Shown here in pieces: positions 1 through 40,060 of a stretch of DNA of 40,060 nt. Location: positions 1-40,060 of the forward strand of contig PLTV01000376.1 of assembly GCA_003164635.1 (NCBI GenBank). Direction: 5' to 3'. The notes beneath the pieces were generated by a model. The model had not been told where the DNA came from. It did not search any database and saw nothing but the letters and a program-made list of their open reading frames with translations. The stretch's first letter is position 1; each line of letters begins with the position of its first letter. The stretch comes from Acidobacteriaceae bacterium. Its GTDB lineage: Bacteria > Acidobacteriota > Terriglobia > Terriglobales > Acidobacteriaceae. Both the position numbers and the translations under genes were made by a program.

Positions 1-51
1 CTACCTGAGTCAAATGGATACCCAGCACGCACAGAATTTCCACTTTGAGCG

Positions 52-97
52 AAAGGCTGCTTGTTTCGGCGCTCCCCGGCCGGGTAAGCAGCTTTTT
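52..97 (+). terminator. Putative intrinsic terminator of an upstream gene
   Basis: An inverted repeat pairs 52-62 with 86-96 (core GCTGCTT / AAGCAGC, extended by A-T pairs and one G-U). The 23-nt loop contains a smaller GC palindrome, CCCGG/CCGGG. The 3' arm runs into a short T-tract. It most likely ends transcription of a + strand gene left of the window. The loop is long, so the call is moderate. Confidence 0.5.
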
Positions 98-167
98 GTT
101 GCTTCGCCGCTATTCTCGATAAGCTAAATTGGAGAGCAACGAAAATCACCCTTGCGACGAGGAGACG

Positions 168-548
168 ATGGAAAATTCAAAGGTAGATTATCCTTACGAG
201 ACGCGATTGAACATTTTGCATCCCGCGCTCGAAGTGATCGATGTGCAGGCGATGGCCGATGCCTGTGAGTTCAAGTGGTTCAATCAGACGCTATGCAGGG
301 TAAATGAATCGGTAGTGCGCGTGGCCATTATCGAAGGCGAATACCACTGGCACAAGCACGATGAGGACGACGAGTTCTTCTACGTGGTTGAAGGCATGCT
401 GGCCGTCGATCTTGAGGGACGCGTCGTCGAGCTCGCGCCGGGGCAGGGTTTTGTCGTGCCGCGGGGGACGATGCATCGCACGCGGGCGCCGCAACGAACG
501 GTGATCTTGATGGTCGAGAATGCAGGCATCATCCCCACGGGCAACTGA
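168..548 (+). CDS. Single-domain cupin protein
   Basis: A small protein of 126 residues with one cupin beta-barrel. Cupin motif 1 is visible as HWHKH, four residues and E, ending in VVEG; motif 2 is the PRGTMH block. The two histidines and glutamate of motif 1 plus the motif 2 histidine form the usual metal site, so a bound divalent metal is expected. No signal peptide is seen, so it is probably cytoplasmic. An in-frame TTG at 129 would add 13 residues, but the ATG at 168 has GAGGAG just upstream (159-164, spacing only 3 nt) and the TTG has no ribosome site. Single-domain cupins range from isomerases to sensors; the substrate cannot be read from the sequence. The stop codon overlaps the -35 element of the next gene. 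Confidence 0.85.
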   Translation: MENSKVDYPYETRLNILHPALEVIDVQAMADACEFKWFNQTLCRVNESVVRVAIIEGEYHWHKHDEDDEFFYVVEGMLAVDLEGRVVELAPGQGFVVPRGTMHRTRAPQRTVILMVENAGIIPTGN

Positions 549-582
549 AAGACTGCGGCAAAACGCCTATAATCGGGCTGAG
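545..582 (+). promoter_or_regulatory. Sigma70-type promoter predicting a leaderless mRNA
   Basis: A -35 box CTGAAA (545-550, 4 of 6 consensus), a 17-nt spacer and a perfect -10 box TATAAT (568-573) lie just before the GTG start at 582. The predicted transcription start is near 580, which leaves at most about two untranslated bases. No Shine-Dalgarno sequence is present, in agreement with a leaderless transcript. The -35 box overlaps the stop codon of the cupin gene. Confidence 0.6.
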
Positions 583-2246
583 TGAAGACTTTCTTTCTAC
601 GCAGATTGTGGGCCTGCTCGCGGACCATCGCGCTTTTCGGTCCGGTGGTTTTTTTGTTGGTTGCGGGGCGCGGTGCGGCAAAAGCTCAGGCGCTTGTCGC
701 GAGTGGCGCGGCAAAAAGCCGGATTCTGCTTGTGCTGCCGTTCGAAAACCGCACGGGGCAGCCGAACCTGGAGTGGATACGCGAGGCGGCTCCGGAGATT
801 CTGACCTACCGGTTTCAGGGCGCGGGCTTTGCGCCGATGAGCCGCGCGGATCGGTTGTACGCGCTCGATCACCTGGGCCTTCCGCCGGGATTCCACCCCT
901 CGCGCGCCACGGCGCTGAAACTTGCTCAGACGCTGGACGCCGACTCGATCGTCGTTGGCAGCTATGTTACGGATGGAAGCGGCATCGTGGCTGAGGCCGA
1001 ATTGGTCGACGTCCCCCACTTGCGCATGGGTCCGGCCGTGACAGAACGTGGCGAGATGCGCGACTTGATTTCGGTTTTCGATTCGCTGGCATGGAAGCTG
1101 ACCAGGCAGCTCGATCCCGGATTCAGCAGCTCGGAAGAAACGTTCGTAGCGGCGGGCAAGGCACTGCGCGTGGATGCCTTTGAGCAGTACATTCGAGGCA
1201 TCTCTGAACAGGACCACGCCGAGCGCCTTCGGCATTTGAACCAGGCCGTGGCTCTCAATCCAAACTTTGCTCCGGCATGGATGGCACTGGGGCGCGAGGA
1301 CTATAGCAACCAGCAATACGCGCAGGCAGCGATAGCCTTTGCGCGCGAGCTGCAGGACGACCCCAGCGGACAGGGCACGGATGAGCTCGAAGCCGGATTC
1401 TATCGTGGATTGTCGCTCATGTTCACTGGCGAATACGGAAGCGCGGAGAAGGCATTTGCCACGGTGGCGCGCGTCTTGCCCCTGGCCGAAGTGGTGAACG
1501 ACGAAGGTGTGTCGGCAAGCCGGCAAGGTCATGACGGTAGCGAGCTTTTCCGCAAGGCCATCGCTGCGGACCCCAATACAGCCGACTATCACTTCAATCT
1601 TGCGGTCAGTCTGAAACGGCACGGAAACGCAGGCGAGGCGGCGGCAGAGCTCGCGCAATGCCTGCGTTTGCGTCCCAGCGACGGCGAGGCGCAGGCTCTG
1701 ATGGCGCAGTGGAAGGGTGGCGTGGCGAAGGTCGAAGCCGCGGCCGGCGCCGACGCGGAACCCGGCGTGAAGGTCGATCCGTTGGAAAGGATTGAGCGCA
1801 GCTTCGATGCAGTTGCCTTCCGGCAGGCAGCGCAGATGCTTGACCAGGTGGATGAAACGCGGCTGGCGGCGCTTCCACCTCAGCAGCGGGCGCAAAGGTT
1901 GGCGGCACAGGCGAAGGATCTTCTTGATCACGGACTTTTTCTTGAGGCGGATCGGATTTACCTTTCAGCAGAGGCGGTGGACGACCGCATTCCCGCCGTC
2001 CATGCGGGGCTTGCTGAAGTGCGCGAAAAGACTGGAGACTCCGCGGGGGCTGTAAAAGAGGCCAGGACTTCGCTGGAGTTATTGCCTACGGTGCAGGCGT
2101 ATCTTGTGATGGGGCGCCTTGATCTCGCGGCCGGGCGAATGGAAGCGGCGAACTACGACGTGATGGAGGCGCTGAAGATCGAGCCGGGTAATTCGGCCGT
2201 CGAGGAGCTGGGCCGCCAGGTCGCGGCCAGGAAGCCTCAAAGGTAA
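582..2246 (+). CDS. Secreted TPR-repeat protein with FlgO/TolB-like N-terminal domain
   Basis: A 554-residue protein with an N-terminal signal peptide (basic FLRR, then a hydrophobic stretch to about residue 32, cleavage near AKAQA at 33-37), so it acts outside the cytoplasm. Residues about 46-185 start with a VLPFENRTG block and contain the DADSIVVGSY stretch, the pattern of TolB/FlgO-like alpha/beta domains in which a nucleotide or partner may bind. From about 205 to 545 the chain is helical with TPR signatures (LNPNFAPAWMALG, DPNTADYHFNLA, EPGNSAVEELG), separated by a charged Ala-rich stretch near 380-400. TPRs bind other proteins, so a scaffold role is likely. The GTG start is chosen because it begins the signal peptide and is placed right at the predicted +1. 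The partner is unknown. Many acidobacterial genomes carry such TPR exoproteins; the exact family is uncertain. Confidence 0.8.
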   Translation: MKTFFLRRLWACSRTIALFGPVVFLLVAGRGAAKAQALVASGAAKSRILLVLPFENRTGQPNLEWIREAAPEILTYRFQGAGFAPMSRADRLYALDHLGLPPGFHPSRATALKLAQTLDADSIVVGSYVTDGSGIVAEAELVDVPHLRMGPAVTERGEMRDLISVFDSLAWKLTRQLDPGFSSSEETFVAAGKALRVDAFEQYIRGISEQDHAERLRHLNQAVALNPNFAPAWMALGREDYSNQQYAQAAIAFARELQDDPSGQGTDELEAGFYRGLSLMFTGEYGSAEKAFATVARVLPLAEVVNDEGVSASRQGHDGSELFRKAIAADPNTADYHFNLAVSLKRHGNAGEAAAELAQCLRLRPSDGEAQALMAQWKGGVAKVEAAAGADAEPGVKVDPLERIERSFDAVAFRQAAQMLDQVDETRLAALPPQQRAQRLAAQAKDLLDHGLFLEADRIYLSAEAVDDRIPAVHAGLAEVREKTGDSAGAVKEARTSLELLPTVQAYLVMGRLDLAAGRMEAANYDVMEALKIEPGNSAVEELGRQVAARKPQR

Positions 2247-2338
2247 ACCACGCAGAGCGAGCCTCGACTTGGAGCTTCATTGCGTGCACGGTGGGGGTCT
2301 CATGCAGGACCTGGAGTTGGTCCTGAAGGGAGCATGCC

Positions 2339-3688
2339 ATGGTTAAGCCCGTATCAGCCAGAACGATTCAAGCAATCTGGATATTTGCGTTTTCCTGTGC
2401 GCTGGCATTTATGCTGGCCGTTTCCGTAAATGGATGGACGGCGGCGGCGCAGACATCGGGTTCGGCGCAGGCGCTCGTAGACAAGCTGGTTCTGGCGGAC
2501 ACAATTCAGCCCGTCACCGCCGGTGAACTGGACAGAGCGCTGGCGCAGGCCAACGCCGACGGCGCGCAGGCGCTGCTGATTGAATTGGACACGCCGGGTG
2601 GACTGCTGGACTCCACACGCGGAATGGCCCGCGCCATCGCCAGCTCGCGAGTTCCCGTGATTGTGTTTGTATCGCCCGCGGCAGCGCGCGCCGGCTCGGC
2701 AGGCTTCTTTCTCCTTGAAGCAGCGGACGTGGCGGCGATGGCGCCAGGCACCAACGCGGGCGCGGCACATCCCGTGCTTGAACTCGGCGGTCAGCCCGAC
2801 GCGACCATGAACCAGAAAATCGAAAATGACACGGAAGCTTTTCTGCGCTCCTATGTAACGCTGCGCGGTCGCAACCCGGAAGCGGCAGAAGCAGCCGTCC
2901 ATACATCGCACTCCTATACCGCCGAAGAAGCGTTGAATCAACATCTGATTGATTTCGTGGCGAATAGTGATTCTGCGCTGCTCAACGATCTGGAAGGGCG
3001 CACGATTACACGTTTCGATGGGACCAAGCAGGTGCTCCATCTGGCAGGCGCGCGCGTCGCGCCGGTGAAATCGTCACTGCGCGAAGATTTGCTCGACTGG
3101 CTTGTGAATCCCAATGTCGCCCTGCTCATGCTTGTGGGCGGCGCGCTGCTCATCTATCTGGAATTCAATACGCCGGGAACCATCGTGCCTGGGGCTCTTG
3201 GAACGTTGATGGTGGTGCTGGCAATCTTCGGCTTGAACCTGCTCCCGATTCGTTACACAGCCGTGGTGCTTCTGATTGCGGCGCTGGGGCTGCTCGTGCT
3301 CGAGGCCAAGGTGGGCGGGCACGGCGCGCTGGCAGTGGCGGGAATTGCGTGCCTCACCTTTGGCATGCTGACCCTTGTGGCCGCGCCGGTCCCGGAGCTG
3401 GGCGTGAATCCGCTCATCGCGATCGCGGTGAGCGTGGCATTTGGTGGGATTACCGTGTTGTTGTTACGGCTCGCCATCCGGGCGCGGCGAATGAAGTCGC
3501 GCCTTGGAGTGGACGCGCTGGTGGGGCACGTAGCGCAGGCGCTCGAAGCGCTCACGCCCGAAGGCCATGTACAGGTGGAGGGCGAGATCTGGCGCGCTTT
3601 GTCGACCGAGCCAATCGCGGCCGGCGCCACAGTGCGCGTGGTCGGTCATAGTGAGTATTTGCTCAGGGTCGAACCGCAGAGGCAATAG
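2339..3688 (+). CDS. nfeD: NfeD-family membrane serine protease (ClpP-like)
   Basis: A full-length NfeD protein of 449 residues. After a signal peptide or signal anchor (about 10-38) comes a ClpP-class protease domain. The DTPGG block (84-88) and the ARAGSAG block with Ser120 match the nucleophile region, and Lys160 in MNQKIEND lies where the general-base lysine of the archaeal 1510-N protease sits (S97/K138 there, about the same distance). Membrane helices follow at about 255-375, and a C-terminal OB-fold NfeD domain covers about 395-445. The known archaeal relative cleaves the C-terminal region of its partner stomatin. Here the next gene encodes a slipin, the classic pairing, so membrane quality control or lipid-raft-like organisation is a fair inference. 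GAAGGGAG at 2325-2332 with 6 nt spacing supports the ATG. Confidence 0.9.
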   Translation: MVKPVSARTIQAIWIFAFSCALAFMLAVSVNGWTAAAQTSGSAQALVDKLVLADTIQPVTAGELDRALAQANADGAQALLIELDTPGGLLDSTRGMARAIASSRVPVIVFVSPAAARAGSAGFFLLEAADVAAMAPGTNAGAAHPVLELGGQPDATMNQKIENDTEAFLRSYVTLRGRNPEAAEAAVHTSHSYTAEEALNQHLIDFVANSDSALLNDLEGRTITRFDGTKQVLHLAGARVAPVKSSLREDLLDWLVNPNVALLMLVGGALLIYLEFNTPGTIVPGALGTLMVVLAIFGLNLLPIRYTAVVLLIAALGLLVLEAKVGGHGALAVAGIACLTFGMLTLVAAPVPELGVNPLIAIAVSVAFGGITVLLLRLAIRARRMKSRLGVDALVGHVAQALEALTPEGHVQVEGEIWRALSTEPIAAGATVRVVGHSEYLLRVEPQRQ

Positions 3689-3704
3689 CGAAGAGTGATC
3701 TGAG

Positions 3705-3725
3705 ATCAGTGGTCAGTGACCGGTG
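3705..3725 (+). repeat. Three tandem heptamers (CAGTG-type)
   Basis: Three adjacent 7-mers, ATCAGTG, GTCAGTG and ACCGGTG, lie between the nfeD stop and the slipin start. They follow the palindrome-like GATCTGAGATC at 3697-3707. The stretch is not coding if the slipin starts at its ATG. It may be a short intergenic repeat; nothing else in the window matched it on reading. Confidence 0.3.
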
Positions 3726-3779
3726 AGCAGGAAATGGCATTGGTTCAGGAGTACAATCCGTGCTGAGCGAGGTGGGCCC

Positions 3780-4565
3780 ATGGTGGCAACTCCGGTATTG
3801 GTGGTTATCGCAATCGTTGTTCTATATCTGTTGAACTCCATCAAGATTCTGCGCGAGTATGAGCGCGGAGTGATCTTCCGGCTTGGGCGAGCGCTCCCCA
3901 CACCCAAAGGACCAGGCGTCATTCTGGTCTTCAGGCCTTTCGATCAAATGGTTCGTATTTCGTTGAGGCAAGATGTGCTCGAGGTCCCTCCGCAGGATGT
4001 CATCACGCGCGACAACGTCACAATCAAGGTCAACGCGGTGGTCACACTTTACGTTGTCAACCCAAACGACGCTGCCATCAAAGTGGTCAACTATGTGTAT
4101 CAGACTTCGCAGTTCGCGCAGACAACGCTGCGATCGGTGCTGGGCGAAGTCGAATTGGACACGCTGCTGAGTCATCGCGATCAACTCAACCTGCGCATCC
4201 AGAGCATCATCGACCAGAGGACCGAGCCGTTTGGCGTGAAGGTAATTTCGGTGGAAGTGAAGCAGGTCGATCTTCCTGAGCAGATGCTGCGCGCCATGGC
4301 CAAGCAGGCCGAGGCTGAGCGCGAAAAAAGATCGAAGATCATTCACGCGGAAGGCGAATTCAACGCCGCGCAAAAGCTCGTGGACGCGGCTGCGCTGATG
4401 GCCACCCAGCCGATGACGCTTCAATTGCGCTACCTGCAAACGCTCTCCGATATCGGCGTCGAGAAGAACACAACCATCGTATTTCCGCTGCCTTTGGAGA
4501 TGATGACGCTCCTGAATAAGATAGGGGCAAGCCTTCCCGCCAGCAGCGAAAGGCCCGCGGCCTAG
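3780..4565 (+). CDS. Slipin (SPFH/stomatin-prohibitin family membrane protein)
   Basis: A 261-residue protein with one N-terminal membrane anchor (about 3-19), followed by the SPFH/band-7 domain. Diagnostic stretches are [24 protein letters not shown], the [13 protein letters not shown] block and the [20 protein letters not shown] helix; the last of these starts the C-terminal coiled coil. This is the size and order of bacterial slipins. Slipins oligomerise on the cytoplasmic face of the membrane and form microdomains. The gene lies 91 nt downstream of nfeD, whose relatives cleave slipin C-termini, so the two probably form one unit. An upstream GTG at 3723 would put polar residues before the anchor; the ATG at 3780 has GAGGTG at 3769-3774 with 5 nt spacing and is preferred. 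Confidence 0.9.
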
Positions 4566-4657
4566 CTGAAGACGGGTATCTGAACAGGCACCGGCAAACG
4601 TGCATTCCTGTGGGAAGATCGAGATATGCGGATCGCGGAAACTGGCCGGAGCAGGCA

Positions 4658-5329
4658 ATGAGAGGATCTTTCGACGAACCGGAGTTCGAGCAGCAGCGCG
4701 CGCCCCGGCGCGACACGGAAGTCACACTGGGCGCGATTTCGCTCTCCCTGTTGCTGCTGGTGCTTCTTGGTTTGTGCGGACTATGCTTCGGACTTGGCTA
4801 TTCAATGGGCCACCATGAGCCAGCCGCCGCTGAGGTAACGCCCCCCGCGCCGGCGCATGCGCAAACTGAACAGCCTGCAGACAATGCACATGCGAAGCCC
4901 TCGGCAGATGCATCCGAAGCTGTCGTGCAGGCGGCCACAACGCCGCAGAGCGAAAAACAGGACGATCCCGAAGCCGCCGGGAAACCAGTCAGTGAATCGA
5001 CCGCTACGCGTGTCGCGGCGCCGGCGAGTGCGGGCACCACGCCTCCGGTGGTGCGGCCTGCTTTTGGTGCCCCCGAAACTTCGGTCCAGACTGCACAGGC
5101 GCCCGCGACGGGATCGCTAATGGTGCAGATCGCCTCCGTTGCGCAGGCCGAAGACGCCGATGTCCTGATGAGCGCATTGCGCCGTCGCGGTTACGCAGTC
5201 GTCGCTCGTCGCGAGCCACTCGACGGCTTGATTCATGTGCGGATCGGCCCTTTCAAAACCCGCGCGGAAGCCGACTCCTGGCGACAGAAGCTCCTGAACG
5301 ACGGCTATAACGCGATCGTGCAGCCGTAA
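4658..5329 (+). CDS. SPOR-domain membrane protein
   Basis: A bitopic protein of 223 residues. A short charged cytoplasmic head (1-24) leads into one transmembrane helix (about 26-50), then a long Ala/Pro/Thr/Glu-rich periplasmic linker (about 52-150), and a C-terminal SPOR domain (about 153-223) ending in RIGPFKTRAEADSWRQKL. SPOR domains bind glycan strands stripped of stem peptides, mostly at the division septum, so a septal role (as for FtsN, DamX or DedD) is likely but not proven. The ATG at 4658 is preceded by GGAG at 4648-4651; an upstream GTG at 4610 lacks a ribosome site. It follows the slipin by 92 nt on the same strand and ends 10 nt from the convergent esterase gene. Confidence 0.85.
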   Translation: MRGSFDEPEFEQQRAPRRDTEVTLGAISLSLLLLVLLGLCGLCFGLGYSMGHHEPAAAEVTPPAPAHAQTEQPADNAHAKPSADASEAVVQAATTPQSEKQDDPEAAGKPVSESTATRVAAPASAGTTPPVVRPAFGAPETSVQTAQAPATGSLMVQIASVAQAEDADVLMSALRRRGYAVVARREPLDGLIHVRIGPFKTRAEADSWRQKLLNDGYNAIVQP

Positions 5330-5339
5330 GCGTCGGCGC

Positions 5340-6869
5340 TTACAGGATTCCGTCCCAGAGGCGAAGTTCAGCCTCCTGCGGCTTCTCCTCCACGTGATTC
5401 TGGGTATCGAACACCATGGTCGATCGTGTCGGCGGGTTGTACTCCGGCCATGCCGGCACACCCGGAGCCGAAGGTGCGTCGCCGCGCAGGAATGCTGTCC
5501 ATGTCTGGTGCATCTGGTGAGCGAGCGCGGCCTCCGCAACAGCGTTTGAAGCCAGTGGCGAGGGGCGATTCCACACCAGGCGCACATCCAGGGAATGAAA
5601 AGCGTACCCGCGCAGAAATCCTCCGGTCTCCGAAAAATCCAGGCGATACATCCACGCATCGCCTCCGCCTTTCACGTGAGCATCGGCCACGCGCAAGCTG
5701 GGAATCCAGTACTCCTCGGCAGAAACAGCGCGGATGCGGAGTTGCTCCTCCGTCATTTGCGGATAGACTTCGCGATACCTCTTGTACACCTTGGTGAAAT
5801 TGTCAGGAAGCAGGTTGCCCAGGTCCGCTGCCACGGGGTCTCTTTGCGGGTGCGGGCCGATGAACAGCGCGCTTTCATCGCGATTGGTGCCGATGAGCAG
5901 CCGTTTCCCGCGGCTTGAGCCGGCGGCGATCGATTCCGTGGGATGAAGCGGAACGAGTCCTCCGTCAATCTGGCAGCGTAGAGGGAAATGCTGTGGCCAC
6001 GCCGCGATGAATTGGCGCTGCGCTTTGATCAGCGTGTCGGCAGGGGCCGTCAGAAGCGTGGAGGGATCGTTCCCCGTGAGCGAGTGCCATTCGTCGGCGA
6101 AGCCGTGCGTGACCGACTGGCTCTGCGCGCGAGTCCACACGCGTTCCCCACCGCCGCTTTCTGAGATCATCTGGTGAAAGAGCGGCTTGGCGGTGGGAAC
6201 CCCCATGAGAATGTCGGTAAGCTTGGCGCCGGCCGACTCGCCCCCAATGGTCACGCGCGTGGGATCTCCACTGAAGGCCGCGATGTTGTCCTGTATCCAC
6301 TTCAAGGCGGCCATCAGGTCGCGTAGTGCATTGTTGGCGCTGCCGGCATAGTCTGCTCCCAGCAGCGGCGCGAGATCGAGAAACCCAAACACGCCCAGCC
6401 GATAGGCTACCGAGATGCAGAGCACCCCCTCCTGGGTGATCTCCGAGCCGTCGTACATTGACTCGAATGCATGACCGCCGGTGAAGCCGCCGCCGTGAAT
6501 CCATACGTAGACCGGAAAAGGGCCTTTTCCGTCGGGGACCCAGATATTGAGATAGAGGCAATCCTCGCTGTGCTCCATCCCCGCCTCTCCCGGTTGCATG
6601 GGAGACGGGCCGAAGCGAGTGGCATCGCGTTCACTGTTCCAGGGCTTGATGGGTACTGGCGGCCGGAAACGCAGCGGGCCAATCGGCGGCTCGGCAAAAG
6701 GAATTCCGCGAAATTGAAGCGCGCCACCGGCTCGTTCTCCACGCAGCGCGCCGGAAGGGGTTTTGACTGTGACGGGAGTCGTGTCGGGGAGCGAGAAAAG
6801 CGGGCGAGAACCAAGTGCCAGGCCGGTGAGGCCAGCGTTCAACAGGAATTTGCGGCGGCTGAAAGACAT
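5340..6869 (-). CDS. Tat-exported type B carboxylesterase
   Basis: A carboxylesterase of the COesterase (type B, cholinesterase-like) family, 509 residues from the ATG at 6869. It opens with a twin-arginine signal, SRRKFLLNAGLTGLAL, so it is exported folded. Hallmarks follow in order: FRGIPFAEPP, SEDCLYLNIW, the oxyanion HGGGF block, and the nucleophile elbow GESAG with Ser212. The acid Glu332 in GTNRDES and the histidine His425 in GYAFHSLD complete a plausible triad. It would hydrolyse carboxylic esters in the periplasm; the natural substrate is unknown. A longer reading frame starts at 6947, but the extra 26 residues would precede the Tat signal. A TATAGT hexamer about 40 nt upstream could be a -10 box, so it may have its own promoter rather than belong to the plsC operon. 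Confidence 0.88.
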   Translation of the reverse strand: MSFSRRKFLLNAGLTGLALGSRPLFSLPDTTPVTVKTPSGALRGERAGGALQFRGIPFAEPPIGPLRFRPPVPIKPWNSERDATRFGPSPMQPGEAGMEHSEDCLYLNIWVPDGKGPFPVYVWIHGGGFTGGHAFESMYDGSEITQEGVLCISVAYRLGVFGFLDLAPLLGADYAGSANNALRDLMAALKWIQDNIAAFSGDPTRVTIGGESAGAKLTDILMGVPTAKPLFHQMISESGGGERVWTRAQSQSVTHGFADEWHSLTGNDPSTLLTAPADTLIKAQRQFIAAWPQHFPLRCQIDGGLVPLHPTESIAAGSSRGKRLLIGTNRDESALFIGPHPQRDPVAADLGNLLPDNFTKVYKRYREVYPQMTEEQLRIRAVSAEEYWIPSLRVADAHVKGGGDAWMYRLDFSETGGFLRGYAFHSLDVRLVWNRPSPLASNAVAEAALAHQMHQTWTAFLRGDAPSAPGVPAWPEYNPPTRSTMVFDTQNHVEEKPQEAELRLWDGIL

Positions 6870-6970
6870 GGATGGCACGGGTCCCCAAAAGGCCTTTATG
6901 GAAACTATACGGGATAGGCTAGGTAGTTTTTCGTGCGCCGGCAACACAGCCGAAGGTATGAAGTTCTAAG

Positions 6971-7681
6971 TTAAGTACGCATCCATTCGGGCAGACCAGA
7001 GGCAATGGAGGCACGGACGGCCTGCATCAGGTCTTCGCGGCAGGCGAAGTTCGCCGGGTCGATCGGTGGATGAAAGATGAAATGGACGGCGCCCGGTTTG
7101 ATGGCAAGGCTGCCTTTGGCCAGCAGCGTTTCTGTGCCGTAAATCGAAATGGGAATGCACGGCGCGCCCGTTTCCATAGCCAGATAAAACGGGCCCTTCT
7201 TGAAGGGCAGCATGCGGCCGTCTTTGGAGCGGGTGCCCTCAACGAACGTGGTGATGTGGATGCCTTCGGCGAGAATGCGGCGTGCCGCGGCTACGCTCTC
7301 TTGCGCGCCGGAGACGCTGCGCGATCGGTCAACCGGAATGTACTCGGCAAGCTTGAGGCAGTAGCCAAAAACAGGCATTTTGAACAACGATTTCTTGGCG
7401 AAGGCCGAGGTGCGGCCCGGAATCCGTGGAATGAGGCCCGGCGGGTCGAGGTTGGATACATGGTTCGCCATGAAGATGCAGGCCCGCGCCGAGGGAACAT
7501 TTTGCTTTCCTTCAACGATCACCCGGATCCCGGCGGCACGAAAGCCGGTGCGGACAATGAAACAAACGACCGAGTAAAGGGGCCCGACATTCCCCGTGAC
7601 AAGCGTGAGGGGGATAAAGATTAAAGCGGAGGGGATGCTCAGAATGATTATGACGATGAAGACGAAGAGCGAAACGATCAT
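6971..7681 (-). CDS. plsC: 1-acyl-sn-glycerol-3-phosphate acyltransferase, copy 1
   Basis: A 236-residue membrane-associated PlsC/LPLAT acyltransferase. Residues 1-45 hold the hydrophobic N-terminal anchor. The catalytic NHxxxxD box is NHVSNLD (73-79) and the acceptor-binding FVEGTRS box lies at 146-152, followed by KKGPFYLAMETGAPCIPI, the usual fourth block. It should transfer an acyl chain to lysophosphatidate to make phosphatidate at the inner membrane. It aligns without gaps to the neighbouring copy over its full length, with roughly 58% identity counted by hand, so the two arose by tandem duplication. It lies 66 nt downstream of copy 2 and is likely cotranscribed. Another lysolipid substrate is possible for one of the pair. 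Confidence 0.88.
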   Translation of the reverse strand: MIVSLFVFIVIIILSIPSALIFIPLTLVTGNVGPLYSVVCFIVRTGFRAAGIRVIVEGKQNVPSARACIFMANHVSNLDPPGLIPRIPGRTSAFAKKSLFKMPVFGYCLKLAEYIPVDRSRSVSGAQESVAAARRILAEGIHITTFVEGTRSKDGRMLPFKKGPFYLAMETGAPCIPISIYGTETLLAKGSLAIKPGAVHFIFHPPIDPANFACREDLMQAVRASIASGLPEWMRT

Positions 7682-7747
7682 AGAGATCCCACCGAGTCCA
7701 GGGAAGCCGGGCCAGTGCGCGCAAAGCGGCGCGAATGGGCTCCCACT

Positions 7748-8458
7748 CTAGTTTCTCATCCATTCGGGAAGTCCCGATGCAATGGCCTGACGAACAGCGT
7801 GCATCAGCTCTTCGCGCGTAACGAACTGCGTGGGATCGATGGGTGGATGAAAGACGACATACGCGGCGCCGGGATGCATTTTCAGGCTGCCTTTCCCGAG
7901 AATCTTTTCCGTCCCATGGATGGAGACCGGGATGCACGGTGCGCCGGCCTGCATCGCCAGATAAAACGGTCCCTTCTTGAATGGCAGCATGCGGCCATCC
8001 GGTGAGCGTGTTCCTTCAACAAAACTGGTAATGTGCAAGCCTTTCTCAAGCACAAGCTGGGCGGCGGAGACACTGGCGCGTGCCTCGGCTGCGTTGCCCG
8101 AACGGTCAACGGCGATGAACTCGCCCATGCGGAATCCCATCCCGAGCACGGGCAGGTTCATCAGCGAGCGTTTCATGAAGGCCGAGGTGCGGCCGGGAAT
8201 CAGCGAGACAAGTGCAGGCGGGTCGAGATTGGAGACGTGGTTCGACATGAAAATACACGATCGGCCGGCAGGCACGTTCTCCAGTCCGGAAAGTTGAAAG
8301 CGCACACCGGAAAGCCTGCAACTGCTCGCCAGCATGAAACGGGTTCCTTTGTAGAGCGGATTTGCGTTGCCCGTAACCCACGCCCAGGGAATGAAGAGAA
8401 CGGCCGTCGGAATCCCGGTGACAACCATGGTGGCGAGAAAAATGAGTGAAGCGATCAT
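7748..8458 (-). CDS. plsC: 1-acyl-sn-glycerol-3-phosphate acyltransferase, copy 2
   Basis: The second PlsC paralogue, also 236 residues, with NHVSNLD at 73-79 and FVEGTRS at 146-152. Differences from copy 1 concentrate in the N-terminal anchor and in 101-140, while 141-180 and the C-terminal IASGLPEWMR are nearly identical. That pattern suggests a change in acyl-chain or acceptor preference rather than loss of function. Its ATG overlaps the mpl stop codon (ATGA), so it is translationally coupled to mpl and belongs to the operon. No clear Shine-Dalgarno sequence precedes it, which fits coupling. The reaction is acylation of lysophosphatidate or a similar lysolipid at the inner membrane. Confidence 0.88.
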   Translation of the reverse strand: MIASLIFLATMVVTGIPTAVLFIPWAWVTGNANPLYKGTRFMLASSCRLSGVRFQLSGLENVPAGRSCIFMSNHVSNLDPPALVSLIPGRTSAFMKRSLMNLPVLGMGFRMGEFIAVDRSGNAAEARASVSAAQLVLEKGLHITSFVEGTRSPDGRMLPFKKGPFYLAMQAGAPCIPVSIHGTEKILGKGSLKMHPGAAYVVFHPPIDPTQFVTREELMHAVRQAIASGLPEWMRN

Positions 8459-9912
8459 GGAAGCGGTTGCCCGCAGTCCTCACCGGCAAAGCGCTGTTCG
8501 AGAGCCGCGGGAAGTTTCTCATAAATATTATCGAAGGCGCCATTGGAGAGCAGAACAACAACGTCGCCGGGTCGAAGCTCCGGCACAATGGCCGTTATGA
8601 TGGCGTCTCCGCCGGCGTGGAGTTCGGCTTGCGCGCCGTGCTGGCGCAGAGATTTAATTACGTCTTCGGGATGCAACCGCTCGGCGTCCGGAATGCGTTG
8701 CTGCTGATATACGCCCGAGAGAACGATGCGATCGGCCAGGCAAAGGCTCTCCACGAGATCGGCCTGCAGAACCTTGCGTCGAAGCGTGTTCGAGCGCGGC
8801 TCAAGGACAGCCCAGAGGCGCGCATCTGGATAGACCGCACGCAGCGCGCGCAACGTCTCGCGGATAGCGGTGGGGTGGTGGGCGAAGTCGTCAATCAGGG
8901 TGATGCCGTTCACGACGGCGCGGACTTCAAGCCGGCGTTTCACGCTCTTGAACCCGGCCAGGGCGGCGCGAATGGGTTCTTGTGGAATGCCGCAGCCAAA
9001 GGCCAGTGCGGCCGCGGCTGTCGCATTCAGTGCGTTATGCTCGCCGGCAAGTGCCATTTCGAGTTCGGACCAGAGCGCGCCCGCGCGCCAGACCTCCCAT
9101 CGAGTAAGGCCGCCTTCGTGGCGCAGGTTGCGAATTTTCCAGTCCGCCGAGTCTGAGAACCCGTAACGCTCGACGCGGCAAAGCGCGGGTTGAAGGCAGT
9201 CGGAAACATTCGTGCTCCCATCAAAGGCCACGATCAATCCTCGCCGTGGCACGAGGTTCACGAGGCGTTTGAAGGCGGTCTTGACGGCGTTTAGATCCGC
9301 GTAGATGTCGGCATGGTCGAATTCGACGTGAGTCAGGATAAGTGCGTCGGGAAAGTAATGAAGAAACTTCGGGCCCTTGTCAAAGAAGGCTGTATCGTAC
9401 TCGTCGCCTTCGAGAATGAAGGTGCGCGTCGGGCGCAGCTGAAAGCTGCTCCGGAAGTTTTCCGCGACTCCACCAATCAGAAACGATGGCTCCTGGATCG
9501 AGCTTCCTGGTGCTGCGGATTGAGCAGCGAACTGGTAGATCCACGCGAGCATGCTTGTCGTGGTGGTTTTGCCGTGCGTGCCGGCCACGACAAGAGACTC
9601 GCGGCCGATCAGAAACTCTTCGTGCAGCAGGGCCGCCATCGAGGTGAACGCAATACGCTGGTCGAGGATGCGCTCGATTTCCGGGTTGCCGCGCGAGAGT
9701 GCGTTCCCAATGACGACGAGGTCGGGGCGCGGATCCAGGTTGGACTCCGCGTAGGGTTCGAGGATGGGAATGCCCAGAGAGCGAAGCAGATTGCTCATCG
9801 GCGGGTAAGCGGCGTTGTCTGAACCGGTGATGCGATGGCCCTGCAGCTGGAGAAGACCGGCAAGCGAGGCCATGGCGGTGCCGCAGATGCCGCTGAGGTG
9901 AATGTGCTTCAT
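8455..9912 (-). CDS. mpl: UDP-MurNAc:L-Ala-D-Glu-meso-DAP ligase (murein peptide ligase)
   Basis: A Mur-ligase family protein of 485 residues. The N-terminal GICGTAMASLAGLL and TGSDNAAYPPMS blocks are of Mpl rather than MurC type, and the ATP P-loop is GTHGKTTT (111-118). The central domain has the EGDEYDTAFFDKGPKF signature and the C-terminal domain has the DDFAHHPTAI block. Mpl attaches the recycled tripeptide L-Ala-gamma-D-Glu-meso-DAP to UDP-MurNAc, which bypasses MurC, MurD and MurE in wall recycling. The upstream neighbour is an LD-carboxypeptidase, which makes that tripeptide from the tetrapeptide, so the two are functionally coherent. The gene starts 131 nt after ldcA, and a hairpin lies in this leader. 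Length and motifs look intact. Confidence 0.93.
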   Translation of the reverse strand: MKHIHLSGICGTAMASLAGLLQLQGHRITGSDNAAYPPMSNLLRSLGIPILEPYAESNLDPRPDLVVIGNALSRGNPEIERILDQRIAFTSMAALLHEEFLIGRESLVVAGTHGKTTTTSMLAWIYQFAAQSAAPGSSIQEPSFLIGGVAENFRSSFQLRPTRTFILEGDEYDTAFFDKGPKFLHYFPDALILTHVEFDHADIYADLNAVKTAFKRLVNLVPRRGLIVAFDGSTNVSDCLQPALCRVERYGFSDSADWKIRNLRHEGGLTRWEVWRAGALWSELEMALAGEHNALNATAAAALAFGCGIPQEPIRAALAGFKSVKRRLEVRAVVNGITLIDDFAHHPTAIRETLRALRAVYPDARLWAVLEPRSNTLRRKVLQADLVESLCLADRIVLSGVYQQQRIPDAERLHPEDVIKSLRQHGAQAELHAGGDAIITAIVPELRPGDVVVLLSNGAFDNIYEKLPAALEQRFAGEDCGQPLP

Positions 9913-9929
9913 TTCGTCTTTCTGGCTCC

Positions 9930-9950
9930 GAAGCTCGGATACGAGCCTTC
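9930..9950 (-). other. Hairpin in the mpl leader
   Basis: GAAGCTCG (9930-9937) pairs with CGAGCCTTC (9942-9950) around a 4-nt loop, with one bulged base. It lies about 20 nt before the mpl ATG. No T-run follows on the - strand, so it is not a normal terminator. It may modulate mpl translation or stabilise a processed mRNA end. Confidence 0.3.
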
Positions 9951-10043
9951 AGCGGTTAACTATCGGCTATCGGCGAGTGTAATGCTGTTGTTCGCGAGAT
10001 GCAGGTGAGGGCAAGGCAGTCTTCGCGAGGCGCGCCATCGAGA

Positions 10044-10997
10044 TCACGGGCCGGAGTCCAGGAGCTGCTTTTCCACGGCCGGCTGCAGCAGATTGAGTTG
10101 CGCTTGATTAGCAGCGTGAAGTTCGGCTTCGACGCCGAAGGTGAGAGTGACGTTGGAGTGGGAGACGTGGCCACTGCGTAGGCCGATGGCGATGGGTCCG
10201 GCGAAATTATCGAAGACGCGCAGGATGACCTCGTCCAGTAGCTCCGGCGCAGCGCCGGGCGAAGTGCAATCCAGCATTTCGCCAAAGATTATCCCGCGTA
10301 CATCATCCAGTTTGCCTGCTTGCTGAAGCTGCCAGAGCATGCGGTCGATCTGGTAAGGCTTGGCGCTAACATCTTCAAGGAAGAGAAGCTTGCCCTCGGT
10401 CTGTGGCTCATAGGGAGTGCCCAGCAGCGAGACGAGAATCGACAGGCATCCACCATAGAGGATGCCGCGGGCACGGCCTGGATGCAGGGTGCGGAGACCC
10501 TCGTCGTGGCCAACCGCATAGGGGTTACCGGCCAAAGCTGCCTGCAAGCTGTGCAGATGAACACCGTCTTCGCGTGAGAAGTCCGCGGAGATCATGGGAC
10601 CGTAAAAAGCCGGAAGCTGTATCTGGTCGAGGAGCCAAAGCTGGGGGGCAGTGAGGTCGCTGAAGCCGATGAAAGGTTTCGCGCTCTCCGAGATCAAGTC
10701 CAGGTCGAGGCCCTCAAGCAGGTAGTTGGAGCCGTAGCCGCCACGTGTGGCGAAGATGGCGCGCACGTCGTCGTCGGCGAAAGCATGGTGCAGATCGCGC
10801 AGGCGCATCTCCGGCGTTCCCGCAAAATAAAGCGGGCCGCGGGTGAGCAGCGAGTCCGAGGGCTGAGGGGTGTAACCGAGCGTGCGGAGCGCCTCCAATC
10901 CGAGATCGACCAGGTCTGGCTTTGGGGTAGACGCCGGCGAAACCACGGCGACAAGTGCGTCGGGGGCAACAGCAGGCGGCTTCAGCAGCGTCGCCAT
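10044..10997 (-). CDS. ldcA: LD-carboxypeptidase (peptidase family S66)
   Basis: A 317-residue S66 peptidase. The N-terminal VSPAS block, the TRGGYGSNYLL stretch and the nucleophile motif GFSD (Ser113) are typical, with Glu208 in FLEDV and a histidine in SGHVSH (His277) completing the Ser-Glu-His triad of the family. There is no signal peptide, so it is cytoplasmic. LdcA removes the terminal D-Ala from recycled murein tetrapeptide to give the tripeptide used by Mpl, whose gene is next downstream. MccF, which cleaves microcin C, is in the same family; the neighbourhood favours the recycling role. Its ATG overlaps the stop of the DapF-like gene by one base (TGATG), showing coupling. Confidence 0.9.
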   Translation of the reverse strand: MATLLKPPAVAPDALVAVVSPASTPKPDLVDLGLEALRTLGYTPQPSDSLLTRGPLYFAGTPEMRLRDLHHAFADDDVRAIFATRGGYGSNYLLEGLDLDLISESAKPFIGFSDLTAPQLWLLDQIQLPAFYGPMISADFSREDGVHLHSLQAALAGNPYAVGHDEGLRTLHPGRARGILYGGCLSILVSLLGTPYEPQTEGKLLFLEDVSAKPYQIDRMLWQLQQAGKLDDVRGIIFGEMLDCTSPGAAPELLDEVILRVFDNFAGPIAIGLRSGHVSHSNVTLTFGVEAELHAANQAQLNLLQPAVEKQLLDSGP

Positions 10998-11818
10998 CAG
11001 AGAAACGCCTCGCCGCGGGAGATCAGGGTAGCTGGCCCGGTGAGCAGAAGCTCGGCGCCCGCGCCCTCCCAGGCCACGGTTTGTGCTCCGCCGGGAGCCA
11101 GCACCGTCAGCGGTGACAGGCAGCCCATAAAGGAGCGCGCCGCGGTTGCGGCAGCGGAGCTTCCCGTACCCGAAGAGGTTGTGGGGCCCACGCCGCGCTC
11201 GAAGATGCGGATCTCAATCTCCTCGGGGTTGAGAATATGCACAAACTCCACGTTGGTTTGGTGTGGAAACTCGGCGTGGTTGTATATCTCGGCGCCGATT
11301 GTCTGCCAGGCGCGCCCTGCGACCTCAAAGTCACCGTTCCCGACGAAGACCACAAAGTGGGGATTCCCGGTCTGCACTTCGATGCCGACGATGTGAAGTC
11401 CGCCGCCCAGATTGATGGTGCGCGGCGCGTAAACAGGGACGCCCATGCCAGTTGTGATTTCCACCTTGAACTCGCCGGTTGAACTCATCGTGTTAATGAG
11501 GCAGAGCCGTGGACCCGCGTCGGTGGCCACTTCGAGCACTTCGCCCGGCTGCGCGCCAAGCGCATGCGCCATCCAGGCGGCAACGCAGCGGGTGCCGTTG
11601 CCGCTGATTTCGGCGATCGATCCGTCGGCATTGTTCAGCCAGATGCGGCCCGACTTTGGGCCCGTCCAGGCGAAAAACTCAATGCCGTCGGCCCCGATGC
11701 CTGTGGTGCGCGAACACAAACGGCGCGCCAGGTCGGCCCAGTTGTGGCCGTTGGCATCCTCCTCCGTGACGATCAGGAAATCATTGCCGCAGGCATGCGC
11801 CTTGACGAAAGGAATCAA
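10997..11818 (-). CDS. dapF: DapF-family protein with both catalytic cysteines replaced by serine
   Basis: A diaminopimelate epimerase homologue, 273 residues, the normal family size with two mirror domains. The GNDF block (11-14), NNADGS (62-67), GNPHF (Asn152), TNVEF (Asn189) and ERGVG (Glu207, Arg208) are all kept; these hold the substrate. The two acid/base cysteines are not: the usual CGNG is SGNG with Ser72, and the usual ACGTG is SSGTG with Ser216. I rechecked both codons, AGC and TCG. DapF normally interconverts LL- and meso-DAP by a two-cysteine proton swap, so this protein may be inactive, slow, or act on a different substrate. The TTG start has GGAGG 4 nt upstream and overlaps the mgtC stop (TTGA). 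The symbol names the family, not a proven activity. Confidence 0.8.
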   Translation of the reverse strand: MIPFVKAHACGNDFLIVTEEDANGHNWADLARRLCSRTTGIGADGIEFFAWTGPKSGRIWLNNADGSIAEISGNGTRCVAAWMAHALGAQPGEVLEVATDAGPRLCLINTMSSTGEFKVEITTGMGVPVYAPRTINLGGGLHIVGIEVQTGNPHFVVFVGNGDFEVAGRAWQTIGAEIYNHAEFPHQTNVEFVHILNPEEIEIRIFERGVGPTTSSGTGSSAAATAARSFMGCLSPLTVLAPGGAQTVAWEGAGAELLLTGPATLISRGEAFL

Positions 11819-12534
11819 TCGTCCTCCAAATCGCGGAAGGTGTACAAGTGCTCGATGCCGGCCCCGGAGTTCAACGAGTTGTAGAGGCGCTCATGTTGGC
11901 GTCGTGTCGCGGCGAGCGGAAAACTCACGCGCCTGATTTCGCCGATGGCGTCGGTCTCAATGTCGGTGAGGCGATTGCCCGTGGCGTCCATGGCCGCCAG
12001 AATGGACTCAAGCATCCGCGTCTGGTCGCGACCGCGAACCTCGTAGGTCACCGGATACGCCTTCAGGTTGGCGCGCTGCTCGAGCAATCCAACAACGGTA
12101 AGGGAAAGAATGACGATGATCGCGCCTACCGTGGCCGCCGCGTAAAGGCCCGCTCCGCAGGCCATCCCCACCGAGGCGACAACCCAAATGCTGGCGGCGC
12201 TGGCCAGCCCGCTTACCCGGCTGCGGTTGTGCAGAATCAACCCGGCGCCCAGAAATCCAATCCCCTGGACGATATTTGAGGCAACCTGGCCCTTGTTGGA
12301 TCCGGCACTCCCCGCAAGCACCCCGGAGAGAAGGGTGAAAAAGGCGCTACCGACGCAGATGAGCAGGTTGGTGCGGACGCCGGCCGATTTGCGTTGGATT
12401 TCACGCTCTAGCCCGATCAAACCGCCGAGCAGGCCGGCCATCAAAAGACGCCCGATCGCTCCGGTCATCACCGTGTTCTGCTCAAACTGGCTGAATTGGA
12501 ACGGGTCCGCGATGTGTGAAAGCGCCGCTGTCAT
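11815..12534 (-). CDS. MgtC/SapB family membrane protein
   Basis: A 239-residue protein. The N-terminal half is the MgtC domain with about five hydrophobic helices; conserved stretches are GGLIGLEREIQRKSAGVRTN, the QGIGFLGAGLI block and the ASIWVVASVGMACGAG segment. The soluble C-terminal tail (about 165-239) resembles the ACT-like regulatory domain of MgtC proteins. In pathogens MgtC supports growth at low magnesium and inhibits the F1Fo ATPase; in free-living bacteria the role is unclear. The ATG has AAGGA upstream. It overlaps both neighbours by 4 nt, so it is embedded in the operon and not under a separate magnesium-responsive leader. Confidence 0.9.
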   Translation of the reverse strand: MTAALSHIADPFQFSQFEQNTVMTGAIGRLLMAGLLGGLIGLEREIQRKSAGVRTNLLICVGSAFFTLLSGVLAGSAGSNKGQVASNIVQGIGFLGAGLILHNRSRVSGLASAASIWVVASVGMACGAGLYAAATVGAIIVILSLTVVGLLEQRANLKAYPVTYEVRGRDQTRMLESILAAMDATGNRLTDIETDAIGEIRRVSFPLAATRRQHERLYNSLNSGAGIEHLYTFRDLEDD

Positions 12535-14213
12535 TGGGTTTCCTTGAGCGATGCTACCACCGCGCGGCGGGGGGTGTAGATGGTAGTTGCCCCGGAAGTA
12601 TCGGACACGTAAAGCGTAACGGACGGTTGAAACGCAGCGGAAAAGCGGCGATACACGGTGAGCCCGTCTGGATGTTCGTGCACCGCTCGATCGATCTCAT
12701 CTCCGTCGTAGGCCAGAACCAGTGCTGCGCGAGCCGCCGGCGCGTTGAGCGCATCGCGATAGATTCCCAGGTCGCTTTCGTTGATCGTCTGGCGAAGCGG
12801 AATCCCAGTAAAGGCGACGATCTCGGGATCGTACGAAGTGTCCATCAGAAGAACACCGCCGGGCCTCTCAGCCAAAAGCCGGCGCAGCACGGGCGGAATC
12901 TCCAGTTGGTACGGTCGATGCGCTTCAATGTTCCTTTCGCCTTCCACATACACCGCTGGACCTTCTTTGATCATTTCAACCGCATTGACTGCGAGCAGAG
13001 CAAACAGCAACAGCGCCGTGGCGTTCTCCCAGTTCGCCCTGCGCCCGTAGCGTTTGAAGTCGCGCACCGCGCCAAGACAGGGATGAGCGGCAAAACCGAT
13101 GGCCAGCGCAAAGGCCGGCAGCAACTCGAGCCCGTAGCGCAGGTTGTAATAGGAGTGCGGCCACCACACAGGAAGAAAGATGGGAACCGACCCATAGGCG
13201 ACGGAGTACGCATAGAAGGGAACTGGCAGCAGGAGTGGAAGGGTCCACGCGATGCCGCGGCGGCGATTGGCCAGAAATGCAATCAAGATGCCCGCGACCG
13301 CTATAAGCAGCAGCAATGTTCCCCACTTGCCTGCTGCCAAGTCCATCTCCGCAGTCTTGATATAGAAAATCAAACTCACCCAGAGGTTGTGCCATCCGGG
13401 GTGGGGCGGGAAGCCGGGAGTCGCAGTTCGGGCCTCAATCGCGGCCGCCGAATAGGGTCCGCGGATGAAAAAAAGCCAGTCGTCAAAGGCTGCAGAGTTG
13501 TAGAGAAACCAGGCGATGGGCGCGGCTGCGACAAAAACGCTCGCGACCCAGTACGAACGGATGCGAAGCAGCCCGCGGCGCGCGAGGGTCATGCCGATAG
13601 CTACCCACGCCAGAAAGGCCATGACCCAGCCGTCATAGCGCGTGAACACCGCGGCAACCAGGACAAAGGCGATAGGCCAAAGAAGGCGGTGGCCCTGAGG
13701 AGGATCGAGATCGAGGCCGGAACGCCACTCCACCAGCCAACAGGTCGTCCAGATCATCTCGCAGACGAACAACGGCTCCGTCATCGCGGTTGTCTGCAGG
13801 TAAAGCAAATTGGGGTTGGCAGCGAAGAAGACCAGCGCCAGAGCGGCCGGTATGGGTGGTATCCAGCGGCGAGCCAGTCGATAGATGCCCAGGCACGCCG
13901 CAATGTAAGCCAGTGCCGACGGCAAAATGCCCGCCGTTCCGCTTGCCCACCAATTGTATTTCTGCACTAAGGGTAGAAGCAGAATATGCGGCAGTGGCAG
14001 CCATACCGACCCAAGTTCAGAAAAGCGCGGCTGGTGCGAATCGAAGACACGCCGGGCGATATGGAGATGCGCCGCGGCATCCCCATAGTTCAGGAGCGCG
14101 CCATGACTCCAGCTCCATGCGATCGCGATGCCGGAAAGCGACACACTGAAAGCCAGCACCGCGAACAATTCCCCGGTCGAAAGCCCTCGGTGCCGGCCAG
14201 GTCGCTCAGTCAA
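12531..14213 (-). CDS. Polytopic membrane protein, probable GT39-like glycosyltransferase
   Basis: A 560-residue protein with about ten hydrophobic helices (first at about 13-33) and short polar loops. The first external loop has GDAAAHLHIARR and then LPLPHILLLPL, and a later loop reads QTTAMTEPLF. An acidic residue in the first loop and this order are typical of GT-C enzymes of family 39 / ArnT type, which use polyprenyl-phosphate sugars on the periplasmic side. The C-terminal part (about 430-560) is soluble. Acceptor and sugar cannot be told. The start is TTG at 14213, inside the end of the upstream PfkB gene (8-nt overlap). No good ribosome site is seen there, which suggests coupling. The confidence is in the membrane-protein call; the glycosyltransferase assignment is about 0.65. 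Confidence 0.75.
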   Translation of the reverse strand: MTERPGRHRGLSTGELFAVLAFSVSLSGIAIAWSWSHGALLNYGDAAAHLHIARRVFDSHQPRFSELGSVWLPLPHILLLPLVQKYNWWASGTAGILPSALAYIAACLGIYRLARRWIPPIPAALALVFFAANPNLLYLQTTAMTEPLFVCEMIWTTCWLVEWRSGLDLDPPQGHRLLWPIAFVLVAAVFTRYDGWVMAFLAWVAIGMTLARRGLLRIRSYWVASVFVAAAPIAWFLYNSAAFDDWLFFIRGPYSAAAIEARTATPGFPPHPGWHNLWVSLIFYIKTAEMDLAAGKWGTLLLLIAVAGILIAFLANRRRGIAWTLPLLLPVPFYAYSVAYGSVPIFLPVWWPHSYYNLRYGLELLPAFALAIGFAAHPCLGAVRDFKRYGRRANWENATALLLFALLAVNAVEMIKEGPAVYVEGERNIEAHRPYQLEIPPVLRRLLAERPGGVLLMDTSYDPEIVAFTGIPLRQTINESDLGIYRDALNAPAARAALVLAYDGDEIDRAVHEHPDGLTVYRRFSAAFQPSVTLYVSDTSGATTIYTPRRAVVASLKETQ

Positions 14214-15144
14214 GGTGCGTCAACTCGCGGAAAAGTCCGAAGCGGTCGTCGATCTCCTTGCGGGAGAGTTGCTGAAGCCGCTCGGTCCCGAAGCGCTCGC
14301 ACGCATACGAGCCCAGAACGGAGCCGTAGAACATGGCGCGGCGAAAGACCGCGGGGGTAAGTTCGGATTGTGAGGCCAGGTAGCCGAAAAAACCGCCGGC
14401 GAAGCTGTCTCCGGCGCCGGTCGGATCGACGACTTCTTCCAGTGGAAGAGCAGGTGCGCGAAACGGCGTGTGCGCTTCGCTCGTGCTGTTGGCTGTGAAA
14501 CTGGTGCGGGAAAAGAAGGCGGTGGCGCCATATTCCCCGTGTTTGATGATAAGAGTTTGCGGGCCAAGCTTGAGAACGCCGCGCGCCGCTTGCAGCAGGT
14601 TGTTATTGCCGGCAAGCATGCGGGCTTCGGTGTCGTTGATCAGAAGCACATCGAGACCTTTGAGCACTTCGAGCAGCGGGGCGCGGTGATCCTTGATCCA
14701 GTAATTCATGGTGTCGCCGGCCACGAGCTTCACCCCGGGCATCGCTTCGCGCACGCGACGCTGCAAAACCGGATCGATGTTGGCAAGAAAAAGAAAGTCA
14801 GAGTCGCGATAGGCGTCGGGAATCTTCGGCTCGAACGAAGCGAAAACGTTCAGCTCGGTATTGCGGGTTTGCGCCTCATTCAAATTGTCGAGATATGCCC
14901 CTTCCCAGAAGAAACTTTTTCCCGGCGCGCGTTCGATGCCGCGAATATCGATATTCCGACCGCGAAATACGGCTTCTTCTTCAGGACCAAAGTCTTCGCC
15001 AACAACGGCAATGACACGAACATCAGTAAAGAAACTGGCGGCCAGGGCAAAGTACGTGGCAGCTCCGGCGAGCTTGCGATCGTATCGGCCTGAGGGGGTT
15101 TCGACAGAATCGAAGGCGACGCTGCCGACAACGGTAATGGACAT
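14206..15144 (-). CDS. PfkB-family carbohydrate/nucleoside kinase
   Basis: A 312-residue ribokinase-fold enzyme. The N-terminal VVGSVAFDSVETPSG start, the GGxG-like GAATYFAL stretch and the C-terminal signature DPTGAGDSFAGG (240-251, catalytic Asp246, anion hole GAG) mark the PfkB family. It transfers a phosphate from ATP to a sugar or nucleoside hydroxyl. The upstream neighbour mtnP releases 5-methylthioribose-1-phosphate and adenine, so a role in nucleoside or pentose salvage is a reasonable inference; a true methylthioribose kinase belongs to another fold. AAGGAG precedes the ATG at a suitable distance. Substrate remains open. Confidence 0.88.
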   Translation of the reverse strand: MSITVVGSVAFDSVETPSGRYDRKLAGAATYFALAASFFTDVRVIAVVGEDFGPEEEAVFRGRNIDIRGIERAPGKSFFWEGAYLDNLNEAQTRNTELNVFASFEPKIPDAYRDSDFLFLANIDPVLQRRVREAMPGVKLVAGDTMNYWIKDHRAPLLEVLKGLDVLLINDTEARMLAGNNNLLQAARGVLKLGPQTLIIKHGEYGATAFFSRTSFTANSTSEAHTPFRAPALPLEEVVDPTGAGDSFAGGFFGYLASQSELTPAVFRRAMFYGSVLGSYACERFGTERLQQLSRKEIDDRFGLFRELTHLD

Positions 15145-15181
15145 GGATCTCCTTGAAGGACTGAAGTTGATAGAAAATGAC

Positions 15182-15415
15182 TCAAGGTCTGTAAATCTGA
15201 CCGTCGATCTTCACGATCGAACACCAGAAGCAGAACCGCACATGTTTTTGCGGCGCAATCTCCGATAAGTCGAGCGCACGCCAGCGATGCAAACCCAGCC
15301 CGCAGAATATCCCGCTGAGCGAGGGCGCCTCGTGCTCGCGATGCGGCCAGAGCTTCGCCACGCGGATGGCAAGGGCCTGATCGGGCAAGTGCGCAGATTG
15401 GATTGTTACGTTCAT
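15182..15415 (-). CDS. Small Cys/His protein of unknown function
   Basis: A 77-residue reading frame that fills the space between mtnP (26 nt away) and the PfkB gene (37 nt away) on the same strand. The C-terminal half is compact and aromatic: Cys38, GLHRWR (His43), His58, then FCFWC with Cys62 and Cys65, and KIDGQIY. Two cysteines two residues apart with nearby Cys/His could bind zinc or form a disulphide. It has no signal peptide or membrane helix. The codon spread, tight spacing and the ordered CxxC end argue for a real gene, but I do not recognise the family and assign no function. The ribosome site is weak (GAAGA before the ATG). Confidence 0.6.
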   Translation of the reverse strand: MNVTIQSAHLPDQALAIRVAKLWPHREHEAPSLSGIFCGLGLHRWRALDLSEIAPQKHVRFCFWCSIVKIDGQIYRP

Positions 15416-15441
15416 GGCATTCTTCGTTCAGGCAATCGAGT

Positions 15442-16305
15442 CTAAACCAGGTACTTACCGAAAAGCAGCCCAAGCTTTTCTCTGGCGGCGGCTGGAATCG
15501 CCTCTTTGGCGGTGAGTATGGCAAATTGGGCAGCAGTTGCGCAGGGGCAGGTACGCTCAAGTGGAAGCCTGGCCACAGCCGCTTTCACGACCTTCGCGGC
15601 GTTTTCGGCGTTCTGGTGCAGGACTCGCACAATCTCTTCGATGGTCACCGCATCGTGCCCTGCGCGCCAGCAATCGTAGTCCGTAACCATCGCCACTGTG
15701 GAATAGCAGATTTCCGCTTCGCGGGCGAGCTTGGCTTCCTGGAGGTTCGTCATGCCGATGACATCGGCGCCCCAACTGCGATAGAGATTTGACTCGGCGC
15801 GCGTCGAGAATTGCGGTCCTTCCATGCAGACGTAGGTGCCCCCGAGCTTGCCGACCACACCCACGGCCGCGCAAGCCTCTTTGGCCGCACTGGCAACCGT
15901 CGCGCAAACCGGATCACCAAAGGCCACGTGCCCCACAATGCCTTCGCCGAAAAAGGTGGCCACCCGGTTGAAAGTACGGTCGATGAATTGATCGGGGATC
16001 ACAAAGTCCGTAGGCTTGTGCTCTTCCTTCAGGGAGCCAACGGCCGACAGCGACAGAAGCCGCTCCACGCCGAGCTTCTTGAATGCGTAGATATTGGCGC
16101 GGAAGTTCAATTCCGACGGAAGAATACGATGACCCCGGCCGTGACGGGCAAGGAATGCAACTTTGCGGCCCTCCAACTCCCCCAGCACAAAGACATCGGA
16201 GGGCGCGCCAAAAGGCGTTTCCACCTGCACCTCGTGAACGTTCGTAAAGCCAGGCATTGAATACAGGCCGCTACCGCCAATAATGCCAATTTCCGCTTGC
16301 GCCAA
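15442..16305 (-). CDS. mtnP: S-methyl-5'-thioadenosine phosphorylase
   Basis: A nucleoside phosphorylase of the MTAP type, 287 residues. The N-terminal [10 protein letters not shown], the phosphate-binding RHGRGH (54-59), NFRANI, SAVGSL, the [17 protein letters not shown] block and MVTDYDCW are all present; the last, DYDCW, favours methylthioadenosine over purine nucleosides. It cleaves MTA with phosphate to adenine and methylthioribose-1-phosphate in the methionine salvage path. A longer frame opens with GTG at 16356, but TTG at 16305 has a perfect AAGGAG with 5 nt spacing and begins right before the family's usual N-terminus, so it is chosen. It is the first gene of the long - strand run. 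Two -10-like hexamers lie upstream between 16334 and 16366, without clear -35 boxes. Confidence 0.93.
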
Positions 16306-16602
16306 TTCCACTCCTTCAGGCCGTTGGTAGGCCCGTATAACTTCAAAGGTAACCACTCAAGTATAAACTTTGTTAACCGTCCAGGGTCTGGCCACCGGTA
16401 ATCCGATTCCGCACCAGTGGCGCTTTCCAGCTTGTTAATTCTCCACTTCCCCCATCGAGAGCCACACGATTCTGTATACAATTAGGTTACTCAGGCACTA
16501 TATTGAGCGCGACGGCGTCGTCACTTGCACGGGCCCCCACCATCTGCGATTGACGCCCTCCTTCCGGCGCACGACTAACACAAGAACCAGAAAAGGATCT
16601 CT
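16306..16602. other. Divergent intergenic region, mtnP / S53 peptidase
   Basis: 297 nt separate two divergent genes. On the - strand, TATACT-like and TTATAC-like hexamers lie between 16334 and 16366, close to mtnP. On the + strand, TATACA (16475-16480) and TATATT (16499-16504) are AT-rich -10 candidates for the peptidase, but none has a convincing -35 box. AAGGA at 16593-16597 is the ribosome site of the peptidase. No RNA gene or repeat is seen. Confidence 0.4.
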
Positions 16603-18567
16603 ATGAATTTCCGAATTTCTGCGATGAGCGTGGTGCTTTGCGCACTTGCGGCTCTGACCATTTCGCCCTCCAGTGATGCCCTGGTTCCTTCGAGCGCCAA
16701 AGACCTTGGGTTGGCCGATCAGGATTCGATCGCGCACTTCAATGTGTATCTGCCGCTCACGCACACCGACGTGCTCGCCACGAGGCTCGCAGAGCAGACC
16801 GATCCTGGCTCTCCCAACTATCACCGTTGGTTGACCCCGCAACAGTTCAAAGAGCAATTCGGACCGAAGGCGTCCGATGTGGCCAAGATGGTATCTGCGA
16901 TGGAGTTTGCCGGCTTCACCGTCGTCGCAGAAAAGACGCAAAGCATTGAGTTCGAGGGGCCGGTTTCGGCAGTCGAGAGAACATTCGGGACAGCGATTCA
17001 CCAAATTCAGACAGAGAAGGGCGTCATCAAACTCGCTGCGACTGAAGGCTCGCTCAAAATGCCCGGTGACCTGGCTTCCATCGGCGCCACAGTGCCCGAG
17101 TTCACGGGACGCTTTGTGGCGCATGTGCACTCGCGGCGCGTTGGCCGTAGCCTTCTCGACGCGCAGCCCGGTTTCCGTCTGAGCAGTACTTCGAGCTTTT
17201 ATTACCCCAACGATCTGAACGAGGCTTATCAGTTGCCATCGTTCCGCACGAAGGCAGAGACGTTGGAGACGCAAAAGACGGCGCAGATCGCCGGCGTTGG
17301 AGCGCACATCGGCATCGTCATCTCGTCCAAAGTCTCACAGGACGACGTGGACAGCACATTCAATTCGTCGATTCCTTTGAGCAATGGCGCGAATGAGGTC
17401 CAGGCTTATTCAAAATATTCGAATCTTCCCGTGCCGAAAGTGAAGTTCCGGCTTGTGAACGGTGGCAGCGGTACGTTCGATCCCGCATCGGAAGATGCGG
17501 CCGAGGCGTCGCTCGATACGCAGATGTCTCTGGGTACCGCGCCGGGCGCAAAAGAAACTGTGTACGACATTCCTGACCTCAGCGACGAAAACATCGCCGA
17601 TGCCTATTCGGCAATCAACGAAGACAACGCTGTGGATGTTGTAAGTTCATCCTTCGGCGAATGTGAATTGGACTTCACGCCAGCCTACAACGGAGGAACG
17701 GATTACACCTACATCCTGAATATCTTTCACCAGCTCTTCGAGCAGGGCAATGCGCAGGGCATCACGTTTGTGGCCAGCTCTGGCGATAACGGCGGTGTGC
17801 CGTGCGTATCGGCATCCTTCGCTGAGAAACCCAGAAATGGGACGTCGTTCGTCAAAGGCGTGGAAAACCCCGCCGATGACCCAGACGTAACCGCCGTGGG
17901 TGGCACAAACCTTGAGACAATTGCTGCGCCCACAGTGAATGACGCTCAATACGAGAAGGAGAATGCTAGTTTCGATCCCCGCTATCCGGCGTCCTACCAG
18001 ATCAGTGCCAGCGAGATTGTCACTGTGAAAAACAACACGTGGGGATCCGGTGGAGGCTACAGCGCATATTTCGCCAGACCGGATTACCAGAAGCCGGTGA
18101 AGACGGGAAGCTCTACCCATCGGGCCGTGCCCGACGTCGCAATGATGATGGGCGGCTGCCCGGCAGATGCTAACCTCTCGGCGCAGAACTGTACAGTGCT
18201 GCCACGCAGCTCAGCCATTATCTGGATCGGCGGAAATGCCGACCTGCTGATAGGCACAAGCTCTGCCGCACCCGAGATTGCGGGCGTGCTGGCCCTGGCC
18301 GTGGGAGAAGCGGGTGGCCGGCTCGGGAATGTCAACCCGGTTTTCTACGTTCTTTCTGCAATGCAAACGCTCGATGGCGGCGCCAAGGCTCCGCCCGAAT
18401 TCCAGTTCTTCCATCGCGACGTTACGGGCGATAACAACCCCTACAAAGTGAAACCCGGCGACGCCTACACCCCGGTGCTTGGCAACGGCACGCTCGACGT
18501 CAAGAACTTTCTGGGTCTTTCATTGGCCGCGCCTTCCGGAACGCCGAATAGCAAGAGCAATCCGTAA
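16603..18567 (+). CDS. Secreted S53 family peptidase (sedolisin/kumamolisin type)
   Basis: A 654-residue exported proprotease. A signal peptide (about 1-26) is followed by the pro-kumamolisin activation domain (about 40-170), with HFNVYLPL and the PGSPNYHRWLTPQQF block. The catalytic domain then carries the sedolisin triad: Glu301 and Asp305 in EASLDTQM, and the nucleophile Ser553 in GTSSAAP; Asp395 in SSGDNGG is the oxyanion aspartate. Near 635-645 the VLGNGTLDVKNF stretch resembles the family's C-terminal calcium site region. S53 enzymes are acid-active endopeptidases, which fits a bacterium of acid soil. The gene stands alone, divergent from mtnP, and ends at a strong terminator. Catalytic residues look complete. 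Confidence 0.93.
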   Translation: MNFRISAMSVVLCALAALTISPSSDALVPSSAKDLGLADQDSIAHFNVYLPLTHTDVLATRLAEQTDPGSPNYHRWLTPQQFKEQFGPKASDVAKMVSAMEFAGFTVVAEKTQSIEFEGPVSAVERTFGTAIHQIQTEKGVIKLAATEGSLKMPGDLASIGATVPEFTGRFVAHVHSRRVGRSLLDAQPGFRLSSTSSFYYPNDLNEAYQLPSFRTKAETLETQKTAQIAGVGAHIGIVISSKVSQDDVDSTFNSSIPLSNGANEVQAYSKYSNLPVPKVKFRLVNGGSGTFDPASEDAAEASLDTQMSLGTAPGAKETVYDIPDLSDENIADAYSAINEDNAVDVVSSSFGECELDFTPAYNGGTDYTYILNIFHQLFEQGNAQGITFVASSGDNGGVPCVSASFAEKPRNGTSFVKGVENPADDPDVTAVGGTNLETIAAPTVNDAQYEKENASFDPRYPASYQISASEIVTVKNNTWGSGGGYSAYFARPDYQKPVKTGSSTHRAVPDVAMMMGGCPADANLSAQNCTVLPRSSAIIWIGGNADLLIGTSSAAPEIAGVLALAVGEAGGRLGNVNPVFYVLSAMQTLDGGAKAPPEFQFFHRDVTGDNNPYKVKPGDAYTPVLGNGTLDVKNFLGLSLAAPSGTPNSKSNP

Positions 18568-18582
18568 AAACGATACGAATAG

Positions 18583-18619
18583 AAATTGCGCGGGGACCCG
18601 GTCCTCGCGCAATTTTTTT
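18583..18619 (+). terminator. Strong intrinsic terminator after the S53 peptidase gene
   Basis: A 15-bp stem (18583-18597 with 18601-18615, one G-U pair, loop CCG) is followed by a run of seven T (18613-18619). It lies 15 nt after the peptidase stop codon. On the - strand only three T follow the stem, so it may act weakly for the convergent GH44 gene ending at 18641. Confidence 0.92.
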
Positions 18620-18640
18620 GGGGTTCGAACCTTCGCATCT

Positions 18641-20752
18641 TCAGCTCTGTGGAATCACCAGTAAAGTAATCGACTGCGCGGGAAATGTTGTTGCAAGCGT
18701 GCTTGTCGTGCCCCCGGTTGCGGGTGGTGTGACGGTCACGGCCGGCCCGGCAACAATCGACTCTGGATTCGCGTTGCTATACACAAACGACTGTGCCGCG
18801 CCATTGGGCCGAAGATTGCCGACAGACAGCGTATCTGTAAAGTCGCCGTAGGTCTTGTTGATCACGACAACGGTCAGGGCATTGTCCTTGGTGCGAAGAG
18901 CTCCGTACACTGCCAGCGCTCCCTGATTGGTGCTGGTCGAGGCCAGAGATTCGTCGCCAAACATCGAACCCGCGTCGTCATAGTTTCGATAGATCGCGAA
19001 GGCCATCGTCCCTGGATGTTGCGCCGAAGGATTGGTCGTCGGCCATAACGTGGCGAGATCGAGTCCGTAGCTCCCAAAAATCCCAAGAATATCGGCCTGG
19101 GTGACGGCGCCGTTGATCGATTCAAGCCCGCCCCAGTTGTACTCGTCGATCGCAAGTTTTGTGCCGGGATAGTCTGCGGCAACCCACTTTTGCATCATTG
19201 GAATCAATTGCGGCGCCTGCGCGGGTGGCGCGCAACCGGCTGTGTAATTCGCGTCGGTGGTGAAGTTAGGCTGCGGATAATTGGGGTCCGTGTAAGTGGG
19301 GTCCCAGAACACGCGAGTCGAATTCAGCCGGGCCGTTTGCACTGCCGTATCGCCCGCGGCGGTGAAGGCAACAGAGTTACCGCTCCCAGCCGGATAGTCC
19401 GCCGCGAAGTAGGTGTGCAGATCGAGATAGTCCAGTAGGCGTACGCCGTTTTTCGCCTGATTGGCTGCGAATTGCTGAAGATAATACTCGATGAGCGGTG
19501 TGCCGCCGTGGGACTCCCGATCGACAGGATCGCTCCATGGCTGATAGCACGGGCCGCCGGAACTCCAGCCTGACTCGACATCTTTTTTGGAATAGAAGTA
19601 ATCCCACCAATAATCCATTACCGGCCCGCTGACTTCAGCGGTCGGATCGGCAGCCTTGATGGCCTGCGCGGTGGCCATGCCGTTGGTCGTGACCTCATCG
19701 TAGGTGAATGGGCTCGGATGAACATCGCGATGGACGGCGTCCCACCAGCTTGGCTCGTTATCAAGATCGTAGATGGCCACGCCGCCCTTGGCAGCCGTGC
19801 CAAATTTTGAAACCAGGTAAGTTACCCAGTTACCGGCCCACGACGGACCAACTGCGGTGCTGGTAACAGAAGGGCTGTTGCCGGTGATGTCCGATTGGCC
19901 GGCCGTTTCCCCATCGCCGCAACCGGAGTTATCTGGCGCAAATGCGTATTGGCTGGGGTAACTCGACGCAGGAAAACTGCACGACGTCGAATCTTTCGCC
20001 ACCCATCCCTGCACGGGGACCGTGCCCAGTGTTTTGACGCCGACGGTGTTGTTACTCGTGACGAGCGCATCGAATGCCGAAAGTCCTGGGGCTGCCTCGC
20101 CTCCGTCGCCGCTGGTCCCTGCGGCATTTTCAAAATACCAGTCCCCCGCATCGCTCGTGACATCGAGCAGGTAGTTATAGCGCGAAGTTGAGTCCCCGCC
20201 CCAGCGATCGATGGAAATGCCGCTTGCCTTGGTGGTAGCGCTATCCAGCAGGTAAGCGTTCATGCCGTAAATATAGGGGCTGATGGCGTGAGTTGGATTG
20301 CCGGCGTCAACAGTGAGAGAAGGACCTGCTGTCGTTGCCGGTGGCGAGAGCGTCACCGTGACGCTGCCGCTCTTCGTCTTGTCTTCCGTGCTGGTTGCCA
20401 CCACTGTCAGGGTGTCGGGCGCGGGGTAGGGTGTCGTGTAAAAACCGCTTGAAGTCATTGTGCCCGGACTCAGCGTGCTGGTCGACGGCGCAAAGACTGC
20501 CCACGTAACCCCCTGGCTGATACTGCCGGACCCAGAAACGGTCGCAGTGAATTGCTGCGTGCCCCCGATTGTGATTGTTGCAGGGTTCGGCGAAACGGCC
20601 ACGGAAGTAATGGAGGGCGATGTAGGCGGGGTCGGTGGCGTGGTCGAGGTGCCACCGCCGCCACAGGCTGCCAGCAGCAGCAAAAGACTGCTTCCCGTCG
20701 GGACCGCTGTCTTCAAAACGCACCTTGTCATCGTGCAAAGTCCGATCCGCAT
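18641..20752 (-). CDS. GH44 endoglucanase lipoprotein with an N-terminal Ig-like domain
   Basis: A 703-residue protein. The N-terminus has a lipoprotein signal ending in LLLLLAAC (lipid-bearing Cys30), a Gly/Thr/Pro linker, then a bacterial Ig-like domain (about 45-138, with AVSPNPATITIGGTQQFTA). The GH44 catalytic part begins near residue 145 (ISPYIYGMN) and has the family blocks SIDRWGGDSTSRYNY and YDLDNEPSWWDAVHRDVHP; Glu333 in the latter is the likely acid/base. Glu537 in AIDEYNWGG is the likely nucleophile. GH44 enzymes are retaining endo-beta-1,4-glucanases, some acting on xyloglucan. The lipid anchor suggests it works at the outer surface. A TTG at 20800 extends the frame by 16 basic residues; the ATG gives a more normal signal. 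Convergent with the peptidase gene. Confidence 0.92.
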   Translation of the reverse strand: MRIGLCTMTRCVLKTAVPTGSSLLLLLAACGGGGTSTTPPTPPTSPSITSVAVSPNPATITIGGTQQFTATVSGSGSISQGVTWAVFAPSTSTLSPGTMTSSGFYTTPYPAPDTLTVVATSTEDKTKSGSVTVTLSPPATTAGPSLTVDAGNPTHAISPYIYGMNAYLLDSATTKASGISIDRWGGDSTSRYNYLLDVTSDAGDWYFENAAGTSGDGGEAAPGLSAFDALVTSNNTVGVKTLGTVPVQGWVAKDSTSCSFPASSYPSQYAFAPDNSGCGDGETAGQSDITGNSPSVTSTAVGPSWAGNWVTYLVSKFGTAAKGGVAIYDLDNEPSWWDAVHRDVHPSPFTYDEVTTNGMATAQAIKAADPTAEVSGPVMDYWWDYFYSKKDVESGWSSGGPCYQPWSDPVDRESHGGTPLIEYYLQQFAANQAKNGVRLLDYLDLHTYFAADYPAGSGNSVAFTAAGDTAVQTARLNSTRVFWDPTYTDPNYPQPNFTTDANYTAGCAPPAQAPQLIPMMQKWVAADYPGTKLAIDEYNWGGLESINGAVTQADILGIFGSYGLDLATLWPTTNPSAQHPGTMAFAIYRNYDDAGSMFGDESLASTSTNQGALAVYGALRTKDNALTVVVINKTYGDFTDTLSVGNLRPNGAAQSFVYSNANPESIVAGPAVTVTPPATGGTTSTLATTFPAQSITLLVIPQS

Positions 20753-20957
20753 TTTCAATTTCCGGCGGGGCGTTTCTCGGCGCCCTCTTTTCAGTTTCAA
20801 CTCATCTTATCGGACGGGGCAATGGCGAGAATGAGGCATGCGGGCCACCGCTTCCCACCAATCCGAATGAGTTCCGGAAACCGTCCCGCAGGCGGCCGCA
20901 CAGCCCGATGACTTGTAAGCCCGTTTCCCTGCAAACCGGGTTTCTGTCGAATGACCC

Positions 20958-20971
20958 CTATACTGTTGGGA
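20958..20971 (+). promoter_or_regulatory. -10 element that would make the DUF4126 mRNA leaderless
   Basis: TATACT (20959-20964, 5 of 6 consensus) is placed so that +1 falls on the A of the ATG at 20971. There is no ribosome-binding sequence upstream of that ATG. No good -35 box is seen at 16-18 nt, so the call is tentative. Confidence 0.35.
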
Positions 20972-21570
20972 TGAAGATTCCCGGCGAACAGCTTGTTGCG
21001 CTGCTTGTTGCCGTCAGCTTTGCGGCGGGGCTGAACGTGTATGCCACTGTGGCCACGCTTGGACTGCTGGCGCATGCAAACCTCTTGATGCTGCCTTCGC
21101 CCTTGCATCTGCTCGCCAACTGGTGGGTCATCGGAGCCAGCCTTGCGCTTTTCACGGTGGAATTCTTTGCCGATAAAGTCCCAGCCTTCGACCTCGTCTG
21201 GAACGCATTGCATACCTTCATTCGCGTGCCGGTCGCAGCTTTGCTCGCGTACCAGGCCACCGCTTCGTTGTCGCCGTTGCAGCAGGCGGCCGCGGCTGCC
21301 GTGGGAGGAACCATTGCTCTGGCGGCCCACGGTGGCAAGACGGCGGTGCGCGCAGCAGTCACGCCTTCGCCCGAGCCCTTCTCGAACATCACCCTCAGCC
21401 TCGGAGAAGACCTGCTGGCAGTTTCCCTGACCTGGCTCGCGACGTGGAAGCCCTATTGGGCGGCAGGCATCGTGATTGTGCTCCTTGTCATCACGATCTT
21501 TGTCGTGCGCTTGGTCGTGCGCGCTCTACGATCGCTGTTTCGCGGAGCAGAGCGCGTGGTCGAAGCCTGA
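20971..21570 (+). CDS. DUF4126 family membrane protein
   Basis: A 199-residue integral membrane protein with about four to five hydrophobic segments. The glycine/alanine-rich start LVAVSFAAGLNVYATVATLGLL, the VEFFADKVPAFDLVWNALHTFIR block and the AHGGKTAVRAAVTPSPEPFSN segment match the DUF4126 family as I remember it. The function of this family is unknown. A long open frame extends upstream to 20635, but it runs through the divergent promoter region of the GH44 gene. The ATG at 20971 starts the first membrane helix and lies exactly at the predicted +1. The gene is convergent with the ADOP gene, with 8 nt between stops. Confidence 0.8.
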   Translation: MKIPGEQLVALLVAVSFAAGLNVYATVATLGLLAHANLLMLPSPLHLLANWWVIGASLALFTVEFFADKVPAFDLVWNALHTFIRVPVAALLAYQATASLSPLQQAAAAAVGGTIALAAHGGKTAVRAAVTPSPEPFSNITLSLGEDLLAVSLTWLATWKPYWAAGIVIVLLVITIFVVRLVVRALRSLFRGAERVVEA

Positions 21571-21578
21571 TCGCCGTC

Positions 21579-24230
21579 TTATTCTTCGCGAAGAAGCATC
21601 AGTGGATTAACCGAGAGCGCACGCTGCGCCGGAATCCACGTTGCCAGCAGCCCCAGTAACGCCATGGCGATCACTGCTCCGGCTAAAACAAGCGGATCCC
21701 GCGGAGTGGCCTGGTACACGATAGAGGCCAGGATCCGCGTGCCCAGAAGCCCTGCTATCAGTCCCGCAACGGAGCCAAACGCAAGCAGCTTTAACGAGCG
21801 ACCCAGCGCTGCGCTCAGCACCTCGGTACGCGTTGCGCCCAGAGCCATGCGGATTCCCAGTTCGCGCAGGCGTTTGCTTACGGAGTAAGCGGCCATCCCG
21901 AAAATGCCGGTGATCGAGAGCATCGCGCCCAGGAAGCCCATCACGCCGAGGGCCATGGTTGCGATCCAGGACGGGAGCAGAACCGTGCCCAGCAGAGTGT
22001 TCCACGTCTGAAGATCGATGGGCAGGCCGGCATCCAGTTCGCGAAGTTTGAGCCGCATCGTAGCGGCGAGCTGTTGCGGATCACGGTGCGAGCGCACGAT
22101 CAGGTAGGCAGAGGCGGTTGGTGTACGCAGGGATGGAAGGAACAACGCCGGTTCCTGAGTTTCCGTCAGGCTCAAGTATTTTCCGTCCTCGACCACTCCG
22201 GCGATTTGAACGCGCGTGCCGTCCTGCAAAGTCATATTCCTGTCCAGCGCAGCCATTACCGATCCAAAAACCCTAATAGCGAAATCGCGATTGACGATAG
22301 CAACGGCCGGCGCGTTCCGGTCGTCATGCCACGAGAAACCTCTTCCGGCAAGCAAGCTCGTGCCAGCCGCGGCAAAGTAGTCCGGTGAAACGCTGTACGT
22401 GTAAGGCATGATCGTGGCATTCGCCGGTTTGCGGTCGCTCACGTCCTCTTTGAAGACATTCGCCCTGGTTGCGGAGGCATACACCAGCGGAGGGTAATCG
22501 TTGACCATGCCCACGTGTTCAACGCCAGGGATGTTAGCAATGGTATCGATCATGCGCCTTTGCATAGCGGGTACCTTGTCGGTCGGGTAACCCGCCATGG
22601 CCAGGTTTACCCCGGCCGTCATGGTGTTCCGCGGCTCAAATCCAAAGTTGCTGTGAAGCGAGAGAATGAGACCGCGCACGGCCACCATAGAGGATGTGAC
22701 CAGGACGGCGCAGATGGCGATTTGAATGACGACGAGGACATCGCGAGTCGTAAGCCGTTTGCTGAACCGGGCGCCCGATCCGGCTTTGACAATCTCATAC
22801 GGGTTGGCGCGAAGCACCTGGCGTACGGGAACAAGAGCAAACAGGAAGCCGCTCGCGAGCGCCAGGACCAGGGCGAATACAAAGAGCTTCGCATCCGGAT
22901 TTACTGGCATGTGAATGGGAACAGCAGGCAGAGGCTGCCAGGTGCTGAGCCGCCGAAGTAACACAAAGCTTCCCGATACGCCCAGGGCGCCTCCAGCGGT
23001 AGATACGAGTATCGCCTCGGTGAATAATTGACGCAGGATGCGCTTGCGACTGGAACCAAGCGCGAGCCGTAAAGCGACCTCTCGAGAGCGGTCGGCGGCG
23101 CGAGCGGCGAACAGACTGCCCAGGTTGGCGCAAGCAGCAAGCAGGATCAAGCAGGCCAGGGCCATCAATCCCGTAACGAAGGCACGAACTGGAGGACCGA
23201 AGGATGTGAGGCCCTCGGTTGCCAGGACCGTGTGTTTGGCAACAACTTCCCTCGGATAGGTTTTCGCAAGGTAGGCATCCACGGCGTCCACATCGTCCAT
23301 AGCCTGAGCGAACGTCACTCCCGGCTTCAGGTGTCCGAATTCCTCAAAGACTCCGCCCGTATCCCCGCGCGCGTTCGGATCCCAGCCGCTGAGTTGCGTC
23401 TGGTTGACCATCGGCATGAAGAAATCAGGGGAAACGAACATCAGCGTGCCCTGAAACCCTGGCGGCGCAACGCCAATAATGGTGAAGGGGTGCTTGTTGA
23501 CCTCAATGATGCGTCCTACGGCGCCTTGATCGTCGTGGAAGCGGCTATGCCAATAAGCGTAGGTCAGCACTACATAGGGAGCGCTATTGATACCGTGCTC
23601 ATCGGATGCATGGAAGAAACGCCCCAGGTAGGGCTGAACTCGGAGCACGTCAAAGTAGTTTCCGCTGGCTGCAAAGCCTGTTGCAGCCGCGGGGTCTTTG
23701 CCGGTGTCGAATCCGACAAAAGCGAAATTGAAGGCTGCGAGCTCTTCGAAGCTATGGCTGCGCTCGCGCAAATCGAGAAAGTTTGGATACGATTGCCACG
23801 CGGAATTGTTGCCATACAGAGTCCCATAGAGATTCTCGGACTTCGGCACATTGAGCGGACGCAGGACCAGGCCATCCATCACCCCGAAGACCACCGCGTT
23901 GGCGCAGATGGCCAGGGCCAGCGTAACGATGGCGGCGGTGGTGAAACCCGGCGACTTGCGCAACTGGCGCAGGCTGAAGCGTGCATCCTGCAGCCAGGTG
24001 GTAACAAAACTCGCTCCGATTGCACTTTGAATTGCTTCGTGATACTTTTCGCTCGCTCCAAATTCGATTCGGGCGCGGCGCTCGGCTTCAGCGCGCGTGA
24101 GGCCTGAACGTTCAAGATCGTCGGCGCGATGCTGGATATGGCTGCGCAGTTCTTCTTCCATCTCGGCGCGAACCTGCGAACGCTGGAAGAGCGCGGCAAT
24201 GCGAAAGCGGAGAGAATCAACAATCCTCAT
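21579..24230 (-). CDS. ADOP-type ABC permease (FtsX/MacB-like, acidobacterial duplicated orphan permease)
   Basis: An 883-residue permease of the family known as acidobacterial duplicated orphan permease. Residues 1-75 form the permease prefix domain (charged, with EMEEELRSHIQHRADDLERSG). Helix 1 (about 95-120) starts at SPGFTTAAIVTLALAICANA, followed by a MacB-like periplasmic domain, three helices around 330-470 carrying the first FtsX domain, a second periplasmic domain, and a final FtsX domain (about 760-880) ending in PAQRALSVNPLMLLREE. The two FtsX halves lie in one chain and there is no ATPase gene next to it, as usual for this family. Substrate is unknown; MacB relatives work mechanically on periplasmic substrates. 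The start overlaps the PadR stop (ATGA), so the two are coupled. Confidence 0.93.
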   Translation of the reverse strand: MRIVDSLRFRIAALFQRSQVRAEMEEELRSHIQHRADDLERSGLTRAEAERRARIEFGASEKYHEAIQSAIGASFVTTWLQDARFSLRQLRKSPGFTTAAIVTLALAICANAVVFGVMDGLVLRPLNVPKSENLYGTLYGNNSAWQSYPNFLDLRERSHSFEELAAFNFAFVGFDTGKDPAAATGFAASGNYFDVLRVQPYLGRFFHASDEHGINSAPYVVLTYAYWHSRFHDDQGAVGRIIEVNKHPFTIIGVAPPGFQGTLMFVSPDFFMPMVNQTQLSGWDPNARGDTGGVFEEFGHLKPGVTFAQAMDDVDAVDAYLAKTYPREVVAKHTVLATEGLTSFGPPVRAFVTGLMALACLILLAACANLGSLFAARAADRSREVALRLALGSSRKRILRQLFTEAILVSTAGGALGVSGSFVLLRRLSTWQPLPAVPIHMPVNPDAKLFVFALVLALASGFLFALVPVRQVLRANPYEIVKAGSGARFSKRLTTRDVLVVIQIAICAVLVTSSMVAVRGLILSLHSNFGFEPRNTMTAGVNLAMAGYPTDKVPAMQRRMIDTIANIPGVEHVGMVNDYPPLVYASATRANVFKEDVSDRKPANATIMPYTYSVSPDYFAAAGTSLLAGRGFSWHDDRNAPAVAIVNRDFAIRVFGSVMAALDRNMTLQDGTRVQIAGVVEDGKYLSLTETQEPALFLPSLRTPTASAYLIVRSHRDPQQLAATMRLKLRELDAGLPIDLQTWNTLLGTVLLPSWIATMALGVMGFLGAMLSITGIFGMAAYSVSKRLRELGIRMALGATRTEVLSAALGRSLKLLAFGSVAGLIAGLLGTRILASIVYQATPRDPLVLAGAVIAMALLGLLATWIPAQRALSVNPLMLLREE

Positions 24231-24568
24231 ACTTCCTCCGGTTGAGGTGCTAGAGCAGTGGCAATGGCGCCGGCGAGGCGATTCCAGCTTTCGGTCTCCT
24301 GCAAGAGGCGCTTACGGCCCGCAGTGGTCAGTTCGTAGAACTTCGCTCGGCGGTTATTCTCTGATGTGCCCCAGCTTGCCTTCAGAAGGCCCTGGCGCAC
24401 CAGGCGAAACAGCCCCGGATACAGCGCGCCCTGCTCAATCAGAAGAGCATTGCCGGAGATTTGCCCGATGCGCAGCAGGATTCCATATCCATGCAGTGGA
24501 CCAAGGGAGACGGCCCGCAGGATGAGCAGGTCAAGGGTTCCGGGAAGAAGTTGTGCCTGATCGGTCAA
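24227..24568 (-). CDS. PadR-family transcriptional regulator
   Basis: A 113-residue winged-helix repressor of the short PadR class. Signature stretches are LLPGTLDLLILRAV, LHGYGI (25-30), QGALYPGLFRLVRQGLL (46-62) and RRAKFYELTTAGRKRL (73-88), followed by the dimerising C-terminal helix. It starts with TTG at 24568, supported by CAGGAG with 6 nt spacing. It directly precedes the ADOP permease and overlaps it by 4 nt, the usual acidobacterial pairing. PadR proteins normally repress their own operon and release on binding a small ligand, so it probably controls the permease; the ligand is not known. Confidence 0.93.
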   Translation of the reverse strand: MTDQAQLLPGTLDLLILRAVSLGPLHGYGILLRIGQISGNALLIEQGALYPGLFRLVRQGLLKASWGTSENNRRAKFYELTTAGRKRLLQETESWNRLAGAIATALAPQPEEV

Positions 24569-24591
24569 CGCTCACTCCTGAGTTGCTTAGG

Positions 24592-24620
24592 AGAGTATCT
24601 CCGTTCCCCTAAACTGTCAA
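24592..24620 (-). promoter_or_regulatory. Promoter of the padR-ADOP operon
   Basis: On the - strand, a perfect -35 box TTGACA (24615-24620), a 17-nt spacer and a -10 box TACTCT (24592-24597) precede the PadR start. Downstream of the -10, an imperfect inverted repeat with CTCCT / AGGAG arms (24575-24579 and 24589-24593) overlaps the start site and the ribosome site. This is where PadR could bind to repress its own operon. The operator is an inference. Confidence 0.65.
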
Positions 24621-24720
24621 GGAGAAAGTTTTCGCCTGCCGCCGCCCCCAAGGAAACGCCTGCGGAACGGTATCCTTGGGTGGACGTCGGTGATTGCCAA
24701 ACGGCCAGGGGAACTTCTCC

Positions 24721-25557
24721 ATGAATGCGCTCGGATTCAGCATTGAGATTGCGGCCATATCGGTCTTAGCCGGCTTTCTGGGAGCGCTGACGGGCCTTGG
24801 CGGCGGGGTGGTCGTTGTCCCGGTGCTCTGTCTTCTTTTCAAGATCGATCTTCACTATGCGATCGGCGCTTCGCTGGTTTCCGTGATCGCCACCTCATCG
24901 GGAGCAGCGGCGATGTATGTGCGCGACGGTCTCTCGAACATTCGCATTGGCATGTTTCTTGAGATAGCAACAACACTCGGCGCGCTCCTTGGTGCCTATC
25001 TGGTGGCCAGGGTTTCCACGGGCGCGATTGGTATCGTCTTTGGCATCGTCCTTCTTTATTCCGCATTGGCTTCGTTGCACGGATCCCCGGCCGCGCCTGA
25101 AACACCGCATCCGGACTCGCTTGCGGAGCGGCTGCAATTCAAGGGCTCGTATCCAGTAAATGGCCGGCAGGTGGACTATGCCGCGGAGCGTATTCCGCTG
25201 GGCTTCGGAATTATGTTTCTCGCCGGAACGCTGTCCGGTTTGCTCGGCATCGGTTCCGGCGCGGTGAAAGTTCTGGCCATGGATCAGGCGATGAAGCTGC
25301 CGTTCAAGGTATCCACCACGACAAGCAATTTCATGATTGGCGTCACAGCAGCGGCAAGCGCCGGCGTTTACCTGAGTCGCGGCTATGTGTTGCCTGGCCT
25401 GGCCATGCCAGTGATGCTCGGCGTGCTGGCCGGATCGCTTGCCGGGTCGCGGGTCCTGGTGCATGCGCAGGTGCGTACCCTGCGTTGGGTGTTTGCCGTG
25501 GTGATTCTGGCTTTGGGGGCAGAGATGATTTTCAGCGGCGTTACGGGGAGGCTCTGA
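24721..25557 (+). CDS. TauE/SafE family sulfite/anion exporter
   Basis: A 278-residue inner membrane protein with about eight helices in two pseudo-repeats. The first half has ALTGLGGGVVVVPVL (GLGGG at 25-29) and the second has LSGLLGIGSGAVKVLAMD, the twin glycine-rich signatures of TauE/SafE. A polar loop of about 50 residues lies between the halves. Members export sulfite, sulfoacetate or related organic anions. AGGGGA at 24707-24712, 8 nt upstream, supports the ATG. Its stop abuts the next gene, DUF1634, a common partner. Divergent from padR. Substrate is inferred only from the family. Confidence 0.9.
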   Translation: MNALGFSIEIAAISVLAGFLGALTGLGGGVVVVPVLCLLFKIDLHYAIGASLVSVIATSSGAAAMYVRDGLSNIRIGMFLEIATTLGALLGAYLVARVSTGAIGIVFGIVLLYSALASLHGSPAAPETPHPDSLAERLQFKGSYPVNGRQVDYAAERIPLGFGIMFLAGTLSGLLGIGSGAVKVLAMDQAMKLPFKVSTTTSNFMIGVTAAASAGVYLSRGYVLPGLAMPVMLGVLAGSLAGSRVLVHAQVRTLRWVFAVVILALGAEMIFSGVTGRL

Positions 25558-25929
25558 ATGGCGGCGGGCGACCAGCGGTTGGAAATGGCGATGGGTCGAA
25601 TGCTTCAAATCGGCGTAACGATTGCCGCCTTCGTGGTCCTTGCCGGCGGCGTTCTCAGTCTCGTTCATGCGCCGCACACGTTACCGGACTACCAACACTT
25701 CCACGGCGCACCACCAACAAGGATGCATGTGGACTCGATTATGACGGCGGCGTTCTATCGGAACGGCGGCGCAGTCATCGAATTCGGTATCCTGCTCCTG
25801 ATTGCGACCCCCATATGCCGTGTTCTGTTCGGCCTGGTGGGGTTCGCTTTGATGAGAGACCGGCTCTATACGGCGGTGAGCGCAGTGGTGTTTGCGATCC
25901 TGCTGTTCAGCTTCTTCTCGCACCGCTGA
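25558..25929 (+). CDS. DUF1634 membrane protein, TauE partner
   Basis: A 123-residue protein with three membrane helices (about 16-38, 71-93 and 98-119) and a polar loop after helix 1 containing the YQHFHG stretch. This is the DUF1634 pattern, a family often found right after a TauE/SafE gene. The start codon follows the TauE stop with no gap, and GGGGAGG at 25545-25551 gives a good ribosome site, so the two are coexpressed. It may be an accessory subunit of the exporter. Its precise role is not known. Confidence 0.85.
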   Translation: MAAGDQRLEMAMGRMLQIGVTIAAFVVLAGGVLSLVHAPHTLPDYQHFHGAPPTRMHVDSIMTAAFYRNGGAVIEFGILLLIATPICRVLFGLVGFALMRDRLYTAVSAVVFAILLFSFFSHR

Positions 25930-25973
25930 TTCGAGGTCCGGTACTGATTCCAGTGAAACAACGAGGGTCTTGC

Positions 25974-25996
25974 CGGCTCGAAGAAAGCCGTTTTCT
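25974..25996 (+). terminator. Weak candidate terminator after the TauE-DUF1634 pair
   Basis: A 5-bp stem CGGCT / AGCCG (25974-25978 and 25986-25990) with a 7-nt loop is followed by TTTTCT. The stem is short, so this is a weak call. The rest of 25930-26172 shows nothing else except the GGAGG ribosome site near its end. Confidence 0.3.
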
Positions 25997-26172
25997 CCAC
26001 AGAAGGCGGCGATTGGGATGCGCCAGGTTTGGGTGAATTGGCCTCGGTCCCCTCCGCCCCACTTGAGCATTTGTTGATATGCCGAATCTCGGGTACATCC
26101 CAAACGGGCAACACAGGCCTGGGAAACGCTATCCAATGGGTCACATGCACGCAAATACACTGCGGAGGAATT

Positions 26173-26433
26173 ATGGCAGAACGTCAGGACCAACGCTCGG
26201 AAAACCAACCCAGTCATGATGCGCAAGTTAAAGGCGGACAACACTCTCAATCAGGCAGCGGAAGCCGGGCTGGCGAGACACAGAATTCCGGCACGCAGAA
26301 CACCGGAACTGAGAAGTCGGGCACCCAAAACTCGGGTAAGCAGAATCAGCCCAATCCCAACCAGCCCAGCCACGAAGCCCAGGTAAAAGGTGGTAAACAA
26401 TCTCATAGCGGCAGCGAGAAGAGCGAGAAGTAA
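26173..26433 (+). CDS. Short hydrophilic KGG/pentapeptide-repeat protein (stress-type)
   Basis: An 86-residue, highly polar protein without Cys, Trp, Phe, Tyr or Leu, and so probably intrinsically disordered. Two near-identical 19-residue blocks, NQPSH(D/E)AQVKGG followed by a Ser/Gly/His tail, lie at 11-29 and 63-81. Between them run five tandem pentads (36-60: TQNSG, TQNTG, TEKSG, TQNSG, KQNQP). The KGG core recalls the KGG / GsiB-type stress-protein motif, which suggests a role in desiccation or acid stress, but the match is short. GGAGG precedes the ATG. A longer open frame starts upstream at 26029 but lacks these features. It is followed by a GC-rich hairpin and then poxB. Confidence 0.7.
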   Translation: MAERQDQRSENQPSHDAQVKGGQHSQSGSGSRAGETQNSGTQNTGTEKSGTQNSGKQNQPNPNQPSHEAQVKGGKQSHSGSEKSEK

Positions 26434-26444
26434 GATTGCAGCAC

Positions 26445-26478
26445 GGCGAAAGGCTCGGCAGAACGCCGGGCCTTCGCC
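26445..26478 (+). terminator. GC-rich hairpin after the KGG-repeat gene
   Basis: A stem pairs 26445-26459 with 26465-26478 (about 14 pairs, one bulged A, one G-U) around the loop AGAAC, starting 11 nt after the stop codon. No T-run follows. It may be a terminator without a U-tract or an mRNA-stabilising structure. Confidence 0.45.
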
Positions 26479-26520
26479 GCAGTCGGCTCTCTAGTCCACA
26501 AGTTCGTCAGGATCCTGATC

Positions 26521-28242
26521 GTGTCAAAAAACATCGCGCAACTGCTCGTCGACGTCCTGGCTCGCGCCGGTGCAACGCGCATGTATGGCGTTTCCGGCGA
26601 CTCTCTCAACGGCATAACCGAAGCCATTCGAACTCGCGACGATTTCAGCTGGATTCATGTCAGACACGAAGAAGCTGCCGCCTTCGCCGCCGGTGCGGAA
26701 GCCCATTTGACCGGCAAGCTGGCCGTGTGCGCAGGCAGCTGTGGTCCAGGAAATCTTCACCTCATCAACGGCCTTTACGATTGCCATCGCAGCCGCGTCC
26801 CGGTTCTCGCGATTGCGGCACAAATCCCTAGCGGCGAAATTGGAAGCAACTACTTCCAGGAGACGAACCCGCAGCACCTCTTCGCGCAGTGCAGTCACTA
26901 CTGTGAGCTCATTTCAGGGCCAGATCAGATGCCCCGTACGCTTGAGATCGCAATACAAACAGCCATCTCCCGTCGCGGTGTCTCCGTTGTCGCTCTGCCG
27001 GGCGATGTCGCGCTTGAGGACGCGGGAGACTTGGAGCCCCGGGTAAACTTTGCGGATTCCCAACCGGGAGTCTGCCCTTCGAACGAAGAACTCGAAGTCC
27101 TTGCAGAGGTTCTCAATCGACGCGGCAAAACGACCATCCTTGCCGGGGCGGGTTGTGCCGGTGCGCATGCCGAGTTGATGCAGCTTGCGGGCAGGCTGAA
27201 TGCCCCGATCGTGCATGCCATGCGCGGCAAAGAGTTCATCGAATACGACAATCCATACGATGTGGGAATGACCGGCTTGCTCGGCTTTTCGTCCGGGTAC
27301 TACGCAATGATGAATTGCGATGTGCTGCTTATGATCGGAACCGACTTTCCGTATCAGCAGTTTTTCCCCAAGAAGGCAACTATCGTCCAGATCGACATTC
27401 GCGGCGAGCAGCTCGGCAGACGCACCCGGCTCGACTTCGGCTTTGTCGGCGACACTGCGGCTACGTTGCGCGCGCTGCTGCCAAAGCTCCAGCAGAACAC
27501 CGCAGACTACCATTTGAAAACCTGCCAGGCTCATTATCGAAATGCCCGCAAAGATCTTGAAGACCTGGCCGTGAATACCAGGAAAACCCCCATCCATCCT
27601 CAATACGTGACGCGCACGCTCGATCAACTCGCTGCCGAGGACGCGATTTTCACGTGCGACGTGGGAACTCCAACCATCTGGGCCTCCCGCTACCTCAACA
27701 TGAATGGCAAACGGCGCATCATCGGCTCGTTCAATCACGGCTCCATGGCCAACGCACTGCCGCAGGCAATTGGCGCCCAGGTCACGCATCCGGGCCGCCA
27801 GGTAATCTCACTTTCAGGCGACGGCGGTCTCGCCATGCTGATGGGAGAGCTCCTCACGCTGCGTCAGCAACAGCTGCCCGTGAAAGTGATTGTCTTCAAA
27901 AACGATTCCCTGGCCTTCGTTGAGCTCGAAATGAAAGCAGCCGGTATCGTCGAATTTGGCACCAGTCTCCGCAACCCGGACTTCGCCACGATTGCCGAAG
28001 GAGCAGGCATGCTTGGCCTCGCCGCAAAGACCGCAAAAGACGTGGCGCCCATGCTCAAGCAGGCTCTCGCCTACGACGGGCCGGCGCTGGTTGAAATTCC
28101 CGTTTCAAGGCAAGAGCTTTCCATGCCCCCGGCAATCACTATGCAACATGCAAAGGGGTTCAGCCTCTTCATGATGAAGGCCATCCTGAGTGGCCGCGCC
28201 GACGAAATTCTCGACCTCGCCAAGGTCAATCTGATTCGCTAG
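26521..28242 (+). CDS. poxB: Pyruvate:quinone oxidoreductase (pyruvate oxidase), ThDP-dependent
   Basis: A 573-residue enzyme close in length and wording to E. coli PoxB. The ThDP-activating Glu50 is in HVRHEEAAAFAAGAEA, followed by the CAGSCGPGNLHLINGLYDCHR block. The ThDP-magnesium motif starts with GDGG (433-436) and includes the KND of VFKNDSLAF. The C-terminal KGFSLFMMKAILSGRADEIL stretch matches the amphipathic end with which PoxB binds the membrane. It oxidises pyruvate to acetate and CO2, passing electrons through FAD to ubiquinone, and is typical of late growth or overflow. The start is GTG with AGGAT 7 nt upstream. It stands alone; the KGG-repeat gene upstream is separated by a hairpin. 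Confidence 0.95.
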   Translation: MSKNIAQLLVDVLARAGATRMYGVSGDSLNGITEAIRTRDDFSWIHVRHEEAAAFAAGAEAHLTGKLAVCAGSCGPGNLHLINGLYDCHRSRVPVLAIAAQIPSGEIGSNYFQETNPQHLFAQCSHYCELISGPDQMPRTLEIAIQTAISRRGVSVVALPGDVALEDAGDLEPRVNFADSQPGVCPSNEELEVLAEVLNRRGKTTILAGAGCAGAHAELMQLAGRLNAPIVHAMRGKEFIEYDNPYDVGMTGLLGFSSGYYAMMNCDVLLMIGTDFPYQQFFPKKATIVQIDIRGEQLGRRTRLDFGFVGDTAATLRALLPKLQQNTADYHLKTCQAHYRNARKDLEDLAVNTRKTPIHPQYVTRTLDQLAAEDAIFTCDVGTPTIWASRYLNMNGKRRIIGSFNHGSMANALPQAIGAQVTHPGRQVISLSGDGGLAMLMGELLTLRQQQLPVKVIVFKNDSLAFVELEMKAAGIVEFGTSLRNPDFATIAEGAGMLGLAAKTAKDVAPMLKQALAYDGPALVEIPVSRQELSMPPAITMQHAKGFSLFMMKAILSGRADEILDLAKVNLIR

Positions 28243-28683
28243 TTTCAGGATATGGCGGAGAGCGAGGGATTCTCGGTCCTAGTTCAAAAAACCCTTTAGT
28301 TACTGCATAAAGCGTTCATGGTCATTCCGTTGTCATTCATTTGCGATTATCGCCATGGAGAGCAGAGCAGTCACCCTAATGATCCGATTCAAGGAATCAG
28401 ACGAGCAATGGCGCCGCAGGGCGGCCGATGCCGACGCTAACCGGGCTCGATTAGGGAGGACCTCAGCCGCGGTCGAGGCAGCCAAGGGCAAAACGGACAA
28501 TTCGCCTAACGTGGAATAGAATTTCCGTGTCCTGGTGAGGGCGTTGGCTCCCTGTTCGAATTGATTGCAGCGAGGACGATCGGCCGGCTGGGATAGGCCG
28601 CTTGGTGACGCAGGGCAAGTGATTGCCTGCCGCAGTCCGCTGTTTTCGACAATAGGATGATGCGCAAGTGTGGAGACAAACCA
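28243..28683. other. 441-nt intergenic region, poxB / VWFA-related gene
   Basis: A long gap by the standard of this window. It contains a 54-codon + strand frame at 28355-28519 (listed separately), and an A-rich stretch near 28287-28295. The ribosome site GGAG (28672-28675) belongs to the next gene. No strong terminator after poxB, no RNA gene and no direct repeats were seen. Open frames on the - strand here look like shadows. Confidence 0.4.
28355..28519 (+). pseudogene. Short ORF, possible remnant of a site-specific integrase N-terminus
   Basis: ATG to TAG gives 54 residues with MIRFKESDEQWRRRAADADA and then an ANRARL stretch, a pattern I associate with N-termini of tyrosine recombinases found in Acidobacteria (an RFK-D-W-RR stretch followed by AADA). 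The two parts seem joined by an internal deletion. There is no ribosome site and no catalytic domain follows. The identification is from memory of family wording and is weak; it could equally be chance or a small protein of its own. Confidence 0.25.
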
Positions 28684-31356
28684 ATGAGACGCAGAATCCT
28701 CTTCTTCCTTTTGGCAGCGGCTACGATCCCGGCAACGGCGGCAAAACGCGAGACTGTCGCCCAATTGGAACAGACGCTGACTGCGGCGTATGCGTTGCAT
28801 AAGCAGGATGCCGAGATCGCTCGGCAAATTAGCGGTATGGAACTTTCCGAGCGGCTCACACGGGACACTCTGCGGCGGTTCAGTTCGCCGATGGCGCCCA
28901 ACTCACAGGCTGTGCTTGCCCTGGAAGTCCTCGCGGATCAGTCGGAGTTTCTTGATCCGCCATCCGACGAATTGCCCCCCGTTGCCGCTCCCGATGCATC
29001 TGCTCAGCAGCGCATGCTCGAATCCGCACAGAGGTACGGAGCACAGGTGCTGCCCGGGCTTCCGAACTTTTTGGCCACCCGAACCATTAACCGCTACGAC
29101 GACAGTCCCCAGGAACTGAAGAAAGGCTCGTGGCCGGTTCGCGCCGGCCTTCACCGCGTTGACACTTCAAGCGGGGAGATCTCTGTACGCGACGAACGCG
29201 AGAATCAACCTCCCACGCAAGGGTCCGCCGTTTGGCAGCAGCAGATCGGACTGATTTCCGGAGGTGAGTTTGGCACCACGCTTGGCATGATCCTGGCAGA
29301 CACTCCCCGAGGCCAGATTAGCTGGAGCCACTGGGAACGGACTGCGGCGGGGCTGGTCGCAGTCTTCCAGTACTCGGTGCCCAAATCCGCCTCGCACTTC
29401 GAAATCATCAGCTCACTTCAGCGTCAGGCGGCCATCGAAGGCATCGCAACATCCACCGGGGGCTCGAGAGGCATTTCCGGCATCGGAGCACGGCCGAACA
29501 ACAATCCTTCCCGTACTTCGATGACCACCTCCAGGCCGGGCTACCACGGCTCGCTTTGGCTGGATCCGGTCACCGGGGCCGTTCTCCGCATTTCGATGGA
29601 AGCCGATTCGAAAGACATCTCCCCGTACCGTCGCGCCGCCATTCTTGCAGAGTATGGCCCGGTTCAAATTGGCGGCAGCCAGTTTATCTGCCCGTTGCGC
29701 AGCCTCGCGCTTTCCGATGCAGTGACCGACGCGTCGGATGTCATGAAAGACACGCCAACCCGCTGGTTGAACGTTACCCTCTTCACCGGATACCATCGCT
29801 TCGCATCGACAACTCGCATTGTGTCAGGCACGTCGGAAACGCAGTCGGGAGAGCCCGAGGGCGCAAGCGAAGTTTCCCGGATTACGCCGCCAGAGTCCAA
29901 TCAAACAGCATCCGCGACTGCGAAGCCATTGGCTCAAGCGGGTGTCTCTTCAGCGATCTCCACTGCGGCTTCCACTCCGGCTCCAGTAGATTCCACGCCA
30001 CCCGTTTCCACCGCAACGGAATCCAATTCCACACCGCCAGCTCAACCAATATCCTCTCCGAACGCATCCACCGCAGAAGGATCGACTCGAGCGGAGACCA
30101 TAGCACCCGTACCTGTTGCGAACCATACGGATGAGCCTCAGACCGATGCGCAGACCATTCAGGTGAATGTGAATCGCGTCCTGGTCCCGGTTGTCGTTCG
30201 GGACAAAAGCGGCCGCACGGTGAGCGGTTTGAGGAAGGAAGATTTCAAGTTATTCGACAACGACAAGGCGCGGTCAATCATTGGGTTCACCTTAGAGCAG
30301 CGTGGCGCCGAATCGAATGCAGCAGGCAACGCGTCGTGTCAAACACCGACACCGCCTTCCGTAAATGCAGCGCCGCAGAAGGGCGAGCAGCGCTACATCG
30401 TATTCCTCTTCGACGATCTCCATCTGGGCGCTGAGGATCTGGTCCGCGTAGGAAATGCCGGCACAAAGGTGCTTGATGACGCGTTGGGTGCCTCGGACAT
30501 CGCGGCTGTGCTCTCGCTATCCGGAAACACCAACAGCGGCCTCACCCGCGATCACGCAACCTTGCGCGAGGCCATCCTGAGCATGAAGCCACAGGCCACC
30601 TTTCGCCCCGATCCCCGTGCATGTCCGAACATCTCCTACTACCAGGCTGTGCAGATCGATAACGAACATAGCCACGACGGCCCGGCATTCAAGGATGCAT
30701 TGAATCAGGTCCTGGCTTGCAACCCGAGCGTGGATCCCAGTCAGCGGCATGTCAGCGAAAACGAGGTTGTCACGACCACAAATCGGGTTCTCAACCTGGG
30801 CCGTCTGGATGCCCAGGTCACCTACTCCAACATTGCCGAGTTTGTGCGTACCATAGGGACTTTGCCTGGTCAGCGCATGATCGTATTTGTGTCTTCAGGA
30901 TTCTCCGCTGTGGAACAAGAATCGATCGGCTTCGAATCGCGTGTCATGGATCTCGCGGCGCAGTTCAATGTCACTATCAGCGTTCTTGATGCCCGCGGGT
31001 TGTACGTCGGGGATATCTCCGCTGACGCAAGCCAGAGCGGCCCGATGACGACAGGAGCAAGCGTGCAGCAACAGTCGGATTACCAGCGCAGTTCGATGTT
31101 GAATGCCGACAGCACGATGGCCGCTCTTGCCGATGGCACCGGTGGCACTTTTTTTCACAACAGCAACGATTTAGGCGCCGGATTCAAGCGACTGACAGAG
31201 CCGCCGGAGGTTGTCTACGTCCTGGAGTTATCGCCCGACGGGGTCAAGCAGGACGGATCCTATCACCGCCTGAAGATCAAGGTGGATCGCCCCGGCGTCG
31301 ATATCCAGGCACGGCGGGGATACTTCATCCCCAAACCGGAAAAGAAGAAGAAATAG
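28684..31356 (+). CDS. Secreted two-module protein with acidobacterial VWFA-related domain
   Basis: An 890-residue exported protein from the ATG at 28684 (GGAG 8 nt upstream), with a signal peptide ending near residue 20. Module one (about 25-380) is an uncharacterised alpha/beta region with GLPNFLATRTINRYDD and a WLDPVTGAVLRISMEAD stretch. A Ser/Thr/Pro/Ala linker (about 385-490) follows. Module two (about 490-890) is the VWFA-related acidobacterial domain: VLVPVVVRDKSGRTVSGL, the KEDFKLFDN block, and a Rossmann-like core at 570-800. Its metal site is degenerate: DDLHL (577-581) replaces the DxSxS motif. The C-terminus reads RRGYFIPKP, typical of these proteins. Function is unknown; the linker and signal suggest a surface or periplasmic role. 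No partner is adjacent. Confidence 0.88.
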   Translation: MRRRILFFLLAAATIPATAAKRETVAQLEQTLTAAYALHKQDAEIARQISGMELSERLTRDTLRRFSSPMAPNSQAVLALEVLADQSEFLDPPSDELPPVAAPDASAQQRMLESAQRYGAQVLPGLPNFLATRTINRYDDSPQELKKGSWPVRAGLHRVDTSSGEISVRDERENQPPTQGSAVWQQQIGLISGGEFGTTLGMILADTPRGQISWSHWERTAAGLVAVFQYSVPKSASHFEIISSLQRQAAIEGIATSTGGSRGISGIGARPNNNPSRTSMTTSRPGYHGSLWLDPVTGAVLRISMEADSKDISPYRRAAILAEYGPVQIGGSQFICPLRSLALSDAVTDASDVMKDTPTRWLNVTLFTGYHRFASTTRIVSGTSETQSGEPEGASEVSRITPPESNQTASATAKPLAQAGVSSAISTAASTPAPVDSTPPVSTATESNSTPPAQPISSPNASTAEGSTRAETIAPVPVANHTDEPQTDAQTIQVNVNRVLVPVVVRDKSGRTVSGLRKEDFKLFDNDKARSIIGFTLEQRGAESNAAGNASCQTPTPPSVNAAPQKGEQRYIVFLFDDLHLGAEDLVRVGNAGTKVLDDALGASDIAAVLSLSGNTNSGLTRDHATLREAILSMKPQATFRPDPRACPNISYYQAVQIDNEHSHDGPAFKDALNQVLACNPSVDPSQRHVSENEVVTTTNRVLNLGRLDAQVTYSNIAEFVRTIGTLPGQRMIVFVSSGFSAVEQESIGFESRVMDLAAQFNVTISVLDARGLYVGDISADASQSGPMTTGASVQQQSDYQRSSMLNADSTMAALADGTGGTFFHNSNDLGAGFKRLTEPPEVVYVLELSPDGVKQDGSYHRLKIKVDRPGVDIQARRGYFIPKPEKKKK

Positions 31357-31532
31357 CCCGCAGATGGCTGATATCTTCGGGAACTCTGGGTGCCCGGACG
31401 GCTATCCAACCGGAAACTACTACTGCACGCGCTCTGGTGGCACGTAGCGTATCTTCAATCTGAGCCAGTTGCGACAATAGGTATTGGGCTGAAAGCCCTG
31501 CTGCTGCCAGAAAGACTAAGGGTTTAGGAGAA

Positions 31533-32873
31533 ATGAAGGAGTGGAGCCAGCGAAGGATCAAGGCATTAATCGCAGTTGCCCTTATGCTGTGTGGCGTCCT
31601 AGTGAGCAACGCACAAAGCAACGAAGCAAGTCAGCGACTTCCCGATTCCCCAACCCCTGCCGAGCGTACGATTGAGGGTCTGAATTATCTGGGAGGCGAT
31701 GCCGCGATGCCGCCATTTTCCGATAGCGTCATCGACGTCGATTCGGCATTTCGCAATGCACTCTTTCGCAAGGGCCTTGCCTTTCGAGTCATTACGGGGC
31801 CGCAGTACACACAGAACATGCTTGATCCGCCTGTGTCTGCCGAAGAGCAAGTCTACGTTGGTCAGCGTGCTTTCGAAAGTTCATTTGTGCAGCCGATTCT
31901 CTCGTCCGATCTTCGTCAACTGCACCTGCAGCACGCGCAGTTGTATATGGGCGGAGTGTGGAACTGGGCGAGTTGGAACCCCGCCGGCCCAAAGTCGCTG
32001 CAGTTGTGGGCCCTCTATTTCTACAAGGAAATCGGGAACGATCGCCTCGAAGTGAAGGCGGGTTACATCGCCAACAACATGAATTTCGTCGGTCTCTTCG
32101 TGGGAGGATCGACAGCGACTGGCGCTCAGGGCGTTTATGCCGTTTTGCCCTACGAGGCGGGTATGTCCTACTTCCCCTTGACGGCGCCTTCATTCAATGT
32201 TCGAATTCGCGGGCCTGAGAATACTTACATCAAAACCGCCGCGCAGCGGAGCATCGATCCAAACGGGGGACCGGCCGAAGTTGCACGAAACCACACCGGT
32301 TTCCGGTTCACTCCACGCGGTGACAAGCTCGTGCTGATCAATGAAGGGGGCTACCTGCGTGCAGCAAGCGGTGATGCACATGAGGCGTGGTTTCGCGCCG
32401 GAGCCATCTACAACACCACGCCTTACAGGAATGAGACCACTGGATTGTTGGCCTCGGGAAATTACTGCGCATATGCCCTTATGGATTATCAATTGCTCAA
32501 ATCAAACCGTGAGCATCCAAAGCAGGGGCTCTATGCCGGTGGATCGTTCATGACAGTGCCGCAGACAATGAACCCTTACTCCCGTTATTACGAGGCACGT
32601 CTCTACAAGAAGGCGCCGGTTCGGTCACGTCCCGACGATGTTCTCTCCTTTGTCGCATCCCGCACCGGCTACAGCAGGATCTTTACCAACAATCTCGTCT
32701 CTGAAGGCAAGACCGTTTGGCGGGCTGGAACGACGGCCACTGGCAGCTACTCGCTACGCGCGTCGCGCGGCAACTATCTCAGCCTGGGATTTAGCTATGT
32801 CGGCGGTCCGGCAATTACACCGCGTGTTCCAAATGCACTCAATATCGTCGCGAATTGGACCTTGTTTTTCTAA
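31533..32873 (+). CDS. OprB-family carbohydrate porin
   Basis: A 446-residue outer membrane protein. The signal peptide (about 1-27) is followed by a short periplasmic region and a beta-barrel rich in alternating aromatic residues, ending in WTLFF with a terminal Phe as outer membrane proteins require. LQLWALYFYKE, the VGLFVGGS stretch and SVYAVLP-like repeats with GMSYFP match OprB porins, which let sugars cross the outer membrane. AGGAG lies 2 nt before the ATG, a rather short spacing. The convergent neighbour is a GH2 beta-galactosidase, so uptake of oligosaccharide or galactoside products is a likely role. It starts 176 nt after the VWFA gene; I saw no clear promoter in that gap. Confidence 0.87.
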   Translation: MKEWSQRRIKALIAVALMLCGVLVSNAQSNEASQRLPDSPTPAERTIEGLNYLGGDAAMPPFSDSVIDVDSAFRNALFRKGLAFRVITGPQYTQNMLDPPVSAEEQVYVGQRAFESSFVQPILSSDLRQLHLQHAQLYMGGVWNWASWNPAGPKSLQLWALYFYKEIGNDRLEVKAGYIANNMNFVGLFVGGSTATGAQGVYAVLPYEAGMSYFPLTAPSFNVRIRGPENTYIKTAAQRSIDPNGGPAEVARNHTGFRFTPRGDKLVLINEGGYLRAASGDAHEAWFRAGAIYNTTPYRNETTGLLASGNYCAYALMDYQLLKSNREHPKQGLYAGGSFMTVPQTMNPYSRYYEARLYKKAPVRSRPDDVLSFVASRTGYSRIFTNNLVSEGKTVWRAGTTATGSYSLRASRGNYLSLGFSYVGGPAITPRVPNALNIVANWTLFF

Positions 32874-32884
32874 AGTTGTCGGAT

Positions 32885-35872
32885 TCAGCGTTCTGACCTC
32901 CTGAGCACAACGGACATGTTGCCGGCGCCGGAGAAATCGGCGAAGTCTATGGATGGATCAGAACCGTCGGGTGCTGGGCCGATAACAGGCCCGTTGGGGT
33001 CCTGCTTTTTCGGCGTCGGGAGGCTGAACGGAATGTTGACGGTGCGCTGGAGTTCAAGCTCTGCGCCTTTGATTTTGCCCTCGAAGACATTGATGCCGGA
33101 CTTGAAAGCGATATGGTCCCCTTCGACGACGCCGTCACGAATTGGCGAAGGTGCATCGTCTCCGCCAAACCAACCGCCTGGGCCTTCCACGGTGCCGGTG
33201 AGTTTGCCGCCCTCCTGCGTGAGGGTGAAAATGCGCGGCGAGCCGAGCGCCGAGGCTGCGAGTCCGGTGCCGGGGGCCGACGCGGCAACCCATAGACCGG
33301 TAACTCCTGCCCCTTTGGGGATTGGCCGCTCCCAAATACCGACGTGCGGGCGAAGTTCTATCGACTTGCTCGAGACGCTTGCGGAGGCGGCGGTGAGTCC
33401 TGGAGACGTGACCTCCACAGTGATGGCGCCAGGTGTCTTTTCGGTTTGGACGAGCGCCATGCAATATCCCGAAAATGCTTTGCGTTCCGTCGCCTTGTCG
33501 GGCGATTGGTCGGTCGGATCTCCGTTGCCCACGCCAAGGAGTTTGGCCGGCCCGGTGACCTTGAAGGTGACCAGATTGTCAGTAATGGGCACGGTGCGTC
33601 CATTTGCGTCCTGCACTTCGACGGCGAACATGGCCACGTCCTCGCCGTCGGCTAGTAAGGAATCACGATCGGCTCGCAGCTCCAATTTTGCTGCAGAACC
33701 GGTAGTATCGCGGCGCGCGGTCATGACCTGCTTGTCGCCTTTCCACCCACGGGCTTCAATGGACCCAGGTGCGTATTCCACGTTCCAGGCGACGTGCGCG
33801 TCCTTCTTCACATCCTTGGCGCCGAGACTCTGTCCGTTGTGAAACAGTTCCACCTTGTCGAGGTTGGAGTAGACCCAGACGGCGATCTTCTTGCCTTCGT
33901 AGCCGGGCCAGTTCCAATGCGGGAAGAGGTGGAGCACGGGCTTTTCCGTCCACCACGACTGGTAGTAGAAGAACGCGTCCTTGGGGAATCCGCACATGTC
34001 GAGGATGCCGTATTGCGAACTGATGTTCGGCCAACCGTTGGGCGAGGGCTCGCCACGATAATCGAAGCCAGTCCACACGTAGCCGCCGCCAAGCCAGGGG
34101 CGAGCGTTGCAGAAGCTCCACCAGCCTTCCGCGGAGGCGCGGCCCGACGTGTTGTAAGGATCGTAAGAGCTGACGAAACCCTTCGATTTGTCAGTAATGT
34201 AGATGCCGCGCGTGCAGACCGCGCTGACGGTCTCGGTGCCCAGCACCAGTTTTTCAGGGTGCGCCTTGTGGAATGCTTCGCCCTGCGGGTCGGCGTAGTG
34301 ATAGCCAATCACGTCGCAAACTGCTAGACCGCCAGTGCCGCTGCCCGCTGCCTCGCCGTTGATCATGCCATCAATGGTGGTGGGGCGCGATCCGTCATGC
34401 CTCGTGGCAACCTCCTTCATCGCGGTCACAATGTTGGCGCCTTTGGCGTTGGTGGCCGTGGGCTCCTCATTGCCCAGCGACCAGAGGAAGACGCTGGGAT
34501 GATTGCGGTCGCGCCGGACGAGATCTGCAAACTGGCTCAGGCCTTCTGGGTTCGACGACATCATGCGTGTCTCGTCCATGACCAACATACCTAACTGATC
34601 ACAGGCGTCGAGGAGTTCGGGGGTGGGCGGGTTATGCGAGGTTCGCAGCGAGTTGCAGCCCATTTCCTGTAGTTTGCGGACGCGGTAGTACTGCACGGCG
34701 TCGGGCAATGCCACGCCAATGCCGGCGTGGTCCTGGTGGTTGCACGTGCCCTTCAGTTTCACGGGTGCGCCATTGAGCAGAAAACCGCGCTCTGAATCGA
34801 ACTGAACGGAACGGATGCCGAACGGCGTTTCGTAGCGATCGACTGCCTTGCCGTCAACCTGCACTTCGGTGAGGAGTTTGTAAAGGTTGCGCTCTTCGAG
34901 GGACCACAAAGCCGGGCGGTTGACAACAATGTCCTGCGTGAAGTCGTGTTGATCGCGCACCGCGATCGAGTTAGAAGTCGAAACATCCTTGGCGACGGCT
35001 GAACCCGACGGATCGACGATGGTGGAGATGACCCGCACATTGCTCGACGCATTGCCGTGATTCTCAACCTCACTCAGGATCGAAAGCCTGGCTGCATTGG
35101 AGCGAATCTCCGAGCGAACCAGCGTTCCCCACTGCTTAATGTGCACCGGATGGGTTTTCACAAGCCACACGTGCCGATAGATTCCCGCGCCTTCATAAAA
35201 CCAACCGTCGCTTCCGGTGGCGTCCACGCGCACCAGCAGCACATTAGGCTGGCCGGAATTCGCGAAGTCGGAGACGTCAAAGCTGAATGAATCGTATCCA
35301 CCGCTATGCTGGCCGATGTAGAACCCGTTGAAAACGACGGTGGTCTCTCGGTACGCGCCATCGAATTCGATCGTGATGCGTTTGCCCTGGTCTTCGGCGG
35401 ACAGCTCGAAGATGCGGCGGTACCAGCCGACACTTGTTTCGGGGTACTTGCGGCCAAGAGGATAGAAGCCCTTGCTCTGCAGATCGGGATCGTTCTTGAA
35501 GGGTAGCTCGACAGTCCAGTCATGGGGCAGATCGATGCGACGCCAGTCAGCGTCGCTGAAGGAGGTAGAACCGGCCGGAATGAAATTTCCGGTCTTCTGA
35601 AAGTTTCCCGCGTCCGCACTGCCGTAGCCAAAGTCCTGGGCTGGATCATTGGCATTCCCAAAATGGAAGGACCATCCAAAGTCGAGCAGGAGGCGTTCGC
35701 GGCCGGCGCCCGGTGTCGCAGAGGCCAAAGTTGCGGGCGTGCTCAGCGGGCCGGTAACCTCCCCGGCGGCGTGCACAGAAGGATCGATGGAACCGAAGGC
35801 GTGTGCGCCAGCGGCAACCGCGGGGGCTAGCAGGCTGGTCTTCAGGACATCGCGCCTTGAAAAGGTTTTCAT
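32885..35872 (-). CDS. Tat-exported GH2 beta-galactosidase
   Basis: A 995-residue glycoside hydrolase of family 2. The twin-arginine signal (SRRDVLK) gives export to the periplasm. The sugar-binding domain (about 60-215, with LPHDWTVELPF, GWYRRIF, DGWFYEGAGIYRHVWL) leads through an Ig-like domain to the TIM barrel (about 330-620): RTSHNPPTPELLDACDQLGM, the acid/base Glu469 in SLGNEEP and the nucleophile Glu547 in LGTETVSA. Further beta-domains follow, and an extra C-terminal beta domain (about 860-990) with the KLTGTVEGPGGWFGG stretch is appended. Beta-galactosidase is the best guess, though beta-glucuronidase or related exo-activity cannot be excluded. GGAGG 4 nt before the ATG fixes the start. 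Confidence 0.92.
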   Translation of the reverse strand: MKTFSRRDVLKTSLLAPAVAAGAHAFGSIDPSVHAAGEVTGPLSTPATLASATPGAGRERLLLDFGWSFHFGNANDPAQDFGYGSADAGNFQKTGNFIPAGSTSFSDADWRRIDLPHDWTVELPFKNDPDLQSKGFYPLGRKYPETSVGWYRRIFELSAEDQGKRITIEFDGAYRETTVVFNGFYIGQHSGGYDSFSFDVSDFANSGQPNVLLVRVDATGSDGWFYEGAGIYRHVWLVKTHPVHIKQWGTLVRSEIRSNAARLSILSEVENHGNASSNVRVISTIVDPSGSAVAKDVSTSNSIAVRDQHDFTQDIVVNRPALWSLEERNLYKLLTEVQVDGKAVDRYETPFGIRSVQFDSERGFLLNGAPVKLKGTCNHQDHAGIGVALPDAVQYYRVRKLQEMGCNSLRTSHNPPTPELLDACDQLGMLVMDETRMMSSNPEGLSQFADLVRRDRNHPSVFLWSLGNEEPTATNAKGANIVTAMKEVATRHDGSRPTTIDGMINGEAAGSGTGGLAVCDVIGYHYADPQGEAFHKAHPEKLVLGTETVSAVCTRGIYITDKSKGFVSSYDPYNTSGRASAEGWWSFCNARPWLGGGYVWTGFDYRGEPSPNGWPNISSQYGILDMCGFPKDAFFYYQSWWTEKPVLHLFPHWNWPGYEGKKIAVWVYSNLDKVELFHNGQSLGAKDVKKDAHVAWNVEYAPGSIEARGWKGDKQVMTARRDTTGSAAKLELRADRDSLLADGEDVAMFAVEVQDANGRTVPITDNLVTFKVTGPAKLLGVGNGDPTDQSPDKATERKAFSGYCMALVQTEKTPGAITVEVTSPGLTAASASVSSKSIELRPHVGIWERPIPKGAGVTGLWVAASAPGTGLAASALGSPRIFTLTQEGGKLTGTVEGPGGWFGGDDAPSPIRDGVVEGDHIAFKSGINVFEGKIKGAELELQRTVNIPFSLPTPKKQDPNGPVIGPAPDGSDPSIDFADFSGAGNMSVVLRRSER

Positions 35873-36107
35873 TTTGCCTCCAGATGAGAATCTGACTCGC
35901 AACTCCATTGACCCTGAAATCAGTTCATTGAATTTATACACCTTATTTGAAGCGGCGTATTTCGCAAACAGAGCAACTTACCCTCGAGCATTCCCTGGAT
36001 GCGTCGAATTAAACTTGCCCGTGATTCCAAAGGGAAGCACCCTTGGTCGTAAGCCGCAAAGTTCAAAAAAAGTTGAGCAATGCGGACCGAAAGTATACCG
36101 TAAAAAG
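35873..36107. other. Divergent intergenic region, GH2 / broken ArsR gene
   Basis: 235 nt with AT-rich stretches, including TATAAA on the - strand near 35933-35938 as a possible -10 for the GH2 gene and TTGACC on the + strand near 35908. Neither completes a good promoter. The GH2 ribosome site GGAGG lies next to its start. Confidence 0.3.
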
Positions 36108-36481
36108 ATGGTCGATCCCTCTGGCATTGAAGAAGGCGGCGATCTATCGATGGGTGCGCTTTTGGGTGCGCTCGGTGACAGGACTCGGCAGCAAATTGTC
36201 TCGAGGCTCTCGATCGAACCAGCGACGGGCACGAGTTTTCGGGAACTTGGTTCAAAATCGCGATTCAGCTATCACTACGCTCAATTGCGCAAAACAGGGT
36301 TGATAGCCACGAGAAAGCAGGGGACGAACATTTGATGTCCCTGCGACTGCGGGAAGTGAAAGCGGTGTTCCCTGGATTTCTGGAGGCTGTTCTAAAGGGA
36401 ATCGCAGCCGAGCGCCTGAGCGATCGGATGCCTCCCCGAGTACCTCCAGGAAGAAACATGCCAAGCATTCCGGGGAAATGA
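36108..36481 (+). pseudogene. ArsR-family HTH regulator interrupted by a -1 frameshift
   Basis: Two frames together spell one ArsR-type regulator. The first (36108-36335) ends with ALLGALGDRTRQQIVSRL, a winged-helix segment SKSRFSYHYAQLRKTGLI and KQGTNI, then stops at TGA. The second (36335-36481), shifted by -1 and sharing one base with that stop (TGATG), begins MSLRLREVKAVFPGFLEAVL, which is what should follow KQG in this family (SLRxxELxxRFPGLLxxVL). So the gene seems broken right before its last helix. It could also be made as two coupled peptides, since the second has its own ATG. ATG at 36150 is an alternative start. The neighbours are the GH2 gene, divergent, and a TPR gene 258 nt downstream. 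Its lost role might have been control of the GH2 gene. Confidence 0.7.
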
Positions 36482-36739
36482 ACACCGAGAACCGAGACAG
36501 ATCAAGCGGGGTCTGAAGGCCTTGGCGCCAAGGACGGAACCCATCCTTTGAGACGCCATGAAGAACAAGGACGCGCAGGCAAATTCCTACAAGCCCATCG
36601 ACAAATGAACTCACTGCGGCGATTCGCTCTTATGCTTTTCCGACGGACCATGGAACAGTCAACGGCGACGATAAAATGGGACTGTCATCCCAGGGAAGCA
36701 GACGAGATCGATTGTACAAAGACGGCTGCAGGTGCGCAC

Positions 36740-38488
36740 ATGAAGGAAGTATTGAGAAGGATTCCGGGAGTTGGAGGGTCGAGATCTATCGCGGATGGTT
36801 TACGCAATCCGCCGCCTTCGTCGGCAACCGGACACTGGTTGCATTTTTTTTGCGCGCTTGCAGTTGTCGTGGGGTTGATGAACCTCACCATCCCTGCAGC
36901 GGTTGCGCAGGAATCCTCTCCGCAACGAAACGTTGCGCTTGAGGGCAGAGTTCTCAACTCCGCCGGGCACCCGGTTGGCGATGCGTTTGTGCGTCTTCAG
37001 CCTGAGCATGCTCCAGCCGCTTTGCAAACGAAGACAAACGCAGAAGGTGTGTTTGTTTTTTCCGCCCTGGAGAAGGGAAGTTACTTGCTGACCGCAGAGA
37101 AAGCAGGACTGCGCAGCCGTGCCTCTGCCGTCGTTGTTTCATCCCCCGGAGAACAGAAGCAGATCGACGTGGTCCTGGAAGATTCCCTGCCTGCCCATGC
37201 GGATTCAAGTACCGCAGCAACGCCTTCGAAGCAGGTAATGGAGTTTGCCGACAAGCCGAGTTTCACGGTTGCGGGGGTCACGGATTGGACTGCGGCGGGG
37301 GGGCATGGATCCGATACCAGTCTGCGCACGAGCGAAGATCTCACGCGCGAGACCCTCGCTCTCGAAGCGAATTCTGAAGGGCACAATGCGGCATGCCTGA
37401 CCTGCGATGCGCATCCAACAAGCGAAGCCGAAGGCACGTTGCGCGCCGCTGTTGACGGAGCGCCTGGCAGCTTCGAAGCGAACCGTGAGTTGGGCGAGTT
37501 CTATCTTCGTGCCGGCAGATACAAGGAGTCCGTTTCTCAGCTTCAGACCGCATACGGGATCGATCCCGCCAATCGTGACAACGAATACCAACTGGCTCAG
37601 GCGATGAAAGGAGCCGGCGATTTCTCGCATGCCCGCGATCATGTGCAGAAGTTGCTGGCAACTGCGGACACCGCGGACCTGCATCGCCTGGCGGGCGAGC
37701 TCGATGAAAAGCTGGACGATCCGTTGGCCGCCGTTCACGAGTTTGAGCAGGCAATCCATCGGGACCCGAGTGAAGAGAATTACTTTGCCTGGGGCTCTGA
37801 GCTATTGCTTCATCGCGCAATCCTGCAGGCGCAGCAGGTCTTTCAAGACGCAGCAAAGGTCTATCCGCGATCGGCGCGAATTCTCACCGCATTGGGGACT
37901 GCTTTGTTTGCGAGCGCTCACTACGAGGAGGCGGCACTCCGTCTCTGCGATGCCTCCGATCTGAATCCGACAGACCCCAGTCCCTACATCTTTATGGGCA
38001 GAATTGATATGGTGGCGCCGAATCCATTGGCTTGTGTCAGGCAGAAGCTGGCGCGGTTTGTCCAGGAGCAACCGGATAACTCGCTTGCCAATTACTTCTA
38101 TGCAATGGCCATGTGGAAAGGGCAGGCGGAGACTCCGGACCGGCAGGTTTTCCAACATGTGGAGACGCTCCTGGCAAAAGCTGTCGCCATCGACCCCAAA
38201 TGCGGCGAAGCGTACTTGCAACTTGGTATCCTCTCTTCTACCCAGCACAACTTTGGGCAAGCCATTGGCTATTACTTAAAGGCAATTGAAGCCAGGCCCG
38301 AACTCGTCGAGGCCCATTATCGCCTGGGCGTGGCCTATGATCGCACCGGCGATCCGGAAAAGGCCAGACACGAATTCCAGTTGCATGAAGATTTGATGAA
38401 GCAACAGGCAGCCGAGATAGATCACCAGCGGCGGGAGGTTAAGCAGTTCCTGGTGGATGGGCAGCCGACTTATCCGGTCGCACACTGA
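36740..38488 (+). CDS. Secreted TPR protein with N-terminal carboxypeptidase-regulatory-like domain
   Basis: A 582-residue exported protein. After a hydrophobic signal (about 32-56, cleavage near AVA-Q) comes a carboxypeptidase-regulatory-like beta-sandwich (about 63-149) with ALEGRVLNSAGHPVGDAFV and GVFVFSALEKGSYLLTAEKAG. A low-complexity stretch follows, then tetratricopeptide repeats (about 236-560), seen in ANRELGEFYLRAGRYKESV, AVHEFEQAIHRDPSE and EAHYRLGVAYDRTGDPEKA. This type of fusion occurs in acidobacterial exoproteins; its partners are unknown. A longer frame opens at 36548, but the ATG at 36740 has AGGTG 5 nt upstream and starts the signal peptide. It is convergent with the CRTAC1 gene, with 42 nt between stops. 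Confidence 0.82.
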   Translation: MKEVLRRIPGVGGSRSIADGLRNPPPSSATGHWLHFFCALAVVVGLMNLTIPAAVAQESSPQRNVALEGRVLNSAGHPVGDAFVRLQPEHAPAALQTKTNAEGVFVFSALEKGSYLLTAEKAGLRSRASAVVVSSPGEQKQIDVVLEDSLPAHADSSTAATPSKQVMEFADKPSFTVAGVTDWTAAGGHGSDTSLRTSEDLTRETLALEANSEGHNAACLTCDAHPTSEAEGTLRAAVDGAPGSFEANRELGEFYLRAGRYKESVSQLQTAYGIDPANRDNEYQLAQAMKGAGDFSHARDHVQKLLATADTADLHRLAGELDEKLDDPLAAVHEFEQAIHRDPSEENYFAWGSELLLHRAILQAQQVFQDAAKVYPRSARILTALGTALFASAHYEEAALRLCDASDLNPTDPSPYIFMGRIDMVAPNPLACVRQKLARFVQEQPDNSLANYFYAMAMWKGQAETPDRQVFQHVETLLAKAVAIDPKCGEAYLQLGILSSTQHNFGQAIGYYLKAIEARPELVEAHYRLGVAYDRTGDPEKARHEFQLHEDLMKQQAAEIDHQRREVKQFLVDGQPTYPVAH

Positions 38489-38530
38489 TGCGGCCTATTG
38501 CAGCGGCCTTCCGGTCGTAGCTCGCATGCG

Positions 38531-40060
38531 CTACGCCGATCGAGGTTTGAAAGTGGCCACGATGCCGTCCCCTTCGCGTATGGTGAGTATCTGATTCGCC
38601 TTGACCTGCGTGAATCGTTCTAACTTCTGCGTGGTCGGCCACTTCACTGTGATCGCATCCACCACCTCGGCCTTCCCCAGACCGAAGTGAAGACGCAGAT
38701 CGCTCTGCGACATGACGCTGGTGCCGCTGTGAACTTCATCCATCTGCGTGTGTGCACCGGTGGTCACGCTGACGCGAGCGCCAATCGCGGATCGGTTGCA
38801 CTTTTTCCCCACCAGCTTGACCTTGATCCAATTCTGCTTGTTGCCCCCGACGTTGTGCAGCAAAGAGGGCAGATCGTTCATATTCAGGACGAGCACATCC
38901 ATGCAGCCATCGTTGTTGTAGTCGCCAAATGCGGCTCCGCGGCTTGAAAAGCGCGCACTGATACCTGGGCCCATCTCCGACGAGACATCCTTGAAGCGGC
39001 CATTCCCGAGATTGCGATACACCAGTCGCGGATTCTTGAACGTTTCCCCGAAGTTATAGTTATCGATCTCCGGGTAGACGTGCCCATTTATCTGAACAAT
39101 GTCCGGCCATCCATCGTTGTCGTAATCGATAAAGCCGCAGCCCCATGCCACGTACTTATTGTTGATACCCACACCGGAGTTGAAAGACCGGTCGGTGAAG
39201 GTTCCGTCTCCGTTATTGTGGTAGAGATTGCATGTATCGTCGGCGAAGTTGGTCTTGAAGATATCGAACCAGCCGTCGCAGTCATAGTCGGCCACGGCCA
39301 GACCCATTCCGGCCTGTTCGTGGCCGTCGTCGTTGTAGGCGCAGCCGGCCATAACGGCCACATCTGTAAATGTGCCGTCGTGGTTGTTCTTGAACAGGAT
39401 GCTGGGCTCGGAGTCGACCGCGACATAAATGTCGGGCCACCCGTCGTTGTCGAAATCGTAAGAGGTCGCGGTGATGGAGTAGCGCGGCCCTGGTTTCAGG
39501 ATCCCAGCCTTCTCTGAAACGTCGGTAAACGTCCCGTCTCCATTGTTGTGGTAAAGCAGGTTCGTATCCCCTGGAAGCCCGCGCGGGCCGCACATGGTGG
39601 GGACGCCTTTCCACTGGCAGAAATTCGTTTCTTCCGCGGTAGGAACCTTGTCCGGATCAAGCTTGATGAAATTGCAAACGAAAAGATCGAGGTGCCCGTC
39701 CCGGTCATAATCGAGGAAAGTGCAGCCTGTGCCCCAACGGCCTTTCTGCTGAGAAAGGCCGGCTTTGCGTGTAACATCCGTGAAGGTTCCATTGCCGTTG
39801 TTATGGAACAGAATGTTATTGCCCCAGAAGCAGCAGAAAAGGTCGTCCCAGCCGTCGTTGTCGTAGTCGCCCACGCAAACGCCCGTTTGCCAGCCCGTGC
39901 GTCCTAGCCCTGACTTTTCCGTCACATCGGTAAAGGTGCCGTCGCGGTTATTCTTGTATAAGTGCGAGATCGGTTCCTTGCCCGCCGGCCAATGCGCATC
40001 GAGGCGATTCCCGTTAGTCAGATAGATATCCAACCATCCGTCATTGTCGTAGTCGAAGAA
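38531..40060 (-). CDS. CRTAC1-family protein: FG-GAP/VCBS repeats plus ASPIC/UnbV domain (5' partial)
   Basis: The 3' 1530 nt of a gene whose start lies beyond the window: the frame is open through 40060 with FFDYDNDGWLDIYL. The chain has repeated beta-propeller units of the type GDYDNDGWDDLF, YHNNGDGTFTDV and YDFDNDGWPDIYV, rich in Asp/Asn calcium-like loops (DxDxDG). The C-terminus is an ASPIC/UnbV domain (GARVSVTTGAHTQMDEVHSG, LRLHFGLGKAEVVDAITVKWP). Such proteins are exported and propeller-shaped; their substrates are not known. At least seven repeats lie in the visible part. TPR genes often neighbour this family, and here one lies convergently. The N-terminal signal cannot be judged. Confidence 0.88.
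   Translation of the reverse strand, partial: FFDYDNDGWLDIYLTNGNRLDAHWPAGKEPISHLYKNNRDGTFTDVTEKSGLGRTGWQTGVCVGDYDNDGWDDLFCCFWGNNILFHNNGNGTFTDVTRKAGLSQQKGRWGTGCTFLDYDRDGHLDLFVCNFIKLDPDKVPTAEETNFCQWKGVPTMCGPRGLPGDTNLLYHNNGDGTFTDVSEKAGILKPGPRYSITATSYDFDNDGWPDIYVAVDSEPSILFKNNHDGTFTDVAVMAGCAYNDDGHEQAGMGLAVADYDCDGWFDIFKTNFADDTCNLYHNNGDGTFTDRSFNSGVGINNKYVAWGCGFIDYDNDGWPDIVQINGHVYPEIDNYNFGETFKNPRLVYRNLGNGRFKDVSSEMGPGISARFSSRGAAFGDYNNDGCMDVLVLNMNDLPSLLHNVGGNKQNWIKVKLVGKKCNRSAIGARVSVTTGAHTQMDEVHSGTSVMSQSDLRLHFGLGKAEVVDAITVKWPTTQKLERFTQVKANQILTIREGDGIVATFKPRSA

Follow-up and report, generated by a model that had tools for sequence, protein, structure and literature searches.

The window, a 40,060-nucleotide stretch of acidobacterial DNA, encodes a homologue of the diaminopimelate (DAP) epimerase DapF with serine in place of both catalytic cysteines, and our best explanation is that this protein would be a working, thiol-free DAP epimerase converting LL-DAP to meso-DAP with Ser72 and Ser216 as acid/base pair, a reading to which we give a probability of about 0.6 from genomic reasoning. 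Rather than an odd homologue in one genome, the protein represents a serine form of DapF distributed across the phylum, and this form probably works. DapF is a model case of an enzyme in which a thiolate-thiol pair takes a proton of pKa about 29. That an enzyme with two essential cysteines wherever it has been studied has two serines across much of a phylum means either thiol-free chemistry or an essential wall precursor made by an unknown route. If active, a conserved natural Ser/Ser DapF would reveal what else the active site requires, and it should be insensitive to the oxidation of thiols by which C. glutamicum DapF is inactivated (PMC5296763), and perhaps to Cys-alkylating inhibitors too. 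If inactive, a major soil phylum makes meso-DAP with an unknown enzyme; the result would be new either way.

The gene, its two serine codons and its neighbours are as follows.
8455-9912, minus strand: mpl, UDP-MurNAc:L-Ala-gamma-D-Glu-meso-DAP ligase (TIGR01081, 405 bits, above cut-off)
10044-10997, minus strand: ldcA, LD-carboxypeptidase (S66 family); its start and the stop of dapF share 1 base
10997-11818, minus strand: dapF homologue, 273 amino acids, TTG start, with Ser72 and Ser216 where the catalytic Cys pair is expected
11171-11173, minus strand: Ser216 codon TCG (read 11173-11171), at the site of E. coli Cys217, motif TSSGTGS
11603-11605, minus strand: Ser72 codon AGC (read 11605-11603), at the site of E. 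coli Cys73, motif SGNGTRC
11815-12534, minus strand: gene for an MgtC-family membrane protein, overlapping the dapF start by 4 bases

The dapF product scores 177.3 bits against TIGR00652, above the curated cut-off of 114.65. The wall-gene setting described in the first-pass annotation was recovered, with ldcA and mpl downstream of the dapF homologue. Genes for a PfkB-family kinase, a 560-amino-acid protein, the MgtC-family protein, DapF and LdcA follow each other in a tight run of five in which neighbours overlap by 1 to 8 bases, and mpl comes after a short gap. The 560-amino-acid protein (12531-14213) has no Pfam match and its gene overlaps both flanking genes; a 561-amino-acid protein, also without a Pfam match, occupies the equivalent place in L236. 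Elsewhere in the window an 899-amino-acid open reading frame on the plus strand (28657-31356) is without a Pfam match at 1e-6. Upstream of dapF in two genomes of family f23 lies a gene for an S13 DD-carboxypeptidase. Beyond near relatives the neighbourhood of Ser/Ser dapF showed no link to DAP genes, and we rejected gene neighbourhood as proof of function because the order is not kept beyond near relatives.

Alignment with DapFs of solved structure placed Ser72 and Ser216 on the catalytic cysteines and confirmed that Asn63, Asn152, Asn189, Glu207 and Arg208 are kept, as the first-pass annotation had read them, codons included. In 90 representatives sharing less than 70% identity, the counterparts of the DAP-binding residues of the E. 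coli enzyme (Asn64, Asn157, Asn190, Glu208 and Arg209) are invariant. The conserved columns of this set differ from five type-I Cys/Cys sequences at the two serines and one alanine only, and the latter, Ala81 (E. coli Arg82), was dropped as a signature of the serine clade because the Cys/Cys DapF of Anabaena shares it. No new residue able to serve as base was found among the conserved columns. The AlphaFold2 model (pLDDT 92.6, pTM 0.90) predicts the two-domain DapF fold, with helices 73-87 and 217-231 beginning right after Ser72 and Ser216, as in DapF. Its best structural matches are DapF and O-ureidoserine racemase chains (mostly Z 29-34, 28-35% identity), and the rest of the superfamily matches at Z 27 or less; the protein is thus not closer to proline racemase or hydroxyproline epimerase (Z of at most 27, 12-16% identity) than to DapF.

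Restricted to Acidobacteriota, a tblastn survey found a relative in 288 of 297 genomes; among 41 near relatives, 34 had one. The first set fetched, made up of close matches and at least one sequence per distant family, was Ser/Ser throughout (139/139, the window's own gene being included three times). Genomes with a weak or no tblastn match were re-searched with TIGR00652, and 70 further DapF-like open reading frames were read. In all, 213 sequences were read, including six reference genes from outside the phylum; 147 were Ser/Ser, 60 Cys/Cys and 5 Cys/Ser, and one was a fragment. Setting aside L174, which belongs to another lineage, the comparison with other Acidobacteria proposed in the first-pass annotation shows the window's lineage to be Ser/Ser in 146 of 146 sequences from 42 family codes, a count that slightly overstates the number of independent sequences since a few species were drawn from both of two collections (L004 and L062 have identical sequences). 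The Cys/Cys type is present in 31 family codes. In three Ser/Ser DapFs of family code f29 (L187, L193 and L195) a serine also replaces the glycine that follows the second catalytic residue (SSTGS). No relatives were found in viral contigs, and a search of the open-access literature, with most subscription journals outside its reach, returned no publication on a serine-type or acidobacterial DapF.

Both serines appear to be held in place by selection. Among the 147 Ser/Ser sequences, Ser72 is encoded by TCN in 107 and by AGC in 40, and Ser216 by TCN in 135 and by AGY in 12. Using our own scripts and simple methods (parsimony and Nei-Gojobori), we counted at least nine switches between the TCN and AGY codon sets for Ser72 and at least three for Ser216 on the tree of the 146, and obtained a median dN/dS of 0.07 over 33 near pairs, indicating purifying selection. 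Each switch requires at least two base changes and, if stepwise, passes through Cys or Thr; serine was kept nonetheless. Only 15 columns are strictly invariant and both serines are among them, the other serines of the protein being 1-83% conserved.

In the tree the Ser/Ser proteins and the DapFs of E. coli, Legionella and Paenibacillus form one group (100%), separate from a second acidobacterial type; type I carries the motif ERGxG-xT and type II the motif ERGVExET. By descent, as judged from this sequence comparison, the Ser/Ser protein is placed with DapF, and since the Cys/Cys pair of DapF is replaced by Ser/Ser in every sequence read from its lineage it is not an ordinary member. Most type-II members are Cys/Cys; four are Cys/Ser (L142, L160, L176 and L180) and one is Ser/Ser (L174), a pattern suggesting that cysteine gave way to serine additional times, independently. 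When more type-I references were included, a second tree placed 35 of 37 Ser/Ser rows together (98%), and monophyly of all 37 was not rejected (p-AU 0.54); Ser/Ser may thus have arisen once within type I and separately in type II. As far as seen, each genome has type I or type II and not both, family f25 being the exception and some survey rows with two matches outside f25 being left unassigned. Both types occur in different genomes of family f30 (L102 and L103 versus L140) and of family f43 (L098 versus L158 and L172, all three from one genus code). Some f25 genomes have a Ser/Ser DapF (L141, L151 and L152) plus a divergent Cys/Cys relative. This divergent relative was read in L199-L208 except L205, and L203, the one scored, reached 88.8 bits, below the TIGR00652 cut-off. 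The alternation of Ser/Ser with Cys/Cys DapF between genomes suggests that the two have an equivalent function.

DapB, a DapD-like gene and LysA are encoded in Ser/Ser genomes of families f1, f5, f17, f23, f26 and f59, where the DapD-like gene, whose matches all fall below the curated cut-off of that model, often lies at most a few kb from DapB. DapB, the DapD-like gene and LysA all occur in the genome of the window, together with a DNPR-type MurE and one alanine racemase. The DNPR motif was read there and in nearly all other genomes whose MurE was examined. This motif generally marks a DAP-adding MurE, and LysA generally acts on meso-DAP. As a source of LL-DAP in family f1, DapL is not claimed, NCBIfam naming the best match alanine transaminase. 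The second dapF for which the first-pass annotation proposed to look, including one with Cys/Cys, was not found in the window's genome, which is fragmented and about 70% complete. A Ddh bypass was rejected, no Ddh scoring above cut-off in 45 genomes. Among the families searched, the Ser/Ser protein is thus the only epimerase candidate that we can see in the window's genome. LysA is present in nearly all Ser/Ser genomes; type-II genomes (Cys/Cys or Cys/Ser; G042, G046, G050, G103, G119, G150, G161 and G239) are mostly without a convincing LysA. Two genomes of one genus code, taken as Chloracidobacterium (G125 and G149), have a Ser/Ser DapF, a LysA above cut-off and a DNPR MurE, and gave no match to DapB or the DapD-like gene. 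Chloracidobacterium requires L-lysine (PMC4376005, PMC12816986). DapB is also without a match in several other Ser/Ser and Cys/Cys lineages; G083, G104, G167, G284, G060 and others have DapF and a DNPR-type MurE, many of them with LysA, and no detectable DapB. Such lineages may have a diverged DapB or a different role for DapF.

Common descent, the DapF fold of the model, serine sites placed before the two helices, a full DAP pocket, strict conservation of the serines and the lack of a second candidate together argue for a working epimerase. In the mechanism that we propose, LL-DAP would be enclosed by the two domains, the pKa of one serine would be lowered by helix dipoles and backbone amides, and this serine would take the alpha proton while the hydroxyl of the other gives one back from the opposite face. 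That a clade across much of Acidobacteriota epimerises DAP by a Ser/Ser pair, as the first cofactor-independent amino-acid epimerase of the superfamily without a thiol in its acid/base pair, seems to us a shade better than an even bet; to our knowledge no thiol-free pair was known before in these enzymes. Against a working epimerase stand the absence of a new base among the conserved columns, Chloracidobacterium without DapB, a neighbourhood not tied to DAP genes, and the near-dead Cys-to-Ser mutants of related thiol enzymes. Both thiols are needed in the known enzymes of this class: Cys-to-Ser PddB has <0.1% activity, the same level being reported for M. tuberculosis DapF (PMC8225329), and the activity of HisR mutants is greatly reduced (PMC11602996).

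The first-pass annotation had read the protein as a non-epimerising DAP binder, a slow enzyme or a dehydratase. Its residues, intact binding pocket and wall-gene setting stand; the functional reading fits less well with the sole DapF found in the genome, descent with canonical DapF, conservation under purifying selection, and alternation with a Cys/Cys lineage. A DAP binder, regulator or scaffold without useful epimerisation would leave meso-DAP to an unrelated, unrecognised epimerase. The near-inactive mutants (PMC8225329) speak for this, as does DapF2, a non-homologous PLP-type DAP epimerase proposed in other organisms (PMC9026213). A DapF2-like replacement is not apparent here, however, because the alanine-racemase-type gene is single as a rule: nearly all of 34 genomes have one, the exceptions being G143 and G215 with extra matches and G047 with none. 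Ser/Ser DapF moreover alternates, rather than coexists, with the Cys/Cys type, and binding does not obviously require two invariant serines at the catalytic sites; we regard such a binder as unlikely. That the pocket serves a different reaction, for example an elimination or a dehydration, or epimerises another diamino acid is improbable in our judgement. There are precedents: within the proline racemase superfamily a Ser/Thr protein is a dehydratase (PMC4113996), and a gene annotated as DapF turned out to encode a histidine racemase (PMC11602996). The gene is also kept in lineages without DapB; yet the DAP-binding residues of DapF are all invariant, and genomes with DapB, a DapD-like gene and LysA would be left without a visible epimerase. 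A misreading or misassembly of the two codons, which has nothing in its favour except the fragmentary and incomplete genome, is refuted by the presence of both serines, in different codons, in all 146 relatives from independent assemblies that include isolates.

The working epimerase that we favour can be set beside four known systems. Canonical DapF (TIGR00652; E. coli, H. influenzae, C. glutamicum, Anabaena and Arabidopsis) shares with it the family cut-off, the fold, the binding residues and the type-I place in the tree, but has catalytic Cys/Cys where every clade member read has Ser/Ser. Type-II acidobacterial DapF also matches TIGR00652, mostly above cut-off, and is present in place of the Ser/Ser type; it differs in its separate branch, in one extra residue ahead of the second catalytic site and in being mostly Cys/Cys. 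The H. influenzae DapF variants C73S and C217S (PDB 2q9h and 2q9j) have one serine each, in the same fold and the same place as in the window protein, but they are laboratory single mutants made for crystallisation, with catalysis hindered (PMC12039745), whereas both serines of the window protein are natural. Finally, the 4-hydroxyproline 2-epimerase with a natural Ser/Cys pair, in which serine is one of the two catalytic residues, and the Ser/Thr trans-3-hydroxyproline dehydratase (PMC4113996) belong to the same fold class and have a natural serine at one catalytic site; they differ in their other substrates, in a second residue that is Cys or Thr and in an identity of 12-16%. A Ser/Ser epimerase would be one step beyond the Ser/Cys 4-hydroxyproline epimerase.
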